A stretch of DNA of 64,000 bases from Alphaproteobacteria bacterium (GTDB lineage: Bacteria; Pseudomonadota; Alphaproteobacteria; Micropepsales; Micropepsaceae). Both the position numbers and the translations under genes were made by a program. Numbering within the stretch: the first letter of the stretch is position 1; every line of letters begins with the position of its first letter. The notes below the pieces were generated by a model, which was given only the letters and a program-made list of their open reading frames with translations, was not told the DNA's origin and did not search any database. The DNA lies in contig JAHFQC010000009.1 of assembly GCA_023259375.1 (NCBI GenBank), positions 31,357 through 95,356 on the forward strand. The letters are read 5' to 3'. This document shows positions 1-64,000 of this stretch, in pieces.

Positions 1-56
1 TGCGACGGTGCGGCGAACGCGCAAACCGCAAGCGCGGCGACAGCAAACCATTTCAT
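1..56 (-). CDS. 5' end of an exported protein, probably a third S9-type peptidase (partial)
   Basis: Only the first 18 codons lie in the window. Read on the minus strand they give MKWFAVAALAVCAFAAPS, a classical signal peptide (basic start, hydrophobic core). The start is supported by a run of G residues just upstream (GGGGGG about 6 nt before ATG). The same G-rich leader precedes the two complete S9 peptidase genes to the right, and all three lie on the same strand, so a third tandem paralogue is a reasonable guess. The catalytic part is outside the window, so the family assignment is inference from context. Confidence 0.5.
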   Translation of the reverse strand, partial: MKWFAVAALAVCAFAAPS

Positions 57-133
57 GTAGCCCCCCGGCGAAACCATCGCGCGATCATTTCCCAAGCGTA
101 GACGACCCGCAAAGGTTTTGCGGTCGCAGTCGG

Positions 134-2107
134 CTAGTTCCCGATATTCGCCTTGAGGAACTTCTCCAGTTCGGTCAGCCACTGCACGCGGGATTCCATC
201 TTCTGAAGGTAGTGGCTTTCGCCGGGGATGGTAACTGTGGTCACGCTCTTGCCGGCCTTGCGCAAGGCTTCATCCATCGCTTCGGTTTGGTCGATGCGGA
301 CGGTGTAGTCGTCCTTGCCGTGGACCAGCAGCACTGGAATCTTGATCTTGTCGGCATTCATTGCCGGGGACGCGGCGGCGAGCTTGCCGGCATCCTTGCT
401 GCGATCGCCGATGAAGAGCGACCAGCTCGCGATCATGTCGGAATCCTTGCCGTAGTCCTTGGCGCGGGTGTCGAGGAATTTCTTGAGATCGTAGACACCG
501 GCGCCGCCGACCGCGCAGGCATAGAGATCGGGCGTGAACGCCGCGCCTGATAACGCGGCATAGCCGCCATAGGACCAGCCGGCGATGCAGATGCGCTTGG
601 GATCGGCGATGCCATCGGCGATCAGTTTCTTGACGCCGTCGGTGACGTCGTCCTGCATCTTGCCGCCCCATTCGCCGTAACCGGCTTCGAGGAACTTGCG
701 GCCATAGCCGTCGGAGCCGCGGAAATTTGGCTGCAGCACGGCATAGCCGCGGTTGGCGAGGAACTGCACCATCCAATCGAAGCCGATCTGGTCGCGCGCC
801 ATCGGCCCGCCGTGCGGCATGACGACGACGGGGAGATTTTTCGCGGCCTTGCCGGGCGGCAAGGTGATGTAGGCGGGGATGTCGAGCCCGTCGCGCGCCT
901 TGTAGGGGTACGGTTTCATTTCGCCGAGCTGGTTTTCCTCAAGCTCGTAGCTCGATGCGATCGGCGAGGCGCTGTGCTTGACCCGGTCGAGCAGGAAGTA
1001 GGTGGGCGGGAATTTCGGTCCTTCGACCGAGAGAATGACCTTGGTTTTGGCCGTGTCCCAACTGCCGGCATGCACCGTGTTGCCCGGAAAGGCGCCATCG
1101 AGCCCGCGCTGCAAGGCCTGCATATCTTCGTCAAAATAGTGATCGGCTTCCCGGTCGGCAATGACGGTGACGCCGAGAATGCGATGATCCCAGGGATCGC
1201 GCTGGGCAGCCCCGATGTCGTATTTGGGATCGGAAAAGATCGGCGTCTGTTTGCCGTCGGCAACGTCGCGCGACACCAGTCCGGTGGTCTTGGCATCGCC
1301 GAACTGTTCGGTTTCGATAAATCCCTTGCCGTCGCGGGTGAGGCCCAGGACATTGATGCCGTTCATGCCGAGCGAGCTGGCGGATTGAATCTCTTTCCAT
1401 TCGTCGTTGGCGTTGACGAGCAGATGGTCCAACGGCGGGTTGAGCGACTTGTCGAGCCGTCCGACGATCTTGCCGTGGCCGTCCATGATCCATTCCCCGG
1501 TCTGGGGACCGCCGACGGCAACACGTTCGGATGTGCCGTCCTTGACGTTGACGCGAAACATCGAATAGCGGAACGCTTGGCCTTCATAGTTGCGCAGCGC
1601 CGCGTTGTTGGCGTTGTCGAACATCGGCATGTAGATGTGGTCGGGATCGTCCATCGCCATGTCGCTGATCGTCGCCGTGGCGTAGTTGATGTCCCGCGCG
1701 GCATTGTCCGAGAACATCACCGCCATGTTCTGGCCTTTGGTGTCGACCGAGATCGTCCGGTACCAGGGTTTCACGTTTTCGCCCCAGAACCGCATGTTGA
1801 CGTTGACGGTGAGGAGCAGGCGCTCGTTGTTCGCCCACAGCGCCCGGACGAGGAAGCCCTGATCAATCGGAATCCCGACCGCTGGCACGCCGACGGGATC
1901 GAGGGTGCGGACCACCGCGATGCGCTTGCCGTTATGGACTTCGATGCTGGCGAGATGTTTGCCGTCGGGGGACAGCGCCGGAGCGCTCAGCTCTTTCTGG
2001 ACCGCAAAGGCCTGCACGGGGGGCTGGGCGGGCGGGGTTTGGGCTGACGCGGTAGCAAACGACACCAGCGCATACGCCACAGCGCATGCCCAAAGACGGA
2101 CGTACAT
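134..2107 (-). CDS. Exported S9 family (prolyl oligopeptidase-like) serine peptidase
   Basis: 657 aa. Residues 1-22 form a signal peptide ending near ATASAQ, so the enzyme is likely periplasmic. The middle (about 40-380) is the expected beta-propeller-type region, starting with the TolB-like stretch APALSPDGKHLASIE. The C-terminal alpha/beta-hydrolase domain carries the nucleophile elbow GWSYGGYAA (Ser near 511), the acid in HGKDDYTV (near 597) and the histidine in GESHYLQ (near 628), a complete triad. Acyl-peptide or oligopeptide hydrolysis is the family role; the substrate is unknown. ATG at 2107 has a strong GGGGGGC Shine-Dalgarno. The next gene upstream is a paralogue with an almost identical catalytic block and the same C-terminus FLKANIGN. 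Confidence 0.9.
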   Translation of the reverse strand: MYVRLWACAVAYALVSFATASAQTPPAQPPVQAFAVQKELSAPALSPDGKHLASIEVHNGKRIAVVRTLDPVGVPAVGIPIDQGFLVRALWANNERLLLTVNVNMRFWGENVKPWYRTISVDTKGQNMAVMFSDNAARDINYATATISDMAMDDPDHIYMPMFDNANNAALRNYEGQAFRYSMFRVNVKDGTSERVAVGGPQTGEWIMDGHGKIVGRLDKSLNPPLDHLLVNANDEWKEIQSASSLGMNGINVLGLTRDGKGFIETEQFGDAKTTGLVSRDVADGKQTPIFSDPKYDIGAAQRDPWDHRILGVTVIADREADHYFDEDMQALQRGLDGAFPGNTVHAGSWDTAKTKVILSVEGPKFPPTYFLLDRVKHSASPIASSYELEENQLGEMKPYPYKARDGLDIPAYITLPPGKAAKNLPVVVMPHGGPMARDQIGFDWMVQFLANRGYAVLQPNFRGSDGYGRKFLEAGYGEWGGKMQDDVTDGVKKLIADGIADPKRICIAGWSYGGYAALSGAAFTPDLYACAVGGAGVYDLKKFLDTRAKDYGKDSDMIASWSLFIGDRSKDAGKLAAASPAMNADKIKIPVLLVHGKDDYTVRIDQTEAMDEALRKAGKSVTTVTIPGESHYLQKMESRVQWLTELEKFLKANIGN

Positions 2108-2198
2108 GGAATGCCCCCCAAGATGACGCGCGCATCATTCCGTACCCGTCACGCCGTAGCAAGGTGTGCGGGTGCCGCAAGTCCCCGGCGTGCCGCCC

Positions 2199-4154
2199 TC
2201 AATTGCCGATATTCGCTTTCAGAAACTTCTCCAGTTCGGTCAACCAGCGGACGCGGTTTTCTTGCGACTGCAGCTTATGGGTTTCGTTGGGGACGCGGAC
2301 GAACGTCACCTTCTTGCCCGCCTTCTTCAGCGCTTCTTCCATGCGTTCGCTTTGCTGGACCGGCACGGTGGAATCGGCTTCGCCATGCATCAAGAACACC
2401 GGAGCCTTGAATTTGTCGGCATGCTTGGCGGGCGAAACGTCGTCCAGTTTCTGGGCTTCCTTCCAGCGGTCGCCGATATACATCCGCTCGGCGGAACCCA
2501 GCCAAGAGTCCTGGCCGCCGGTCTTGGCCAGTAGCGCGTTCAGGTCGGTGACCGGCGCCATCGCAGCGACACAGGCATAAAGATCGGGCGTGAATGCGCC
2601 GCCGGCGAGAGCCGCATAACCGCCGTAAGACCAGCCGGCGATACAGATGCGCTTAGGATCGGCGATGCCATCGGCGATCAGCTTTTTCACGCCGTCGGTG
2701 ATGTCGTCTTGCATCTTCAGGCCCCATTGTCCGTAACCGGCTTTTTCGAACGCCTGTCCGTATCCGATGGAGCCGCGGAAATTGGGCCTGAGAACGGCAT
2801 AGCCGCGGTTGGCGAGGAACTGGCTCAGCCAATCGAAATCCATGTCGTCGCGGGCTTGCGGTCCGCCGTGCGGCAGGATCACGACCGGCAGCTTTTTCGC
2901 CTCCTTGCCGGGCGGCACCGTCAGATACGCCGGTATTTTGAGGCCGTCGCGCGCCGTGTAGTCATAGACGCGGACTTCGCCCAGATCGGTCGGCGTCACA
3001 TTGGTATACGTCCGCCCCAGCTTCTGTAGTGTCTTGGCCTGCTGGTTGTAGAGATAGAATATCATCGGCTGGCGTGGGCCTTCGACACTGAACACGAATT
3101 TGTTGCGGACGACATCCCAGGTCTGAAGCAGCACCGACATGCCGGGGAAATCCGCTTCCAGCTTGTCGTGCACCTGCTTCAGCGCCGGATCGAAAAGGAC
3201 CTCATTGGCCGCATGCGAAATGTAGGACGCGCCGACCACGCGGCCGGTCCACACGTCTCTGAGCGCGCCGGTAACGTCGTAGAGGGGATCGTAATAGAGA
3301 TCGGTCTGCTTGCCGTCGCTCAAGGACAGCAGGCTCAGCCCCTTGGTGCCGGTCCGCTCCGAAAGCACGTTGCCCTGGACCAGCGATTTGGCATCCATCG
3401 ACGGCCCGGCAATGCCATAGCCTTGTCCCGACGAGGCATCGATCGACGCCACTTCGTGCCAGCTGCCGCCGTTATAGGCGATCAAATGATCCCGGAGGGG
3501 CTCGGTCGTCTCGTCGATGCGCGCCAGCACATTGCCCGTGCCGTCCATGACGAAACGCTCGGTCTTGTTGGTGCCGTTCTCGACCATGGTGCCGCGGCCG
3601 GTATTGACGTTCACGCGAAAAAGCCGGTTGCGCACGTCGGGAGCGGTCATCATGCCGTAATTGGCCCACAGCGGCATGTAGATGTTGTCGGGTTCGTTCA
3701 AAGCGAGATCGACGACGGTCGCCGTCGATCCGTTGACGAGATGCTTGTCTTCGATGTTGTTGAACAACGCCGTGGGATTCTGGCCGTCGGCATCGACGAT
3801 GACGCCGCGATACCAAGCGTCGGGGCCGCTGCCCCAGATTCCGGCGTTGAGATTGATGGTGAGCATCAGCCGGCGGTCGTTCACCCATTGGGCGTGAACG
3901 ATGAAGCCTTCTTCGAACGGAATGATGACCGGCGCGCTGCCTGGGGGATCGAGCGTCCAGACCGTTGCGACCGGCCGTCCGTTGCGCGACTGGATGAGGG
4001 CGAGGTGCTTGCCGTCGGGCGACAGCGACGGACTGGACATCGCCGGAAGCGCGCCGAAAGCCGCGACGGGCGGCGGCGGTGAAACACCCTGTGCGGTGGC
4101 ACCGCCGACAAATCCGGCGAGCGCGAAAGCGCCCGCGACACAACAGAATTTCAT
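2199..4154 (-). CDS. Exported S9 family (prolyl oligopeptidase-like) serine peptidase, tandem paralogue
   Basis: 651 aa, same strand and architecture as its neighbour. It has a signal peptide (MKFCCVAGAFALAGFVGGATAQ), a propeller-type N-terminal part beginning with SPSLSPDGKHLALIQ, and a hydrolase domain with GWSYGGYAA (Ser near 505), HGEADSTV (Asp near 588) and NETHKLQ (His near 622). The start at 4154 follows a GGGGGGC ribosome site. The segment around the nucleophile is nearly identical to the paralogue downstream while the N-terminal halves differ strongly. It is probably a periplasmic peptidase used for growth on peptides; specificity cannot be read from the sequence. Confidence 0.9.
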   Translation of the reverse strand: MKFCCVAGAFALAGFVGGATAQGVSPPPPVAAFGALPAMSSPSLSPDGKHLALIQSRNGRPVATVWTLDPPGSAPVIIPFEEGFIVHAQWVNDRRLMLTINLNAGIWGSGPDAWYRGVIVDADGQNPTALFNNIEDKHLVNGSTATVVDLALNEPDNIYMPLWANYGMMTAPDVRNRLFRVNVNTGRGTMVENGTNKTERFVMDGTGNVLARIDETTEPLRDHLIAYNGGSWHEVASIDASSGQGYGIAGPSMDAKSLVQGNVLSERTGTKGLSLLSLSDGKQTDLYYDPLYDVTGALRDVWTGRVVGASYISHAANEVLFDPALKQVHDKLEADFPGMSVLLQTWDVVRNKFVFSVEGPRQPMIFYLYNQQAKTLQKLGRTYTNVTPTDLGEVRVYDYTARDGLKIPAYLTVPPGKEAKKLPVVILPHGGPQARDDMDFDWLSQFLANRGYAVLRPNFRGSIGYGQAFEKAGYGQWGLKMQDDITDGVKKLIADGIADPKRICIAGWSYGGYAALAGGAFTPDLYACVAAMAPVTDLNALLAKTGGQDSWLGSAERMYIGDRWKEAQKLDDVSPAKHADKFKAPVFLMHGEADSTVPVQQSERMEEALKKAGKKVTFVRVPNETHKLQSQENRVRWLTELEKFLKANIGN

Positions 4155-4225
4155 GGAAGCCCCCCGGCTTATGCCCGTCGGATAGTATTCCGTGTTCGCA
4201 TTATGCCTGCAAGAGGCTGCGGCTG

Positions 4226-5065
4226 TTACTGGACCGCTTTGCCGTCGATCTTCAGCGACGACGCCACCGCGGCGATCACGCCGTACTGCGTGCTGGCCCA
4301 GACGCGTAAGGGGACGGCGAGGGTGCGGCCCGCTTCCTTGCTCGGGAACAGTCCCATCCAGACATTGATCGACGGGAAGTTGGTGTCGTGCAGAACGCGC
4401 GGCTTATAGCCGGAGATCTGCTTGTACTCGATGGTGCAGAGCAGGGCGGGGCCCTTGTAGAGGCCGTTATCCATCTTGATGTCGACCGGCTTCACTTTCG
4501 TGAGGCTGACATTGTAGCGGCGGCGGCCGTCGTACACCGGCGCTTTGACCGCACACGGATTGCCCGGTTCGGCACCGACGCCCGAAGCGATATAGACCAC
4601 CGCGCTCAAGGGATCGAAGGTGCCTTTCTTCTCTTCCGGTTTCACTTCGTAGCCGGTGGTCGGATAGCTCGGGTTGGCATAGAGGCGCACCGGTTCGCCG
4701 TTCTCGTAGGTCAGCGCCACTTCCTGATGATTGGCCTTGTGGCCGGTGTAGAAGGAATCGTAGTTCGCGACCTGCATCGACTTCTTGTCGAGTTTGCCCG
4801 ACGAGGTCGCCTGGATCTGCGATTTCCAGAACACGTTCACCACGCCGCTGGTCTCGAGGTTGGAAGTGACCCGGTATTTGTCGCCGGTGAAGCGCGCGTC
4901 CATGTCGACGTGACCGAGGCCGAGACCGGCGGCGTAGAGACTCATGGCGAGCTGCATGCTGCCGCCGCCCGCCGCGGGCTCCGACGAGGCCCCGCCGGCC
5001 GCCCAGGCCTGCGAAACGGGTACGGTGACAAGGCTCAAGGCAATCAAGGCTGTACGCAGGTGCAT
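4226..5065 (-). CDS. DUF3108 domain-containing exported protein
   Basis: 279 aa from the start chosen here. The ORF opens 13 codons earlier, but the internal MHLRTALIALSLVTVPVSQAWA begins a proper signal peptide, so I use that ATG. The rest matches the DUF3108 type: an extracytoplasmic beta-rich protein with a YDSFYTGHKAN segment, a DPLSAVVYIA core, a DGRRRYNVSL strand and a PRVLHDTNF C-terminal part. DUF3108 proteins in alphaproteobacteria are often near rpmB, as here (divergent). The function is unknown. The family name is recalled from pattern, not from a search. Confidence 0.75.
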   Translation of the reverse strand: MHLRTALIALSLVTVPVSQAWAAGGASSEPAAGGGSMQLAMSLYAAGLGLGHVDMDARFTGDKYRVTSNLETSGVVNVFWKSQIQATSSGKLDKKSMQVANYDSFYTGHKANHQEVALTYENGEPVRLYANPSYPTTGYEVKPEEKKGTFDPLSAVVYIASGVGAEPGNPCAVKAPVYDGRRRYNVSLTKVKPVDIKMDNGLYKGPALLCTIEYKQISGYKPRVLHDTNFPSINVWMGLFPSKEAGRTLAVPLRVWASTQYGVIAAVASSLKIDGKAVQ

Positions 5066-5260
5066 CGGGATCACTCGCCAGTTCCGGCCGCGGTTTTTCC
5101 GCAAATTCGTGCCAAAAATCCAGGCCGCGGCAACTTTGCCGCGCCCCGAGGTTCTATAATGACCGGGTCGGCCTTGTCGAACGATGGCTACGTGAGAAAT
5201 TCGTTAAGTGGGCCAAAGGGCTGCCGGATGGGGCCGGTTGCGCCCATTGTCGCTTCCGAC

Positions 5261-5288
5261 TTGACCCAGGGCGCCTGCGCAATTAAGA
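5261..5288 (+). promoter_or_regulatory. Possible sigma70-type promoter of rpmB
   Basis: TTGACC at 5261 is followed 16 nt later by TTAAGA at 5283, about 75 nt before the rpmB start. The -10 is poor, so this is only the best candidate in the 250-bp gap between the DUF3108 gene and rpmB. Confidence 0.3.
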
Positions 5289-5361
5289 GAGCGCCTCTTT
5301 ACGAATGATCCGTGGGGTTGGGCCTCACGGAGCCTAGACTTAATGCCCCGAGGATAATGCC

Positions 5362-5655
5362 ATGTCTCGCCGCTGCGAATTGACCGGAAAAACCCTCCTG
5401 GTTGGCCACAATGTCAGCCATGCCAATAACAAGACCAAGCGGGTGTTCCGTCCGAACCTGCAGGTCATTTCGCTCGCCAGCGACGCCCTGCGCGAGACCG
5501 TCAAGCTGAAGATCTCGATGAATGCCCTGCGCACCATCGACCGGCTCGGCGGCATTGATGCCTTCCTGCTCAAGGCCAAGGATGCGACCCTTTCGCCGCG
5601 GGCGCTTCGCCTGAAGCGTGCGATCGCAAAAAAGACTGCCGCTGCGGCCGCCTAG
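5362..5655 (+). CDS. rpmB: 50S ribosomal protein L28
   Basis: 97 aa. The N-terminus [20 protein letters not shown] and the following [13 protein letters not shown] are diagnostic for bacterial L28, as is the later [10 protein letters not shown]-type segment (here [16 protein letters not shown]). The length is typical for alphaproteobacteria. ATG at 5362 has AGGA 8 nt upstream. It binds 23S rRNA in the large subunit. It stands alone, without rpmG beside it. An 8-bp hairpin with a GCAA loop (5692-5711) lies 37 nt downstream but has no U-run, so I do not call it a terminator. Confidence 0.97.
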
Positions 5656-5842
5656 CCTTATTCGCGCCTTAATTTTTAATCGCTGTAAACTCTGTTTCGG
5701 CAACGAAACGGCATAGCACCTGCAACAATTCTCCCGTACTGTCTCAAAATAGGCCAAGCCGAACGGCTGGCCGCGGGGTGTGGTGGGCAAGGTGCGGGCG
5801 TTTAGGCGTGATGTGATCACGGGCCGGATTGGCGGCCTGAAC

Positions 5843-6541
5843 ATGGCTTCCGCAGAGCGGGGGCCTTACCGGTTAAGAACAGCCAGTGATGCTCCCTATA
5901 TGGGAGCGTACGGCTATGGTCGTCATGAAAGTTGGCTGGAGAAGGCCGGCGCCGCGGTCGGGGCGGTGGTGCGACTGCTCTTGTGCACGCTGGTGTTGTG
6001 CGCCTGGCTGACGGCGACGTTCCTCTATCGCGATACCCAAGTGGACCTGTTCGGTTTCGGGACGAGCCTAGCCTACGTCCTGGTTCCGCTCGGCTTCTAT
6101 TGTGTCTTCCTGACCAACCGGCGTTACGGACCCGCCTATGCCTTTGCGCAGGTGGTGACGGGGCTGGCGCTGATGGCGACTCTGGTGCTGTTCGCCCGCG
6201 ATGCGCTGGCTGAGATCGTGCCGCTTGATTCGGCTCCTACGGTGCGCGAGACGGCGGCGTTCGGCAGCGCCTTCTTCCTGGCGAGCTTTGTCTCCATCGT
6301 GACTTTCGACGGTGCCCGCGGTCCGCATTGGTGGACGGCGCCGCTGTTCGGCTTTCTCACCGCCGCGATCGTGTTCGCGACCATCTTCTTCGCCGTGCTT
6401 TATACCGGCACCGGCAAGTCGTGGCTCGCCGATTGTGTCACCTACATGGGACTGATCGCCGGCGAAGGATTGCTGCTGCTGATTCCGTTCTGGGCGATGC
6501 GCCGGATGGTGCCGCCGGTGGCGGGCTTCGGCGGCTACTGA
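5843..6541 (+). CDS. Polytopic inner-membrane protein, possibly VUT/vitamin-uptake-like
   Basis: 232 aa from the ATG used here; the ORF track starts 21 codons earlier at a GTG, which has a poorer context. Six hydrophobic segments are visible (about VVRLLLCTLVLCAWL, FGTSLAYVLVPLGFYCVFL, VVTGLALMATLVLF, FGSAFFLASFVSIV, FGFLTAAIVFATIFFAV and YMGLIAGEGLLLLIPF). The stretch LTNRRYGPAYAFAQVV resembles the loop of the VUT/YhhQ-type family of alphaproteobacteria, but I hold this loosely. It could equally be an uncharacterised conserved membrane protein. It is followed by a strong terminator. Confidence 0.75.
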   Translation: MASAERGPYRLRTASDAPYMGAYGYGRHESWLEKAGAAVGAVVRLLLCTLVLCAWLTATFLYRDTQVDLFGFGTSLAYVLVPLGFYCVFLTNRRYGPAYAFAQVVTGLALMATLVLFARDALAEIVPLDSAPTVRETAAFGSAFFLASFVSIVTFDGARGPHWWTAPLFGFLTAAIVFATIFFAVLYTGTGKSWLADCVTYMGLIAGEGLLLLIPFWAMRRMVPPVAGFGGY

Positions 6542-6564
6542 GCTTTATGGGGGGTGTGGGGAGA

Positions 6565-6591
6565 GGGGGCCGCAAGGCCCCCTTTTCTTTT
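6565..6591 (+). terminator. Rho-independent terminator
   Basis: GGGGGCC-GCAA-GGCCCCC, a perfect 7-bp stem with a GNRA loop, followed by TTTTCTTTT. It lies 24 nt after the membrane-protein stop codon. A second small hairpin (ACCTCCCC/GGGGAGGT) follows at about 6594-6614. Confidence 0.93.
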
Positions 6592-6619
6592 CTACCTCCC
6601 CCTTGTGGGGAGGTGATTT

Positions 6620-8059
6620 CTATTTCCCTTTTGCCACGGTCTCATCCGGCACGAACGTTCCGCCGTGGAGCAGGCTGGCGAAGATTTCCTCGGAGCGCTG
6701 CAGCCAGGCCGACTGTTTGTCGGGGGTGAAGTTGTTGTGCTCCGATTCCGGCATCGGGATGATCTCGTGCGGCGCCGGAATGCGGTTCACCGCCGACAGG
6801 ATGCTGGCGGGCGGGCAGACGGTGTCGATGAAGCCGATTGCGGCCAGGGTTGGCGCCGTGATCTTAGGGGCGAAGTTCGCCGTATCGAAATAGGACGCCG
6901 TCGCCGCCACCGTCGGATTGTCCACCGCCCAATTGGGATACGCCGGCAGACGGCCATGCAACGCCGCCTGGGTGTCGCCGCCTGACGGCTCGTTGACCAG
7001 CACCGCGGTGACCTTGCCGGGATTGAGACCGGCCGTCACGAGGCTCTGGTGGCCGCCCATCGAGGTGCCGGTGATGACGACGGTCTTCTTGTTCCACTCC
7101 GGCAGCGAGCGCACCCAATCGAGCGCGCGGGTGTCGCGCAGATACATGGCGAGGAAATACGAGGTCTCGCGCGAGGTGTTGCCGACAGCCGGATACCCCT
7201 GCGGCGCGCCGTCGGCGCTATCCGGCGCCATGTCGTGGGAATCGACATTAAAGCACAGCCACCCCGCCTGGGCGCGGACGGCGCAGTTCCACGGGATCAG
7301 CGCATACACGCCCGCCCACTGGTACTGCACCATGATCGGGAACGGACCTTTCTTGTCCGGCACCGCGAGATAGCCCTGGACGTGCGAATTCAGGCTGTCG
7401 AGTTTGACCTTGTAGAACTTGATGCCGGGCACCGGCGCCGGGATTTCGGTCAACACCGGATTGACCGGCACTTTCGCCAACTCGGCCAGCTTGCCCGCCC
7501 AGAAGGCATCGAAATCGGCCGGGGCCGGAGCACTCGGTGCGATCTTCGACGGCTCGACCGCGGCACCGACGATCGCCAGATGCGACAGGATCGGCGGCAG
7601 ACCGGTGACCGGCGTCGTCGCCGCGCACGGCTCGGAGATCAGGCACAGGTCAGGATACTTGGCGAAGATCGGCTTCAGTGCCTTGTCTTTCTTCGCCACC
7701 ACCGCTTTCAGGGTGGCGTTGATCTTGGCGGCTTCCTCGGGCGTCGGACCGGGCACCGGCGCGCGGTCGATGGTGACGTAGACCATGCCGGGCTTATCGA
7801 GGGTCACCGCTATCTCACCGCTGCCCTTGGAAATATCGAGCGTGCCGTTGCCGATCTCGGCCGAGCCGTTGGCGCGGATCGTGTAGGTGTAGAGCGCTTT
7901 CGCTGTCGCGCCAGGGGCGGGCGTCACCACCCAGCCGACCTTTTCACCGACCGCATAGAGGCCGTTGCCGTTGATCGGCTTGAAGTTCAATTCGGCGGCG
8001 GGCGCTGCCGTTGTGGCCGCAATCAGAGCGGCGAATGCGAACGCAAAGCGGAATTTCAC
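6620..8059 (-). CDS. Exported acetylxylan esterase-like (AXE1) alpha/beta hydrolase
   Basis: 479 aa with signal peptide MKFRFAFAFAALIAATTAAPAAE. Residues about 25-135 form an N-terminal beta domain; about 190-470 is an AXE1/cephalosporin C deacetylase-type hydrolase. The nucleophile elbow is GTSMGGHQS (Ser near 328), with the acid in GFIDTVCPP (near 408) and His in ESEHNNF (near 443). The family deacetylates acetylated xylan and small acetyl esters. The signal peptide places it in the periplasm or outside. It ends convergent with the terminator of the membrane gene. The substrate is inferred from family only. Confidence 0.85.
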   Translation of the reverse strand: MKFRFAFAFAALIAATTAAPAAELNFKPINGNGLYAVGEKVGWVVTPAPGATAKALYTYTIRANGSAEIGNGTLDISKGSGEIAVTLDKPGMVYVTIDRAPVPGPTPEEAAKINATLKAVVAKKDKALKPIFAKYPDLCLISEPCAATTPVTGLPPILSHLAIVGAAVEPSKIAPSAPAPADFDAFWAGKLAELAKVPVNPVLTEIPAPVPGIKFYKVKLDSLNSHVQGYLAVPDKKGPFPIMVQYQWAGVYALIPWNCAVRAQAGWLCFNVDSHDMAPDSADGAPQGYPAVGNTSRETSYFLAMYLRDTRALDWVRSLPEWNKKTVVITGTSMGGHQSLVTAGLNPGKVTAVLVNEPSGGDTQAALHGRLPAYPNWAVDNPTVAATASYFDTANFAPKITAPTLAAIGFIDTVCPPASILSAVNRIPAPHEIIPMPESEHNNFTPDKQSAWLQRSEEIFASLLHGGTFVPDETVAKGK

Positions 8060-8127
8060 GAGATCCTCCCCGGACGGATTTTGAATTTGTCCGCCCGGGT
8101 TGGAAGAAGGTCAAGCGCCCGGAGCCG

Positions 8128-9450
8128 TCAGGCTTTGCGGCGGCGAGCGAAGAATCCGAACGCGCCGAGGCCGGTCAGGAGAAGCAGACCGCTCGCCGGT
8201 TCGGGAACTTCCGACGCCGAAATCGCGCCGGGCTTGAACATGTCGCTCAAGTCGTTGACCGGCGCGGTGTCGCGGGGATCGCGCGGCACGGCATTGCCGA
8301 GGCCGTACAGCTCTTCCATCGTCACGAGATCGGAGGTGTGCGTGTAGTACTGGCTGCTCTCGTAGGCATTGCCCTTGGCGAGCGGCGAGATGACGATTTC
8401 GGGGATGGTGTAGGCCGAGGTGTCGCCGTCTTCGGTCTCGTCGAACCACAGGACAATCGCGCCGTTATCCTTGTAAGCCTGCGACGCCATGATCATCGGA
8501 ACGATCTGGGAGAGGAAATTGTCGCCCGCGGCGATGGCAGCCTGATCGCCGTCGTAATGCACGCCCTTGTAATCGAAGCCGCCGTCGAGGGCGGAATGCA
8601 TGTCGTTGTACTGGTCCGGGGTGATCAGGTTGTAGCGCGCCACCGAATTGCTGGCGAGGTCGGCGGCGAACTGCTGCAGCGGCGCATAGCGGCCGGCGAG
8701 CGGATTGGCGGCATCCTGCGTGCCGGTCCCGGCCGCATTGGTGGTGACGCCGCCGTTGACGCTGTGATCGCTGATGCCGTTGGTCTGGTCAAAGTACAGA
8801 TGGCCGTCGTGCTTGGTGGCGAAATTGTACTGATGGCTGCCGTTATAGGCGTTGGTGTAATCGGCCGAGGTGCCGCGCAAGCTGACCAGCGGCACGGTCC
8901 AATCGCTTTTCGCGGCGACGGTGCTGGTGAGGTTCGAGCCGTTGCCGTTGATCGCGCCGTTGGTGGTGCGGTCGCCCGCGGTGGCGTTCTGGCCGCCGGT
9001 GGTCTTGAGATCGATATCTTCCTGGTACGACTTCCAGCTCAGCCCCTTGGCCTGCAGCGCGCACGACAGGCACGGCGCATGGCCGACTGCGGCGCTGTTC
9101 TTGGCCGGATCGGCATCGTTGGCGACGCCGAAATTGCTGCCGCCTTCCTGCCAGATATAGCTCGGCTCCGAGGGATGGATGTGGGCGCCGGTGTTCGACA
9201 GCACGTTCTGGTAATTGCTCGCCCACGAGGTCTGCTTGGCATTGGCGTTACCGGGCGTCATCAGGCTGTTCAGATAGGGCGCCGCCGGATTGTTCTTCAG
9301 TGCCTGCGGATCGCTCATGCCGGACGGCTGGGTGAGGTTGTGGTTCTCCATTTCGATATAGAACACGGTCTTGATCGGTGCGGCCGGCGCGGGCGTCATC
9401 ACCGCCGCGGAGGCGAGGAGGGCGAGCGCAAGACAACGAAGATGCATCAT
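8128..9450 (-). CDS. PEP-CTERM anchored phosphoesterase (acid phosphatase-like)
   Basis: 440 aa. I start at the ATGATG at 9450, which has AGGGGACC just upstream, rather than 11 codons earlier. A signal peptide (about 1-23) is followed by KTVFYIEMENHNLTQ, the metal-binding start of the PF04185 phosphoesterase family. A later LWFDETEDGD supplies further acidic ligands. The C-terminus VPEPASGLLLLTGLGAFGFF followed by ARRRKA is a textbook PEP-CTERM signal: PEP motif, one membrane span, basic tail. It should be processed by an exosortase, which is not in this window. Phosphatase activity is inferred from family. Confidence 0.85.
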   Translation of the reverse strand: MMHLRCLALALLASAAVMTPAPAAPIKTVFYIEMENHNLTQPSGMSDPQALKNNPAAPYLNSLMTPGNANAKQTSWASNYQNVLSNTGAHIHPSEPSYIWQEGGSNFGVANDADPAKNSAAVGHAPCLSCALQAKGLSWKSYQEDIDLKTTGGQNATAGDRTTNGAINGNGSNLTSTVAAKSDWTVPLVSLRGTSADYTNAYNGSHQYNFATKHDGHLYFDQTNGISDHSVNGGVTTNAAGTGTQDAANPLAGRYAPLQQFAADLASNSVARYNLITPDQYNDMHSALDGGFDYKGVHYDGDQAAIAAGDNFLSQIVPMIMASQAYKDNGAIVLWFDETEDGDTSAYTIPEIVISPLAKGNAYESSQYYTHTSDLVTMEELYGLGNAVPRDPRDTAPVNDLSDMFKPGAISASEVPEPASGLLLLTGLGAFGFFARRRKA

Positions 9451-9570
9451 AAAGGTCCCCTGAATCAGGAATGGTGGCTGCACGGGGACAGTCGGGCCGG
9501 TTTGTGTCTGCGGCCGGATACTTTTTTGTCAGTATTGCAAACCGATTAACTTCGGTCGAAGTTTCTCACG

Positions 9571-9693
9571 TCAACGTGCGCGGGCGCGCTTGCCGCTGCG
9601 GCGGGTTGTGCGGCGATCGGCTTCCTCGGCGAAAAGGCCGATGAGCTGATCGGTCATGGCGCCGCCGAGCTGTTCGATATTAACGATGATGAT
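9571..9693 (-). pseudogene. Remnant of the cobT 3' end (duplicate tail)
   Basis: The minus-strand ORF ending at 9571 has the C-terminus [20 protein letters not shown], then RR..RR.GKRA, matching the end of the CobT encoded at 12638. At nucleotide level 9582-9676 and 12652-12746 differ at about 7 of 95 positions by eye, and similarity fades by about 9693. Beyond that the ORF is unrelated to CobT and there is no VWA domain, so this is a fragment and not a gene. The two tails are direct repeats flanking the autotransporter gene. Confidence 0.85.
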
Positions 9694-9985
9694 CGTGGTG
9701 GATGGGTGGGCCAAGGTCATCGGCGCAATTGTTTCGCAACTACAAGCCAATTTTCCAATAGTTAGGCAGAGATGTTTTGCAAACAAACATGATGGCAGAT
9801 GCACTGAATATCATTTGCAGAACAGTACACGAAAAAGCAAAGCGCGCGCCGCTCAGTGAACGTTCAGTTGTAAGAGCTGCGCCCGAAGCATTTAATGTAA
9901 TTGATGATGGCGCGCGTTCCGTTGCTCGCCGTGCAATACATGGCACAGTCGGTTCAGCGCGCGGGCGTATCAAAGGGGGGACACT
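9694..9985. other. AT-richer leader of the autotransporter gene
   Basis: About 290 bp between the cobT remnant and the autotransporter start. Base composition is visibly poorer in G+C than the surrounding genes. Overlapping short ORFs on both strands (9740-9973, 9777-10076) have no recognisable features and I do not call them. It should hold the promoter of the autotransporter, but I cannot point to convincing -35/-10 boxes. Confidence 0.5.
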
Positions 9986-12634
9986 ATGCGCCGTTCAAAC
10001 ATGCTCGCAATCTTGCTCTCTACAGCTTCGGCCGCGGTTCTTTCGACATCGCTTGATGCCTCGGGGGCAACGATAAATATCGCGCCCGGCCAGACGTACA
10101 ATATCGCGGCCTCTACGTCGGACGATGTCGTCAATAACGGCCATCTCGTAATTGGGACGGGGAGGCCTTCGACGATCATGCTCAGCGGAGATGTTTCAGG
10201 CGCTGGCTATGTTTTTTTGAATTTCAGTGCTTTTGGTAGTAATGTGATCCTAACCGGCACAAACACCTATACCGGAGTAACGTCCGTACTCGGTACGTTG
10301 TCGATCGGCAATGGCGGAAATAGCGGGACCCTTGCTGGCGATGTCTATATTCTGAATCTCGGGGAAGTCGTATTCAATCGCTCTGGTACCTACTCTTATG
10401 CTGGAACCATCACAGGCTTTGCTCTGCGGCCGTCGCCGACAATAGGGGGGGCGGTTTATGTGACTGGCGGCGGCACGATGATTTATACAGGAACCGCCGT
10501 AGCGACTGTCATCGTTGAGTCCGGTACGACACTGCAAGTCGGGGACGGCGGAACCGCCGGCAAACTCGATTATGCCGTCGCGAATGACGGTACGCTGATC
10601 TATAATCAGTCAGGCACCAACTACGTCGACATTGAGATCGGCGGTACCGGCAGCGTCATATTGCGGGGCGGCGGCACTTACATATTCGGCCAGGAATTCT
10701 ATCAAATTAGATCCTCAAAGACCTATTCAGGTGATACCATCGTTGAACATGCAACGCTGGAAGTTCCCGAGCAGGATAGTTGTTACCCTGAGCTAAACTG
10801 TCTATCGACCGTATCTAGCATCGTGCTCAATAACGCGAGTGATGTCAGTCTCGTTTTTGAAGACTTGGCCTGGGCAAGAGTGAAGTCTCTGTTCGGTGGT
10901 GGTTCGTTGGGCGGAAACACGCTGCTCAATGGGCGTTCGGACTTGATCGTCATAAATGGCGGAAATTATGCGGGCGTGATCTCAGGTTCAGGAACGTTCA
11001 GTGTCGAGAGCGGCACAATGGTTCTCTCCGGTGACAATACGTATACCGGCGGTACGAGAATATATCGTGATGCCACACTGCAAGTTGGCACTGGCGGGGC
11101 ATCGGGTTCGATCGTGGGAGACGTTGAGAACGAAGGAACGCTCATTATCGACCGTTCCGGAGTGTTGCTACTGTCCGGCAAGATGGAAGGACCCGGAACA
11201 TTACAGAAAACCGGCAGTGGCACGTTGGTGTTGAACGGTGTGAACGCTTACACGGGTTTGACGACAGTCTTTGCCGGCACGCTCGAAGTCGGCGACACCG
11301 CTCATCCTACTGCGACGCTCGCCGGCGACGTGTCTGTGGCGGCTGGCGCGGTTCTGAGCGGTCATGGACAGGTTCTCGGTACGATCAGTGGGGCCGGTAC
11401 AGTCAGGCCCGGCGGATCCGTCGGTACGTTGACAGTCGGCAGTTACACGCAGAATTCCGACAGTACGCTTGCCATCAACGTGGAGCCGAACGGGAGCGCC
11501 GCACTTAATGTCACCCATACGGCGACCCTCGCCGGCAAACTCGCAATCACGCTTGCGCCAGGCATGGCCCCGTGGGCATCTGAAAGCATTTTGACGGCCG
11601 GAACGATTGTCGGGCAGTTTTCGTCCATTGCGGTCTCAGATCCCGCGTCCGACATTTATGCGGTCGACTATCTGTCCAATGCCGTTGTGCTGACCGTCGA
11701 GGCCCGCCGAGCAGGGCAGATCTATGGTGATGTGATCTCGGCTGCGTTGGACGGCGGTCATGCGCTCAACGGTTTGCTGCTCGACCATCGCACCTCCTGT
11801 CAATCTGGTCAGAGCTGGTGTGTATGGGGGAGCGGCTTCGGGGGCATGGGATGGTTCGATACCAATACGGCCGAGGCAAATGCATTCAAGTTTAAGCGGG
11901 CTGGCGCAATCGCGGGCCTCGACGCCGTTTTTGCAGGCGGTCAAACTATCGGCTTTGCTGTATCGTTCAACCAGACCTCGGTGACGGTCTCTCAGGGTTG
12001 GGGCAGTGCCCTTATCAGCTCTGTGTCAGGTGCGGTGACGGGCTCCGCACCGTTATGGCTTGGCGAGATCAGAGCCAGCCTCTTCGGTACAATCAATAAT
12101 GCTTCCAGTCGCCGCGATCTAGGATCGTTCGGTATCGCCGAAGGGAGCCCCGATAGCTATACCTATGGGGGCGCAGCGGAATATGGGGTCAGTTTGTTCG
12201 GCGGCTCGGTAGTGCCATTGGCGGGTATCAGTATCGTTGACGTGCACCAGAAAGCGATGGCCGAAGAGGGTGTAGGAACCCTTGGGTATTCGCAGCAGTC
12301 TACGGACTTTACCTCGGTCCGCGGCGAACTCGGTGTGCGCCTGCAGCGTTCGTTTACGACTGCCGGTGGTGTGAATCTTGTTCCGCATCTGCGCATGAGT
12401 ATGCAGCAGAAACTAAACGAGGCTGATCAAGCCGTCGCACTCGAGCTGAATGGTCATCCGGAGAGCAGCTACTACCCGTCCTTTGCTGAACCAGCCATTA
12501 CAGCGTTTGCGGCAACGGCCGCTCTAGACATCTCGTCCGGACAAAACTGGGATGTGCGGGTATCGACCGGAACGAGGCTTAGCGCTCGGGAAAAGCAGGT
12601 TGTGATCGGAGCGGGCGGTTCGTATCGCTTCTGA
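9986..12634 (+). CDS. Type V autotransporter with beta-strand repeats
   Basis: 882 aa. ATG at 9986 follows a strong AAAGGGGGGA site. Signal peptide about 1-27. Residues about 28-560 are a passenger built from autotransporter-associated beta-strand repeats, for example TNTYTGVTSVLGTLSIGNGG, DNTYTGGTRIYRDATLQVG and VNAYTGLTTVFAGTLEVGD. Residues about 620-882 look like the outer-membrane beta-barrel, ending in GAGGSYRF with the required terminal aromatic residue. The passenger may be an adhesin; no protease motif was seen. Codon use is less GC-biased than in neighbouring genes. The gene ends 3 nt from the cobT stop, tail to tail, and is flanked by the duplicated cobT tail, which suggests insertion. 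Confidence 0.9.
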   Translation: MRRSNMLAILLSTASAAVLSTSLDASGATINIAPGQTYNIAASTSDDVVNNGHLVIGTGRPSTIMLSGDVSGAGYVFLNFSAFGSNVILTGTNTYTGVTSVLGTLSIGNGGNSGTLAGDVYILNLGEVVFNRSGTYSYAGTITGFALRPSPTIGGAVYVTGGGTMIYTGTAVATVIVESGTTLQVGDGGTAGKLDYAVANDGTLIYNQSGTNYVDIEIGGTGSVILRGGGTYIFGQEFYQIRSSKTYSGDTIVEHATLEVPEQDSCYPELNCLSTVSSIVLNNASDVSLVFEDLAWARVKSLFGGGSLGGNTLLNGRSDLIVINGGNYAGVISGSGTFSVESGTMVLSGDNTYTGGTRIYRDATLQVGTGGASGSIVGDVENEGTLIIDRSGVLLLSGKMEGPGTLQKTGSGTLVLNGVNAYTGLTTVFAGTLEVGDTAHPTATLAGDVSVAAGAVLSGHGQVLGTISGAGTVRPGGSVGTLTVGSYTQNSDSTLAINVEPNGSAALNVTHTATLAGKLAITLAPGMAPWASESILTAGTIVGQFSSIAVSDPASDIYAVDYLSNAVVLTVEARRAGQIYGDVISAALDGGHALNGLLLDHRTSCQSGQSWCVWGSGFGGMGWFDTNTAEANAFKFKRAGAIAGLDAVFAGGQTIGFAVSFNQTSVTVSQGWGSALISSVSGAVTGSAPLWLGEIRASLFGTINNASSRRDLGSFGIAEGSPDSYTYGGAAEYGVSLFGGSVVPLAGISIVDVHQKAMAEEGVGTLGYSQQSTDFTSVRGELGVRLQRSFTTAGGVNLVPHLRMSMQQKLNEADQAVALELNGHPESSYYPSFAEPAITAFAATAALDISSGQNWDVRVSTGTRLSAREKQVVIGAGGSYRF

Positions 12635-12637
12635 CGG

Positions 12638-14533
12638 CTAAGCGCGCTTGTGGGCGCGCTTGCCGCCGCGGCGGGTTTTGCGGCGGTCAGCTTCTTCGGC
12701 GAAAAGGCCGATGAGCTGGTCGGTCATGGCACCGCCGAGCTGTTCGGCGTCGACGATGGTGACGGCGCGGCTGTAATGGCGGGTCACGTCGTGGCCGATA
12801 CCGATGGCGACGAGTTCGACCGGCGAGCGGTTCTCGATGTAGTCGATCACCTTGCGGAAATGGCGTTCGAGATAGTTGCCGCTGTTGACCGACAGCGTGG
12901 AATCGTCGACCGGGGCGCCGTCGGAGATCACCATCATGATCTTGCGCTGTTCGGGCCGGGCGGCGAGGCGGCTGAACGCCCACATCAAGGCTTCGCCGTC
13001 GATGTTTTCCTTCAAGAGGCCTTCGCGCATCATCAGGCCAAGATTCTTACGGGCGCGGCGCCACGGCTCGTCGGCGTTCTTGTAGATGACATGGCGCAGG
13101 TCGTTGAGACGGCCGGGATTGAGCGGCTTTTCGGCCTTGATCCACTTCTCGCGGGCTTGGCCGCCTTTCCACGCCCGCGTCGTGAAGCCGAGAATCTCGA
13201 CCTTGACCGAGCAGCGTTCCAGCGTCCGCGCCAGAATATCGGCGCACATCGCCGCGATCATGATCGGGCGGCCGCGCATCGAACCGGAATTGTCCAAGAG
13301 CAGCGTCACCACGGTATCGCGGAACTCGGTGTCCTTCTCCATCTTGAAGGCGAGCGGCTGCATCGGATCGATCACCACGCGGGTCAGTCGCGCCGAGTCG
13401 AGCAGGCCTTCTTCGAGATCGAAATCCCAGGAACGGTTCTGCTGCGCCTGCAACAGCCGCTGCAGCTTGTTGGCCAGCCGCGCCACCACGGCTTGCGCCT
13501 GTTGCAGCTGCTGGTCGAGGAAGCTGCGCAGCCGCGTCAGTTCCTCCGGGTCGCACAGTTCGGTGGCGTGGACGACTTCGTCGAATTCGGTGGTGTAGAC
13601 CTTGTAGTCCCAGTTGGTGCTGTCGCCGTCAGGCAGGTCGGGCCGCCACGGCTTGACGCCTTCGTCCGGCGTTTCGGCGTCGCCCATCTCGGCGTCGTCG
13701 GCGCGCTGCTCGGCGGCAGCCTGATCGCTGGTCTCGCCTTCGGTTTCGCGCAGTTCGGCATCGCTGGTGGCGCCTTCGCCTTGCGAATCCTCGCCTTCGC
13801 CGCCTTCCTGGTTCTGTTCGGCGTTCTCGGATTCTTCGCCGCCTTGCTCGGAGTCTTCGTTCTCCTCGCCTTCCTCGTAGAGATCGAGGTCGCGCAGCAC
13901 CATGCGGGTCTGCTTGGCGAACGCCGCCTGATCGCGTAGTGCGGGCAGCAGATCGTTGAGCGTCTTGCCGGCGCGGCTCTCGACATAGTCGCGCCACAGC
14001 TCCACGGCGGCCTTGGCCGAGGGCGGCGGCGGGGCGCCGGTAAGTTTCTCGCGCACCAGGATGCCGAGCACGTCGGCGAGCGGCGCTTCCTTGCGGCTGT
14101 GGGCCTTGGCGAGGCCGCGCTGGGCCGCACGGGCTTCGAGCCCGGCCGCGAGATTGGCGGCGACGCCTTCCATCGCCAACGATCCGATCGCTTCGACGCG
14201 CGCCTGCTCGGCGGCTTCGAACAACGCCGCGGCGTCCGGCATCATCGGCTTGTTGGCGCGATGGATCTTGTCGTCGTGATAGGCGAGCTTCAGCGCCTGC
14301 GCATCGGCGGTGCCGCGCAGGATCGCGAGTTCCTTCGGCGAAAATGATTTCGACGGCGCCGGCAGTTGCGCCCGTTTGGGTCCGTTGCCGGCAAAGAACT
14401 TGACCACCGACGACCACCAGGTCGACGGCTCGGTGACATAGGAGACTTCGAGTTCCGGCTCGCCCGCCAACGCCCTCAGCGTGCCGGAGACGGCACGTTT
14501 GACGTCTTCGGTCGGCGAGTCATTGGGATTCAC
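12638..14533 (-). CDS. cobT: Cobaltochelatase subunit CobT
   Basis: 631 aa, usual length for CobT. An N-terminal alpha-helical part is followed by a very acidic linker (about 215-300, rich in E/D/Q), then a von Willebrand A domain with the MIDAS motif DNSGSM (near 412) and later SDGAPVDD. With CobS and CobN it inserts Co2+ into hydrogenobyrinic acid diamide in aerobic cobalamin synthesis, driven by ATP. Its start overlaps the cobS stop by 4 nt, so the two are translationally coupled. No other cob genes are present. Its last codons are duplicated at 9571-9693. Confidence 0.95.
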
Positions 14534-15522
14534 GCCACCAGCACCTTTGCGGCGCTTTCCGGCAGGTCTTCACCGAAGGCGCGCTGATAGAATTCGGCCA
14601 CGGTGCCGCGCTCGAGCTCGTCGCACTTGTTGAGGAAGGTGAGACGGAACGCGAAACCGACATCGCCGAAGATTTCGGCGTTTTCGGCCCAGGTGATGAC
14701 AGTACGCGGGCTCATCACGGTCGAGAGATCGCCGTTGATGAAGGCGTTGCGCGTCAGATCGGCGACGCGGACCATGGCGTCGACTTTCTTGCGCTTCTCC
14801 GGCGTCGCATAGGCGGGAACCTTGGCGACCACGATGTTCACTTCGGTATCGTGGGCGAGATAGTTGAGGGTCGCCACGATGCTCCAGCGGTCCATCTGGC
14901 CCTGGTTGATCTGCTGCGTGCCGTGATAGAGGCCGGTGGTATCGCCGAGGCCGATGGTGTTGGTGGTCGAGAACAGGCGGAACCCCGGATGCGGACGGAT
15001 CACGCGGTTCTGATCGAGCAGGGTGAGCTTGCCTTGCACTTCGAGCACGCGCTGGATCACGAACATCACGTCGGGACGGCCGGCGTCGTATTCGTCGAAC
15101 ACCAGCGCCACCGGGTGCTGCAGCGCCCACGGCAACAGGCCTTCACGGAACTCGGTGATCTGCAGGCCGTCCTTGAGGACGATGGCGTCCTTGCCGACCA
15201 GATCGATGCGGCTGATGTGGCTGTCGAGGTTGATGCGCACGCACGGCCAGTTGAGGCGCGCGGCGACCTGTTCGATATGGGTCGACTTGCCGGTGCCGTG
15301 ATAGCCCTGGATCATGACGCGGCGGTTGTGCGCGAAGCCGGCAAGAATGGCGAGCGTGGTATCGCGATCGAAGCGGTAGGCCGGATCGAGATCGGGCACG
15401 TATTGGGTGGCTTGCGAGAAGCCGGGTACTTTGATCTTGGCCTCGATGCCGAACGTCGCCTTCACATCGAAGGTGGTGTCGGGCTTCAAGGAGGGATCGA
15501 GGCCTTCAGTCTCAGTCGTCAT
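14530..15522 (-). CDS. cobS: Cobaltochelatase AAA+ ATPase subunit CobS
   Basis: 330 aa, typical CobS length. Walker [10 protein letters not shown] is near residue 75, Walker B LVFDEYD near 140, and an Arg-rich sensor region follows. It forms the ATPase ring that works with CobT in cobalt insertion. It is the first gene of the cobS-cobT pair, with the J-domain gene 60 nt upstream on the same strand. Confidence 0.96.
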
Positions 15523-15582
15523 TTGCTTGGGTCCGGCAGTTCCGCCGCGGTGGAAGAGGTGAGGGCGCCGAACGCGCCGTCG

Positions 15583-16191
15583 TCAGCTGACAATGCCTGA
15601 CGCTTTAAGGACGCCGTAGGCCTTGATTACCTGCTTCAGTCGCTCTTCGGTGCCCCGGTCGCCGCCATGCGCGTCGGGGTGGAAACGCTTTACGAGTTCC
15701 TTATACCTCGCCTTGATTTCGTTCAAGGTTGCGCTGGGTTCGAGGTCGAGGATGTCGAATGCTTGGCTCTGCAAACGGGTTAATACCCGTTCAGGACGTC
15801 GGGGTTTAGGTTCCGCGTCGTCACCAAACACGGCGAGATCGTCTTCGACCCGGAAAGAGCCGTGAAAAGGGCCGCTTTCGCCCTTCACACCCGCGGCGCG
15901 CTTGCCGATCGGCCATGTCGGGCGATGTCCGAGCGAGGCTTCTTCCTGGAACTGGGCGATGGCGGATTCCGTCATGCCCTTGAAATAGTCCCACTTCTCG
16001 TTGTGTTCGCGGGCGTGCTTGAGACAAACCCAGAGATACTCGGAAATCTGGTCCCGGCTTTTGGGCACTTTATAAGCACCTTCGCCGGTGCATCCCTTGA
16101 CCGCGCAAGGGCGCACCTTTGGCTTTTCGACAACATCCGGCTTGATGCGGATGCTTTGTCTGAACCGCGAAGTGAAACCCGTTTTCGTCAT
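15583..16191 (-). CDS. J-domain (DnaJ-like) protein next to cobST
   Basis: 202 aa. The C-terminal 65 residues are a J domain: AFDILDLEPSATLNEIKARY, then KELVKRFHPDAHGGD with the HPD motif that stimulates Hsp70. The N-terminal part has CAVKGCTGEGAYKVPKSR and WVCLKHAREHNEKWDYF, a possible Cys/His metal site shared by this alphaproteobacterial family. The order bolA, J-protein, cobS, cobT is widespread in the class. A role as a DnaK co-chaperone is inferred; the client is unknown. Confidence 0.9.
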   Translation of the reverse strand: MTKTGFTSRFRQSIRIKPDVVEKPKVRPCAVKGCTGEGAYKVPKSRDQISEYLWVCLKHAREHNEKWDYFKGMTESAIAQFQEEASLGHRPTWPIGKRAAGVKGESGPFHGSFRVEDDLAVFGDDAEPKPRRPERVLTRLQSQAFDILDLEPSATLNEIKARYKELVKRFHPDAHGGDRGTEERLKQVIKAYGVLKASGIVS

Positions 16192-16279
16192 GGGAGGATT
16201 ATGGAGTTCGTTCGTGAAAAAACAAGAAAACGAAGCGCTTGACAGAAGGTTTTCCCCCCGGCTTCATGCCGCAATGGGT

Positions 16280-16543
16280 ATGACTGACACAATTCGGACG
16301 AAATTGACCGCCGCTTTCGCGCCGGATCAACTTGAAGTGATCGACGACAGCGCAAGCCACGAAGGCCATCTGGGTCACGACCACGGCGGCGAGACACATT
16401 TTGTCGTGAAAATTGTAGCCGCGGAATTCGCCGGCCTCAGCCGCGTCGAACGCCAGCGCCGGATCTACGCCGTTCTCTCCCACGAACTGCTGACGCAGGT
16501 CCATGCACTGCAGCTGGAGACGAAAGCGCCGGGGGAAGCTTAG
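16280..16543 (+). CDS. bolA: BolA family protein
   Basis: 87 aa from MTDTIRTKLTAAFAPDQLEV. The ORF track starts 64 codons earlier in frame, in sequence unlike BolA, so I use the internal ATG. The class II KH-like fold signature is seen in HFVVKIVAAEFAGLSRVERQ followed by RRIYAVL and a C-terminal HALQLETKAP. The conserved histidine for [2Fe-2S] binding with monothiol glutaredoxin is in THF. It is divergent from the J-domain gene. Likely role: iron-sulfur/iron homeostasis partner. Confidence 0.93.
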   Translation: MTDTIRTKLTAAFAPDQLEVIDDSASHEGHLGHDHGGETHFVVKIVAAEFAGLSRVERQRRIYAVLSHELLTQVHALQLETKAPGEA

Positions 16544-16547
16544 CCGC

Positions 16548-17114
16548 CTATTGGTCGCGCTTCGATATGCACGGAACCATTATCGAAGTCGTCATCAAAG
16601 TGTATTTGCCGGGAGTATGGGCGGTTTTTATTGTGACGTCGCTTCCTGAAGGCAGCGGTACGTATGCTTTGGTTGCTGGTCGGCGAACGACATCGGCCGC
16701 GCGATAACGATACACCGTCATCCCTCCCCAACGGTCGCTTGGTTCAACGGGGGCCCAGGAGCGGAGCTCGTCCACGCTGCCGCCATCGTCAGGGATGCTG
16801 AGAACGGTGCAAGTGCGAAGGGCTTCACATAATTTCCCGTCTTGAGCAGGAATTTCGATCGTCCCTACGTCTCCGCTCAGCCTCCGGTCTTTGTTGTCCA
16901 GATGCCATGATGTTAAGCGAATGCCCGCCGTAGTGGGAAGCTGCGGCTCCTCAATCGCACCCATCGCCTTGGCGGCAGCTAATGCCGCGACAGGTTGAGC
17001 GTTCGTTTCGATACAGATCTGCTTGAACGCTGTGAACAGCGGTAGAGGCGTTTCGGCCCAACCAACGGTTCCGACCAGCGGGATAATAACACTCAAGCCC
17101 ATTATAGCGCGCAT
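16548..17114 (-). CDS. Hypothetical exported protein
   Basis: 188 aa from the ATG at 17114, which has a GGGGG site; the ORF track uses an upstream TTG. A signal peptide (MRAIMGLSVIIPLVGTVGWAE) is followed by about 165 residues with four cysteines (FKQICIET, KLCEALRTCTVL, VPCIS). I do not recognise the family. G+C is a little lower than in neighbouring genes. It ends 5 nt from the bolA stop, convergent. Confidence 0.7.
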   Translation of the reverse strand: MRAIMGLSVIIPLVGTVGWAETPLPLFTAFKQICIETNAQPVAALAAAKAMGAIEEPQLPTTAGIRLTSWHLDNKDRRLSGDVGTIEIPAQDGKLCEALRTCTVLSIPDDGGSVDELRSWAPVEPSDRWGGMTVYRYRAADVVRRPATKAYVPLPSGSDVTIKTAHTPGKYTLMTTSIMVPCISKRDQ

Positions 17115-17206
17115 GGCCCCCGTCCCCCACGTTGGCAAGCCATTGTACCTGAATCGTTATCGAAGAGAAGGATGGCCGACGCATCGAGGCAGAAACCGCG
17201 CAGTCT

Positions 17207-18511
17207 CTACTTTCCCCCCGCCGGTTCCGCTTTCACCACGCCGCCGGGCGGGACCACGCGCAGGACGGTGATCTGGTTTCTCTGCCGGCGCAGGACTTCG
17301 AACTTGAAGCCGTAGAACGCGAAGCGCTGGCCGACTTCGGGGATGGTGCGGGCTTCGTGGATGACGAGGCCGGCGATGGTGGTGGCTTCTTCGTCGGGCA
17401 GGTTCCAGTCGAGTTCGCGATTGAGATCGCGGATCGGCGTGGTGCCTTCGATCAGATACGTCCCGTCGATCTGCGGGCGGATGCCGGGCGGCACGCGCGG
17501 CGCCTGTTCGTCGGGAATGCGGCCGAACACTTCGTCGAGCACGTCCTCGCGCGTCACGAGGCCCATGATGACGCCGTATTCGTCGACCACCAGCGCAAAA
17601 TGGGTGCGTCGCTCGCGATAGGCTTCGAGCAGTTCTTCCACCTTCATGGTTTCGGGCACGAACCAGGGCGGTGAGGTCAGGGCGCCGAAATCGAGGTGCT
17701 GGAACGCTTCCTTGTTGGCCAGCACCGCGCGCACCAGATTGCGGGTGCGCAAGACGCCGACGATGTTGTCGGGCTCGTCCTTCCACACCGGCACGCGGGC
17801 GTGGCGCGAGGCCATCAGTTCGCGCACGATGTCTTCGCGCGGCTGGTCGATGCCGATGGTCATCATCTTCTTGCGATGGGTCATGACATCGCCGACCGTG
17901 AGGTCGCGCAGGTCGAGCACGCCGGAGATCATGTCTCGGCTTTCGCGTTCGACCGAGCCCTGCTCGTGGCGGAGATACACGGTGCCGCGGATTTCATCGT
18001 GCACTTCGTCGGCGACAATGCCCTTGTTTTTGCCGGAGACGCCGAATAGCTGCAGCAATACCCAGACGATCTTCTGCACCGCGCTGACGATGGGTCCGAG
18101 GATCGCCACCACCATCTGAACCGGCCGCGCCACGGTGAGGGCGAAGCGGTCAGTACGGGCGATCGCCAACGTCTTGGGCAGCACTTCGCCGAAGATCAGG
18201 ATCACGGCCGTCATGATCGCCGTCACGATCACCACCGCGTTATGGCCGAAGCGGTCCTCCAGCACGTAGGTCGCGATCGACGACGACAGGATGTTGACGA
18301 AGGTATTGCCGAGCAGCAGCGCCCCGATCAGCTTCTCGCGATTGCCGACCAGCTTGTTGACAAACGCGGCGGCGGCGGAGCCGTCCTTTTCGAGTTGATG
18401 CATCTTGCCCGGCGATACGGCGGTCAGCGCCGTCTCCGATCCGGCGAAGAAGGCCGACAGGCACAAAAGCCCGGCAACGGCAGCGATCGTGACGATGAGA
18501 ACGGTATCCAT
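17207..18511 (-). CDS. HlyC/CorC (CNNM-type) family transporter or hemolysin-like protein
   Basis: 434 aa. An N-terminal DUF21/CNNM membrane domain (about 1-190) has four hydrophobic spans and signature FAGSETALTAVSPGK. Two CBS domains follow (about 205-325, with VMTHRKKMMTIGIDQPREDI and GVLRTRNLVRAVLANKEAF). A C-terminal CorC_HlyC domain (about 340-430) contains RDLNRELDWNLPDEEATTIA. The family is linked to Mg2+/Co2+ efflux or membrane integrity. It is the next gene downstream of aroB on the same strand, separated by about 300 bp of repeats; an aroB-CorC order is common in the class. Confidence 0.92.
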   Translation of the reverse strand: MDTVLIVTIAAVAGLLCLSAFFAGSETALTAVSPGKMHQLEKDGSAAAAFVNKLVGNREKLIGALLLGNTFVNILSSSIATYVLEDRFGHNAVVIVTAIMTAVILIFGEVLPKTLAIARTDRFALTVARPVQMVVAILGPIVSAVQKIVWVLLQLFGVSGKNKGIVADEVHDEIRGTVYLRHEQGSVERESRDMISGVLDLRDLTVGDVMTHRKKMMTIGIDQPREDIVRELMASRHARVPVWKDEPDNIVGVLRTRNLVRAVLANKEAFQHLDFGALTSPPWFVPETMKVEELLEAYRERRTHFALVVDEYGVIMGLVTREDVLDEVFGRIPDEQAPRVPPGIRPQIDGTYLIEGTTPIRDLNRELDWNLPDEEATTIAGLVIHEARTIPEVGQRFAFYGFKFEVLRRQRNQITVLRVVPPGGVVKAEPAGGK

Positions 18512-18819
18512 GGCGAACCTCTAGCGACGCACGGAGTATATTCGCGATGCGCGGAGCAAACAAAGAATGTCATCCCCGGCGGAGCGAAGTGGCGCGCTTT
18601 ATCTGCCCCCGCGGGCGCAAGATTTTCGTCGCTGGCACAAAGACCGTGGGGGAAGTCCGGCGGAGCCGGGAAGGGGGGCGTGGTTCGTGTCGGAATGAAG
18701 CCCCCTACGGCGCTTCGCGCCACTTCCCCCACGCGTTACATACCAACGCTGAAATCCTCCCACGCGCGGGGGCAGAGAACTGCACCTCTCCGCGCCTCCG
18801 CGTGACCTTATTGGTGGGT
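18512..18819. repeat. Intergenic palindromic repeat cluster between aroB and the CorC-like gene
   Basis: No gene. CGTGGGGGAAGT at 18645-18656 has its exact complement ACTTCCCCCACG at 18722-18733, and inside the right arm is a smaller GGCGC/GCGCC palindrome. The motif TGTCATCCCCGGC (18569) and the sequence CTCCGCGCCTCCGCGTGACC (18788-18807) recur in the 26.9-27.2 kb gap. These are REP-like elements. Confidence 0.75.
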
Positions 18820-19911
18820 TCAGCTCACCACGTCGCGCACCGCGTCCACCGGGACTTCGTCGGTGACAAAGCCGTTGCCGATGCCGTGGGCGAGGACGAA
18901 GTTCAGCTTGCCGTCCTTGACCTTCTTGTCGTGCGCCATGGCGGCGAGGAGGACGTCGGGGCTCGGGCGTTCGCCGGGGATGTCGGCAATCGCCGACGGC
19001 AGGCCGATGGCCTTGGTGTGGGCTTCGACCCGCGCCGCATCTTCCGGCGAACACAGACCGAGCTGCGCCGAAAGGCGGAACGCCAGCACCGTGCCGATGG
19101 CGACGCCTTCGCCGTGCAAGAGGCGGTCGGAGAATCCGGTCGCCGTCTCCAGCGCGTGGCCGAACGTATGGCCGAGGTTCAGCAGCGCCCGTTCGCCTTT
19201 CTCGCGTTCGTCGTGTTCGACAATGGTCGCTTTCATCTGGCAGGCATGGGCGACCGTGTGGACGATGGCGTCGTGCTCGCCATGCAGGGCGCGGGGCGCA
19301 TTCTGCTCCAGCCAGGCGAAATAGTCGGCATCGCGTACGGCGCCGATCTTCAGCACTTCGGCATAGCCGGCGAGCAGTTCGCGCCGCGGCAGGGTGCCAA
19401 GCACATCGGTATCGGCGATCACCACCTTGGGCTGATGGAACACGCCGACGAGGTTCTTGCCTTCGGGAATATTGATCCCGGTCTTGCCGCCGACCGAGGA
19501 GTCCACTTGGCTCAGCAGCGTCGTCGGCACCTGGGCGAACGAGACGCCGCGCTTCAGGATGCCGGCGGCAAAGCCGGTGAGGTCGCCGATCACGCCGCCG
19601 CCGAACGCCACCACCAGTCCGCCGCGGTCGACGCCGGTGGCGGTCAGCTCGCTGATCAGCTTTTCCAGCCAGAAGAAGCTTTTGGTGCTTTCGCCGGCAT
19701 CGACGGTGATCGGATGCGGCTCCAGTCCGGCGTTTTCCAGGACGCCGAGAAAGCGGTCGAGATGGAGGAACGCGACATTGGCGTCGGTCACGACCGGCAG
19801 CGGCCCGCGCGCGAACGGCGCGATCAGCTTTCCGGCTTCGGCCAGCATGCCGGGGCCGACATGAATGTCGTAGCTGCGCGCACCCAGATCGATTGTGATG
19901 CGTTCGTTCAT
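18820..19911 (-). CDS. aroB: 3-dehydroquinate synthase
   Basis: 363 aa. Shows the NAD-binding segment AFGGGVIGDLTGFAAG, the TTLLSQVDSSVGGKTGIN block and the metal ligands in LNLGHTFGHALE plus HGEGVAIG. It converts DAHP to 3-dehydroquinate, step 2 of the shikimate pathway. The start ATG at 19911 overlaps the aroK stop by 4 nt, so aroK-aroB is one translationally coupled operon. Confidence 0.97.
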   Translation of the reverse strand: MNERITIDLGARSYDIHVGPGMLAEAGKLIAPFARGPLPVVTDANVAFLHLDRFLGVLENAGLEPHPITVDAGESTKSFFWLEKLISELTATGVDRGGLVVAFGGGVIGDLTGFAAGILKRGVSFAQVPTTLLSQVDSSVGGKTGINIPEGKNLVGVFHQPKVVIADTDVLGTLPRRELLAGYAEVLKIGAVRDADYFAWLEQNAPRALHGEHDAIVHTVAHACQMKATIVEHDEREKGERALLNLGHTFGHALETATGFSDRLLHGEGVAIGTVLAFRLSAQLGLCSPEDAARVEAHTKAIGLPSAIADIPGERPSPDVLLAAMAHDKKVKDGKLNFVLAHGIGNGFVTDEVPVDAVRDVVS

Positions 19912-20444
19912 GGTACCCAGATCCTGGTTTCGGTCAGTGTGGTCATCAGCCGCTCGACGGCGATTTCGTGCGGTGCGTTCTGGCTGTCGACCGTGATATC
20001 GGCCAGAGCATAGGTCGGTTCGCGTTCCGCCAGCAGCTTTTCGAGCGTGCCGCGCGGATCGGCGGTTTTGAGCAGCGGCCGGTTGCTCTTGCGCTTGACG
20101 CGCATGAACAGGATGTCAAGCGGGGCGCGCAGCCAGACGGTGACGGTGTTCGCTTTCAACTGCTCGCGGATTTCCGCCGACATGAAGGCACCGCCCCCGG
20201 TCGCCAGCACATGCGGCGCTTTCTCGGCCACCAGGCGCGAAATTACCTTTCGTTCACAGTCCCGGAACGCAGCTTCGCCATAGGTCGCGAAAATCTCAGG
20301 GATAGGCTGTCCGGCGGCGGCTTCGATTTCGTTGTCGGCATCGAAAAAATCCACAGCCATGCGAGTTGCCAGGCGGCGGCCGATCGAACTTTTTCCCGCC
20401 CCCATCATTCCGACTAGTGCTATCGTTTTGGTCAGCTGCCCCAT
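19908..20444 (-). CDS. aroK: Shikimate kinase
   Basis: 178 aa. P-loop GMMGAGKSSIGRRLA, shikimate-binding DFFDADNEIE, the FRDCERKV segment and ATGGGAFMS match shikimate kinase. It phosphorylates shikimate at the 3-OH with ATP. It is the first gene of aroK-aroB and is divergent from the xerD cluster, a common alphaproteobacterial arrangement. Confidence 0.97.
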   Translation of the reverse strand: MGQLTKTIALVGMMGAGKSSIGRRLATRMAVDFFDADNEIEAAAGQPIPEIFATYGEAAFRDCERKVISRLVAEKAPHVLATGGGAFMSAEIREQLKANTVTVWLRAPLDILFMRVKRKSNRPLLKTADPRGTLEKLLAEREPTYALADITVDSQNAPHEIAVERLMTTLTETRIWVP

Positions 20445-20544
20445 AAACTCCGCATTACACGGGTTATAGTTTCTCCGCTAGCCGGAAAGTGGGATTCTGA
20501 TCGGCAAACCCGCGGAATCGCTGCGGAAATGGTAAGGAGAGCGC

Positions 20545-20715
20545 ATGCGTGGTATGGGCAGATCCGAAGGCCTGGGGGTAGGGGCATGGCTGTTGATCCT
20601 GGTCGGCATTTTGGTGCTGGCGGGAGCTGTGGCGCTCGCTATCTACGGCGGGTCGGTCCATCCCCAGCAGCATGAATTCGAGCAGGTAATCTCCAATGAC
20701 AGGTTCCCGAGTTAG
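20545..20715 (+). CDS. Small single-span membrane protein (absent from the ORF track)
   Basis: 56 codons: MRGMGRSEGLGVGAWLLI, then LVGILVLAGAVALAIYGGSV and a polar tail ending in NDRFPS. AAGGAGA lies 5 nt before the ATG, a near-perfect Shine-Dalgarno. The single hydrophobic segment (about residues 14-35) predicts a membrane anchor with a short C-terminal tail. Its 3' end overlaps the next gene by 20 nt, which suggests coupled translation. The family is unknown; it is a candidate first gene of the operon leading to xerD. Confidence 0.75.
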   Translation: MRGMGRSEGLGVGAWLLILVGILVLAGAVALAIYGGSVHPQQHEFEQVISNDRFPS

Positions 20716-22588
20716 GCAGTTACTGTGCGCGGTGGCATTGGGGGCGCTGGTGGTGCCCGCGATGGCGCAATGGTACGACCCCAAGCCGCCCGTCCTGGGC
20801 CCCGACGATTATCCGCCGGAGGAAACGCAGGATCCGCCCGATCACCCGAAGAAACCGCCGGCCCCGAAACCGCAGCAGGATCCCGGTCAGGCGTCCGGTG
20901 CGCCGCAAACGCTGACGCCCGGCGCCGTCGAACAGGGATCGGCGCTGCCGCCCGTCCAACCGTACGTGCCGCCGCCGAAGGACCTGACCGGACCGGTGGA
21001 AGTCGGTTCGCTCGGCTCCCCGGAGGGCCCGCCGGTCGGCACGCTCGATTCGTCCAACGGCGGTCTCGGCGATCATCTGTGGAGCGGTTCGGATCGCGCC
21101 AACACCGAAAAGCTGCTGGCCAAGGCGCCGCTGGTGTCGGGCGACCGGGTGCTTCGCAGTCTTGTCCGCCGTGCCGTGCTGACCAAGGCGCCGGCCCCTC
21201 CGGGACAAGCCAAGAAGGCGTTCGTCACCGCCCGCATCGAGCGTCTGCTCGATGCCGGACTGATCCGCGAGGCCGGTGAGATTGCGGCCCAGGCGCAGGT
21301 TCCGAACGACGATGCGTTTTCGCGCGTACAGGCCGAGGCCATCCTGATCGCCAATCGGGCCCAGGACGCCTGCGGACCGGCCACCGCCGCGCGCCAGAAC
21401 GGCGGCGACCAATTCTGGATGCAGCTTCGCGCCTATTGCGCCGAGGTCACGGGCGATACCGCCACCGCGGAACTCACCCATCAGGTGATGAAGGCGCAAG
21501 GTCACAAGGACCCGGCCTACGACACGCTGGTCGAAAGCGTGCGGACCAAGAAGCCGCTGGCGCCCGGCGCTATCGCCAAACCGACCGCGATGCACATTTT
21601 CCTGCTGCAGCAGGCGGGATTGCCCGTCACTGAAGCCATCGCCCGCACCATGGGCACGCCGGAAAATCTGCTGGCGATGCGCGACAGCCGCAATCCGCCG
21701 CGGGCCCGCTTCGAGGAAGCCGAGCGGATCGTCTCCACCGGCGCCGCATCGTCCGCCGAACTGATCAAGATCGCCGATGCACAGGATCTGCCGCTCGGCA
21801 AGGTCGCCGAAGCCGCCGGCGATGCCGCCAATCTACCGTTCTTCATGGGGCAGGTGGTGTTGCGCCGCGCCGCCACCATCGAAAACCGTCCGGCTGCGAA
21901 AGCGGAACTGGCGGCCCTGGCCCTGTCGCTGGGCGACAAATACAAGCTCAGTTCGCTCGCAGCCTCGCTGCAGGCCGATGTCATCACCGCGATCAAGCCC
22001 ACCGCGGGCCTGAAGGCCTATGCGCGACCGTTCGTGCGGGCACTGGTGCTGGCCGGCAAGTCCGATGCTGCCGCGGCGTGGACGTCCGGCGATCCGGTGA
22101 TGAAAGTGTTGGTGGCGTTCGCCTCCAACGATCCGCAGCGCATTGCGGCGGTGCAGGGCGATCTCAAGGCCTTCGCCATCGGCCTTGGCAAGAACCCGGC
22201 CGATCCCGATTCCGACCGTGCCTACAAGGCGCTGGCGCTGGGCTTGTTCGATGTCATGAATCAAACGATGCCGCCGGAAGCCAAAGCCGCCGCGGTGCAG
22301 GCCGAATCCGGCGGTTGGGAGGGCGTTCATCCCGGTCCCGGCCAGATGCGCACGCTGGTCCAGATCGCCGGCACGCCCGAACGGCGCGGCGAAGCGATCC
22401 TGATGCTGACCAGCATGGTGCAGTCCTACGGCCTCAAGAATTTGACGCCGGACGCGACCATCACCTTCGTGCGGCTGCTGCGGGAAATGAACGAGGACAA
22501 GGCCGCCAACGTTCTGGCCATCGAGGCGCTGGCGCAATACGTGCCGCCGCCGCTGCCCGTTCCGGCGCCGCAGGCGTCGGCGCGATGA
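20696..22588 (+). CDS. Large exported proline-rich protein of unknown function upstream of xerD
   Basis: 630 aa. Signal peptide about 1-25 (LLCAVALGALVVPAMAQ). Residues about 26-110 are proline-rich and probably disordered. From about 130 to 610 it is alanine-rich and helical, with repeated stretches such as AGLIREAGEIAAQAQ and KVAEAAGDAANLPFF, reminiscent of helical-repeat scaffolds. Similar proteins at this position are often labelled antifreeze-like because of alanine content; that label is not functional evidence. Its stop overlaps the xerD ATG by 4 nt, so the two are coupled. Confidence 0.8.
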   Translation: MTGSRVRQLLCAVALGALVVPAMAQWYDPKPPVLGPDDYPPEETQDPPDHPKKPPAPKPQQDPGQASGAPQTLTPGAVEQGSALPPVQPYVPPPKDLTGPVEVGSLGSPEGPPVGTLDSSNGGLGDHLWSGSDRANTEKLLAKAPLVSGDRVLRSLVRRAVLTKAPAPPGQAKKAFVTARIERLLDAGLIREAGEIAAQAQVPNDDAFSRVQAEAILIANRAQDACGPATAARQNGGDQFWMQLRAYCAEVTGDTATAELTHQVMKAQGHKDPAYDTLVESVRTKKPLAPGAIAKPTAMHIFLLQQAGLPVTEAIARTMGTPENLLAMRDSRNPPRARFEEAERIVSTGAASSAELIKIADAQDLPLGKVAEAAGDAANLPFFMGQVVLRRAATIENRPAAKAELAALALSLGDKYKLSSLAASLQADVITAIKPTAGLKAYARPFVRALVLAGKSDAAAAWTSGDPVMKVLVAFASNDPQRIAAVQGDLKAFAIGLGKNPADPDSDRAYKALALGLFDVMNQTMPPEAKAAAVQAESGGWEGVHPGPGQMRTLVQIAGTPERRGEAILMLTSMVQSYGLKNLTPDATITFVRLLREMNEDKAANVLAIEALAQYVPPPLPVPAPQASAR

Positions 22589-23514
22589 GTGCCGCTCTGG
22601 TCGAGAGTTTTCTCGACATGATGAGTGCCGAGCGCGGCGCCGCCGCCAACACCCTGGCCGCGTATGAACGCGACCTCGGCGATTTCTGTGGCTGGCTGGC
22701 GGCGCGCGGGCTGAGCGTCAAGGCGTGCGGCCGCGACGAGGTTCGTCACTACCTGCAGAGCCTGTCAGCCTCGGGCATGGCGGGGTCGTCACAGGCACGC
22801 AAGCTGTCGAGCCTCAGGCAGTTCTTCGGTTTTCTGTATACGGACGGAATCCGTGGCGACGATCCCACCGTGGCGGTCGATGCGCCCAAGCGCGGCCGGC
22901 CGCTGCCGAAAGTCCTGACCCGCGAGGACATGGATGCGCTGCTGACGGCCGCCGCCGTGCGCGCCGCCAAGAGCGAGGAGGGCGTTCGCCTCAAATGCAT
23001 CGTCGAGATGCTGTACGCCTCCGGCTTGCGCGTGTCGGAACTGGTGACGCTGCCGCTGCTGGCGGTGAAGAACCGCGACGGCGTCATGCTGGTCAAAGGC
23101 AAGGGCGGCAAGGAGCGTCTAGCGCCGCTCAATCCCGCCGCGCGCGAGGCCATCGCCGCGTGGCTCGCGGTGCGGGAAAATTTCCTGCCCAAAGGCGAGA
23201 CCCGCAAAACGGCGGAGCGTTTTCTGTTTCCGTCACGCGGGGTGGAAAGCCATCTGACCCGCCGCCGGCTGCACCAGATGCTCAAAGAACTGGCAGTCGA
23301 GGCCGGGCTCGATCCCGACAAGCTGTCGCCGCACGTCCTGCGCCACGCCTTTGCGACCCATCTGGTGGAAGGCGGCGCCGACTTGCGCAGCGTGCAAACC
23401 CTTCTGGGGCATGCCGATATTGCTACGACCCAGATCTACACCCACGTCGCGCGCGACCGCTTGACGGCCACCGTGACCGCCGCCCATCCGCTGGCGCGCA
23501 AGCGGCCGCGCTGA
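22585..23514 (+). CDS. xerD: Tyrosine recombinase XerD (chromosome dimer resolution)
   Basis: 309 aa. An N-terminal SAM-like core-binding domain (about 1-90) and a catalytic domain with Arg in YASGLRVSELVTLPL, Lys in KGKGGKERLAPL, His-x-x-Arg in LSPHVLRHAFATHL, the LLGHADIATTQIYTHV block and the nucleophile Tyr in that block. With XerC and FtsK it resolves chromosome dimers at dif. The start is fixed by the ATGA overlap with the upstream gene. XerD rather than XerC is favoured by the aroK neighbourhood. Confidence 0.94.
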   Translation: MSAALVESFLDMMSAERGAAANTLAAYERDLGDFCGWLAARGLSVKACGRDEVRHYLQSLSASGMAGSSQARKLSSLRQFFGFLYTDGIRGDDPTVAVDAPKRGRPLPKVLTREDMDALLTAAAVRAAKSEEGVRLKCIVEMLYASGLRVSELVTLPLLAVKNRDGVMLVKGKGGKERLAPLNPAAREAIAAWLAVRENFLPKGETRKTAERFLFPSRGVESHLTRRRLHQMLKELAVEAGLDPDKLSPHVLRHAFATHLVEGGADLRSVQTLLGHADIATTQIYTHVARDRLTATVTAAHPLARKRPR

Positions 23515-23707
23515 CTGTCGGTAAATTTGATCTGCTTCGGATTCGCAGAAACGGCGCTCGGCCGGTTCATCGCTGCGCAAGATTTGCTCGGCTATAGAGC
23601 CGGTGCGGAGCGGGACCTTCGCATCGAATTGCTCTAATCTTTACTTTTCCTAATTCGATTCTTGATACACGGGGCCAGGGCCGGATCGACTGGTTGGGGA
23701 CAGTTTC

Positions 23708-24814
23708 ATGGCAGGAATGGGTGCAGGCCGGGTAAAATACGAGCCCGCCGAACTCACGCGTATGCTGGCCAATCACGAGCGTTTCGTGACCGGCCGAGGT
23801 GGCGCGCGCGCCAATTTCAAGGGCGCCGACCTCAAAGGCGCGGTGCTGGCCAATCGCCGGCTCGACGAAATCGACTTCGCCGGTGCCGATCTCTCAGGCG
23901 CCAATCTTCACGGTTCCAATCTGACCCGCTCGAGCCTGTTCTGCGCCGACCTCTCCGGCTGCAATCTGCGCAACGCCAAGCTGCTGCAGGCCGACTTGCG
24001 CGGCGCGTCGTTCCGCGGTGCCGATCTCTCGTTCGCCGCGCTCGATCATGCCGATCTGCGCAAGGCAACCATGATGATCATGGACGCGGCCGGCGTCTCG
24101 ATGATCGACCATCGCAACAGCGGGCTCGGTCATGTCGATTTCAGCTATTGCTCGCTCAAGGGCGCCTCGTTCGGCAAAGCCAAGCTGGATGGCGCGATTT
24201 TCGACGGCGCGCTGTTGCTCGGTGTCAGTTTCCGCGGGGCGGAGATCACCAATGCCAGTTTCGTCGGCGCGGTGCTGATGGATGTGGCAGAGTTGAACGT
24301 CCCGTCCGAGGCGCTAGCCGATTGCGTGGTCGACGTTTCGCCCGCCGCCAAGGCCAAAGCCGGCACGCTCGCGGAACGGCTGACGCTGCATCAGCAATGG
24401 GTGATGACCGACGGCCGTGAGGGTGCGCCCGCCGAACTCGACGGCGAAGATCTGCGCCCGCTGGCGGGCCAGTTTTCCGGGCACTGCCTGATCGGCCTGC
24501 ATCTGCGCGGCGTGACGGGGATCGGCCTCGATTTCTCCAACTGCCAGTTGCAGGGCGCCCGCTTTGAAGGCTCTGATCTGCGCGGGGCCGATTTCACCGG
24601 CGCCGACCTCAGCGGTGCGAGCTTCTACGGCACCCGCCTGGTGCATGCGCGCTTCGACCGGGCGCGGCTGGCGGGTCTCATGCTACGCAGCGGCGAAGTC
24701 CTGAAGCCGAATTTCTACGCCGCCGACGCCAATCCCGGCCAGTTCCGCAACGCCGTTCTGGAAGCCTCCCTCGGCGCCATGGGCGTCGGCGCGGCCGAGG
24801 TGATGGAGATCTAG
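23708..24814 (+). CDS. Pentapeptide-repeat protein
   Basis: 368 aa. Two blocks of A(D/N)LXX pentapeptide repeats, about 35-125 (for example FKGADLKGAVLANRRLDEID) and about 270-325 (for example GSDLRGADFTGADLSGASFY), joined by a region with less regular repeats. These fold as right-handed quadrilateral beta-helices. No signal peptide or membrane span was seen. Function cannot be assigned. ATG at 23708 is the listed start. A REP-like element follows. Confidence 0.9.
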   Translation: MAGMGAGRVKYEPAELTRMLANHERFVTGRGGARANFKGADLKGAVLANRRLDEIDFAGADLSGANLHGSNLTRSSLFCADLSGCNLRNAKLLQADLRGASFRGADLSFAALDHADLRKATMMIMDAAGVSMIDHRNSGLGHVDFSYCSLKGASFGKAKLDGAIFDGALLLGVSFRGAEITNASFVGAVLMDVAELNVPSEALADCVVDVSPAAKAKAGTLAERLTLHQQWVMTDGREGAPAELDGEDLRPLAGQFSGHCLIGLHLRGVTGIGLDFSNCQLQGARFEGSDLRGADFTGADLSGASFYGTRLVHARFDRARLAGLMLRSGEVLKPNFYAADANPGQFRNAVLEASLGAMGVGAAEVMEI

Positions 24815-24825
24815 AACATATCTTT

Positions 24826-24907
24826 CCTCCCCCGCGGAGTCGCGAACCGCCAGCCGCACTTACCAAGGATAGCGGGGGAGGTGGCGCCGTCAGGCGCCGA
24901 AGGGGGG
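24826..24907. repeat. REP-like double hairpin
   Basis: CCTCCCCCGC at 24826-24835 pairs perfectly with GCGGGGGAGG at 24872-24881. A second hairpin GGCGCC-GTCA-GGCGCC (24883-24898) follows, then GGGGGG. The right half resembles the complement of 18701-18735. No U-run, so a repeat element is more likely than an intrinsic terminator. Confidence 0.7.
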
Positions 24908-24933
24908 ATGACGAGGCGGCGGAACAACCACCG

Positions 24934-25332
24934 CTACCGCATCAATTCGAGTTGAGAACGAGCGCGACTGACTTCGCGGTTGGCATCCTCAATTTCTTTC
25001 TTTGCACTTTTTGCCACTAAGTCTGGAAAATTGTCTGTGATATCGCGCTTACCCTCTGCGATTATGCAATCTTCATATTCCTGCATGTGGTGTACGTAAA
25101 TGTTGTACGCATCAACGGATGAGTTATATCCGTCTTTGCCGTATGAAAAGAAAATAGGCGGAGATGGTCTGTAGCAATTTGTCGGCTTCCATTTACAGCC
25201 CAAAAGGATGTCGTTGATTTTACAGCTTGAGAGTCCAGTACCAATTTCACCAGCGTGGGCGCAAATGCAAATAGGCAATGCTGCCAAACTGGCCCCAATT
25301 ACTCTCGCTACAACAAGCGCTTTCACATTCAT
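24934..25332 (-). CDS. Small low-GC exported Cys-containing protein
   Basis: 132 aa. The ATG at 25332 has GGGGAG 7 nt upstream. Signal peptide about 1-27 (ending CICAHAG). The mature part has cysteines in LSSCKINDILLGCKW, PTNCYRP and YEDCII, suggesting disulfides, and ends in a charged helix (KSAKKEIEDANREVSRARSQ). G+C is clearly lower than in flanking genes, so it may be acquired. I do not recognise the family. Confidence 0.65.
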   Translation of the reverse strand: MNVKALVVARVIGASLAALPICICAHAGEIGTGLSSCKINDILLGCKWKPTNCYRPSPPIFFSYGKDGYNSSVDAYNIYVHHMQEYEDCIIAEGKRDITDNFPDLVAKSAKKEIEDANREVSRARSQLELMR

Positions 25333-25502
25333 GAGTAGCTCCCCAACTCGATGTGAAAACAGTATAGCTTTATCGTTTGGCGGGCATGTCTATTAAGTGG
25401 TAGTTGCAACGCACTCGCATTTTTCTGGCTATCTTTAGGTACGTGCCCCTTCGTGCTTCGGCGCACTTGGCCGGGATGACAGGAAGTGAATGCGGCACCT
25501 CG

Positions 25503-26729
25503 TTATCCGCCGCCCACCATCTTCTTCTCCCACCTACTCACCGCCACCGTCGCGACCGAATTGCCGACGATGTTGGTGGCGCTGCGGCCCATGTCGAGCA
25601 AGTGGTCGACCGCCAGCACGTACAAAAGCCCCGTCTCGGGCAGATGGAACAGCGGCAGGGCGGCGTAGATCACCACCAGCGAGGCGCGCGGCACGCCCGC
25701 CATGCCTTTGCTCGTGACCATCAGCAACAGCAGCAGCGTGACCTGCTGCGCCAGCGTCAGTTCGATTCCGTAGATCTGCGCGATGAAGAGGGTCGCGAAG
25801 GTGCAATACATCATCGAGCCGTCGAGATTGAACGAATAGCCCAGCGGCAGCACGAAGCTCACGATCTGCTTGGGCAGGCCGATACTTTCAAGACCCGCCA
25901 GCAAACGCGGATATGCGGCTTCCGAACTCGCGGTCGAAAACGCCAGCAGCACCGGATCGCGGATGGCGCCGATCAGTTTCGAGATGTGTCCCTTGAGCAG
26001 CACGGCCGCTACGGACAGCAGCACCGCCCACAGCATCAGCAGCGCCGCATAGAAGCCGCCGACGAAGCGCAGATAGGTGAGCAGCACCCCGGCGCCTTGC
26101 GTCGCCACCGTCGAGCACAGCGCCGCGAACACCGCCAGCGGCGTCATCAGCATGACATAGCCGGTGACCTTCAGCATGATCGCGGCGACTTGCTCGGTCA
26201 GCGCCACCACGGCGGGCGTGCGTCCCGGAATGGCGGAAATCGCGGTGCCGACGAACAGCGAGAACACCACGATCTGCAAAATCTCGTTCTTCGCCATGGC
26301 GTCGACGATCGAAGCCGGCACCAGATGGGTGAGGAACTCCTTCAGCGAGAACGGCGCCGCGGTGATGGCGCCCAATTCGCCGGTGGGCGGGGCGAGGGCG
26401 AGTCCGGCGCCGGGATGGAACAAGTGCACCAGCATCAGCCCCATCACCAGCGACAAGAGCGAAGCGCCGACAAACCACAACAGCGTCTTGCCGCCGACGC
26501 GGCCGACATGGGCGGCGCCTTCCATATGGGCGATGCCGGCGACCAGGGTGGAGAACACCAGCGGCGCGATGATCATCCGGATCAACCGCAGGAACAGGTC
26601 GGTGACGATCGAAAGTCCCGAGGCCAGCGATTTGATCTGGGCGGGATCAAGTGTGTTGTTGGCAAAGATGCCCGCTACAACGCCGAGCACCATGGCCGCC
26701 GCCACCGCCAACGCAAAACCCCGTCTCAC
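25503..26729 (-). CDS. Dicarboxylate/amino acid:cation (DAACS) symporter
   Basis: 408 aa from a GTG at 26729 with GAGG 7 nt upstream. The ORF track starts 58 codons earlier in non-membrane sequence that does not belong to the family. About eight hydrophobic segments and two hairpin loops are visible. Signatures: LFLRLIRMIIAPLVFSTLV near the N-terminus, the serine-containing HP1 region LLAFSTASSEAAYPR, and the substrate/cation segment SFNLDGSMMYCTFATLF. It imports C4-dicarboxylates or acidic amino acids with Na+ or H+. Specificity (DctA versus GltP) cannot be decided. Confidence 0.92.
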   Translation of the reverse strand: MRRGFALAVAAAMVLGVVAGIFANNTLDPAQIKSLASGLSIVTDLFLRLIRMIIAPLVFSTLVAGIAHMEGAAHVGRVGGKTLLWFVGASLLSLVMGLMLVHLFHPGAGLALAPPTGELGAITAAPFSLKEFLTHLVPASIVDAMAKNEILQIVVFSLFVGTAISAIPGRTPAVVALTEQVAAIMLKVTGYVMLMTPLAVFAALCSTVATQGAGVLLTYLRFVGGFYAALLMLWAVLLSVAAVLLKGHISKLIGAIRDPVLLAFSTASSEAAYPRLLAGLESIGLPKQIVSFVLPLGYSFNLDGSMMYCTFATLFIAQIYGIELTLAQQVTLLLLLMVTSKGMAGVPRASLVVIYAALPLFHLPETGLLYVLAVDHLLDMGRSATNIVGNSVATVAVSRWEKKMVGGG

Positions 26730-27467
26730 ATCGCACCTCGAATCCGACCCGCCCCAAGTGTGCGGGGCGAACGCCGCAAACGCAACGCAGCATTTCCGCG
26801 CCGGGCGACTGCTCGCTACGAGTGCATCGCCGCTCTTTTCTGCTTCATGCGGGTGCACCGATCTGTCATCCCGGACGCGCGCGGGATGATAATGAGGTTT
26901 CACGCGGAGGTGCGGAGGATGCGTTCTGCCTCACGCGGGCACACCCCATCTGTCATCCCCGGCTGAGCAAGCGTAAGCGCAGCGAAGGGCGCCATAGCGC
27001 CAGCGTATTGGCGGGACCCAGGTGGAGAAAATGGCACGCTGCTTGGGATGATCCTCGCTCGTTCTTCAAGAGCGAAATTGTTCAAGCACCTGGGTTCCGC
27101 CAATACGCTGGCGCTATGGCGCCCCTCGCATGGCGCTACGCGCCTTGGCTCGGCCGGGAATGACACAAGGGATATCTCCGCGACTCCGCGTGAACCTCTT
27201 TTTCCCCCGCACAGCCTCCTCTACGTGTTTTCCCTGATCATTGCTGTTGCGCACGATCGATCGCTGCGGCCAACCCGCGTGCGCCGCCGGTAAGCGACAA
27301 GTGTTTGGTGTGTAAACAAATTATCCCGCATCTGCGCGGTGGATGGCATCCTGCTCGTGTCCCGGCACGGCGGCGCGCTCTATACAGCATCTTAGCCATT
27401 TCTGGGTGATCCTGCCTGCCCAAGAAGCCCCGCGACGGTGCGGCGTTCAGGGATTGGAATCGCAGCC
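26730..27467. other. Intergenic region without a gene, containing a long palindrome
   Basis: 738 bp between the symporter start and the chemoreceptor start. The middle is the 300-bp inverted repeat listed separately. The left part carries another copy of TGTCATCCC (26864). The right part (27200-27467) should contain the chemoreceptor promoter but shows no convincing boxes. ORFs listed here are shadows of the repeat. Confidence 0.7.
26894..27199. repeat. 300-bp imperfect palindrome (long inverted repeat)
   Basis: The core arms 26987-27024 and 27087-27124 are 38 nt each and complementary at 37 of 38 positions, separated by 62 nt. Outward, TGTCATCCCCGGC (26951) mirrors GCCGGGAATGACA (27153-27165), and CACGCGGAGGTGCGGAG (26901) mirrors CTCCGCGACTCCGCGTG (27176), so symmetry extends over about 300 bp. 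Parts recur at 18569 and 18788. It has no ORF with transposase features; a MITE-like or paired REP element is plausible. Confidence 0.8.
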
Positions 27468-29217
27468 ATGAACTTCAAAGATCTTTCCGTCAGCAAGAAG
27501 CTGATCGGCGCGTTCGTCGTGGTTCTCGTGACCACGCTGGCGCTCGGTCTTTTCGCCATCAACAGCCTGTCGCGGATCGACGATGCCGCCTACGATCTGC
27601 GCGCCAGCAGGCTGCCGGCGATCAGCTATCTCGGCAAGTTCCAGTATCACACGACCCGTTATCGCTCTTTCCAGGCTTCCATTCTGATGGTGCCGGAAGC
27701 GCAGCGGGAAAAGGACACTAAGCTTCGCATCGGCGATCGCGATGCCGCGGAAGCGGCGCTGGTTTCATACGAAAAGCTGGTGTCGTCGCCCGAAGAACGC
27801 GAATTGGCGAAGACGATCCGGACGGCCTGGGACCAATACAAGCCCATGGACGACAAGATGATCGAAATCTTCCAGGCGAAGGGCCAGGAAGGTGGCGTGG
27901 CGTATCTGACCCACGAGATGCGCGACGTCTTCACGGTCATCAAGAACGGCGTTGAACAAGACGTCGAACTCAATCGCAAGAGCGGCGAAGACCTGGGCAT
28001 CCAGGGGCACAATGTCTATTTGTCTTCCCGCGTGTGGATCATCATCGCCATCGCGCTTGCCGCCGCGCTGTGCGCCGCCGCCGGTATCGTGCTGATCCGC
28101 GCCATCTCCAAACCGCTGGAAAGCATGACCGAGGCGATGGGTGAACTGGCACGCGGCAATCTCGCCGTCCATGTCCCCAATGCCGATCAGCAGGACGAGA
28201 TCGGCGCGCTGGCCGAGGCCATGACCGGTTTCAAGAACCAGCTTGCTTCGGCCGAAGAGGCCAAGCAGAAGCAGACAGAAGTGATCGTCTCGTCGATCGG
28301 CACCGGCCTGGACTATCTCGCCAAGGGCGACCTCACCCATCGCGTCACCGCCGATCTCACCGGCGCCTTCGCCAAGCTGAAGGAAGACTTCAACACCGCG
28401 ATGACCCGGCTTCAGGACACGGTGAAGATGGTCCTGGTGTCGACGCATCAGATCGACAACAACGCCGGCGAGATTTCGGCGGCGTCCGACGACCTGTCAC
28501 GCCGTACCGAACAGCAGGCGGCCGCGCTCGAAGAGACCGCCGCGGCGCTCGAGGAAATCACCGCTACGGTCAAAAAGACCGCCGTCAATGCCAAGGACGC
28601 TTCGCACAGCGTTGCGGGAGCCAAGGATGCGGCCGAGAACGGCGGGCAGGTGGTCGAGACGGCGGTCAGCGCCATGGATGCCATCGCCCAGTCGGCGAAA
28701 CAGATCACCGACATCATCGGCGTCATCGACGAGATCGCGTTCCAGCGAAGCGGCCAAGCAGATCAAGTCGCTGATCAACACCTCGAGCGAGCATGTCGAT
28801 AACGGCGTGAAATACGTCGGCGAAACCGGCAAAGCCCTGAAGAGCATCATCGAGCAGGTCTTGCAGATCAACAGTCTGGTTCGGGAAATGGCGCAAGCCG
28901 GCGAGCAGCAGTCGATCGGCATCGAAGAAGTCAATTCGGCCGTCGGCCAGATGGATCAGGTGACCCAGCAGAACGCCGCGATGGTGGAAGAGGCGACCGC
29001 CGCCGCCCGCAACATGGCCGGCGAGACCAAGGCGCTCACCGAACTGGTGGCATTTTTCTCGGTCGGCGACACGCATTTCGCGGCCCCTGCCGCCGCCGCC
29101 AAGCGCCCCGCGCCTCGTCCGGTGGCGACATCTCCCGCGACGCGCCCCGCCGCGCGCACGCAAGCCGCCGTCGCCCGCAAACCCGCCGAAGAACCCGGCG
29201 ACTGGACGGAGTTCTAG
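27468..29217 (+). pseudogene. Methyl-accepting chemotaxis protein gene, disrupted at the signalling tip
   Basis: Start MNFKDLSVSKKLIGAFVVVL: TM1 about 10-32, a four-helix-bundle periplasmic sensor about 33-190, TM2 about 193-215, HAMP about 216-268 and a second HAMP-like segment (YLAKGDLTHRVTADLTGAF), then the MCP signalling helix. The frame runs to DEIAFQ at 28745. Directly after it, in another frame, comes EAAKQIKSLINTSSEHV, and that frame continues to a stop at 29217. The intervening hairpin tip (normally TNLLALNAGVEAARAG... to ...ALAQRS, about 37 codons) is absent. About 110 nt are missing, which also shifts the frame. The C-terminus GDWTEF resembles a CheR-docking pentapeptide. The gene is therefore broken, or the assembly is wrong here. 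Confidence 0.88.
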
Positions 29218-29287
29218 TAACGCAGAGCGCGCAAGGACGAACGGGGGCTACTTCGCACGAGCCCCCTTCGTCATCCGCCGCCTTTTG

Positions 29288-30154
29288 TTACGACGAGCCC
29301 TCGGAAATGGCGTTCAGCTTCGCCATGACATCGTCCGATAGAGTCAACGCGGACGCCGCCAGATTCTCGCGCAAATGGGTCCGCGATGAGGTGCCAGGGA
29401 TCAGAAGGATGTTCGGTGCGCGGCGGTAAAGCCAGGCCAGAGCGACCTGCATCGGCGTGGCGCCAAGCCGCCGGGCAACATCGGACAGGGCCGAAGATTG
29501 CAGCGGCGTGAAGCCGCCGAGCGGGAAGAACGGCACATAGGCAATGCCGTCCCCGGCCAATGCATCGATCAAGGCGTCGTCGGGCCGGTGGACCAGGTTA
29601 TAAAGGTTCTGCACGCACACGATCTCGCAGATGCGGCGGCCGTCGGCAACTTGCTTGGGCGTGACATTGCTGAGACCGATATGCCGGATCAGGCCTTGTC
29701 GCTCCAGATCGGCCAGCACGGAGAGAGGTTCGTCCAGCGAGCCTTCCTTGGGGCCATGCGTGTCGAACATGCTGCGCAGATTGACCACCTCAAGCACATC
29801 GAGCCCGAGATTGCGCAGATTGTCATGCACGGATCGCGTCAGGTCCTCGCGGGAAAACGCCGGAATCCACGCGCCATCGTCGCCGCGCCGGGCGCCGACC
29901 TTGGTGACGATGACGAGATCGTCGGAATAGGGATGGAGCGCTTCCCGAATGATCTCGTTGGTGACATGCGGACCGTAGATGTCCGCGGTATCGATATGGT
30001 TCACGCCCAAGGCGACGGCCTCGCGCAACACGGCGATCGCTTCGCCACGGTCCTTTGGTGGTCCGAACACATTGGGTCCGGCGAGTTGCATGGCGCCATA
30101 ACCCATCCGGCGCACAGTGTGTCCGGCCAATTTGAAAGTGTCGGAATAACGCAT
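29288..30154 (-). CDS. Aldo/keto reductase
   Basis: 288 aa TIM-barrel oxidoreductase. The catalytic Asp and Tyr are in HIDTADIYGPH and the Lys in VIVTKVGARR; the histidine position lies after the VVNLRSM strand. The C-terminal NADPH-binding part contains IPGTSSRTHLRENLAA. It reduces aldehydes or ketones with NADPH; the substrate is unknown. It is divergent from a LysR regulator 95 bp away, which probably controls it. Confidence 0.92.
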   Translation of the reverse strand: MRYSDTFKLAGHTVRRMGYGAMQLAGPNVFGPPKDRGEAIAVLREAVALGVNHIDTADIYGPHVTNEIIREALHPYSDDLVIVTKVGARRGDDGAWIPAFSREDLTRSVHDNLRNLGLDVLEVVNLRSMFDTHGPKEGSLDEPLSVLADLERQGLIRHIGLSNVTPKQVADGRRICEIVCVQNLYNLVHRPDDALIDALAGDGIAYVPFFPLGGFTPLQSSALSDVARRLGATPMQVALAWLYRRAPNILLIPGTSSRTHLRENLAASALTLSDDVMAKLNAISEGSS

Positions 30155-30249
30155 CGATCAACCTCGTGAAGAAACCAGCGTTGAGATAGGAGTTGTCCGA
30201 TTGGGCGAAAATAGGCACAATCTGCACGGCTCGTACGTTATTTTGGACA

Positions 30250-31155
30250 ATGCAACCTGATCTCGCCGACCTGAATGCCTTTTTGACCGTGGCGCGCGCT
30301 GGCGGCTTCCGTGATGCGGCGCGTCTGCTCGGTCAAAGCGCGTCAGGATTGAGCGAGGCGGTTCGCCGGCTGGAGGCTCGGCTGGGTGTGCGCCTCTTGC
30401 ATCGGACGACCCGCAGTGTGGTTCCTACCGAAGCCGGTGCGCGCCTGATCGATCGTCTCGGCCCGGCGATTGCAGAAGTGGAATCGGCGCTGGAGGTGGT
30501 CAACAGTTTCCGCGACCGGCCTGCCGGTACGCTCCGGCTCAATGTTCCGATCAGCGCCGCACGGCTTGTGCTTCCCGCCATCGTTCCGGGCTTTCTGGCG
30601 GCGTATCCGGATATCCGCCTCGAGATTACCGCGGAGGATCGCTTCGTCGATGTCATTGCGGCCGGTTGTGATGCCGGCATCCGTTACGAGGAGCGGCTGG
30701 AGCAGGACATGATCGCGGTGCCGATCGGCCCGCGCACGCAGCGTTTCGCGGCCGCCGCATCTCCTGCCTATTTGAAGCGCCGCGGCCGACCGGAGCATCC
30801 GCGCGATCTTTTGGATCATGATTGTCTCAGAGGACGCTTTGCCGGTGGTGCGGTGCATCCGTGGGAGTTCGAGCGCGACGGCGAGGTGATCAACATCGAT
30901 CCTTCCGGGCCGCTGATCGTGCAATTGGGCGCCGGCTCCGATCTTTTGGTCGATGCCGCCATCGCGAGCTCCGGCGTCGTCTATCATTTCGAGGATTGGC
31001 TGCGTCCGCATCTCGCCCGCGGCGCGCTCACGCCCATTCTCGAACCGTGGTGGCCGCGTTTTTCGGGTCCGTTCCTCTACTATCCCGGCCGTGGCCTCGT
31101 CCCCGAACCGCTGCGCGCCTTCATCGATTACGTGAAGTCGGAGAAGGTGGGATAG
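30250..31155 (+). CDS. LysR family transcriptional regulator
   Basis: 301 aa from MQPDLADLNAFLTVARAGGF; the ORF track adds 19 upstream codons that are not part of the wHTH. The helix-turn-helix is FRDAARLLGQSASGLSEAVR followed by RLEARLGVRLLHRTTR. The effector domain (about 90-295) is of the CrgA/DmlR-like type, ending in FLYYPGRGLVPEPLRAFIDY. It probably regulates the divergent aldo/keto reductase through the 95-bp shared gap. Confidence 0.93.
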   Translation: MQPDLADLNAFLTVARAGGFRDAARLLGQSASGLSEAVRRLEARLGVRLLHRTTRSVVPTEAGARLIDRLGPAIAEVESALEVVNSFRDRPAGTLRLNVPISAARLVLPAIVPGFLAAYPDIRLEITAEDRFVDVIAAGCDAGIRYEERLEQDMIAVPIGPRTQRFAAAASPAYLKRRGRPEHPRDLLDHDCLRGRFAGGAVHPWEFERDGEVINIDPSGPLIVQLGAGSDLLVDAAIASSGVVYHFEDWLRPHLARGALTPILEPWWPRFSGPFLYYPGRGLVPEPLRAFIDYVKSEKVG

Positions 31156-31725
31156 ACACGCTCGCGCTGCTTCTTCACCAATTCTGTTCATCCTGTGACG
31201 CGTTTCATTTGTCCATCTTCCGGAAATTATTGCGTTTGCTTCTCGCGCTTAAGAACGCAGCGATTGTCGCATTGGCTTGAAATCGTCAGCACAACTTCCC
31301 ATCTCGGACGCGTGTTGTTTGTGGAGTGAGGCCAAGCCAAAGGCGCGCGAAAACGTTCGCGGCCGAGGAGATCTTGTACGCGGTTTTTGCACAAGTCATA
31401 CCGGCGAAGGATGCGCCCGCGCGTTCGCGGTTTGACGGACAGGCTTATGTGCCGTTGAGCGCTTTCGGTTTTCCGCCCCTGAGCGCGACAGTCGAGTGAC
31501 TGCGGCCGGTTCGCCGAATGCCGTCTGCCAGGTAGCCGAGGGAAGAAGCGGCGGTGCCGTCGTTGCGTTCCTTAATCGGGGCGTGCCGTGCGCCAACGCT
31601 TTTGCGAAGGGCGGAAAGTCACCTCCGCCTTTTGGCGTATTTAAAGGGGTGCGGGACTGCGGAAGAGGCGACCGCCGGCGTTCGGAATGTGCTATAAGGG
31701 CGTGTGCGCAGCCGGGGGGGATGTC
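31156..31725. other. Unassigned 570-bp intergenic region with a terminator-like hairpin
   Basis: Listed ORFs here (31396-31596 minus, 31496-31762 plus) have no recognisable protein features. GGCGGA (31610-31615) pairs with TCCGCC (31624-31629) and is followed by TTTT. That could end a small transcript starting further left. No tRNA, SRP RNA or riboswitch pattern was recognised. Confidence 0.5.
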
Positions 31726-32394
31726 ATGCGTATCGTTCCATTCATTGTGGTCGTCTTGGTAGCCGTATCAGCGGCTTCTGCCGCAACGCCAGACCGGACG
31801 GCGCAGCTTCGGGCCGCATCGGAGAAGGTGCTCGCTGCCACCCCGGAGGCCGCCGCGACCTGGGAGTCGCTGGGTGATGGCGCGCTCAGGCACAAGCCGA
31901 GCGGCCTGGTTTGTCCGGGCGATAATTTGCCGATGATGCCGCTGCCCAAGCTCGTCATCACGGCGTCGCCGCCGCCCGAGCACAATGGCATTTGCGACTA
32001 TGAATCGGCGGACGGCACCAAAACCACGCAGCTGGTCGCCACCAAAGTCGGCGAGACGACGCCGGTGGAAAAGATCCTCGCCAGCATGCACAACTTCATC
32101 ATGCAGCAGTATCCGCAGGCCAAAAGCCTGGGGCTGGTCAGCAGCATTCTATTGCCGGCAGCCAAAGGCGAGGCGTTCGCGGCGACGGTGGACGACCGCT
32201 CGTCGATAATCCTGCTCTATGTGGCTGTGGTGAAGGACTGGTCGGTCTGGACGCTGGTGACCGTTCCGGACGACAATCCGACACCGAAATCGGCCTCCCT
32301 GGTGGGCATGCTGTGGTCCGGCGCCTTCCATGTCGGCGTATTTGGCGTCATCCGCACCGCCCAAGGGATTCCAGAACCGCGGCAAAAGCCGTAG
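31726..32394 (+). CDS. Hypothetical exported protein
   Basis: 222 aa from the ATG at 31726; the listed ORF starts 13 codons earlier. GGGGGG lies just upstream. Signal peptide MRIVPFIVVVLVAVSAASAA. The mature part has a Cys pair (GLVCPGDN and NGICDYESADG) and a hydrophobic C-terminal half (SSIILLYVAVVKDWSVWTLV). I do not recognise the family. It is monocistronic by appearance. Confidence 0.75.
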   Translation: MRIVPFIVVVLVAVSAASAATPDRTAQLRAASEKVLAATPEAAATWESLGDGALRHKPSGLVCPGDNLPMMPLPKLVITASPPPEHNGICDYESADGTKTTQLVATKVGETTPVEKILASMHNFIMQQYPQAKSLGLVSSILLPAAKGEAFAATVDDRSSIILLYVAVVKDWSVWTLVTVPDDNPTPKSASLVGMLWSGAFHVGVFGVIRTAQGIPEPRQKP

Positions 32395-32589
32395 CCGCCT
32401 GCAAAAACCCTCTTGACTGTGACATTCTCCTGGAAACAGCCTCATTGCCGTCAGGGTACTGGACTGTACGGCCGGTAAGCGGACATATGCCTATGTCAAT
32501 CAATGGTTTAGCCGCTTAACCGGGCGGCCGCGGCGGATTTGACTTGATCGGCTGACATTGCCACTTTCCGCCGCTTCTTGAGGTCACCG

Positions 32590-33546
32590 ATGCACGCCTA
32601 TCTCGATTTCGAACGTCCCATTGCCGAGCTGGAAGGAAAGATCGTCGAGCTGCGCCAGCTCGCCGCCAACGATCCGACCATGCAGATCGATGCCGACGTC
32701 GGCCGCCTACAGCAGAAGGCCGATCAGCTCGTCAAAGAGACCTATGCGCGGCTGTCGCCGTGGCAGAAGGTGCAGGTGGCGCGCCATCCCGGACGGCCGC
32801 ACTTCAACGACTACGTCAAACACCTGTTCGATGAATTCACCCCGCTGGCCGGCGACCGCGCCTTCGGCGAGGATGCCGCGATCATCACCGCTATGGCGCG
32901 TTTCCGCGGCCAGGCGGTCGCCGTGGTCGGCCAGGAAAAGGGCAACGACACCAAATCGCGCCTCAAGCACAATTTCGGCATGGCGATGCCGGAGGGCTAT
33001 CGCAAGGTGCAGCGCCTGTTCCGGCTGGCCAACCGTTTCAGCCTGCCGGTGATTTCGCTGGTCGATACGTCCGGCGCCTATTCCGGCGTTGCCGCCGAGG
33101 ACCGCGGCCAAGCCGAAGCCATCGCCCGCACCATCGAATCGTGCCTCGATCTGCGCGTGCCGATGATCGCGACCATCATTGGCGAGGGCGGCTCGGGCGG
33201 CGCAGTGGCGATCGCCACGGCCAACAAGGTCTTCATGCTGGAGAACTCGGTTTATTCGGTGATCTCGCCGGAAGGCTGCGCCTCGATTCTGTGGCGGCGC
33301 CCCGAAAAGGCCCAGGATGCGGCGGCGGCGCTGCGCTTGACCGCCCAGGATCTCGCCGGCCTCGGCATCATCGACGCCATCATTCCCGAGCCGATCGGCG
33401 GCGCTCATCGCGCCCCGGACGAAGCGATGTCGACCGTCGGCGACCAGATTTCGCGCGCCCTCGGCGAGCTGTCCCATATGTCGCCCGAGGACGTGAAGCG
33501 CCAGCGCCGCGAGAAATACCTCGCTATCGGCCGCGATCTGAAGTGA
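32590..33546 (+). CDS. accA: Acetyl-CoA carboxylase carboxyltransferase, alpha subunit
   Basis: 318 aa from MHAYLDFERPIAELEGKI, the standard family start, four codons inside the listed ORF. Contains the AccA signatures RHPGRPHFNDYV, GQEKGNDTKSRLKHNFGM, PVISLVDTSGAYSGVAAEDR, IGEGGSGGAVAIATANKV and YSVISPEGCASILWR. With AccD it transfers CO2 from biotin-BCCP to acetyl-CoA, giving malonyl-CoA for fatty acid synthesis. accD is not adjacent. Confidence 0.97.
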   Translation: MHAYLDFERPIAELEGKIVELRQLAANDPTMQIDADVGRLQQKADQLVKETYARLSPWQKVQVARHPGRPHFNDYVKHLFDEFTPLAGDRAFGEDAAIITAMARFRGQAVAVVGQEKGNDTKSRLKHNFGMAMPEGYRKVQRLFRLANRFSLPVISLVDTSGAYSGVAAEDRGQAEAIARTIESCLDLRVPMIATIIGEGGSGGAVAIATANKVFMLENSVYSVISPEGCASILWRRPEKAQDAAAALRLTAQDLAGLGIIDAIIPEPIGGAHRAPDEAMSTVGDQISRALGELSHMSPEDVKRQRREKYLAIGRDLK

Positions 33547-33570
33547 TCTGTCGCGGGAGAGGGGCCCGTG

Positions 33571-34956
33571 ATGCGCTGGAAGTCCGCCATTAATCCGCGT
33601 CTCGTCGCGACGGCGGTGGTCGCGCTTGGCGGGCTGCTCATTTACCTGATCAATTATCCCGGCTCGATGGAGTTCGACTCCTTCGTCCAGCTGGTCGAAG
33701 CACGCTCTCAGCAATACTCCAATTGGCATCCGGCCATCCTTAGCTGGATGCTCGGCGTGTTCGACACCCTACCGGGGCCGATCGCGGCTTGGTTCACCGG
33801 GCTCGATATGGCACTGGTGTTCGGGGCCTTGATCGCCGTGCTGTGGCTGCCCAAGCGCGTGTCGTGGCTGGCCGTCGCCGCAGCGGCCGTGATGCTGGTC
33901 CTGCCGCAATTCGTCCTGACCCAGGCCGTGCTCTGGAAGGACGCCATGTTTGCCAATGTGGTGCTGGCGGCGTTCGTCTCAATGGCATTTCTCGAACGCT
34001 GCGGCTGGAGCGGCCGCGCCGTTCTGCTGGCTGCTTCGGCGGTGCTGCTGACGATGGCGGTGTTGCTGCGCGAGAATGGCGCCGTGGTGGTGCCGTTCGC
34101 CGTGGTGGCTGTCGTAGTGATCCTCTGGGGCAACCGGCGCACGGCATGGCTCTGCGGCGGTGTACTGCTGGTGGTCGTGACAGTGCTGGCCGTGGCGACC
34201 AATGCCGTCTTGCAGCTGCGCGCCGACACCTACGACGGACGGCAGGAGAAGCTGAAGGTCTTCCAGTACTACGACATCGTCGGCATGGTGCACCGCGATC
34301 CGGCGGTCCGCGTGACGATACTGGATCGCGAAGCCCCGGCGACGGCGCATCTGTTGCACACCCAATCGGTCAAGCGCTGGTCGCCGGTGAAGAACGACAC
34401 GCTGCTGACGGTCGAGATGGCGGCGGCGCTGGAAGATACTCCGGCCCCGGTCATCCAGCGGCAGTGGCTGCAGAGCATCAAGGATCATCCCTGGGATTAT
34501 CTGGCGACGCGGGCGGTGTTGTTCCGCTGGGTGTTCCAGGCGCCGGATGTGTGGAAGTGCCATCCGTTCCATGTCGGCGACGAAGGCGATCCCAACGATC
34601 TCAGGGAGCTCGGCATGCACGAGCGGATGAACGCCCGCGACGAGATGCTGAAGGACTACGGCTACGCCTTCAAGCCGGGACCGGCTTATTCGCACGGGCT
34701 GTACGCGCTGATCGCGCTTGGCGTGATGGTCCTGTTACTGCGGCGGCGGGAAGCGGCGGATATCGCGGTTTCAGCGCTGATCAGCTCGTCCTTCCTGTTT
34801 GCGTCGACATTCCTGATCGTCTCGATCGCCTGCGACTACCGCTATCTGTATCTCGTCGACCTGTCGGCCCTGGCTGGAGTGCTCTACGTGGCGGCGGATT
34901 GGCGGGACCTGCTCCAAAAGAAAAGGGGGCCCGAAGGCCCCCTTGGTAGCGTTTGA
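33571..34956 (+). CDS. Polytopic membrane protein, GT-C glycosyltransferase-like
   Basis: 461 aa from ATG 33571 (GGGAGAGGGG 7 nt upstream); the listed GTG is one codon earlier. About ten hydrophobic segments. The first extracytoplasmic loop has SMEFDSFVQLVEARSQQYSN then WHPAILSWML, resembling the acidic/WHP loop of GT-C-like DUF6020-type proteins. A soluble domain of about 150 residues (about 215-370) precedes the last spans. Transfer of a sugar from a lipid carrier is possible but not shown. Its last codons (QKKRGPEGPLGSV) are encoded by the hairpin that terminates the opposing gene. Confidence 0.75.
   Translation: MRWKSAINPRLVATAVVALGGLLIYLINYPGSMEFDSFVQLVEARSQQYSNWHPAILSWMLGVFDTLPGPIAAWFTGLDMALVFGALIAVLWLPKRVSWLAVAAAAVMLVLPQFVLTQAVLWKDAMFANVVLAAFVSMAFLERCGWSGRAVLLAASAVLLTMAVLLRENGAVVVPFAVVAVVVILWGNRRTAWLCGGVLLVVVTVLAVATNAVLQLRADTYDGRQEKLKVFQYYDIVGMVHRDPAVRVTILDREAPATAHLLHTQSVKRWSPVKNDTLLTVEMAAALEDTPAPVIQRQWLQSIKDHPWDYLATRAVLFRWVFQAPDVWKCHPFHVGDEGDPNDLRELGMHERMNARDEMLKDYGYAFKPGPAYSHGLYALIALGVMVLLLRRREAADIAVSALISSSFLFASTFLIVSIACDYRYLYLVDLSALAGVLYVAADWRDLLQKKRGPEGPLGSV
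34916..34942 (-). terminator. Terminator of the CsgG-like gene, embedded in the 3' end of the opposing CDS
   Basis: On the minus strand GGGGGCC-TTCG-GGCCCCC (34942 to 34925) is followed by TTTTCTTTT, a very strong intrinsic terminator with a UUCG loop. It lies 24 nt past the CsgG-like stop and inside the last codons of the plus-strand membrane protein. On the plus strand only TT follows the stem, so it works mainly in one direction. Confidence 0.9.
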
Positions 34957-34965
34957 CGCCTGGCG

Positions 34966-35910
34966 CTACTTCGCCAGTTCGCAGATCAACGAGGAGATCC
35001 AGCCCTCGTTGCCCATTTCGTCCTTCACTTTCCACCAGACGCCGTTCTTCTCGCCGGTGGGATAAAGCATCATGCCGGGGGTCACCTTGCGGACCACGCC
35101 GCCTTTGCCGTTCGCGGCCTTGTAGAGGTTGCCCGTCTTGACGACATTGAGGGACTGGGTCTCGTTGGCTGCCGAAGCGTTGTCGGGCGCGCCGCCGAGC
35201 TGACCGACCAGCTTGGAATAGGCCTCGATATAGGCGAGGGTGACGACCTGGCCGATCTTGGTGTGCTGGTAGCTGGAAATGCCCATGCCGCCGAAGCCAC
35301 CGCCCCAGATGCCGCCGCCACCGACGCCGAAACCGAGATCGGTTTTGGAGCCATGGCCTTCGGTCATCGCCACCTGCTCGGAGGACCGCACGTCGGTCAC
35401 GGTCAGGACCACGTCGGCCGTTGCAGAGTTGAGGGAGAGACCACCAACGATAGCACCAGCTCCGCCGCCGATCAGTCCGCCCAGCAGGCCACCGATATTG
35501 CGGTTGCTGGCGTCGGCATTCTTCGAGACGATGTCCGGCACGATCACGTAGTCCGCCGCCTTGACCTGACCCTTGCCGATGTTCGAACCGCCGCGCAGCT
35601 GTCCGCCGCTCGCCAGTTCACGTTCACGCTGCGCCACGTCGAAGCCCTTGCCGCGATCGACCAGCGTAAAGCAGCCCGACTTCATCACCAGCACTTTGAT
35701 CAACGCTTCCGGCGATTCCAGCCCCAGCGGCTCCCACCACCGGTTCTGCGGCTCGTAAATGGCCGCCGATCCGATCCGGTGCGAACAGGTCGGAATCTGA
35801 TCTTTGGCTTTGTCCTGTTTCTCCTTGATTGATTCTGCAAGTGCAGGTGCCGCAAGGATTGCTGCCAGCGCAACAGCTGCGCCAACGCGCAGTGACGTCT
35901 TAAGACGCAT
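34966..35910 (-). CDS. Exported CsgG/HfaB-like protein with C-terminal SH3 domain
   Basis: 314 aa. Signal peptide about 1-25. Residues about 45-245 match the CsgG/HfaB fold: ALIKVLVMKSGCFTLVDRGK, then AADYVIVPDIVSK, a Gly-rich segment (GGLLGGLIGGGAGAIVGG) and DVVLTVTDVRSSEQVAMTEG. The last about 60 residues (NLYKAANGKGGVVRKVTPGM to NEGWISSLICELAK) look like a bacterial SH3 domain. There is no lipobox after the signal peptide, unlike CsgG itself. Possible envelope or secretion-associated role; no curli genes are near. Confidence 0.8.
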   Translation of the reverse strand: MRLKTSLRVGAAVALAAILAAPALAESIKEKQDKAKDQIPTCSHRIGSAAIYEPQNRWWEPLGLESPEALIKVLVMKSGCFTLVDRGKGFDVAQRERELASGGQLRGGSNIGKGQVKAADYVIVPDIVSKNADASNRNIGGLLGGLIGGGAGAIVGGLSLNSATADVVLTVTDVRSSEQVAMTEGHGSKTDLGFGVGGGGIWGGGFGGMGISSYQHTKIGQVVTLAYIEAYSKLVGQLGGAPDNASAANETQSLNVVKTGNLYKAANGKGGVVRKVTPGMMLYPTGEKNGVWWKVKDEMGNEGWISSLICELAK

Positions 35911-36270
35911 TATCGGTTCTCCCTCAGTGCCCCAGGCTTGCCGTCATGAGACGGCGAGCGGCAAAGTCAGCCGCACCTACAAGATTAAGACAAAGCGCCG
36001 CACGGGTAAACGACTGCTATCATTTGTTGTGCTGACTGCTGTGGAGCAGTCCTGGCATGGCTGGGTCCGTCGGTCGGCGATGACGGCGGCGCCACGCTCC
36101 TCCGACCGGAGGCGAGTTAACCTCGAAGAAAAGCGCACGCACTGCAAAATCTTGCCGGATCGAACGGAAGCTGTGAGCCGCAATCGCTTTCTGCACCGAC
36201 AATTTCCTTGCGGAGGCCTGGGTTATCGCGACCGGGTCGCAGATTCCGGCGCGAACGTCCGGCCAGAAAC
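35911..36270. other. Intergenic region, no gene seen
   Basis: About 360 bp upstream of the CsgG-like gene and downstream of secA. ORFs here overlap known genes or lack features. A short CTCC-GACC-GGAG hairpin at about 36098 is the only structure noticed besides the secA terminator. Confidence 0.5.
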
Positions 36271-36302
36271 AAAAAAGGCGCCGGGTTTCGGCGCCTTTTC
36301 TT
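36271..36302. terminator. Bidirectional terminator after secA
   Basis: GGCGCC (36277-36282) and GGCGCC (36290-36295) form a 6-bp stem with a 7-nt loop. On the minus strand it is followed by TTTTTT, on the plus strand by TTTTCTT. It lies 25 nt past the secA stop. Confidence 0.85.
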
Positions 36303-36319
36303 GAACCGTGAGCGGAGGC

Positions 36320-39094
<2,775 letters not shown>

Positions 39095-39242
39095 GGAAAT
39101 CCTCTGTCGGGCGAGCAAAATCAGACGGCCGGAAAGGACTCCCGGCTGTGGCCGTATTCGACAGATAAGAACGCCACACCCCCTTGTCAAATCTGAAGAT
39201 TCCGGCCACACCCCCCCCCGCCGTTAAGAAGGCGAGTCTAAA

Positions 39243-40523
39243 ATGACGCAGCTCCGCAAAGGCCGGACGAAGGCCTCCACCCAACCCACTGCTATTCATC
39301 CCGTTTCACCGCTGGCGCCTAAGCGTTTTACGCGCCTGCTGCCGCTCGACGGGGTACGGCTGGCGGCCGGGGAGGCGGGGGTGCGATACAAGAACCGCAC
39401 CGACGTCATGCTGGCCGTTTTCGATCCAGGCACAAAGGTCGCAGGCGTGTTCACCAAGTCCAAGGCGGCTTCCGCTCCGGTCGACTGGTGTAAGGCGGCG
39501 CTGTCGCGCGGCTCGGCCCGGGCACTGGTGGTCAACTCGGGGAATGCCAATGCCTTTACCGGTAAGGCGGGGCTCAAGGGCGCGGGCGAGGTTGCCGTCG
39601 CTGCCGCAAGCGCGGTGGGCTGCGATGCCGATGAAGTCTACATGGCCTCCACCGGCGTAATCGGCGAACCGCTGCCGGCTGAGAAGATCACGGCGGTCCT
39701 GAAGGATCTCACGGCCAAATGCGCCCCCAATCGCTGGCGCGAGGCGGCCGAGGCCATTATGACCACCGACACCTATCCCAAGATGGCCAAGGCCACCGCC
39801 CGGCTCGGCGGCAAGACGGTGCAGATCAATGGCTTCTGCAAGGGTTCGGGCATGATCATGCCGGACATGGGCACCATGCTGGCCTTCGTCATGACCGACG
39901 CCAAGCTGCCGCAGAAAGTGCTGCAGGACTTGCTTGCGGATGGCGTGAAGCCTTCGTTCAATTCGATCACGGTGGATAGCGACACCTCCACCTCCGATAC
40001 GCTGCTGCTGTTTGCGACCGGCAGAGCCGGCAACAAGCCGGTGCGGTCGGCTTCCGACCCCAAACTGCGCGACTTCAAGAAGAAGCTGGACGAAGTGTTG
40101 CTCGATCTGGCGCTTCAGGTCGTGCGCGACGGCGAAGGCGCTTCCAAGTGCTTCAAGGTCAGCGTCCAGGGTGCCGAGGACGACGTGGCCGCCAAGCGCG
40201 TGGCGCTTTCGATCGCCAATTCGCCGCTGGTGAAGACCGCGATGGCGGGCAATGACGCCAATTGGGGTCGCGTGGTCGCCGCCGTCGGCAAGGCGGGCGA
40301 AAAGGCCGACCGCGACCGCCTGCGCATCTGGTTCGGCAAAGAGCTGGTTGCCGACAAGGGGGAACGGGCGCCGAAGTACAACGAGGAAAAGGCGACCAAA
40401 GAAGTCTCGAAGCTCGAGACCGAAATCACGGTCGATCTCCGACTCGGTAAGGGCAAGGCGCGTGTCTGGACCTGCGACCTGACCCACGGCTACATCGATA
40501 TCAACGGTTCCTACCGGAGCTGA
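39243..40523 (+). CDS. argJ: Bifunctional glutamate N-acetyltransferase / ornithine acetyltransferase
   Basis: 426 aa. The self-cleavage site and nucleophile Thr are in EAIMTTDTYPK (near 175), which splits the precursor into alpha and beta chains. Other family motifs are VVNSGNANAFTG, GFCKGSGMIMPDMGTML and SFNSITVDSDTSTSDT, ending in TCDLTHGYIDINGSYRS. It catalyses the first and fifth steps of cyclic arginine synthesis. Divergent from secA, separated by 148 bp that include a run of nine C residues (39211-39219). Confidence 0.97.
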   Translation: MTQLRKGRTKASTQPTAIHPVSPLAPKRFTRLLPLDGVRLAAGEAGVRYKNRTDVMLAVFDPGTKVAGVFTKSKAASAPVDWCKAALSRGSARALVVNSGNANAFTGKAGLKGAGEVAVAAASAVGCDADEVYMASTGVIGEPLPAEKITAVLKDLTAKCAPNRWREAAEAIMTTDTYPKMAKATARLGGKTVQINGFCKGSGMIMPDMGTMLAFVMTDAKLPQKVLQDLLADGVKPSFNSITVDSDTSTSDTLLLFATGRAGNKPVRSASDPKLRDFKKKLDEVLLDLALQVVRDGEGASKCFKVSVQGAEDDVAAKRVALSIANSPLVKTAMAGNDANWGRVVAAVGKAGEKADRDRLRIWFGKELVADKGERAPKYNEEKATKEVSKLETEITVDLRLGKGKARVWTCDLTHGYIDINGSYRS

Positions 40524-40642
40524 TAGGGGTTTTCCGCAGTTCGAGGTCGCCGCGGCAAGAAAGATAGCGCGCCGAAGCGAAAAATCGTGCAGCATCATCG
40601 TCCGGCCAAAGTGGGGGCACCGGATTGTTGGGGCTACAGCGC

Positions 40643-41674
40643 ATGACGGACGACCGCTTTTATAAAAGATGTGGGCCATTTTCGCTCGGTACGCTTGCTG
40701 CGTGTGCGAAGGTGGAACTACCTGTGGGGACGCCGGCGAGCCTTATGCTGCGCGGAATTGCTCCACTGGAAGCCGCTACCAACGATGAAATCAGCGTGTT
40801 CTGCGATGCGCGCCACGCTGAGGCCTTCGCTTGCAGCCGTGCGGGTGCGATCATCACCACCGCCAAGCTCGCCGAGCAGCGCCACGACTGCGGCACTCTG
40901 CTGATTGCGCGCGATCCGCGTTTCGCGTTTGCCGCGATCGGCCTGATGTTCCATCCGCGTAGCATTGGTGCGGCTGGAATCAGCGATGCGGCCGACATTC
41001 ATCCGTCTGCGTCGGTTGGCGAGGGTTGCCGGATCGACCGTGGTGTGGTGGTCGGAGCGAATGTGTGCCTCGGCGAAGGGTGCCATATCGGCGCCAATAC
41101 CGTGATCGGCGACGGGGTGGAAATCGGTCCGCACAGCGTGATCGGCAGCAACGCGACGGTCAGCCATGCCTTGATCGGCGCCGGCGTGCGGATCGGCGCG
41201 GGAACCGTGGTCGGCGGCGAGGGATTCGGCGTCGTCCTAGGGGCGACCGGATTGATGTGTTCGGCTCAGGTCGGCCGCGTCATCGTCGGCGACAACGTCC
41301 GCATCGGCGGCAATTGCACGGTCGACCGTGGCGCTCTCGGGGACACCGTGATCGGCAGCGGCACGATGCTCGACAATCTCATCCAGATCGCCCACAACGT
41401 CCGCATCGGCCGCAACTGCATTTTTGCCGGACAATCCGGCGTCGCCGGCAGCGCGATCATCGGCGACAATGTGATGGTCGGAGGCGGCGTATCGATCAGC
41501 GATCATCTCACCATCGGGGCGAACGCGCGGATCGCCGGCAAGAGCGGCGTGGCGCAGGACGTTCCCGACGGCGCAATCGTCGCCGGTTATCCGGCCGTGC
41601 CGGTTCGCCAGTGGCATCGCCAGAACGTCGCTTTGGCCAAGCTGCTGCGTAAGCCGGCGGCGGACGCGGGCTGA
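40643..41674 (+). CDS. lpxD: UDP-3-O-(3-hydroxyacyl)glucosamine N-acyltransferase, stand-alone
   Basis: 343 aa from MTDDRFYKRCGPFSLGTLA; the listed ORF begins six codons earlier at a TTG. The N-terminal uridine-binding domain (about 1-105) is followed by a left-handed beta-helix of hexapeptide repeats (about 110-300). The catalytic His is in NLIQIAHNVRIGRNC, and the GEGFGVV motif and a C-terminal helix are present. It adds the N-linked hydroxy fatty acid in lipid A synthesis. It is not in the usual bamA-lpxD-fabZ-lpxA operon, so it may be a second copy or a relative with another acceptor. Confidence 0.85.
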   Translation: MTDDRFYKRCGPFSLGTLAACAKVELPVGTPASLMLRGIAPLEAATNDEISVFCDARHAEAFACSRAGAIITTAKLAEQRHDCGTLLIARDPRFAFAAIGLMFHPRSIGAAGISDAADIHPSASVGEGCRIDRGVVVGANVCLGEGCHIGANTVIGDGVEIGPHSVIGSNATVSHALIGAGVRIGAGTVVGGEGFGVVLGATGLMCSAQVGRVIVGDNVRIGGNCTVDRGALGDTVIGSGTMLDNLIQIAHNVRIGRNCIFAGQSGVAGSAIIGDNVMVGGGVSISDHLTIGANARIAGKSGVAQDVPDGAIVAGYPAVPVRQWHRQNVALAKLLRKPAADAG

Positions 41675-41695
41675 CGCCTCGTCCAGGAGGGCGCC

Positions 41696-42493
41696 ATGGC
41701 AGCCCGGTTCGCGGCTTCAATCGCGGCGCTGTTTCTGCTGACAGCCTCCGCGTTGGCGGCAACGCCGGTCGATCAGTCGCAATGTTCCGCGATGAAAGCG
41801 CACCACGTGCTCAATGCCGGTGCGCCGGTCGCGTGTGAGCGGCTCGCGGCAGTGCGCTTTTCCTATGTCGATTTCGAGGGCCGGACCCATGATGACGGCA
41901 TCGTGGTCGTGCTCGACGCCGTGGCACCGTATGTAGACCATATTTTTGCAAAGCTATACGAACGCCGCTTCCCGATCGCCAAGGCGCTGCCGATGGAAGC
42001 TTTCGAGGGCGACGACGCGCAGTCGATGGCGGCCGACAACAGCTCGGGTTTCAATCATCGCGTCGTGCAAGGCTCGGAACGGCTTTCGCTCCATGCCTAT
42101 GGTGTCGCCATCGATCTCAATCCGGTCGAGAACCCCTATCTCACCCGTGATGGCACCGCCGTCACGGTAGCTCCGCCGCAAGGTGCCGGCTATCTCAACC
42201 GCCGCAATGACCGGCCCAACAAACCGGCCCGCGCGGGACTGGCGGAAAGCATTGTCCACGTCTTCGCTGACAACGGTTTCCTCGTCTGGGGCGGCGACTG
42301 GGACGATCCCATCGACTATCAGCATTTCGACATCGGCCGCCCGTTGGCCGAACGCCTTGCCGCTCTGCCGCCGGGGCAAGCGGCCGTCGTATTCGCCTCT
42401 GCGGTGCGCGCATATCGGGACTGCATTGCCCGGAATTCAGACGCGATGTCTGCCGAACGCAGGCAAATCTGCGTCGCCGCTCCCCGGAATTAA
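41696..42493 (+). CDS. Exported M15 family metallopeptidase (D,D/L,D-carboxy- or endopeptidase-like)
   Basis: 265 aa. Signal peptide MAARFAASIAALFLLTASALAA. The zinc site is visible as SLHAYGVAIDLNP (His and Asp) and later WGGDWDDPIDYQHFD (His), the pattern of M15 VanY/CwlK-like peptidases. The preceding FNHRVVQGS supplies the conserved Arg. It likely trims peptidoglycan peptides in the periplasm. 21 nt after lpxD on the same strand. Confidence 0.87.
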   Translation: MAARFAASIAALFLLTASALAATPVDQSQCSAMKAHHVLNAGAPVACERLAAVRFSYVDFEGRTHDDGIVVVLDAVAPYVDHIFAKLYERRFPIAKALPMEAFEGDDAQSMAADNSSGFNHRVVQGSERLSLHAYGVAIDLNPVENPYLTRDGTAVTVAPPQGAGYLNRRNDRPNKPARAGLAESIVHVFADNGFLVWGGDWDDPIDYQHFDIGRPLAERLAALPPGQAAVVFASAVRAYRDCIARNSDAMSAERRQICVAAPRN

Positions 42494-42612
42494 CGCTTTG
42501 CCGCCGGAATGCCGCAATCGGGGTGGTTCTGCCCCGATATGACCCATCTTTTGATATGTCGCTGCCAAACACGCCGCCTATCTCCACATCCACTGAATGA
42601 AATGAGGACGAT

Positions 42613-42843
42613 ATGCGAGACAGAAACCAACACCCCACGGCTCGAGCGCGCGGAACGCTGCTCGGTGCTGGTCTGGTGGCGTTTGGCGTGATTGCCCTCA
42701 GCGCCTACAGCTTTGCGGCTGGCGGCGATCAACCGCCACCCACGCCTGCACAGCACGTCGCTACAGGGGCGATCCGCACCACGCCGGACAATGCCGGCCA
42801 GTCCGAAATGCCGCCGCCGGTGGAACCGTCGAAGGCGGAATAG
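42613..42843 (+). CDS. Small membrane-anchored hypothetical protein
   Basis: 76 aa. GAGGACG lies 3-9 nt before the ATG. A basic N-terminus is followed by one hydrophobic span (LLGAGLVAFGVIALSAYSFAA) and a proline-rich tail (PPPTPAQHV, MPPPVEPSK). It is followed by a good terminator, which supports a real transcript. Function unknown. Confidence 0.7.
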   Translation: MRDRNQHPTARARGTLLGAGLVAFGVIALSAYSFAAGGDQPPPTPAQHVATGAIRTTPDNAGQSEMPPPVEPSKAE

Positions 42844-42870
42844 CGGATCCCAACGTTGTCGGAAAAAAAG

Positions 42871-42905
42871 AACGGGCGGTCCTGACGGGCCGCCCGTTTT
42901 GTTTT
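42871..42905 (+). terminator. Terminator of the small membrane-protein gene
   Basis: AACGGGCGG (42871-42879) pairs with CCGCCCGTT (42890-42898); TTTTGTTTT follows. It lies 28 nt after the stop codon. Confidence 0.9.
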
Positions 42906-42916
42906 GCACAACCCAC

Positions 42917-42951
42917 AAAAAAGTTGCCCCCGGACATTGCTGCCCGGGGGC
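42917..42951 (-). terminator. Terminator of adhE
   Basis: On the minus strand GCCCCCGG (42951-42944) pairs with CCGGGGGC (42933-42926), a 10-nt loop between, then AACTTTTTT. It lies 53 nt past the adhE stop, back to back with the plus-strand terminator. Confidence 0.88.
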
Positions 42952-43003
42952 TGATCCGCGTCCGACTAGCGGGGGGGCTTGGACGCGAACAAACGCTACT
43001 TCA

Positions 43004-45661
43004 TCAGTTGCGAACCATTGTCACGACCGTGGTGTCGATGTCCTCGGTGGTGTCGTGGTCGTAGGTGTCGACGTAGGGACGGCCGTAGTAGCTGTCGAGC
43101 AGGAGTTGCTTCAGTTCGGCCATCAGCGGGAAGCGCGGGTTGGCGCCGGTGCACTGATCGTCGAACGCCTTGACGGCGACTTCGTCGAGCTGGGCCAGGA
43201 AGTCGGCTTCGGCAACGCCCGCGGCCTGGATCGACGCCGGGATGTTGAGCTCAGCCTTCAGGTTTTCCAGCCAGGTGATCAGGTTGTTGACCTTGTCGCC
43301 GGTGCGCGCACCGCCGAGGCCGAGGTGATCGGCGATTTCGGCGTAACGGGCACGGGCCTTCGGGCGGTCATACTGGCTGAACGCCGTCTGCTTCACCGGG
43401 TTGTTGTTCGCGTTGTAGCGAATGACGTTGCAGATCAAGAGCGCATTGGCCAAGCCGTGCGGGATGTGGAAGGCCGCACCCAGCTTATGCGCCATCGAGT
43501 GGCAAACGCCGAGGAAGGCGTTGGCAAACGCGATGCCGGCGATGCAGGCGCCGTTGTGCACCTTTTCGCGAGCCAGCGGGTTCTTCGAGCCATCCTTGTA
43601 GGACGCCGGCAGGTAGGTCTTCAGGAGACGCAGGGCCTGCAGCGCCTGACTGTCGGAGTACTCGTTGGCGAGCACCGAGACATAGGCTTCCAGGGCATGG
43701 GTCACCGCGTCGATACCGCCGAACGCGGTGAGCGACTTCGGCAGGTTCATCACGAGGTTGGCGTCGACGATCGCCATCGTCGGCATCAGCTCATAGTCGG
43801 CGAGCGGATACTTCTGGCCGGTGGAGTCGTCGGTCACGACCGCGAACGGGGTAACTTCCGAGCCCGTGCCCGAGGTCGTCGGGATGGCGATAAAGTCGGC
43901 CTTGATGCCCATTTTCGGGAACTTGTAGATGCGCTTGCGGATGTCCATGAAGCGCAGCGCCAGATCCTGGAAGTGCACTTCCGGGTGCTCGTACATCACC
44001 CACATGATCTTGGCCGCGTCCATCGGCGAACCGCCGCCGAGCGCGATGATCACGTCCGGCTGGAAGGCGTTGGCCTTCTCGGCCGCCTTGCGGACGATCG
44101 ACAAGGTCGGATCGGCTTCCACTTCATAGAACACATCGACCTCGAGGCCCTGGCCCTTGACCAGCTTCACCAGTTCGTCGGTGTAGCCGTTGGCGAACAG
44201 GAAGTGGTCGGTGACAATCAGCGCCTTCTTCTTGCCGGCGAGTTCCTTGACGGCTTCTGCCAGAGCGCCACGACGGAAATAGATCGACTTCGGAACTTTG
44301 TGCCAGAGCATGTTTTCTTCGCGGATCGCAACAGTTTTACGGTTGATGAGGTGTTTCGGACCGACGTTCTCGGAGATCGAGTTGCCACCCCAAGAGCCGC
44401 AGCCCAGCGTCAGCGAAGGCGCCATCGAGAAGTTGTAAAGGTCGCCGATGCCGCCATGCGAGGACGGCATGTTGACCAGAATACGAGCCGTCTTCATGCG
44501 CTTGCCGAACGCCATGACGCGTTCCGACTGGCGGTCCTGGTCGGTGTAGAGCACCGAGGTATGACCGATACCGCCGAGCGCCACCAGTTCCGCTGCCGCG
44601 TCGACGGCGGCCGCGAAGTCCTTGCGGCGATAGAGGGCGAGGGTCGGCGACAGCTTTTCCTGCGCGAAGGCTTCGGTCTCGTTGGTTTCTTCGACTTCGC
44701 CGATCAGCACCTTGGTGTTCGGCGGAACCGTAATGCCCGCCATCGCGGCGATCTTCACCGCCGACTGGCCGACCACGTTCGGGCACAGATGTCCCTTCGG
44801 GAACACGGTCTCGCGCACCATGCCGACTTCGTTGCCCGACAGGATGTAGCCGCCGTGGCTGGCGAAGCGCTCGCGCACCGCATCATAGACGCTGTCGACC
44901 ACGACCACCGCCTGTTCGGAGGCGCAGATCATGCCGTTGTCGAAGGTCTTCGACATCAGGATCGAGGCGACGGCGCGCTTGATGTCGGCGAATTCGTCGA
45001 TCACCACCGGTGCGTTACCGGCGCCGACGCCGATCGCCGGCGTACCCGACGAATAGGCCGCCTTGACCATGCCGGGGCCGCCGGTGGCCAGGATCAGGTT
45101 GACGCCCGGGTGGCGCATCAGGGCGTTCGACAGTTCGATCGAGGGCTCATCGATCCAGCCGATGATGTCTTCCGGTGCGCCGGCCGCGACCGCCGCATCG
45201 AGCACCAGTTTCGCCGCCGCGACCGTCGCCTTCTTGGCGCGCGGGTGGGGGCTGAACACGATGCCGTTGCGGGTCTTCAGCGAGATCAGCGACTTGAAGA
45301 TTGCGGTCGAAGTCGGATTGGTGGTGGGGACGATGCCGCAGATCGTGCCGACAGGTTCGGCAATGGTCATGGTACCGCCGGCTGGGTCGACTTCCAGAAC
45401 ACCGCAGGTCTGCTCGTCCTTGTATTTGTTGTAGATGTATTCCGACGCGAAGTGGTTCTTGATCACCTTGTCTTCCACTACGCCCATGCCGGTTTCTTCG
45501 GCAGCCATCATGGCGAGCGAAATACGGGCGTCAGCAGCCGCGAATGCAGCTGCGCGGAAGATGCGATCAACCTTCTCCTGCGAAAAGCTGGCATATTCCT
45601 TTTGCGCTGCGTTGACGCGCGCAACGAGAGCATCCAGTTCGGGCAGGCTAGATACAGACAT
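43004..45661 (-). CDS. adhE: Bifunctional acetaldehyde-CoA / alcohol dehydrogenase
   Basis: 885 aa, normal AdhE size. The N-terminal aldehyde dehydrogenase half (about 1-440) has the catalytic Cys in DNGMICASEQ (near 245) and the substrate-binding IVPTTNPTSTAIFKS. The C-terminal Fe-dependent alcohol dehydrogenase half has GGGSPMDAAK (NAD site) and the iron ligands in GVCHSMAHKLGAAFHIPHG. It reduces acetyl-CoA to ethanol via acetaldehyde with two NADH, forming spirosomes. AAGGAAG precedes the ATG. It points to fermentative or microaerobic growth. Confidence 0.97.
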   Translation of the reverse strand: MSVSSLPELDALVARVNAAQKEYASFSQEKVDRIFRAAAFAAADARISLAMMAAEETGMGVVEDKVIKNHFASEYIYNKYKDEQTCGVLEVDPAGGTMTIAEPVGTICGIVPTTNPTSTAIFKSLISLKTRNGIVFSPHPRAKKATVAAAKLVLDAAVAAGAPEDIIGWIDEPSIELSNALMRHPGVNLILATGGPGMVKAAYSSGTPAIGVGAGNAPVVIDEFADIKRAVASILMSKTFDNGMICASEQAVVVVDSVYDAVRERFASHGGYILSGNEVGMVRETVFPKGHLCPNVVGQSAVKIAAMAGITVPPNTKVLIGEVEETNETEAFAQEKLSPTLALYRRKDFAAAVDAAAELVALGGIGHTSVLYTDQDRQSERVMAFGKRMKTARILVNMPSSHGGIGDLYNFSMAPSLTLGCGSWGGNSISENVGPKHLINRKTVAIREENMLWHKVPKSIYFRRGALAEAVKELAGKKKALIVTDHFLFANGYTDELVKLVKGQGLEVDVFYEVEADPTLSIVRKAAEKANAFQPDVIIALGGGSPMDAAKIMWVMYEHPEVHFQDLALRFMDIRKRIYKFPKMGIKADFIAIPTTSGTGSEVTPFAVVTDDSTGQKYPLADYELMPTMAIVDANLVMNLPKSLTAFGGIDAVTHALEAYVSVLANEYSDSQALQALRLLKTYLPASYKDGSKNPLAREKVHNGACIAGIAFANAFLGVCHSMAHKLGAAFHIPHGLANALLICNVIRYNANNNPVKQTAFSQYDRPKARARYAEIADHLGLGGARTGDKVNNLITWLENLKAELNIPASIQAAGVAEADFLAQLDEVAVKAFDDQCTGANPRFPLMAELKQLLLDSYYGRPYVDTYDHDTTEDIDTTVVTMVRN

Positions 45662-45976
45662 TGTTCTTCCTTTTCTTTCTTTCCTTCAGATGCGTTCGAT
45701 ATAAGTGTTGGCTGTGCATCTAATTAGGCAAAGAGGCATGACGAATACGCACATGCGGCAACCTGTCTGTCATGGTCGGTAACATCAATCCGTAGTGCCA
45801 CGGACGTGCCGCATTTTTTCTGCCCTCCGTTACGGCAAAACGTGCATTCGCGATCCTCTTTTGACGAACTTTTCGGCAATTTCACGAACTTCACGTCTGC
45901 GTGTCCCGCATTGACGCAACGCAGGCGCGAAACGATCCTCGTCTCGAAATAATCAGCAATACTGAGGGAGGATTCG
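45662..45976. other. Divergent promoter region of adhE and the exported RidA gene
   Basis: 315 bp, no gene. It contains a short pyrimidine-rich stretch next to the adhE start (the adhE ribosome site on the other strand). I looked for an FNR box (TTGAT-N4-ATCAA) and a Rex box and found only a half match (ATCAA at 45785), so redox control is not shown. Confidence 0.45.
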
Positions 45977-46450
45977 ATGAAGGCAATTGTGTTCGCGGCG
46001 CTTGCATTCGGAGCCATGATTCTGGCGGCGCAGGCAGGGGCACGCGACGACGCCAAGGTGGTTCCAGAGGGACAGTTGCCGGCGTGGCGCCAGCACTGGG
46101 GCTACAGCGACGCCATCGTCACCGGCGACACGATCTATCTCGCGGGTATCGTCGCCGAAACGAAGGACGGCGATCCGAATCTCGAAGCGGCCTATACGCG
46201 CGCGTTCGACCGGATCGGCGAAGTCCTCGCCAAGGCGGGCGCGTCGTGGAACGACGTCGTGGAGATCACCAGCTTCCACACCGACGTGAAGGCCCAGATG
46301 GAGCCGATGATCGCGGTCAAGAACCGCTACGTCCGGGCACCGTTCCCGGCCTGGACGGCGATCCAGGTGAGCCGCCTGATCCCCGATCGGGGCATCACCG
46401 AAATCCGCATCGTCGCCAAACTCCCAGCCGGCATTCGGCCTTTACGCTAA
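45977..46450 (+). CDS. Exported RidA/YjgF family protein
   Basis: 157 aa. GAGGGAGGA precedes the ATG. Signal peptide MKAIVFAALAFGAMILAAQAG, so it is probably periplasmic, whereas classical RidA is cytosolic. The YjgF fold is seen in TGDTIYLAGIVAE, RAFDRIGEVLAKAGASWNDV and PFPAWTAIQVSRL. The Arg that binds the carboxylate of imine intermediates in RidA proper is replaced (the QVSRL context is kept, but IVAKLPAG ends it). Function is uncertain. Confidence 0.85.
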   Translation: MKAIVFAALAFGAMILAAQAGARDDAKVVPEGQLPAWRQHWGYSDAIVTGDTIYLAGIVAETKDGDPNLEAAYTRAFDRIGEVLAKAGASWNDVVEITSFHTDVKAQMEPMIAVKNRYVRAPFPAWTAIQVSRLIPDRGITEIRIVAKLPAGIRPLR

Positions 46451-46867
46451 TAAAACAAAGTAAAAGTGAAAAGCAGTTCAAGTCTCTTCGCTGCAGCTTC
46501 GAACAATTCAATTCTGAAGCATATTGAAACGAGTATTGTAGCCCGCGATATCTGGACAGCGACCAGGCACGGAGGCAAACTCTCTTCGACTTGGGGCTGT
46601 TGACGGTATCCAGTTCTAGGATTGGACTGCCGGGGGTGGCCGCAAGCGTTAGCGAAGCGGATCTGCTGCAACCCAGGGGACGCTCCACAACGGCTCGCGG
46701 GACTTGGTCGAACCGGCTAAGTCCCGCAAGTATTTTGGGGTCATCTGAAAGCTGTACGAACTTGTAAGCGTCCCCGGTGTGTCCGTACGGCTTGTCACAA
46801 AACGCGCTGGAATTGGCGCACTTCAAAGACCGATGCGGGCTATCTCACCCATTTCAAGAGGGGTGCC
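46451..46867. other. Unassigned 417-bp region with a 9-bp inverted repeat
   Basis: Lower G+C than the flanking genes near 46450-46560. GCGGGACTT (46697-46705) and AAGTCCCGC (46719-46727) form a perfect 9-bp stem with a 13-nt loop, followed by AAGTATTTTGGGG. The minus-strand 143-codon ORF here has no family features and I do not call it. Confidence 0.5.
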
Positions 46868-47713
46868 ATGGCTGATTTGCGGTCCGTGAAGCTTTATGTG
46901 GCGACGCCGTGCTACGGCGGAATGGTCACACAGCGCTATATGCAGTGCACCTGTGCGCTGCTGATGGAAACGGCGGCGCACGGCATCCGCGTGCAGCTCG
47001 AATTGCTGGGCCGGGAGTCACTCATCACCCGTGGACGCAATGCGCTGGTGGCGGCGTTTCTCGACGATCCGGATGCCACCCATATGATCTTCGTCGACGC
47101 CGATATCGGATTTGAGCCGGCACAGGTGATCCGCATGCTTGAATTCGACCACGATGTCGTGGCTGGCATGTATCCGCTGAAGGAGATCACTTGGGATGCG
47201 GCTGCCATCGCCCGGGTTCGTGGTGGCGAGCCGCTGGAACATGCGTTCCTGCGGTTCGTCGGCGTCGCCTGCGAGGGACACGAGCGCGAAGAGGAAAACG
47301 GGTTTGTCACTGCGTCCTATGCTGGCGCCGGCTTCATGATGATGAAGCGAGCCGTGTTCGACAAGCTGAAGAGCAGCTATCCCTATTTGCAGTACAAGGC
47401 GGCGCATACGGCCGCGTCGCCCAGTCTCAGTCCCAACCAGTATGCCTTCTTCGACTGCGTCATCGACGCGACTTCGGGCGAATACCTCAGCGAAGACTAC
47501 GCCTTCTGCCAACGCTGGCGCGCACTGGGCGGCAAGATCTGGCTCGACACGCAGGCCATCCTCGCCCATGTCGGCCCGCACGAGTTCGTCGGTTCGCCGC
47601 GTGGACGTTTTCCAGAGCCCACGCCGGCTAAGCGGACCTCCCAGTTGGAGAGCTCGTCGGGCTTTGGTTTCTCGGAAGTTAACGCTACAAGTCAAAACGG
47701 GAACAACGATTGA
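46868..47713 (+). CDS. Glycosyltransferase-A-like protein of unknown function
   Basis: 281 aa, no signal peptide. The N-terminus VKLYVATPCYGGMVTQRYM and the acidic THMIFVDADIGFEPAQVIRM (DxD-type metal/nucleotide site) look like a GT-A fold. Later VTASYAGAGFMMMKRAVFDK and YLSEDYAFCQRWRALGGKIW (ED acid pair) match the acceptor side of such enzymes. The donor and acceptor are unknown. AAGAGGGG precedes the ATG. The last about 30 residues are low-complexity. Confidence 0.8.
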   Translation: MADLRSVKLYVATPCYGGMVTQRYMQCTCALLMETAAHGIRVQLELLGRESLITRGRNALVAAFLDDPDATHMIFVDADIGFEPAQVIRMLEFDHDVVAGMYPLKEITWDAAAIARVRGGEPLEHAFLRFVGVACEGHEREEENGFVTASYAGAGFMMMKRAVFDKLKSSYPYLQYKAAHTAASPSLSPNQYAFFDCVIDATSGEYLSEDYAFCQRWRALGGKIWLDTQAILAHVGPHEFVGSPRGRFPEPTPAKRTSQLESSSGFGFSEVNATSQNGNND

Positions 47714-47758
47714 ACGCGCTCTCAACGGGTGCTTGTGCATACTCGAAAGGATTGAATC

Positions 47759-48129
47759 ATGCAGGCAAAGCTGGTTTTGGTGGTGGCCTGCGCCTTGATC
47801 GATCCCGATGGGCGCGTGCTGATCGCACAACGTCCCGCCGGAAAATCTATGGGTGGGCTGTGGGAGTTTCCGGGTGGCAAGGTCGAGCCGGGCGAACGCC
47901 CGGAAGAGGCTCTGATCCGCGAGCTTTCCGAGGAGTTGGGAATTGTGGTCAAGGAGCCGTGTCTGGCGCCTTTCAGTTTTGCCTCGCACGCCTATCCCGA
48001 TTTTCATCTTCTGATGCCGCTTTATGTGTGCCGCCGCTGGGAAGGCGTGCCCCAGGCCAAGGAGCATTTGGCGCTGAAATGGGTCCGGCCGACATCCCCT
48101 TGGTGCCGATGCTGCGGGATCTGCTTTAG
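47759..48129 (+). pseudogene. mutT: 8-oxo-dGTP diphosphatase (mutT), damaged near the 3' end
   Basis: The frame from MQAKLVLVVACALIDPDGRV contains the Nudix box GGKVEPGERPEEALIRELSE-EL and reads correctly to LKWVRP (48091). The expected C-terminus then appears in a different frame as ADIPLVPMLRDLL with its stop at 48127-48129. The usual 8-10 residues between WVRP and PPAD are missing; by frame arithmetic the loss is 1 mod 3. The short sequence CGGCCG at the junction could be microhomology. As written the ORF runs on to 48145 with a nonsense tail rich in Cys (PTSPWCRCCGICF). The enzyme normally hydrolyses oxidised dGTP; the Nudix core is intact, so residual activity is possible. Confidence 0.8.
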
Positions 48130-48269
48130 GCCGCTTCCTGCGTGATACGGGCGGCGCGACGGCCATCGAATACGCCATGGTGGCGGCCTGCATCGCTGCA
48201 GTGGTCGTGGCGGTTGTCTCCAACATCGGTCAAGGCGTGCTGGAATTGTACAAACAGGTCCACTTCTGA
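48078..48269 (+). pseudogene. Flp/Fap type IVb pilin, 5' end missing
   Basis: In frame 3 directly after the mutT stop the sequence reads RFLRDTGGATAIEYAMVAA, then CIAAVVVAVVSNIGQGVLEL and YKQVHF, stop 48267-48269. This is the Flp pilin core (GATAIEYAM, prepilin peptidase site and hydrophobic helix). The frame is open back only to 48078 and contains no ATG, GTG or TTG before ATG 48168 inside the helix. The normal first 5-8 codons and the ribosome site are absent. The ORF track misses it. It is either truncated by the same event that damaged mutT or uses an unrecognised start. Confidence 0.7.
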
Positions 48270-48337
48270 CCGCCCAAGGTTCCCGTCAGGCAGAAAATCC
48301 CTTGCGCTGCCGCCCGCCGCCGTTAAGTTCGCTGGCC

Positions 48338-49408
48338 ATGAGCACGCGCATCACAACCGTCTATCGCGTCAAGGCGGAAGCCTCGACTATCGAAGCCCGC
48401 GCCCGCGGAATTTCCGTGGAGCAGAGTGTGGAAATGCCGCTGGAGCCGATCGACGATCCGTTCGTGAAGGACGAGATCATCGGCCGGGTCGAGTCGATCA
48501 AGGACCTGGGGCAGGGCGAATACGAAGTCCGCTGCGCTCTGGCGTCGATCACCACCGGCTATGATGGCGGCCAGCTCATCAACATGATCCTCGGCAACTC
48601 CTCGCTGCAGGACGGCGTCTCGCTGATCGATGCGGAGTTTCCCGCCGATATCGTCGAAGCCTTCGGTGGCCCGAATATCGGCATCGAGGGTGTCAGGGCG
48701 CGCGTGAATGCCAAAGGTGCACTGTCCGCGACCGCCCTTAAGCCGCAAGGCACGCCCCCGGCGACGCTGGCGCGGCTGGCCTACGACATCGCTCTCGGCG
48801 GCATCGATTACATCAAGGACGACCACGGCATCGCCGACCAGACCTATTGCCCGTTCGAGGCACGGGTGCCGATGATTGCCGAAGCCGTCCAGAAGGCCAG
48901 CCAGAAGACCGGCGTGCCGACCCAGTATCTGCCCAGCCTCAACGGCAATCTCGACAAGATGCGCAAACAGCTCGCGCTGGCCCGGTCGGTCGGGATCGAA
49001 GGCGTGCTGATTGCGCCGATGCTGTGCGGCTTTGCGACCTTCCAGACCCTGAAGAAGGAGAACCCCGATTTCCTGTTCATGACCCATCCTTCGATGGCGG
49101 GCGGGCCAATGGCGGCGGAGTTCTTCTTCGGCAAGCTGATGCGTCTGTTGGGCTCAGACGCCTCGGTGTTCTGCAATTACGGCGGACGGTTCGGCTAGAT
49201 TTCGAACTGGTGCCTGCAAGACGAGCCCGGCCTGAAGCCGTGCGTGCCGGTGCCTGCCGGCGGCATGGAGCTGAAGCGGGTGCCCGAACTGCTCGACTTC
49301 TTCGGTCGCGATGTGATGCTGCTGATCGGCGGCAGCCTCTTGGCGGCCAAGGAGAACATCACCAAGGAGACGGAAGCCTTCTGCAACGCGGTGCGGAACC
49401 ACAAATGA
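48338..49408 (+). pseudogene. RuBisCO-like protein (form IV) with an in-frame TAG
   Basis: The start MSTRITTVYRVKAEASTIEA is 12 codons inside the listed ORF. Family segments are TALKPQG (active-site Lys of loop 1), GGIDYIKDDHGIAD (Lys of the carbamate site and Asp kept, Glu replaced by His, so not a true RuBisCO) and FMTHPSMAGGPMAAEFF. At 49196 NYGGRFG is followed by TAG. The same frame then continues ISNWCLQDEPGLKPCVPVPA, ELLDFFGRDVMLLIGGSLLA to TGA 49406-49408, which overlaps the next ATG by 4 nt. The linker after GGRFG is about 7-8 residues shorter than I expect for the family, so an in-frame deletion may have created the TAG. Likely role before damage: methylthioribulose-phosphate isomerase-type reaction. 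Confidence 0.82.
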
Positions 49409-49851
49409 CCGGACCCGTTCGCCATTTTTCGGATTACCGTTGGGAAGACACCGGCCTGCTTGCATACAAGGAAGAGGGCTCGGCACCGTTCAAATCAATC
49501 TCGCGCCAGACGCTGTTCCGCCATCCCGAACTGAAGGGTGAGCTGCGCTATTTCGAAATGGCGGCCGGCGGCTATTCCACGCTGGAACGCCACCAGCACG
49601 TCCACGCCGTCCTGATCCTGCGCGGCAAGGGCCAGTGCATGCTCGGCAACGAAGTGTTCGATATCAGCCAGAACGATCTCGTCACCATCGAGCCGATGAC
49701 CTGGCACCAGTTCCGCGCCAATGCCGGCGAGCCGATGGGCTTTCTCTGCATGGTCAACGTCGACCGCGACAAGCCGCAACTGCCGACCCATGCCGAACGT
49801 GGCGAACTCGCCAAAAACGCTGCAGTGAAGGCATTTTTCGAAAGCAAATAG
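49405..49851 (+). CDS. Cupin-domain protein, candidate methylthioxylulose-phosphate sulfurylase
   Basis: 148 aa from MTGPVRHFSDYRWEDTGLLA. The metal-binding cupin motifs are HQHVHAVLILRGKG (HxxxH type with the following Glu-less spacing) and TIEPMTWHQFRA (second-motif His). It is coupled to the RuBisCO-like gene by an ATGA overlap. In Rhodospirillum rubrum a RuBisCO-like isomerase and a cupin act in succession to turn methylthioribulose 1-phosphate into deoxyxylulose 5-phosphate plus methanethiol; the pair here suggests the same route. The specific activity is inference. Confidence 0.75.
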   Translation: MTGPVRHFSDYRWEDTGLLAYKEEGSAPFKSISRQTLFRHPELKGELRYFEMAAGGYSTLERHQHVHAVLILRGKGQCMLGNEVFDISQNDLVTIEPMTWHQFRANAGEPMGFLCMVNVDRDKPQLPTHAERGELAKNAAVKAFFESK

Positions 49852-49913
49852 CGCGTGCGTCGCAACCTGGGCTGGTGCATATTTCTTTGTGTGAGCACCA
49901 CTTGGGGGGACAC

Positions 49914-50183
49914 ATGGTACCGCTTCGTTCGTATGACGGCGCCGAGACGCGCGAAGAATTTTCCAGTCTCGCCTTGGTCGCCTCGGCGGTTTCGATCCTT
50001 GGCGGGATCGGCGCCGTGCTCGGCGTTCTGCTTCTTGGTGCGGCGTTGTCCGGGGTTGGTTCGCTCGATCACGCAGTCTTCAATGTGATCGAGGAGATCT
50101 TCTGGAGTCTTGGCTTTATGCTCGGCGGCGGCTGCACGCGTGTCTTGATCGCCATCGAGCGCAATACGCGCAAACTCCGCTAA
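49914..50183 (+). CDS. Small two-span membrane protein
   Basis: 89 aa from MVPLRSYDGAETREEFSSLA; TTGGGGGGA precedes the ATG and the listed ORF starts far upstream in the cupin. Two hydrophobic segments (SAVSILGGIGAVLGVLLLGA and VIEEIFWSLGFMLGGG) and a basic tail. Family not recognised. Confidence 0.7.
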   Translation: MVPLRSYDGAETREEFSSLALVASAVSILGGIGAVLGVLLLGAALSGVGSLDHAVFNVIEEIFWSLGFMLGGGCTRVLIAIERNTRKLR

Positions 50184-50313
50184 AGCAGGTCTTCCTCAAG
50201 TTGGCGGCCTATGGGAAGGCGTTTCCCGACCAAAAGTTGTGCGTTACGCTAAATTCACCCCACGGTTGGATTGAGGAGAGGAATTCTAGTTAGCTTCACT
50301 CCGACTGGTTGGG

Positions 50314-50943
50314 GTGAAGCAACGCTTGAGGTTCCATCCGCTCCTCGGCGCCGACTTCGACTCGCCGCTGTGGCGGCGGGTGGGGATCAGTCTGATCGTT
50401 CTGGCGCTGCATGCCGCGGTGTTCTTTGGTTTGTTGGTGATGCGTATCGTCGATCTGGATATGCCGTCGCCACGGCGGGAACCGGCAATGACTTACATCA
50501 CCTTGCCGCCGATGCCTCCACCAAAACCGGCACGCATCAAAGGCGGAAACAAGGGGAAAGGCGGCAGTATCCCTTACTTCAATCCCTACACCTTCGGGCA
50601 CGCCGGACCGAATGCCATTACCGTCATGCGGATCAGGCCTTTTGTTTGGGACGGAACAAAGGGATGTCCTACTCCGCTGCGGCCCGGCTCACCCGAATGG
50701 AAAGAGCGATGCCTTCCCAATCCCTCGGTCGTGAAAACCGATGATGGTACGGAAGACTTCTCGCTGGTGCCGCGCGATTCCCCCGCCTTTAAGCAATGGG
50801 AAGCCGAGATCAAGAAGCGCAACAGCCCGGTCGAACTGCCTTGCGGCTATATGCGGAAAGACCCGCCGATGTTGGGGCCGCACGAAAACTCGTCCGCCAT
50901 GGTCGATCTCGGCTGTGCCGCGCACAAATGGTTCGGCCGCTAA
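50314..50943 (+). CDS. Hypothetical protein with N-terminal membrane anchor
   Basis: 209 aa from a GTG start; the ribosome site is weak. One hydrophobic span (VGISLIVLALHAAVFFGLLV, about 23-45) follows a basic cytoplasmic segment, then a proline-rich stretch (LPPMPPPKPARIKGG). That layout is TonB-like, but the C-terminal domain is Cys-containing (KGCPTPLRPG, ERCLPNP, LPCGYM, LGCAAHKW) and not a TonB domain. Function unknown. It overlaps the convergent methyltransferase gene by 4 nt. Confidence 0.7.
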   Translation: MKQRLRFHPLLGADFDSPLWRRVGISLIVLALHAAVFFGLLVMRIVDLDMPSPRREPAMTYITLPPMPPPKPARIKGGNKGKGGSIPYFNPYTFGHAGPNAITVMRIRPFVWDGTKGCPTPLRPGSPEWKERCLPNPSVVKTDDGTEDFSLVPRDSPAFKQWEAEIKKRNSPVELPCGYMRKDPPMLGPHENSSAMVDLGCAAHKWFGR

Positions 50944-51764
50944 AGCTTCTGCTCTTTCACCCCCAACGCATCCGCGAGCCGCATCTTGGCGCTGCCGGGC
51001 CGCAGCGGTTTCGGCTGGCTTTCGTGCGGTGCCCAGCCGGTGAGATAGATGATATCGAACGTCGCGCGCAGGCGGCCGTCGGGATCGGCGTGCTGCTCCT
51101 GATAATGCGCCAGCGTTGCTGCCAGCGTATCGCGCCGCAAACGCCCAAGCCGGCCGGTAAGGGCGTTGGTTTCGCCCATGGCCCGAAGATCGCGGACCAG
51201 TCCGAAGAAGTCGCGATAGCGCACCGTGGTACGTTCGAGATCGGCGATCGGCATGGCGAATCCGGCCCGCTGCAGCAGGCTGCCGAGATCGTGCACGTCG
51301 GCCATTGGCGCCACGCGCGGAGAGATGCCGCCTGTCGTGGCCGCTTCGCCCGCCGCGAGGCTGTCGCGCAATTCGTGCAAGGTTGCTCCGCCCAATACCG
51401 CGCCCATGAACAACCCGTCCGGCTTCAGCGCGCGCCGGATCTGGACCAGCGCGCCCGGCAGGTCGTTCAGCGCATGCAGTTCAAGAAGGCTCACGGCGAG
51501 GTCGTAGCCGCGCGAACACGTCAATTGCTCATTGATGTCGAAAGTTGCTACCTGCCATGCCGTATCGGCACATTGAAGATTGGCGGCAGCGTGCTCATCT
51601 AAGGATAGCGCGGTTCGGAAGTGGCGATTGACCGGGGCGAGGCGCTCTGCGACCCCCTCCAGTGCTTCAGCCACCAGGAACCGGTCGCCTCCGAGCCGCG
51701 CCGCTCTCTCTTTATGCAAAGCCCTCAACTTGGGGTCGAAAATTCGCGGCAATCCGTCGGTCAT
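50940..51764 (-). CDS. SAM-dependent methyltransferase, BioC/NDUFAF5-like
   Basis: 274 aa. The class I methyltransferase fold is weakly preserved: instead of a clear GxGxG motif I see CADTAWQVATFDINEQLT, then YDLAVSLLELHALNDLPGAL (motif IV region) and IRRALKPDGLFMGAVLGG (post-motif). The alphaproteobacterial homologues sit next to comF, as here (divergent, 17 bp apart). NDUFAF5-type hydroxylase/methyltransferase relatives act in complex I assembly; that link is suggestive only. Confidence 0.82.
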   Translation of the reverse strand: MTDGLPRIFDPKLRALHKERAARLGGDRFLVAEALEGVAERLAPVNRHFRTALSLDEHAAANLQCADTAWQVATFDINEQLTCSRGYDLAVSLLELHALNDLPGALVQIRRALKPDGLFMGAVLGGATLHELRDSLAAGEAATTGGISPRVAPMADVHDLGSLLQRAGFAMPIADLERTTVRYRDFFGLVRDLRAMGETNALTGRLGRLRRDTLAATLAHYQEQHADPDGRLRATFDIIYLTGWAPHESQPKPLRPGSAKMRLADALGVKEQKL

Positions 51765-51781
51765 TTTGCTAAACTAGCAGA

Positions 51782-52540
51782 ATGGAACGGGGGGTACAGA
51801 CCGGAGAGTCCAGTCTGCAGCGGATATGGCGCGGGCTCGTCGATCTCGCCTATCCGCCGCTATGCGTTCTCTGCCGCGAGCCTGTCGCCGATCCCGACAG
51901 CCTCTGTCCGGCGTGCTGGAGCGAACTCCAATTCATCGACGGTCCTGTCTGTGTCCGCTGCGGCCTGCCATTCGAGATCGATGCCGGACCGGGCACCGAA
52001 TGCGGCGCCTGCATCGCCGATCCGCCTAAGTTCGACAAAGCCCGGGCCATCCTTCGCTACGATGACGCCAGCAAGAAGCCCGTATTGGCCTTGAAACACG
52101 CCGACCGTCTCGATCTCGTTCCCGCCTTCGCCAAGTGGCTCGACCGCGCCGGGCGCGAGCTGCTGTCCGAAGCCGACATGATTGTTCCGGTGCCGCTGCA
52201 CCGCATGCGGCTGTGGAAGCGCCGTTACAACCAGTCGGCCGAGCTGGCGCGCGCCCTCAGCCGCCGTTCGGGTCTGCCGCTGGAGCCGCTGGTGCTGGAG
52301 CGGGTGAAGCCGACGCCCAGCCAGGGAACCATGCCGTCGGCCGAGGCGCGGCGGAAGAATGTCGCTGGCGCCTTCCTGGTGCCGAAGCCGATGCGCCCGG
52401 TCGTGAAAGGCCGGCGGGTGCTCCTGATCGACGACGTTCTGACTACGGGGGCCACCGCGAGCGCCTCGGCGCGGGCGCTGAAACGGGCCGGCGCAACGTC
52501 CGTATTCGTCCTGGCGCTGGCACGCGTTGTCCGGGCGTAG
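51782..52540 (+). CDS. comF: ComF family phosphoribosyltransferase-like protein
   Basis: 252 aa. An N-terminal four-Cys zinc finger (CVLCREPVADPDSLCPAC and CVRCGLPF) and a C-terminal PRTase domain with LIDDVLTTGATASASA. The conserved RYNQSAELARAL and PSQGTMPSAEARRKNV are typical of ComF. It is associated with DNA uptake in competent bacteria; many non-competent alphaproteobacteria keep it. Confidence 0.93.
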   Translation: MERGVQTGESSLQRIWRGLVDLAYPPLCVLCREPVADPDSLCPACWSELQFIDGPVCVRCGLPFEIDAGPGTECGACIADPPKFDKARAILRYDDASKKPVLALKHADRLDLVPAFAKWLDRAGRELLSEADMIVPVPLHRMRLWKRRYNQSAELARALSRRSGLPLEPLVLERVKPTPSQGTMPSAEARRKNVAGAFLVPKPMRPVVKGRRVLLIDDVLTTGATASASARALKRAGATSVFVLALARVVRA

Positions 52541-52563
52541 TTCCATCCTATATAATTGGGGCT

Positions 52564-52815
52564 ATGGCCAAGGTTCGAATCTACACCACCCCGATCTGCC
52601 CTTACTGCGCGCGCGCCAAAGCGCTGCTCAACCGCAAGGGCGTCGAATTCGAAGAGGTGGACGTCTACATGGACGCCGCCGCCCGTAAGGAAATGATGGA
52701 GAAAAGTGGCCGCCGCACGGTGCCGCAGATTTTCATTGGCGACCGTCACATCGGCGGCTGCGACGACCTCCACGCACTGGATGACGAAGGCGGTCTCGAT
52801 CCGCTGCTGCAATGA
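52564..52815 (+). CDS. grxC: Glutaredoxin 3
   Basis: 83 aa from MAKVRIYTTPICPYCARAKA; the listed ORF begins in comF. The dithiol active site CPYC, the cis-Pro TVPQIFIGDRHIGG and the GCDDL motif for glutathione binding are present. It reduces disulfides with glutathione. It overlaps the nitrilase gene by 4 nt. Confidence 0.97.
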   Translation: MAKVRIYTTPICPYCARAKALLNRKGVEFEEVDVYMDAAARKEMMEKSGRRTVPQIFIGDRHIGGCDDLHALDDEGGLDPLLQ

Positions 52816-53651
52816 TCCGCGCCGCCTGTGTCCAGCTTTGCGCCTCCGACGATGTCGCGGCGAACCTGCGTGATGCGTCCGCTCTGATCCGTGAAGCGCA
52901 CGGGCAGGGTGCCTCATTCATCGCTACGCCCGAGAACACCAATCTGATGGCGGCCGCCAAAGCCGCCAAGCTGGAGAAGACGTTTTCCGAACCCGATGAT
53001 CCATCGCTTCCGGCGTATCGCGCTCTGGCTGAAGAGTTGGGCATTTGGCTGCTGATCGGCTCTTTGGCGATCAAGGTCAGCGACAGCAAGACTGCCAACC
53101 GTTCGTTTCTGATTGCGCCGGACGGCGCCATCGCCGCGCGCTACGACAAGATCCATCTTTACGATGTCGATCTGGCGAACGGCGAGCGTTACCGCGAGTC
53201 CAACACCGTCGCCGGTGGCGATCGCGCCGTGACCGCCGATCTGCCGTTCGGGCGCATCGGTCTGACGGTGTGTTACGACCTGCGCTTCCCGCATCTCTAT
53301 CGGACTCTGGCGCATCAAGGCGCGTTTCTCCTGACTGTACCCGCCGCCTTCACCGAAATGACGGGCAAGGCGCACTGGCATGTGCTGCTACGCGCCCGCG
53401 CCATCGAAAATGGCGCCTTCGTCCTGGCCCCGGCGCAATGCGGCACCCACCCCAACGGGCGGCGCACCTATGGACACTCGCTGATTGTCTCGCCCTGGGG
53501 CGAGATTTTGGCCGAAGCGGAGGACGAACCGGGCATAATCCTGGCCGATATCGATCCCGCCCGGTCGGCGGCGGCGCGGGCGCAGATACCAAGTCTTTGC
53601 CATGATCGCGCCTTCGGGTTAGGTGATCGTGCGGACCTTGCGGAAGGCTAG
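52812..53651 (+). CDS. Carbon-nitrogen hydrolase (Nit1/omega-amidase-like)
   Basis: 279 aa. The catalytic triad is Glu in FIATPENTNL, Lys in RYDKIHLYDVD and Cys in TVCYDLRFPHLY, followed by THPNGRRTYGHSLIVSPWG. This matches Nit1-type enzymes that repair deaminated glutathione. The neighbour grxC supports a glutathione link. The start is fixed by the ATGA overlap with grxC. Confidence 0.93.
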   Translation: MIRAACVQLCASDDVAANLRDASALIREAHGQGASFIATPENTNLMAAAKAAKLEKTFSEPDDPSLPAYRALAEELGIWLLIGSLAIKVSDSKTANRSFLIAPDGAIAARYDKIHLYDVDLANGERYRESNTVAGGDRAVTADLPFGRIGLTVCYDLRFPHLYRTLAHQGAFLLTVPAAFTEMTGKAHWHVLLRARAIENGAFVLAPAQCGTHPNGRRTYGHSLIVSPWGEILAEAEDEPGIILADIDPARSAAARAQIPSLCHDRAFGLGDRADLAEG

Positions 53652-53687
53652 GTTTGGGCGGAAAATTCGCGGGAAAAGGGTTAGGGC

Positions 53688-53942
53688 GTGATCGTCTATA
53701 CGGTGAAATGCGCGAACGGCCACGAGTTCGAAGGCTGGTTCGGTTCAAGTTCGTCGTTCGAGCGTGAAGTTGCGGCAGGCGAGGTGCCATGTCCCACTTG
53801 CGGTTCGACCAAGATCGAAAAGGCCCCGATGGCACCAGCCGTAGCTGGTACCAGGGGCCCGAGCGTCCCCGCTGGATGTCCGATGTCGGGCGGTTCGGAA
53901 GCGCCGCCGTGCGCCGGCCATTGCGGGTGTTTCCCGGGGTAA
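53688..53942 (+). CDS. Short zinc-ribbon protein, truncated DUF1178 paralogue with Cys-rich tail
   Basis: 84 aa from GTG. Residues 1-53 (VKCANGHEFEGWFGSSSSFE, CPTCGSTKIEKAPMAPAVAG) closely match the start of the next gene's product. After that the sequence differs and ends GCPMSGGSEAPPCAGHCGCF, a compact Cys/His cluster. This could be a functional small metal-binding protein of the FmdB-like kind or a degraded duplicate. It is 4 nt upstream of its paralogue. Confidence 0.7.
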   Translation: MIVYTVKCANGHEFEGWFGSSSSFEREVAAGEVPCPTCGSTKIEKAPMAPAVAGTRGPSVPAGCPMSGGSEAPPCAGHCGCFPG

Positions 53943-53946
53943 GGCC

Positions 53947-54363
53947 ATGATTGCCTACAGCCTCAAATGCGCCAAAGGACACCAGTTCGACGGCTGGTTC
54001 GCATCGAGCGGCGCGTTCGACGACCAGTCGGCCGCCGGGCTGATCGTGTGCCCGGAATGCGCCTCCACCAAAATCGAGAAGGCGCCGATGGCGCCTGCTG
54101 TCGCGGGTACCAAGCGAACCACGCTGGCTGCCGAGGAGCGCAAGAAGGTTCGCCAGTTCGTGGCGGGCATGAAGAAGTACATCAAGGAGAACGCCGATTA
54201 CGTCGGCAAGTCGTTCCCTGAAGAAGCGCGCAAAATCCATTACGGTGAAGTCGAAGAGCACCACATCTACGGCGAAGCCAGTCTCGACGAAGCCGCAGAG
54301 CTGATCGAGGAAGGCGTTGAAATCGCCTCTCTGCCGCCGGATCTGGACGAGGAGACGAATTGA
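53947..54363 (+). CDS. DUF1178 family protein
   Basis: 138 aa. An N-terminal zinc ribbon (LKCAKGHQFDGWFASSGAFD, CPECASTKIEKAPM) and a helical C-terminal half (FVAGMKKYIKENADYVGKSF, EEHHIYGEASLDEAAELIEE) are the DUF1178 layout. It follows the grxC-nitrilase pair in many alphaproteobacteria. Function unknown. Its stop overlaps the next start. Confidence 0.92.
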   Translation: MIAYSLKCAKGHQFDGWFASSGAFDDQSAAGLIVCPECASTKIEKAPMAPAVAGTKRTTLAAEERKKVRQFVAGMKKYIKENADYVGKSFPEEARKIHYGEVEEHHIYGEASLDEAAELIEEGVEIASLPPDLDEETN

Positions 54364-54737
54364 TGCGGTATGGCGCCGTTGCTCTGCTTCTGCTGACGAC
54401 CGCCGCCAGTGCCGCCAGCGATCCTCTGACCGATCCCGATCTTGTCGCGCGCGCCAATTCCGTGATGAGCATGAAGGAAGCCCCCGTCGACCGTATGCTC
54501 GGTCTGCATAAAGGCACGCCGGTGATCGTCGATGTGCGTTGCGGCGACGTCTGTCCGCAATACACCGTGCGCATCATCCGCTACAGGATCGATCCCGGCC
54601 CCGCTTGCGTGAATCTCGGCGGCGATACCGCGACCATCGGCGTGCCAATGGGCCTCGTCACGCGCCCGCAATCCTTCTGCATCCCGCACGTTCTGTATGG
54701 GAAGCAGATGTACACGGATCAGCCGTATCGGAAGTGA
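54363..54737 (+). CDS. Small exported hypothetical protein
   Basis: 124 aa from the ATG at 54363 (TGATG overlap with the DUF1178 stop); the listed TTG is one codon earlier. Signal peptide MRYGAVALLLLTTAASAAS. The mature part has four Cys (VRCGDVCPQYT, PACVNLG, SFCIPHV), so probably disulfide-bonded. Family not recognised. Confidence 0.75.
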   Translation: MRYGAVALLLLTTAASAASDPLTDPDLVARANSVMSMKEAPVDRMLGLHKGTPVIVDVRCGDVCPQYTVRIIRYRIDPGPACVNLGGDTATIGVPMGLVTRPQSFCIPHVLYGKQMYTDQPYRK

Positions 54738-54765
54738 GCCGCGCCGCTCGCATCAAACAACTCTG

Positions 54766-55506
54766 TCAGCGTCCCGCCACCACCATGTAATTCACGTCGG
54801 TATCGCCCGACAGGCTCCACGACCATGAGATCGGATTGAAGCTCACGCCTTGCGTCTGCTTCACGCTCAGCCCCGCGTCTTTCAGCAGTCCGATCAGCCG
54901 GTCCGGTTCGACGAAGCGGTTCCAGTCGTGGGTGCCCGGCGGCAGCCAGCGCAGCACGTACTCGACGCCGATCTTGGCCAGTGCCAGCGACTTGAGGGTT
55001 TTATTCAAAGTCGCCACGAACATCAGTCCGCCCGGCTTCACCAGCCGCCCGCAGGCGTTGAGATACCCCGGCAGGTCGGCGACGTGCTCGACCACTTCCA
55101 TGTTGAGGACGACGTCGAACGCGAGCCCGGCCTCTGCCAGCGATTCGGCCGTCGTGACCCGGTAATCGATGCCAAGCCCGGACGCGGCCGCGTGGGTCAT
55201 GGCGGTCTTGACGTTCTTTTCCGAGGCGTCCGCCCCGGTCACCGCAAACCCCAGCCGGGTCATCGGTTCGGCCAGGAGGCCGCCGCCGCAGCCGATGTCG
55301 AGCAGCGTCAGGCCGTCGAACGGGCGCAATCCGGTCCGTCCGAAGTGCTTGGCCGCGGTTTCGCGGATGAATTGCAGCCGGACGGGGTTGAATTTGTGCA
55401 ACGGGGCGAATTTTCCCGCCGGATCCCACCATTCGGCGGCCATGGCAGAAAATTTCGCGACCTCAGCGGGGTCAATGGAGGCGGAAGATGGGGCTGTTTC
55501 GGTCAT
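54766..55506 (-). CDS. ubiG: Ubiquinone biosynthesis O-methyltransferase
   Basis: 246 aa. Family start [38 protein letters not shown]-binding [19 protein letters not shown] and [17 protein letters not shown] are diagnostic for UbiG/COQ3. It methylates both hydroxyl groups of the ubiquinone ring. Divergent from lysC, a common arrangement in the class. Confidence 0.96.
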
Positions 55507-55617
55507 GACGCCTTATATCGCACCTCCAGAGGCTTAGGGAGGGAACGGACGGGTTGAGCCGCCCGAAAACGGCGGTTATGTATGACGCAACAAACGCATC
55601 GTAACACGGGCAGGGCC

Positions 55618-56841
55618 ATGGCGAAGATTGCGATGAAATTCGGCGGGACGTCGGTTGCCGACCTGGATCGCATCCGCAACGTCGCCAAACTGGTCAAGAA
55701 AGAGGTCGACCGCGGCAATCAGGTCGCCGTGGTGGTGTCGGCCATGGCCGGCGAGACCAACAAGCTGGTCAAGCTGATCAACGAGCTCGACCCGCAATAT
55801 GACCCCAAGGAATACGACACCGTGGTCGCCTCGGGCGAACAGGTGACCTGCGGCCTGCTGGCGATCGCGCTCGGGGCCATGGGCGTCAAGGCGCGCTCCT
55901 TCCTCGGCTGGCAAATGCCGATGAAGACCTCCGCGATGCACGCATCGGCCCGGATCGAAGACGTGCCGCCGGACAACCTGAACGCCTGCCTCGCCTCCGG
56001 CACGGTGGCCGTGATCGCCGGCTTCCAGGGCGTTGCGGAAGGCGAACGCATCTCGACGCTCGGCCGCGGCGGGTCCGATACCTCGGCGGTTGCCGTTGCG
56101 GCGGCGATCAAGGCCGATCTTTGCGACATCTACACCGACGTCGACGGCGTCTACACCACCGACCCGCGCATCACCTCGAAAGCGCGCCGGATGGAAAAGA
56201 TCGCCTTCGAGGAAATGTTGGAAATGGCTTCGCTGGGCGCCAAAGTCTTGCAGACGCGCTCGGTGGAAATCGCTATGCAACACCGCGTGCCCGTCCGGGT
56301 TTTGTCGACGTTCGACCCCGACGCGGGCGGCACGCTTCTGTGCGACGAGGAAGACATCGTGGAAAAGAAACCGGTCACCGGCATCGCCTATTCGCGCGAC
56401 GAAGCGAAGATTTCGCTGATGAAGATTCCGGACCATCCCGGCATCGCCGCCGCCATTTTCGGCCCCTTGGCCGACGCCGGCATCAATGTCGACATGATCG
56501 TGCAGAACATCTCGGACGACGGCAAACGCACCGATCTGACCTTCACGTGCCCGCGGACCGAACTGGCGCGCGCCCTGAAGTCGCTGGAAGACGCGGCGGA
56601 AGCCATCGGCTATCGCGAGATCACCTCCGACGCCAACATGGCGAAGATCTCGATCATCGGCATCGGCATGCGCGCCCATCCCGGCGTGGCACAGAAGATG
56701 TTCAAGACGCTGTCGGAGAAGGGCATCAACATCTCGGTGATCTCGACATCCGAGATCAAGGTCAGCGTGCTGATCCCCGAGGAATACGTCGAACTGGCCG
56801 TTCGCGCGCTGCATTCGGCTTACGAATTGGACGTTGCATGA
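55618..56841 (+). CDS. lysC: Aspartate kinase
   Basis: 407 aa from MAKIAMKFGGTSVADLDRIR, preceded by GGGCAGGG; 12 codons inside the listed ORF. The kinase domain has KFGGTSV, GRGGSDTSAVAVAAAIKADL and YTDVDGVYTTDPR. Two ACT domains follow (about 265-400; DHPGIAAAIFGPLADAGINV and IGIGMRAHPGVAQKMF). It phosphorylates aspartate for lysine, threonine, methionine and diaminopimelate synthesis, and is likely feedback-controlled through the ACT domains. Confidence 0.97.
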   Translation: MAKIAMKFGGTSVADLDRIRNVAKLVKKEVDRGNQVAVVVSAMAGETNKLVKLINELDPQYDPKEYDTVVASGEQVTCGLLAIALGAMGVKARSFLGWQMPMKTSAMHASARIEDVPPDNLNACLASGTVAVIAGFQGVAEGERISTLGRGGSDTSAVAVAAAIKADLCDIYTDVDGVYTTDPRITSKARRMEKIAFEEMLEMASLGAKVLQTRSVEIAMQHRVPVRVLSTFDPDAGGTLLCDEEDIVEKKPVTGIAYSRDEAKISLMKIPDHPGIAAAIFGPLADAGINVDMIVQNISDDGKRTDLTFTCPRTELARALKSLEDAAEAIGYREITSDANMAKISIIGIGMRAHPGVAQKMFKTLSEKGINISVISTSEIKVSVLIPEEYVELAVRALHSAYELDVA

Positions 56842-56859
56842 TGATGGAGTGCGACTGAC

Positions 56860-59127
56860 ATGGCACCCGTTGCAGCCGCCGGTCCTCGGACGCTGCTGCG
56901 GCGGTTGCGCGAGATCATGGCCGAGCAGACGAGCGCGCAGACGCGCCTCGACAAGCTGGTCACGGTCATCGCCGCCAACATGGTCGCCGAAGTCTGTTCG
57001 ATTTATCTGAGACGCGCCGGCCGTTCGCTGGAACTGTTCGCCACTGAAGGCCTGAACGCAGCGGCCGTTCACAACACCCGCATGCGGGCGGGCGAAGGCC
57101 TGGTCGGCCTGGTGGTGGAGACCGGCGATCCGGTCAACCTGTCGGACGCTCCCAGCCATCCGAAATTTTCCTATCGCCCGGAAACCGGCGAAGATCCGTA
57201 CCACTCCTTCCTTGGCGTGCCGATCGTCCGTGGCGGGCAGGTGTTCGGCGTGCTCACGGTGCAGAACCGGGCCTCGCGCACTTATGCCGAAGAGGAAGTC
57301 GAAGCGCTGCAGACCGTCGCCATGGTGCTGGCGGAAGTGGTGGCGCAAGGCGTTCTGTTCAACGTCGCCGAACTCGACGAGCCCGAACTGTCGCCCGACA
57401 AGCCGCGCAAATTCGCCGGCGAGGGATTGGCGGAAGGCGTCGCGGTCGGCCATGTCGTGCTGCACGAGCCGCGCGTCAAAGTCGAACGCATGATCGCCGA
57501 CGATCCGTCGGTCGAACTGGCGCGTCTCGAGGAAGCGATTTCCAAGCTGCGTGAATCCGTCGATCGCATGCTGGATTCCGGCGAGCTCGATCTTACCGGC
57601 GAAAGCCGCGAGGTGATCGAGACCTATCGCCTGTTCGCCCACGATGCCGGCTGGCGCCAGAAGATGCGCGATGCCATCCGCTCCGGTCTCACCGCCGAAG
57701 CCGCAGTGGAGCGCTGGCAGGACGAGATGCGCTTGCGCCTCTCCAAAATTCCCGATCCGCTGCTGCGCGAGCGGGCCCACGATCTCGACGATCTGGCGAG
57801 GCGGCTGCTCCGGCATCTGGTTGGCGAAATCGGCCATCGCGGCCAGGACCTGCCGGATGACTCGATCCTCGTAGCGCGTGGCATGGGTCCGGCGGAGCTG
57901 CTCGATTACCGCCGCGATCGCGTGATCGGCTTGGTGCTGGAGGAGGCGGCCACCACCTCGCATGTGGCGATCGTTGCCCGTGCGTTGGGCCTGCCGCTGG
58001 TCAGCGACTGCAAAGGTCTCGCCGACGCCGCCCGTGGCGGCGACATGATGGTGCTCGACGGCGAGTCCGGCGAAGTGCACCTGCGGCCGGCCGAGGAGAT
58101 CGTCCACGCCTTCGTCGCCAAGCGGACCTTGCGCGAGCACCGTGTCGCCCAGTTCGCCACCATCCGCGACCTTCCCGCCGAGACCAAGGACGGGGTCCGC
58201 ATCAAGCTGATGATGAACGCGGGCCTGCTGCTCGATATGCCGCACCTCGCGGAATCGGGCGCCGACGGCATCGGTCTGTTCCGGACCGAGATCCAGTTCA
58301 TGGTCGGCGACAACATGCCGAAATTGCAGCACCAGGCCGATTTCTACCGGGAGGTGATGGATACTGCCGGGGACAAGCCGGTGACGTTCCGCACCCTCGA
58401 TCTCGGCGGCGACAAGGTTCTGCCCTATGCCCGATTCGAGCGCGAGGAGAACCCGGCCATGGGCTGGCGTGCGATCCGTATCGCGCTCGATCGCCCGGCT
58501 TTGCTGCGCTACCAGGTACGCGCCCTGATTGCAGCAGCTGCGGGCAGGGTGCTGCGAATCCTGCTGCCGATGATCAGTTCCGTGGCCGAATTCAACGCCG
58601 CCCGCGCCCTGGTAGACCGGGAAATCGAGCGCGCCCGCCTGTTGGGCCAGCGTCAGCCGCGGCAGGTCAAGGTCGGGGCCATGCTGGAGGTGCCGTCGCT
58701 CGCGTTCATGCTGCCCCAGCTCATGCGCAGCGCCGACTTTGTTTCGATCGGTTCCAACGACTTGTTGTCGTTCGCGTTTGCCGCCGATCGCACCAACCCG
58801 CGGGTGTCGCGCCGCTACGACCCGCTCAATCCCGCCACGCTCAGCATGATTCGCCAGATCGTTCAGAGCGCCAAGGAAACCGGCGGGGAACTGTCCCTCT
58901 GCGGCGAATTGGCGGGTCGGCCGCTTGATGCTATGGCATTGATTGGATTGGGAATTCGCAAGCTGTCGATGTCGCCTGGCAACATCGGTCCGGTCAAAAT
59001 GATGATCCGGAGTCTCAATTACAGCGAGATCAGCCAGTATGTGGATAAGCTCTGCGGGCGGGCCGATCACTCGCTGCGGGCCCGGCTGATCGGCTTCGCG
59101 GCGGAACGCGGTGTGATCCTGAAATAG
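56860..59127 (+). CDS. ptsP: Nitrogen PTS phosphoenolpyruvate-protein phosphotransferase
   Basis: 755 aa. An N-terminal GAF domain (about 20-165) precedes EI: the HPr-binding helical part, the phospho-His in EAATTSHVAIVARALG, and a C-terminal PEP-binding barrel with GIGLFRTEIQFM, SIGSNDLLSFAFAADRTNP and the catalytic Cys in LSLCGELAGRPL. It senses glutamine through GAF and phosphorylates NPr. It is 18 nt after lysC, so they are likely cotranscribed. Confidence 0.96.
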   Translation: MAPVAAAGPRTLLRRLREIMAEQTSAQTRLDKLVTVIAANMVAEVCSIYLRRAGRSLELFATEGLNAAAVHNTRMRAGEGLVGLVVETGDPVNLSDAPSHPKFSYRPETGEDPYHSFLGVPIVRGGQVFGVLTVQNRASRTYAEEEVEALQTVAMVLAEVVAQGVLFNVAELDEPELSPDKPRKFAGEGLAEGVAVGHVVLHEPRVKVERMIADDPSVELARLEEAISKLRESVDRMLDSGELDLTGESREVIETYRLFAHDAGWRQKMRDAIRSGLTAEAAVERWQDEMRLRLSKIPDPLLRERAHDLDDLARRLLRHLVGEIGHRGQDLPDDSILVARGMGPAELLDYRRDRVIGLVLEEAATTSHVAIVARALGLPLVSDCKGLADAARGGDMMVLDGESGEVHLRPAEEIVHAFVAKRTLREHRVAQFATIRDLPAETKDGVRIKLMMNAGLLLDMPHLAESGADGIGLFRTEIQFMVGDNMPKLQHQADFYREVMDTAGDKPVTFRTLDLGGDKVLPYARFEREENPAMGWRAIRIALDRPALLRYQVRALIAAAAGRVLRILLPMISSVAEFNAARALVDREIERARLLGQRQPRQVKVGAMLEVPSLAFMLPQLMRSADFVSIGSNDLLSFAFAADRTNPRVSRRYDPLNPATLSMIRQIVQSAKETGGELSLCGELAGRPLDAMALIGLGIRKLSMSPGNIGPVKMMIRSLNYSEISQYVDKLCGRADHSLRARLIGFAAERGVILK

Positions 59128-59375
59128 GCGGAGGCAATGGACGGCTTCTGCAAACCGGAATAGGTCACAGGCGTGTGCGTTGCAGAATGTCGCGGTTTCA
59201 TCAACGACGGCGTGCAACGTGCGATCACCGCAGTCGTCCGATCGACGTACTTGTACTAACCGTAAAATCCTTTATTTCCGTGGCTTGACGAAGCGATATA
59301 AGTTACTAATGGAAGCAACGGGATAGTTACTGCTGCGCGCCCGTATGGCGGCGTATTTCAGGTACTTTTCACCCT

Positions 59376-60449
59376 ATGACAAAAGTCACGCGGCTCACCC
59401 TCGACAATGACGGCGCTCTCGAGCGCAGGCGCATCCATCTGCGCGAAATCTCCGACGATATCGACGCGCCACTGGACACGGTGGGCCAGGACCTGCGGAC
59501 CGCACGGTTGCGCCGCGGCGATGACCTCGCGGCAGTGTCGCGCGTCCTGAAGATCCGCAAGGACCATCTCGAAGCCCTCGAAGAGGACCGCGTCGAAGCG
59601 CTGCCGGGCCGCACTTATGCGGTTGGCTTCATTCGTTCGTATGCGGATTATCTCGGACTCGATGCGGTACAGTGCGTCGAACGCTATAAGGCCGAAATCG
59701 CCGGCCGCGCCGATCCCACTGTGCAGCCGATCACCGTGATCGACGAAGACGCCGAACATCGCATGCCGCACGGCTGGAAGATCATGGCCGTGGCCGTCGT
59801 CATCCTGGTCCTGATCGGCGCCTATCAGGTCGCCGCATCGGTCGATCGCATGATGAACGAGAAGACGGTCGAGCCGGTGCCGACGATGGTGAATCGTCCG
59901 GTCGCCCATAAGCCGATCGTGAAACCGGTTGAGCAGCCTGCGCCGCCGCCTGCCGCAACGGCTCCGGACGGACAGGTCACGCCTGACGGCACCGCACCCG
60001 CGAATGCTGCAGTTCCGGGACAGACTCCCACCACCGGTCAGACACCGGCTGCGACGCAGCCTGGAACGCCCGCACCTCAAGCCGCTGCCGTTCCGCCGCC
60101 GCCCGTCGTCGCTCCGCCGCTCCCGCAGGGGCAAGTCTACGGCGCCACCAACAGAAGCGCCCGCGTCGTCCTCAGGGCCCGCGATTCCGTGCGCATCCTT
60201 GTGCTCGGTCACATCGGCGCCGACGGCAGGCCCGTCGTGTATCAGAACCGCCTGCTGAAGGCGGGCGACAGCTATCGCGTGCCGAATATCCCCGGCGTCA
60301 CATTAACCACATCGAATGCCGGGGCAATTCAGGTCGAACTCGACGGCGGTGTTGCCGGCGTCGCCGGAAAGTCACAGGAAACCGCCGAACTGATTTCGCT
60401 CGATCCGCAGTCGATTATGGATCGCAATGGTGGTAACCACGGCAGGTAA
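59376..60449 (+). CDS. RodZ-like helix-turn-helix membrane protein
   Basis: 357 aa. An N-terminal HTH_25 domain (about 30-110: [39 protein letters not shown]), one transmembrane span ([19 protein letters not shown], about 132-152), a Pro/Ala/Thr-rich linker and a C-terminal DUF4115 domain (about 250-345; [20 protein letters not shown]). This is the RodZ layout; RodZ links MreB to the elongasome. Just upstream of ispG, as in many bacteria. Confidence 0.9.
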
Positions 60450-60471
60450 GAGTCCTGACGAAAAGGTTGCC

Positions 60472-61593
60472 ATGAGCGAGCGCACGTATCGCGAAATCCA
60501 TCGGCGTAAGAGCCGGCAAATCCATGTCGGTCCTGTTGCCATTGGCGGTGATGCGCCGATCAGTGTGCAGACCATGACCAACACGGTCACGGCCGATGCC
60601 AAGGCGACCATCGATCAGATCCGTCGCGTGGAAGAGGCCGGCGCCGACATCGTGCGCGTCTCGTGCCCCGATGAAGACGCCACCGCGGCGATGAAGGCGA
60701 TCTGTAAGGCCGCCACCATTCCGATCGTTGCTGACATTCATTTCCACTACAAGCGCGCCATCGAGGCGGCGGAAGCGGGCGCCGCGTGCCTGCGCATCAA
60801 CCCGGGCAATATCGGCTCGGCCGATCGCGTGCGCGAAGTGGTGAAAGCCGCCAAGGATCACGGCTGCGCCATTCGTATCGGCGTCAATGCCGGATCGCTC
60901 GAAAAAGAGCTGATGGAGAAGTACGGCGAACCGTGTCCCGAGGCGATGGTGGAAAGCGCGCTCACTCACGCCCGCATTCTCGATGACAACGATTTTCGCG
61001 AATACAAGATTTCGGTGAAGGCCTCCGACGCGTTCCTCGCGGTCGCGTCCTATCGCGCCTTGGCTGAAGCGATCGACTGCCCGCTGCATCTCGGCATCAC
61101 CGAGGCCGGCGGTCTCATCACCGGCACAGTGAAGTCGGCGATCGGCATGGGCAATCTGTTGTGGGCCGGCATCGGCGATACCATCCGCGTGTCGCTGTCG
61201 GCGCCTCCCGAAGAAGAAGTGCGCGTCGGCTTCGACATTCTGAAGTCGCTGGGCCTTCGTTCGCGCGGCGTGAACATCATTTCGTGCCCGTCTTGCGCCC
61301 GCCAGGGCTTCGACGTGATCAACACGGTGAAGACGCTGGAAGACCGTTTGAAGCACATCACCACGCCGATGAGCCTTTCGATCATCGGCTGCGTCGTCAA
61401 CGGACCGGGCGAAGCGCTGGGGACCGATATCGGTTTCACTGGCGGCGGCGCCGGCAAGGGCCACGGCCAGATTTATCTCAACGGCAAGCCGGTCTACCGG
61501 ATCCAGAATCCGGACCTGATCGAGCACGTCGTCGAGTTGGTCGAGAAGAAAGCGGCCGAGATCGAAGCCGCACACAACACCGCCGGCAAATAG
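60472..61593 (+). CDS. ispG: 4-hydroxy-3-methylbut-2-en-1-yl diphosphate synthase
   Basis: 373 aa from [20 protein letters not shown] with AAGG 6 nt upstream; an ATG 15 codons earlier overlaps the preceding gene. TIM barrel segments [20 protein letters not shown] and LRINPGNIG, and the [4Fe-4S] ligands in [12 protein letters not shown] and [10 protein letters not shown]. It makes HMBPP in the MEP isoprenoid pathway. Confidence 0.97.
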
Positions 61594-61727
61594 GCGTCCG
61601 TTGCATCGTCCAGAACATTTCTCCGTAAGCGGTTGGCTCGCGGAGAAATGAACTGCCGGCGCCACGCCGATCCTGTTAGCATGCTTCCGTGGCGACGCCG
61701 CCAACGAGAGTCGCCTTGGGGGAGAAC

Positions 61728-62669
61728 ATGCTGTCCAGGATTGCCATGCCGCGCCGGCAATTGCTCGGCTGTGGACTTGCTTCGCTTGCCTTGGCCGGGG
61801 CAGGGCATGCCGAGAACCAGGGCTTCGAGCCGCTGCCGGCGCAGGTCAAAATCAAGGACCGCCAGTTGACCACGGCCGTCCGCATCAACGGCAAAGGCCC
61901 GTTCCATTTCATCGTCGACACCGGTGCCGACAGCAGCGTGATCGCCGATGACGTCGCCAAGGCTCTGCATTTGCCGGTCGGCCGCAACGTGATGGTGCAG
62001 GGGATCATCCGTACCCTGCAGGCGCCGAGTGTCCCCGTAGCCGATCTGCGTTTCGGTTCGGCGGTGCATACCGATCTTGAACTGCCGGTGCTGCCGCGCG
62101 CCCTGCTCAAGGCCGACGGCTTCCTTGGTCTCGACGCCATCGGCCGCAATCGCGTGGTGTTCGATTTCAAGAAACGGACATTACGGGTCATCGACAGCCT
62201 GCCATCGTATTGGGTGGAACACGCCAACACCGAGACGTTGATCGCCGCACCTGGGAATGACGGGCATCTGCGTTCGATGGCGTGCCGCGTCGACGGCGTC
62301 GTCACCACCGCGTTTATCGACACGGGTGCGGAGGTATCGGCCGGTAACGAGGCGTTGCGCCGCGCGCTGTCCACCGGCCGCACCAACAACGAGCGCGATA
62401 TCGAACTGACCGGCGTCACCGGCGGCAGCCGGATGGGCAAGGTGGCCAAGGTCGACACCATCCTGTTCGGCAATCTTGAATTCTCCGGTTGCGAAATCGC
62501 CACCGCCGACCTCGACGTGTTCCGCATCTGGGGGCTCGCGGACGAGCCGGCGCTCTTGATCGGGCTCAATTTCCTGCGCGAATTCCAGACCGTCTCGATC
62601 GATTACGGGCGCAAGGAATTCCGCCTGAAACTGGCGTCGAGCGAGTGGGTCGACCGCAAGCGCGGCTGA
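61728..62669 (+). CDS. Exported retropepsin-like aspartyl protease
   Basis: 313 aa from MLSRIAMPRRQLLGCGLASL with GGGGGAG upstream. A Tat-like RRQLLG start or Sec signal precedes two aspartyl-protease half-domains, each with a DTGA motif (FIVDTGADSSVIADDVAKAL near 75 and FIDTGAEVSAGNEALRRAL near 205) and hydrophobic-Gly partners (GFLGLDAIG, LLIGLNFLR). It resembles gag-asp/TIGR02281-type proteases found in alphaproteobacteria. Substrate unknown. Confidence 0.85.
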   Translation: MLSRIAMPRRQLLGCGLASLALAGAGHAENQGFEPLPAQVKIKDRQLTTAVRINGKGPFHFIVDTGADSSVIADDVAKALHLPVGRNVMVQGIIRTLQAPSVPVADLRFGSAVHTDLELPVLPRALLKADGFLGLDAIGRNRVVFDFKKRTLRVIDSLPSYWVEHANTETLIAAPGNDGHLRSMACRVDGVVTTAFIDTGAEVSAGNEALRRALSTGRTNNERDIELTGVTGGSRMGKVAKVDTILFGNLEFSGCEIATADLDVFRIWGLADEPALLIGLNFLREFQTVSIDYGRKEFRLKLASSEWVDRKRG

Positions 62670-62733
62670 AGCGTCTTGCCGGTTTGGGCCCGGCCACTCA
62701 TACTGCGCCCTTGGGGACATCGGGGCTGTGCGG

Positions 62734-64000
62734 ATGAGTAATGGCGTGACATCGGCACGGCCGCTGCTGATCTTTACTGCTGGACTGATCGCGTTTTATG
62801 CCGCCTGGGTCGTACTTTGGTACGCCGATGGCGCTGCTTATGCGGCGGCGCTGCGCCTATACGGCATTGATCCGGTCCTCCTTCGCGGCCATGCGGCGCC
62901 GGTGCCTTTTTTCGATCTCCAAGGCGTGCTGTCGTGGTCGGAGTGTGCCCGCCGCGGCGTCGATGTGTTCGTGACCAATCCGTGCGATCCGATCGGCCGT
63001 CCATCGAACTATTCGCCGCTGCTGGCGCTGCCGATGCTCGGCATCGGCGTTGCGTATACCGTGCCGCTCGCATTGGTGATCGACGGCGCGTTTCTGCTTC
63101 TGCTGCCGTTTGTCGTTCGCCCGCGCTGCTGGCGTGACATCGCATTGGGCTGGCTGGCGGCCTGTTCGCCCGTCACGCTGTATGCGCTGGAACGCTGCAA
63201 TATCGACGTGATCGTATTCGGTATCCTCGCCGCCGTGGTTTTGTGGTCGCCGGCGCGGTTGCGTCAGCGCCTGACCTATGGCGCCGGCTTTCTGCTCGGC
63301 TTCATCAAGTTCTATCCGCTTTGCCTGATGCTGCTGGCCGCTGGCGAGCGGCTCAAGCGGTTTGTCGTGCTCGCGCTCGGCGCCGTCGCGATCATGGCAG
63401 GATTTGTGTTTGCCTATCGCTATGCTTTTGCGGTGATCGCGTTTCCCGGAGCTGACTGGTTCGGCGACACCTTCAGCGCCCGTCAGGTGGCAAACGGCAT
63501 TGCCGATCTTCTTCGCATCAAGTCTCCGCTCATCTCCGCCGTGCTTGTGGTTCCGGCCGTGCTGGCGGGGTGGTTTGCTTGGCACGTCTCGAAGCCGTTG
63601 GGCGCGTTATTGCCGGTCCGAGGATGGCGGACGCGGACCAACCTTCTGCTGCTGGTCGGCGCGGTCACCATCGTGTCGTGCTTTGCGCTGCAGTCGAACC
63701 TCTACTACCGCGCCTTATTCCTGCTGGCGGCGTTGCCGGGCCTGTGGCGGCTGCGGGACCGAGCGCGGGGCAATGACCGTCGTCTGCTCGGATGGGCCAT
63801 AGCCGGCCTCCTGGCGTGCCTGTGGGCTGAAACAGCGCGGACGAGCCTCGTTCTGCTGGCGGCCCAGGCCCCGGCTGGATGGGTTAAGCAAGCCGGATTG
63901 GCTATCCGCATTGTCACGCTCGCGCTGCGCGAAACGCTGTGGTGGGGCGAGATCGCATTTCTGGCCGGGCTGGTCCTGGCGTTTCTGCGCGAGACCCCGG
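62734..64000 (+). CDS. Polytopic membrane glycosyltransferase-like protein (runs off the window)
   Basis: An uninterrupted frame from ATG 62734 to the window end, 422 codons, absent from the ORF track because no stop is seen. It starts MSNGVTSARPLLIFTAGLIA. Many hydrophobic segments with the loop VTNPCDPIGRPSNYSPLLAL, and further on LERCNIDVIVFGILAAVVLW and LLGFIKFYPLCLMLLAAGER. This looks like a DUF2029/GT87-type or other GT-C enzyme using a lipid-linked sugar. The 3' end is outside the window. Confidence 0.75.
   Translation, partial: MSNGVTSARPLLIFTAGLIAFYAAWVVLWYADGAAYAAALRLYGIDPVLLRGHAAPVPFFDLQGVLSWSECARRGVDVFVTNPCDPIGRPSNYSPLLALPMLGIGVAYTVPLALVIDGAFLLLLPFVVRPRCWRDIALGWLAACSPVTLYALERCNIDVIVFGILAAVVLWSPARLRQRLTYGAGFLLGFIKFYPLCLMLLAAGERLKRFVVLALGAVAIMAGFVFAYRYAFAVIAFPGADWFGDTFSARQVANGIADLLRIKSPLISAVLVVPAVLAGWFAWHVSKPLGALLPVRGWRTRTNLLLLVGAVTIVSCFALQSNLYYRALFLLAALPGLWRLRDRARGNDRRLLGWAIAGLLACLWAETARTSLVLLAAQAPAGWVKQAGLAIRIVTLALRETLWWGEIAFLAGLVLAFLRETP

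Follow-up and report, generated by a model that had tools for sequence, protein, structure and literature searches.

The cobT gene end occurs twice around an autotransporter gene

The window analysed here, a 64,000-nt stretch of a Rhizomicrobium genome (labelled G000), contains the vitamin B12 gene cobT, intact and on the minus strand, an autotransporter gene converging on it and, on the far side of the autotransporter, a second and partial copy of the cobT 3' end. The features of the locus are the following:

5780–6541, plus strand: conserved convergent neighbour ("c2"), which bounds the variable site throughout the genus, as judged from cobT–c2 gap counts
6620–8059, minus strand: AXE1-type esterase, which adjoins cobT in G007, G019 and G062 (neighbourhood comparison)
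8128–9483, minus strand: PEP-CTERM phosphoesterase (PF04185, PF07589), 93% identical in R. electricum L035 and G061, where it adjoins cobT at the empty site
9484–9570, no strand: native cobT–phosphoesterase intergenic region, which can be aligned to its R. electricum L035 counterpart at the empty site
9571–9675, minus strand: cobT remnant (tail A), the last 34 codons and an in-frame TGA, beside the native intergenic region
9676–9985, no strand: leader of 310 nt and low GC (about 51%), without a substantial congener match and read as incoming DNA
9986–12634, plus strand: autotransporter (the cargo), an intact frame of 882 aa with PATR repeats and a beta-barrel (PF03797, PF12951, TIGR02601) and atypical GC3 and codon use
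12638–12745, minus strand: functional cobT tail (tail B), the repeated counterpart of the remnant, with synonymous differences only in the core
12638–14533, minus strand: cobT, intact cobaltochelatase subunit gene, above the TIGR01651 equivalog cut-off and 91% identical to that of G061

The two tails form a direct repeat of 111 nt without gaps (9582–9692 and 12652–12762; 88% identity, spacing 3070, BLAST E 6.7e-37), and a search across the whole genome found it at these two places, with no third copy. Counted in the cobT frame, the tails differ at about 7 of the last ~95 alignable positions, so that the initial annotation, which had described a cobT tail occurring twice with about 7 differences in 95 positions, is borne out by both the repeat and the count. 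The outer copy encodes 34 residues and then a stop, its own in-frame TGA at 9573–9571, and the working tail encodes 35 residues and then a stop. In the 24 nt beyond 9675 the remnant has 10–12 differences from all compared cobT genes, as against 1–3 differences among those genes themselves, and we therefore delimit the remnant as 34 codons plus TGA (9571–9675). Its 5' edge lacks the otherwise nearly invariant TIVDAEQ motif, at a place where 57 of 59 genus loci share one 15-residue stretch. Most likely, judging from this comparison, the cobT homology of the remnant begins at 9675, with the GAA codon of EQLGGAMT; the remnant that had been placed at 9571–9693 thus exists, with an outer limit set slightly too generously, since the homology ends at 9675 and does not extend over 123 nt.

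Within a conserved 60-nt core, tail A and tail B differ at five positions, all five of them third codon positions and synonymous. Pairwise comparison of tail A, tail B and the R. electricum tail over the same core gave 5, 5 and 6 differences, making the three about equidistant.

Rhizomicrobium electricum has an empty site

In R. electricum (L035 and G061), cobT is followed directly by the PEP-CTERM phosphoesterase (93% amino acid identity), with a single tail, and the intergenic stretch between the two genes aligns with the sequence beside the remnant. Because the remnant's flank matches this empty-site intergenic region, the alignment identifies the remnant as the original cobT end, and the working tail together with the autotransporter as the addition. 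The earlier proposal that foreign DNA entered the 3' end of cobT and restored the gene is supported by this empty site in a relative. In three further genomes (G007, G019 and G062) the phosphoesterase is absent as well, and cobT is followed by the esterase.

The inserted autotransporter is compositionally foreign

The autotransporter stop lies 3 nt from the cobT stop (12638–12640), and the frame, which is intact, is the one gene of lower GC between the tails, as had been claimed. It has a GC content of 56.3% and a GC3 of 0.605, where cobT, cobS, the phosphoesterase and the esterase all have a GC3 of about 0.84, and in codon fit it falls some two standard deviations short of the average for the window's frames. 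The gene is compositionally foreign. The C-terminal barrel (PF03797) and the passenger repeats (PF12951), both above cut-off, place the product among type V autotransporters, and the closest relatives found are other Rhizomicrobium autotransporters at ~37–38% identity. Ten related Rhizomicrobium autotransporters have GC3 values of 0.66–0.84, and the low GC3 of the cargo is therefore not simply a family trait. No relative at E ≤ 1e-40 was found outside this genome among 385 sampled genomes of the class, no match to a solved structure was found for the autotransporter, and the leader (9676–9985) had no substantial match among 69 genomes of the genus.

A second scar points to an imported tail

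The same anatomy was found in another Rhizomicrobium species (G004), where a copy of the cobT 3' end of 333 nt (5710–6042 and 10827–11159 of L113, G004:C32:50000-64000) is 93.4% identical to its counterpart at a spacing of 5,117 nt. The G004 scar is an independent instance. Its cargo, which has no relation to the window's autotransporter, comprises a winged-helix/TPR regulator and a tectonin-domain protein, and the repeat is about three times as long (333 nt against 105 nt, with two cases only). In G004 each tail has the other as its closest relative (93%, against ~83% for the next species), and for that reason the G004 donor would have been a close relative; either of the two copies may be the native one.

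The initial annotation had left two origins for the second tail, an old duplication or a tail from a relative, and the codon positions of the differences favour the latter. If the cobT end had been duplicated within the genome, the autotransporter having landed between the two copies and the outer one having decayed, the missing TIVDAEQ motif at the remnant's 5' edge would be accounted for, as it would by a joint. In a decay-after-duplication model of our own, in which one copy remains a gene under selection, about 60% of changes are expected to be nonsynonymous. The G004 tails show 22 differences, of which 20 are third-position and synonymous and two nonsynonymous, and two or fewer nonsynonymous changes would have P ~1e-6 under this model. 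The window's core differences are synonymous at 5/5 sites, and R. electricum carries a single tail at the same site. An old duplication of the cobT tail is thus argued against by the codon positions in both genomes, and we regard it as very unlikely. Rather, we strongly infer from the G004 differences that its two tails were both functional alleles while they diverged and came together only afterwards; for the window, the same is suggested by five sites. Probably a relative's cobT tail came in together with the new DNA, and tail B would accordingly be donor-derived or hybrid. Along the cobT body, no donor tract stands out clearly in the divergence profile, and the sites in the tail that are informative for a hybrid pattern are too few to resolve it.

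G004 also bears on the assembly itself. The draft genome that holds the window consists of 155 contigs with an estimated contamination of 2.67%, and the doubled gene end might be a chimera of two strains; on the other hand, no lengthy stretch is shared at the joint at 9675 by which assembly could have been misled, and the same anatomy recurs in this second congener, which makes an artefact highly improbable.

The inserts carry no integrase

No integrase is present in the window insert, which holds the autotransporter alone, or in the G004 insert. The nearest tyrosine recombinase in the window is a conserved housekeeping XerD (22600–23514, above the XerD equivalog cut-off), and in G000, G004, G061 and G007 the nearest such gene lies ~8 kb from cobT on the opposite side, in agreement with the earlier remark that there is no integrase here. 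Viral contigs contained no relative of cobT or of the autotransporter, phage records gave no match to the cobT tail, and the plasmid matches listed were near-complete or distant cobT-type genes.

The insert is flanked by direct repeats of a gene end with cobT restored, and this outer geometry, a restored gene end with a diverged second tail, is what a site-specific integrative element with the cobT 3' end in its attachment region would leave if stripped to one gene, as prophage e14 does in icd, where the insert at the gene 3' end provides the gene with 163 bp of slightly divergent end sequence, the old end being displaced as a stub (PMC6379469). Two cases at one gene would also fit such an element. 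Unlike e14, a site-specifically integrated prophage, the cobT insert is one gene without an integrase; neither insert contains an integrase or phage gene, so that integrase loss would be required twice, and neither the viral contigs nor the phage records point to a viral source. Moreover, one integrase family would predict similar repeat limits, and the two repeats measure 105 and 333 nt (n=2). We therefore consider a remnant integrative element unlikely. The absence of an integrase and of viral or phage relatives likewise speaks against an autonomous mobile cargo unit for which cobT would be the dedicated landing site, as had been suggested, and so do the different cargo and the threefold longer repeat in G004, cobT being moreover one of two variable junctions nearby. 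A further reading is a family of integrase-less Rhizomicrobium modules that travel with their own cobT 3' end and repeatedly land at cobT by homologous recombination; this we hold to be doubtful, and if it were true, the cobT gene end would be a portable landing pad for small cargo.

A donor fragment may have been added by host recombination

The reading that we prefer, at a probability of about 60%, is that a donor fragment anchored by cobT homology and coming from another Rhizomicrobium lineage was added at the end of cobT by host recombination. We favour donor-fragment addition because the empty site has a matching flank, the tail differences are synonymous-only, G004 offers a second case, the cargo is atypical and no integrase is present. 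Direct observation extends to the repeat, the empty site, the native flank of the stub, the unusual composition, the integrase-free insert and the second congener case; the crossover mechanism and the vehicle described below we infer only. The fragment would have consisted of the end of a donor cobT and the convergent autotransporter gene. It may have been circularised by end-joining inside its cobT piece, with one RecA-type crossover in the tail then integrating the circle, or it may have been joined by homologous recombination at one end and illegitimately at the other. The product in either case would be an unbroken cobT whose tail is donor-derived or hybrid, followed by the new gene and by the displaced tail stub beside the old neighbour. 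The locus does show foreign DNA enclosed by a partly duplicated anchoring gene, as is characteristic of single-crossover or illegitimate recombination, and the circularised single crossover and homology-facilitated illegitimate recombination are close variants, both of which the data fit. The longest identical run shared by the window tails, 23 nt, seems marginal for a crossover inside the tail. The donor arrangement, cobT beside this autotransporter, was not found among the congeners searched.

Possible vehicles are a gene transfer agent or competence. GTA_TIM (PF13547) was found in G000 (C114:22686-23558) and in six of the seven congeners tested, G004 being the one without it, and Rhizomicrobium probably carries a gene-transfer-agent cluster, judging from this domain. 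Gene-transfer-agent particles carry host DNA, whose integration is assisted by DprA and RecA (PMC10883770). ComEC-like genes are present, with matches below the curated cut-off.

Among known systems, the nearest experimental match is in E. coli, where donor fragments that have been trimmed and closed into circles enter by a single crossover, so that 109–950 bp of the gene end become duplicated (PMC3240628). As at cobT, foreign DNA comes to be flanked by a partial duplication of the end of the homology gene with no integrase needed, and at 105 and 333 nt the stubs agree with the E. coli size range and order of parts; the E. coli experiments used a plasmid and identical homology at lacZ, whereas the cobT case is natural, has a diverged tail and is read from its anatomy. 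The T6SS loci of Vibrio, with their orphan 3' ends (PMC5361080), similarly combine homology on one side with a non-homologous join on the other and an old gene end pushed downstream, although there the module replaces an effector gene while old immunity genes stay, and here cobT is functional and the cargo unrelated. Classical cases of homology-facilitated illegitimate recombination usually delete recipient DNA, while no loss is seen at cobT. Hotspots that lack integrases and recombine at the core genes on either side are common (PMC5635113) and resemble the cobT site in that accessory genes come and go between two conserved genes with no recognisable mobile element; they were described within species, whereas our comparison is at genus level, and their usual double recombination is scarless, whereas at cobT a displaced gene end records the event.

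The cobT event is thus of an ordinary kind, well preserved and with an informative scar. It suggests that genes may join a working gene's side, leaving that gene unbroken, with no dedicated integration enzyme, and in two species of one genus both joints, together with a second allele of the gene end, can still be read from the displaced copy. The codon positions could serve as a test applicable to all genomes, in which synonymous-only differences between the two tails of one gene would distinguish an imported tail from a duplication.

The cobT junction is variable and not uniquely so

A cobT-tail scar is present in 2 of ~57 Rhizomicrobium cobT loci. Of 80 loci retrieved for their similarity to cobT (a few from the same species), none had a tail copy up to 6 kb downstream, and in the window no further tail copy was found at E 1e-3 behind the phosphoesterase or esterase. 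No other clear gene-end repeat around cargo was found in 1.15 Mb of three Rhizomicrobium genomes and the fetched loci, where the leftover scan hits resemble paralogues, repeat proteins or palindromic repeats, not every hit having been resolved. One such repeat (L119 of G034, 7634–7755 and 12075–12199), considered as a cobS tail, was rejected: it is a dispersed, intergenic, REP-like palindromic repeat (ACCCTCCCCTTGAGGGAGGGTCGAAA...).

In general, convergent gene ends tolerate insertions, and the convergent junction at cobT has also received other single genes across the genus. The cobT–c2 gap is at most 118 nt in 22 of 42 informative genomes and exceeds 800 nt in 16 of the 42, and the genes at this junction include AXE1 esterase, phytase-like, GDSL, FAD/BBE, DUF711, GNAT and IS4/5-type genes. 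In this turnover of accessory genes between cobT and c2 the site resembles a horizontal-transfer hotspot. The adjacent c2–rpmB gap exceeds 800 nt in 1 of 40 genomes. A second variable junction near cobT lies between rpmB and a DUF gene (window 4226–5655), with a gap above 800 nt in 17 of 50 genus genomes, and because it is equally variable, cobT is not uniquely hot. Judging from these gap counts, the cobT junction gives the impression of tolerating insertions rather than of being a specific attachment site. No RNA families, tRNA genes or sigma-70-like promoters were found at the joint, and no mention of cobT as an integration site was found in the literature.

Three cobT matches, G016:C11:491791-493629, G070:C17:53032-54867 and G085:C22:28031-29857, contain one stop codon each, which may be near-end stops or real defects. 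Elsewhere in the window (516–4154), two adjoining stretches repeat at 72–81% with a spacing of ~2,050 nt and are apparently tandem S9-type peptidase paralogues.

Follow-up and report, generated by a model that had tools for sequence, protein, structure and literature searches.

Results and Discussion

An interrupted RuBisCO-like gene next to an intact cupin gene

The window, a stretch of 64,000 nucleotides that our searches place near Rhizomicrobium (Alphaproteobacteria), carries a RuBisCO-like protein (RLP) gene whose frame runs from an ATG at 48338 to a TGA at 49406-49408 and is broken at codon 287 by a TAG at 49196-49198. The features at this locus are as follows.

48338..49195, + strand: upstream segment of the RLP gene (DeepYkr/RLP1-type), with 286 codons that cover barrel strands beta1-beta6
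49196..49198, + strand: in-frame TAG at the deletion junction, TA (49196-49197) lying on one side and G (49198) on the other; 21 nt of R. electricum absent
49199..49408, + strand: downstream segment of the RLP gene, with 69 codons and a closing TGA, covering what is left of alpha6 as well as beta7, beta8 and the C-terminal helix
49405..49851, + strand: cupin, homologue of Rru_A2000 (MTXu-5-P methylsulfurylase), intact, with its start overlapping the RLP stop

Around the stop the window reads AAT TAC GGC GGA CGG TTC GGC TAG ATT TCG AAC TGG TGC CTG. The first-pass annotation of this DNA held that the half of the gene downstream of the TAG is still coding, and both the frame and the protein family bear this out: PF00016 (RuBisCO_large) is matched separately by the upstream 286 codons (E = 4.6e-17) and by the downstream 69 codons (E = 1.8e-6), in the order and register expected. 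An open frame of 69 codons is unremarkable by itself, with a chance of about 0.13 by base composition, so it is the family match and not the length that makes the downstream frame notable.

Enzyme family and pathway

The best solved-structure match of the gene is 3qfw, an RLP that we take to be R. palustris RLP1 (E = 4e-104), and all other RuBisCO and RLP structures are far behind. Together with PF00016 and the adjoining cupin, rather than a clade tree or a comparison with Rru_A1998, this match assigns the gene to the DeepYkr-type RLPs, the family of the MTRu-1-P isomerase of the MTA-isoprenoid shunt. The cupin, for its part, best matches Rru_A2000 (structure 3jzv, E = 1e-51), and a cupin also lies next to the RLP in the close relatives L024-L027. 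Of the corresponding R. rubrum proteins, Rru_A1998 (the RLP) acts as the 5-methylthioribulose-1-P isomerase, and Rru_A2000 (the cupin) liberates methanethiol and deoxyxylulose-5-P (PMC4958253); RLP1 (RPA2169) and the cupin RPA2170 of R. palustris carry out the same two reactions (PMC5893883). The window cupin resembles Rru_A2000 and RPA2170 in sequence and in its place directly after the RLP, with no difference evident.

The remainder of the genome fits this pathway. As in other DeepYkr RLP systems, mtnA and mtnP accompany the RLP and its cupin; both code for enzymes that act upstream of the RLP and are intact, open frames, no more than 4 kb apart on another contig (C129), and acireductone dioxygenase (ARD, PF03079) was not found in the genome, which is the combination expected for the MTA-isoprenoid shunt. 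A search of the genome for a second RuBisCO-superfamily gene found none, which rules out a second functional RLP copy. Intact orthologues of the window gene are like the 5-methylthioribulose-1-P 1,3-isomerases Rru_A1998 and RPA2169 in sequence family, length and predicted fold. Unlike these, the window copy, known from sequence alone, has a TAG, lacks seven residues and has an incomplete (beta/alpha)8 barrel; by descent it is classed as a broken member of the DeepYkr family and not a working one.

A 21-nt difference accounts for the stop codon

The closest relative found in whole-genome and genome-contig searches is Rhizomicrobium electricum DSM 21034, at 93% protein identity. Its orthologue is intact, and in the alignment its 21 extra bases fall precisely where the window TAG joins TA to G, such that GGC TAT GCG CCC GAG CGT TGC CGC CAG ATT in R. 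electricum corresponds to GGC TAG ATT in the window, and YAPERCRQ is replaced by a stop. The same 21-nt gap is seen against other Rhizomicrobium-type relatives. None of the relatives whose match reaches that far has a stop at the site, and the linker is full length in every relative read across it, a reading that leaves out rows L003-L005, L007-L009 and L012-L015, inside whose matches no stop occurs. A subfamily with a naturally shorter linker is thus ruled out. The first-pass annotation had estimated the linker as 7-8 residues short and had suggested that an in-frame deletion of 21-24 nt joined the TA of a Tyr codon to a later G; the comparison with related RuBisCO-like proteins that it proposed as a check confirms both points and sets the values at seven residues and 21 nt.

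The junction offers few hints of how such a deletion would have arisen. Microhomology with respect to R. electricum amounts to only 1 nt, and a search of the R. electricum junction for direct repeats of at least 6 nt found none, which rules out slippage between such repeats there. With 1 nt of microhomology no clear slippage mechanism is apparent, and this counts against a real deletion.

At the 3′ end of the gene, the RLP TGA overlaps the cupin ATG at 49405 by 4 nt (ATGA); the nearest relatives have an overlap of 1 nt (TGATG or TAATG). Where relatives keep the ancestral RLP stop, TGA or TAA, the window has AAA (49400-49408), and the frame runs on to the following TGA, hence the growth of the overlap from 1 to 4 nt. 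The translational coupling described earlier as preserved is therefore kept as an overlap with the cupin start, but not in its exact extent.

Recoding and split-protein alternatives

An in-frame TAG followed by a conserved coding frame is also what pyrrolysine-type UAG recoding would present, and read-through or recoding of the TAG could in principle yield a functional full-length protein. We regard this as extremely improbable. Among the 47 tRNAs recognised by ARAGORN from 49 RF00005 hits, none has a CTA anticodon (a CUA tRNA), an absence that is less than absolute in a genome 96.5% complete, and the genome-wide search for PylS gave only hits of 37.6 and 25 bits against a cut-off of 178, which are probably ordinary class II synthetases. 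The RNA fold of the 92 nt after the TAG is about as stable as that of shuffled sequences (z = -1.3). Moreover, every relative that could be tested has a sense codon here, and the window TAG, unlike a recoded one, sits on a deletion junction. Even if the stop were read through with the right residue at Tyr287, the product would still lack seven residues, and with an invariant Tyr and an invariant Cys both deleted, read-through could not bring back the enzyme. Stop-codon recoding is accordingly rejected on the tRNA and PylS results and the ordinary RNA fold, in agreement with the first-pass annotation, which had treated it as an exotic and unsupported alternative. The locus is thereby removed as a candidate for recoding, and its TAG is accounted for exactly.

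Both pieces retain conserved sequence, as they would if they were made separately and reassembled as a working split barrel. This too is very improbable, given that the sequence after the TAG (ATT TCG AAC TGG) provides no start codon at the junction and that seven residues are missing where loop6 meets alpha6.

Consequences for the protein and age of the lesion

Tyr287 and Cys292, both inside the deleted stretch, are invariant among 24 aligned relatives. In an AlphaFold2 model of the R. electricum protein (mean pLDDT 92), beta6 spans residues 275-279, alpha6 289-300, beta7 310-314 and beta8 334-337, which places the TAG past strand beta6 and ahead of helix alpha6. By this model, the 286-residue product would be without alpha6, beta7, alpha7, beta8 and the C-terminal helix. 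With the two invariant residues deleted and the barrel elements from alpha6 to beta8 missing, we infer that the product would be inactive.

The gene shows no decay beyond this single lesion. Relative to R. electricum, dN/dS is 0.077 before the stop and 0.057 after it, values that indicate strong purifying selection on both halves. The window lineage shows no significant excess of nonsynonymous change (15 synonymous and 9 nonsynonymous changes versus 23 and 4, p = 0.11). Such low ratios in both halves imply that the lesion is either very recent or present only in the assembly.

Other lesions in the window and the state of the assembly

Two further genes in the window, which the first-pass annotation of this locus does not mention, are broken by compact deletions.

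27438..29217, + strand: methyl-accepting chemotaxis receptor gene, 110-nt frame-shifting deletion at 28743/28744
47759..48145, + strand: NUDIX/MutT-type gene, 34-nt frame-shifting deletion at 48084/48085 relative to R. electricum

The chemoreceptor deletion takes out the conserved hairpin tip, a segment that is conserved and rich in paralogues. The mutT gene lies 1.1 kb upstream of the RLP lesion and is the sole strong MutT match of the genome; its conserved C-terminus ADIPLVPMLRDLL is now in another frame. At the site of this deletion, R. electricum has the near repeat CTGGCCGA/CCGGCCGA. Including the 21 nt of the RLP gene, the window thus holds three compact deletions that break a frame or create a stop, and loss-of-function calls in this genome need caution. 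Apart from the sites of 10-N gaps, a comparison of this genome with R. electricum contig 9 over approximately 185 kb yielded no further clear lesion inside a gene. Most of the open reading frames flagged in this survey were antisense shadows, over-extended starts or contig ends; they were sorted by eye, and the count of three is for that reason approximate. In the reverse comparison, no deletion of this kind that could be distinguished from shadow frames was seen to break a gene of R. electricum.

The assembly itself has irregularities. Runs of exactly 10 N, which represent scaffold gaps, occur in contigs C154 (14888, 23139 and 76346) and C86 (843), and for the three gaps with both flanks locatable in R. 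electricum the hidden sequence amounts to approximately 13, 36 and 0 nt, a size range that covers the two smaller deletions (21 and 34 nt). One 6.7-kb contig (C9, L049) has a GC content of 54% versus 62% and carries the tRNA order Thr-Tyr-Gly-Thr beside an EF-Tu gene divergent from the copy on C55. This contig is probably a contaminant; the genome is likely contaminated and possibly metagenome-derived.

A real deletion or an assembly error

The RLP of the window is of a known enzyme type, and its gene has either suffered an ordinary deletion or only looks that way through an error in the draft assembly. The assembler might have lost a short segment where coverage was poor or strains were mixed, leaving the gene of the organism itself intact. 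The two further broken genes in the window make such an artefact likelier and a serious rival, more so as R. electricum shows nothing comparable in the reverse direction. Gaps in the same assembly hide stretches of similar length, the genome has a probable contaminant contig and is possibly metagenome-derived, and neither half of the gene shows relaxed selection. However, the contig that carries the lesion (C149) contains no N, its junction is clean, and the rest of it aligns well to R. electricum. Assemblers also seldom join ends on a 1-nt overlap. We therefore give an assembly error a substantial chance, somewhat above one in three.

Our preferred reading, held with modest confidence, is that this single-copy gene for a DeepYkr-type RLP is present as a real loss-of-function (pseudogene) allele, even though the absence of further decay, the contaminated draft with its N gaps and the two similar deletions nearby all speak against it. 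A far more specific proposal, that the lesion is real and one of a burst of small deletions in a lineage now losing MTA sulfur salvage, its best MutT-like NUDIX protein being lost as well, seems improbable. Under the preferred reading of a pseudogene allele, a 21-nt deletion would have fused TA from the Tyr287 codon with the G in codon 294, would be present in the DNA of the organism, and would be very recent. In the MTA-isoprenoid shunt, intact relatives convert 5-methylthioribulose-1-P into 1-methylthioxylulose-5-P; in this organism MTA recycling would halt at MTRu-1-P, and translation of the cupin would presumably be reduced.
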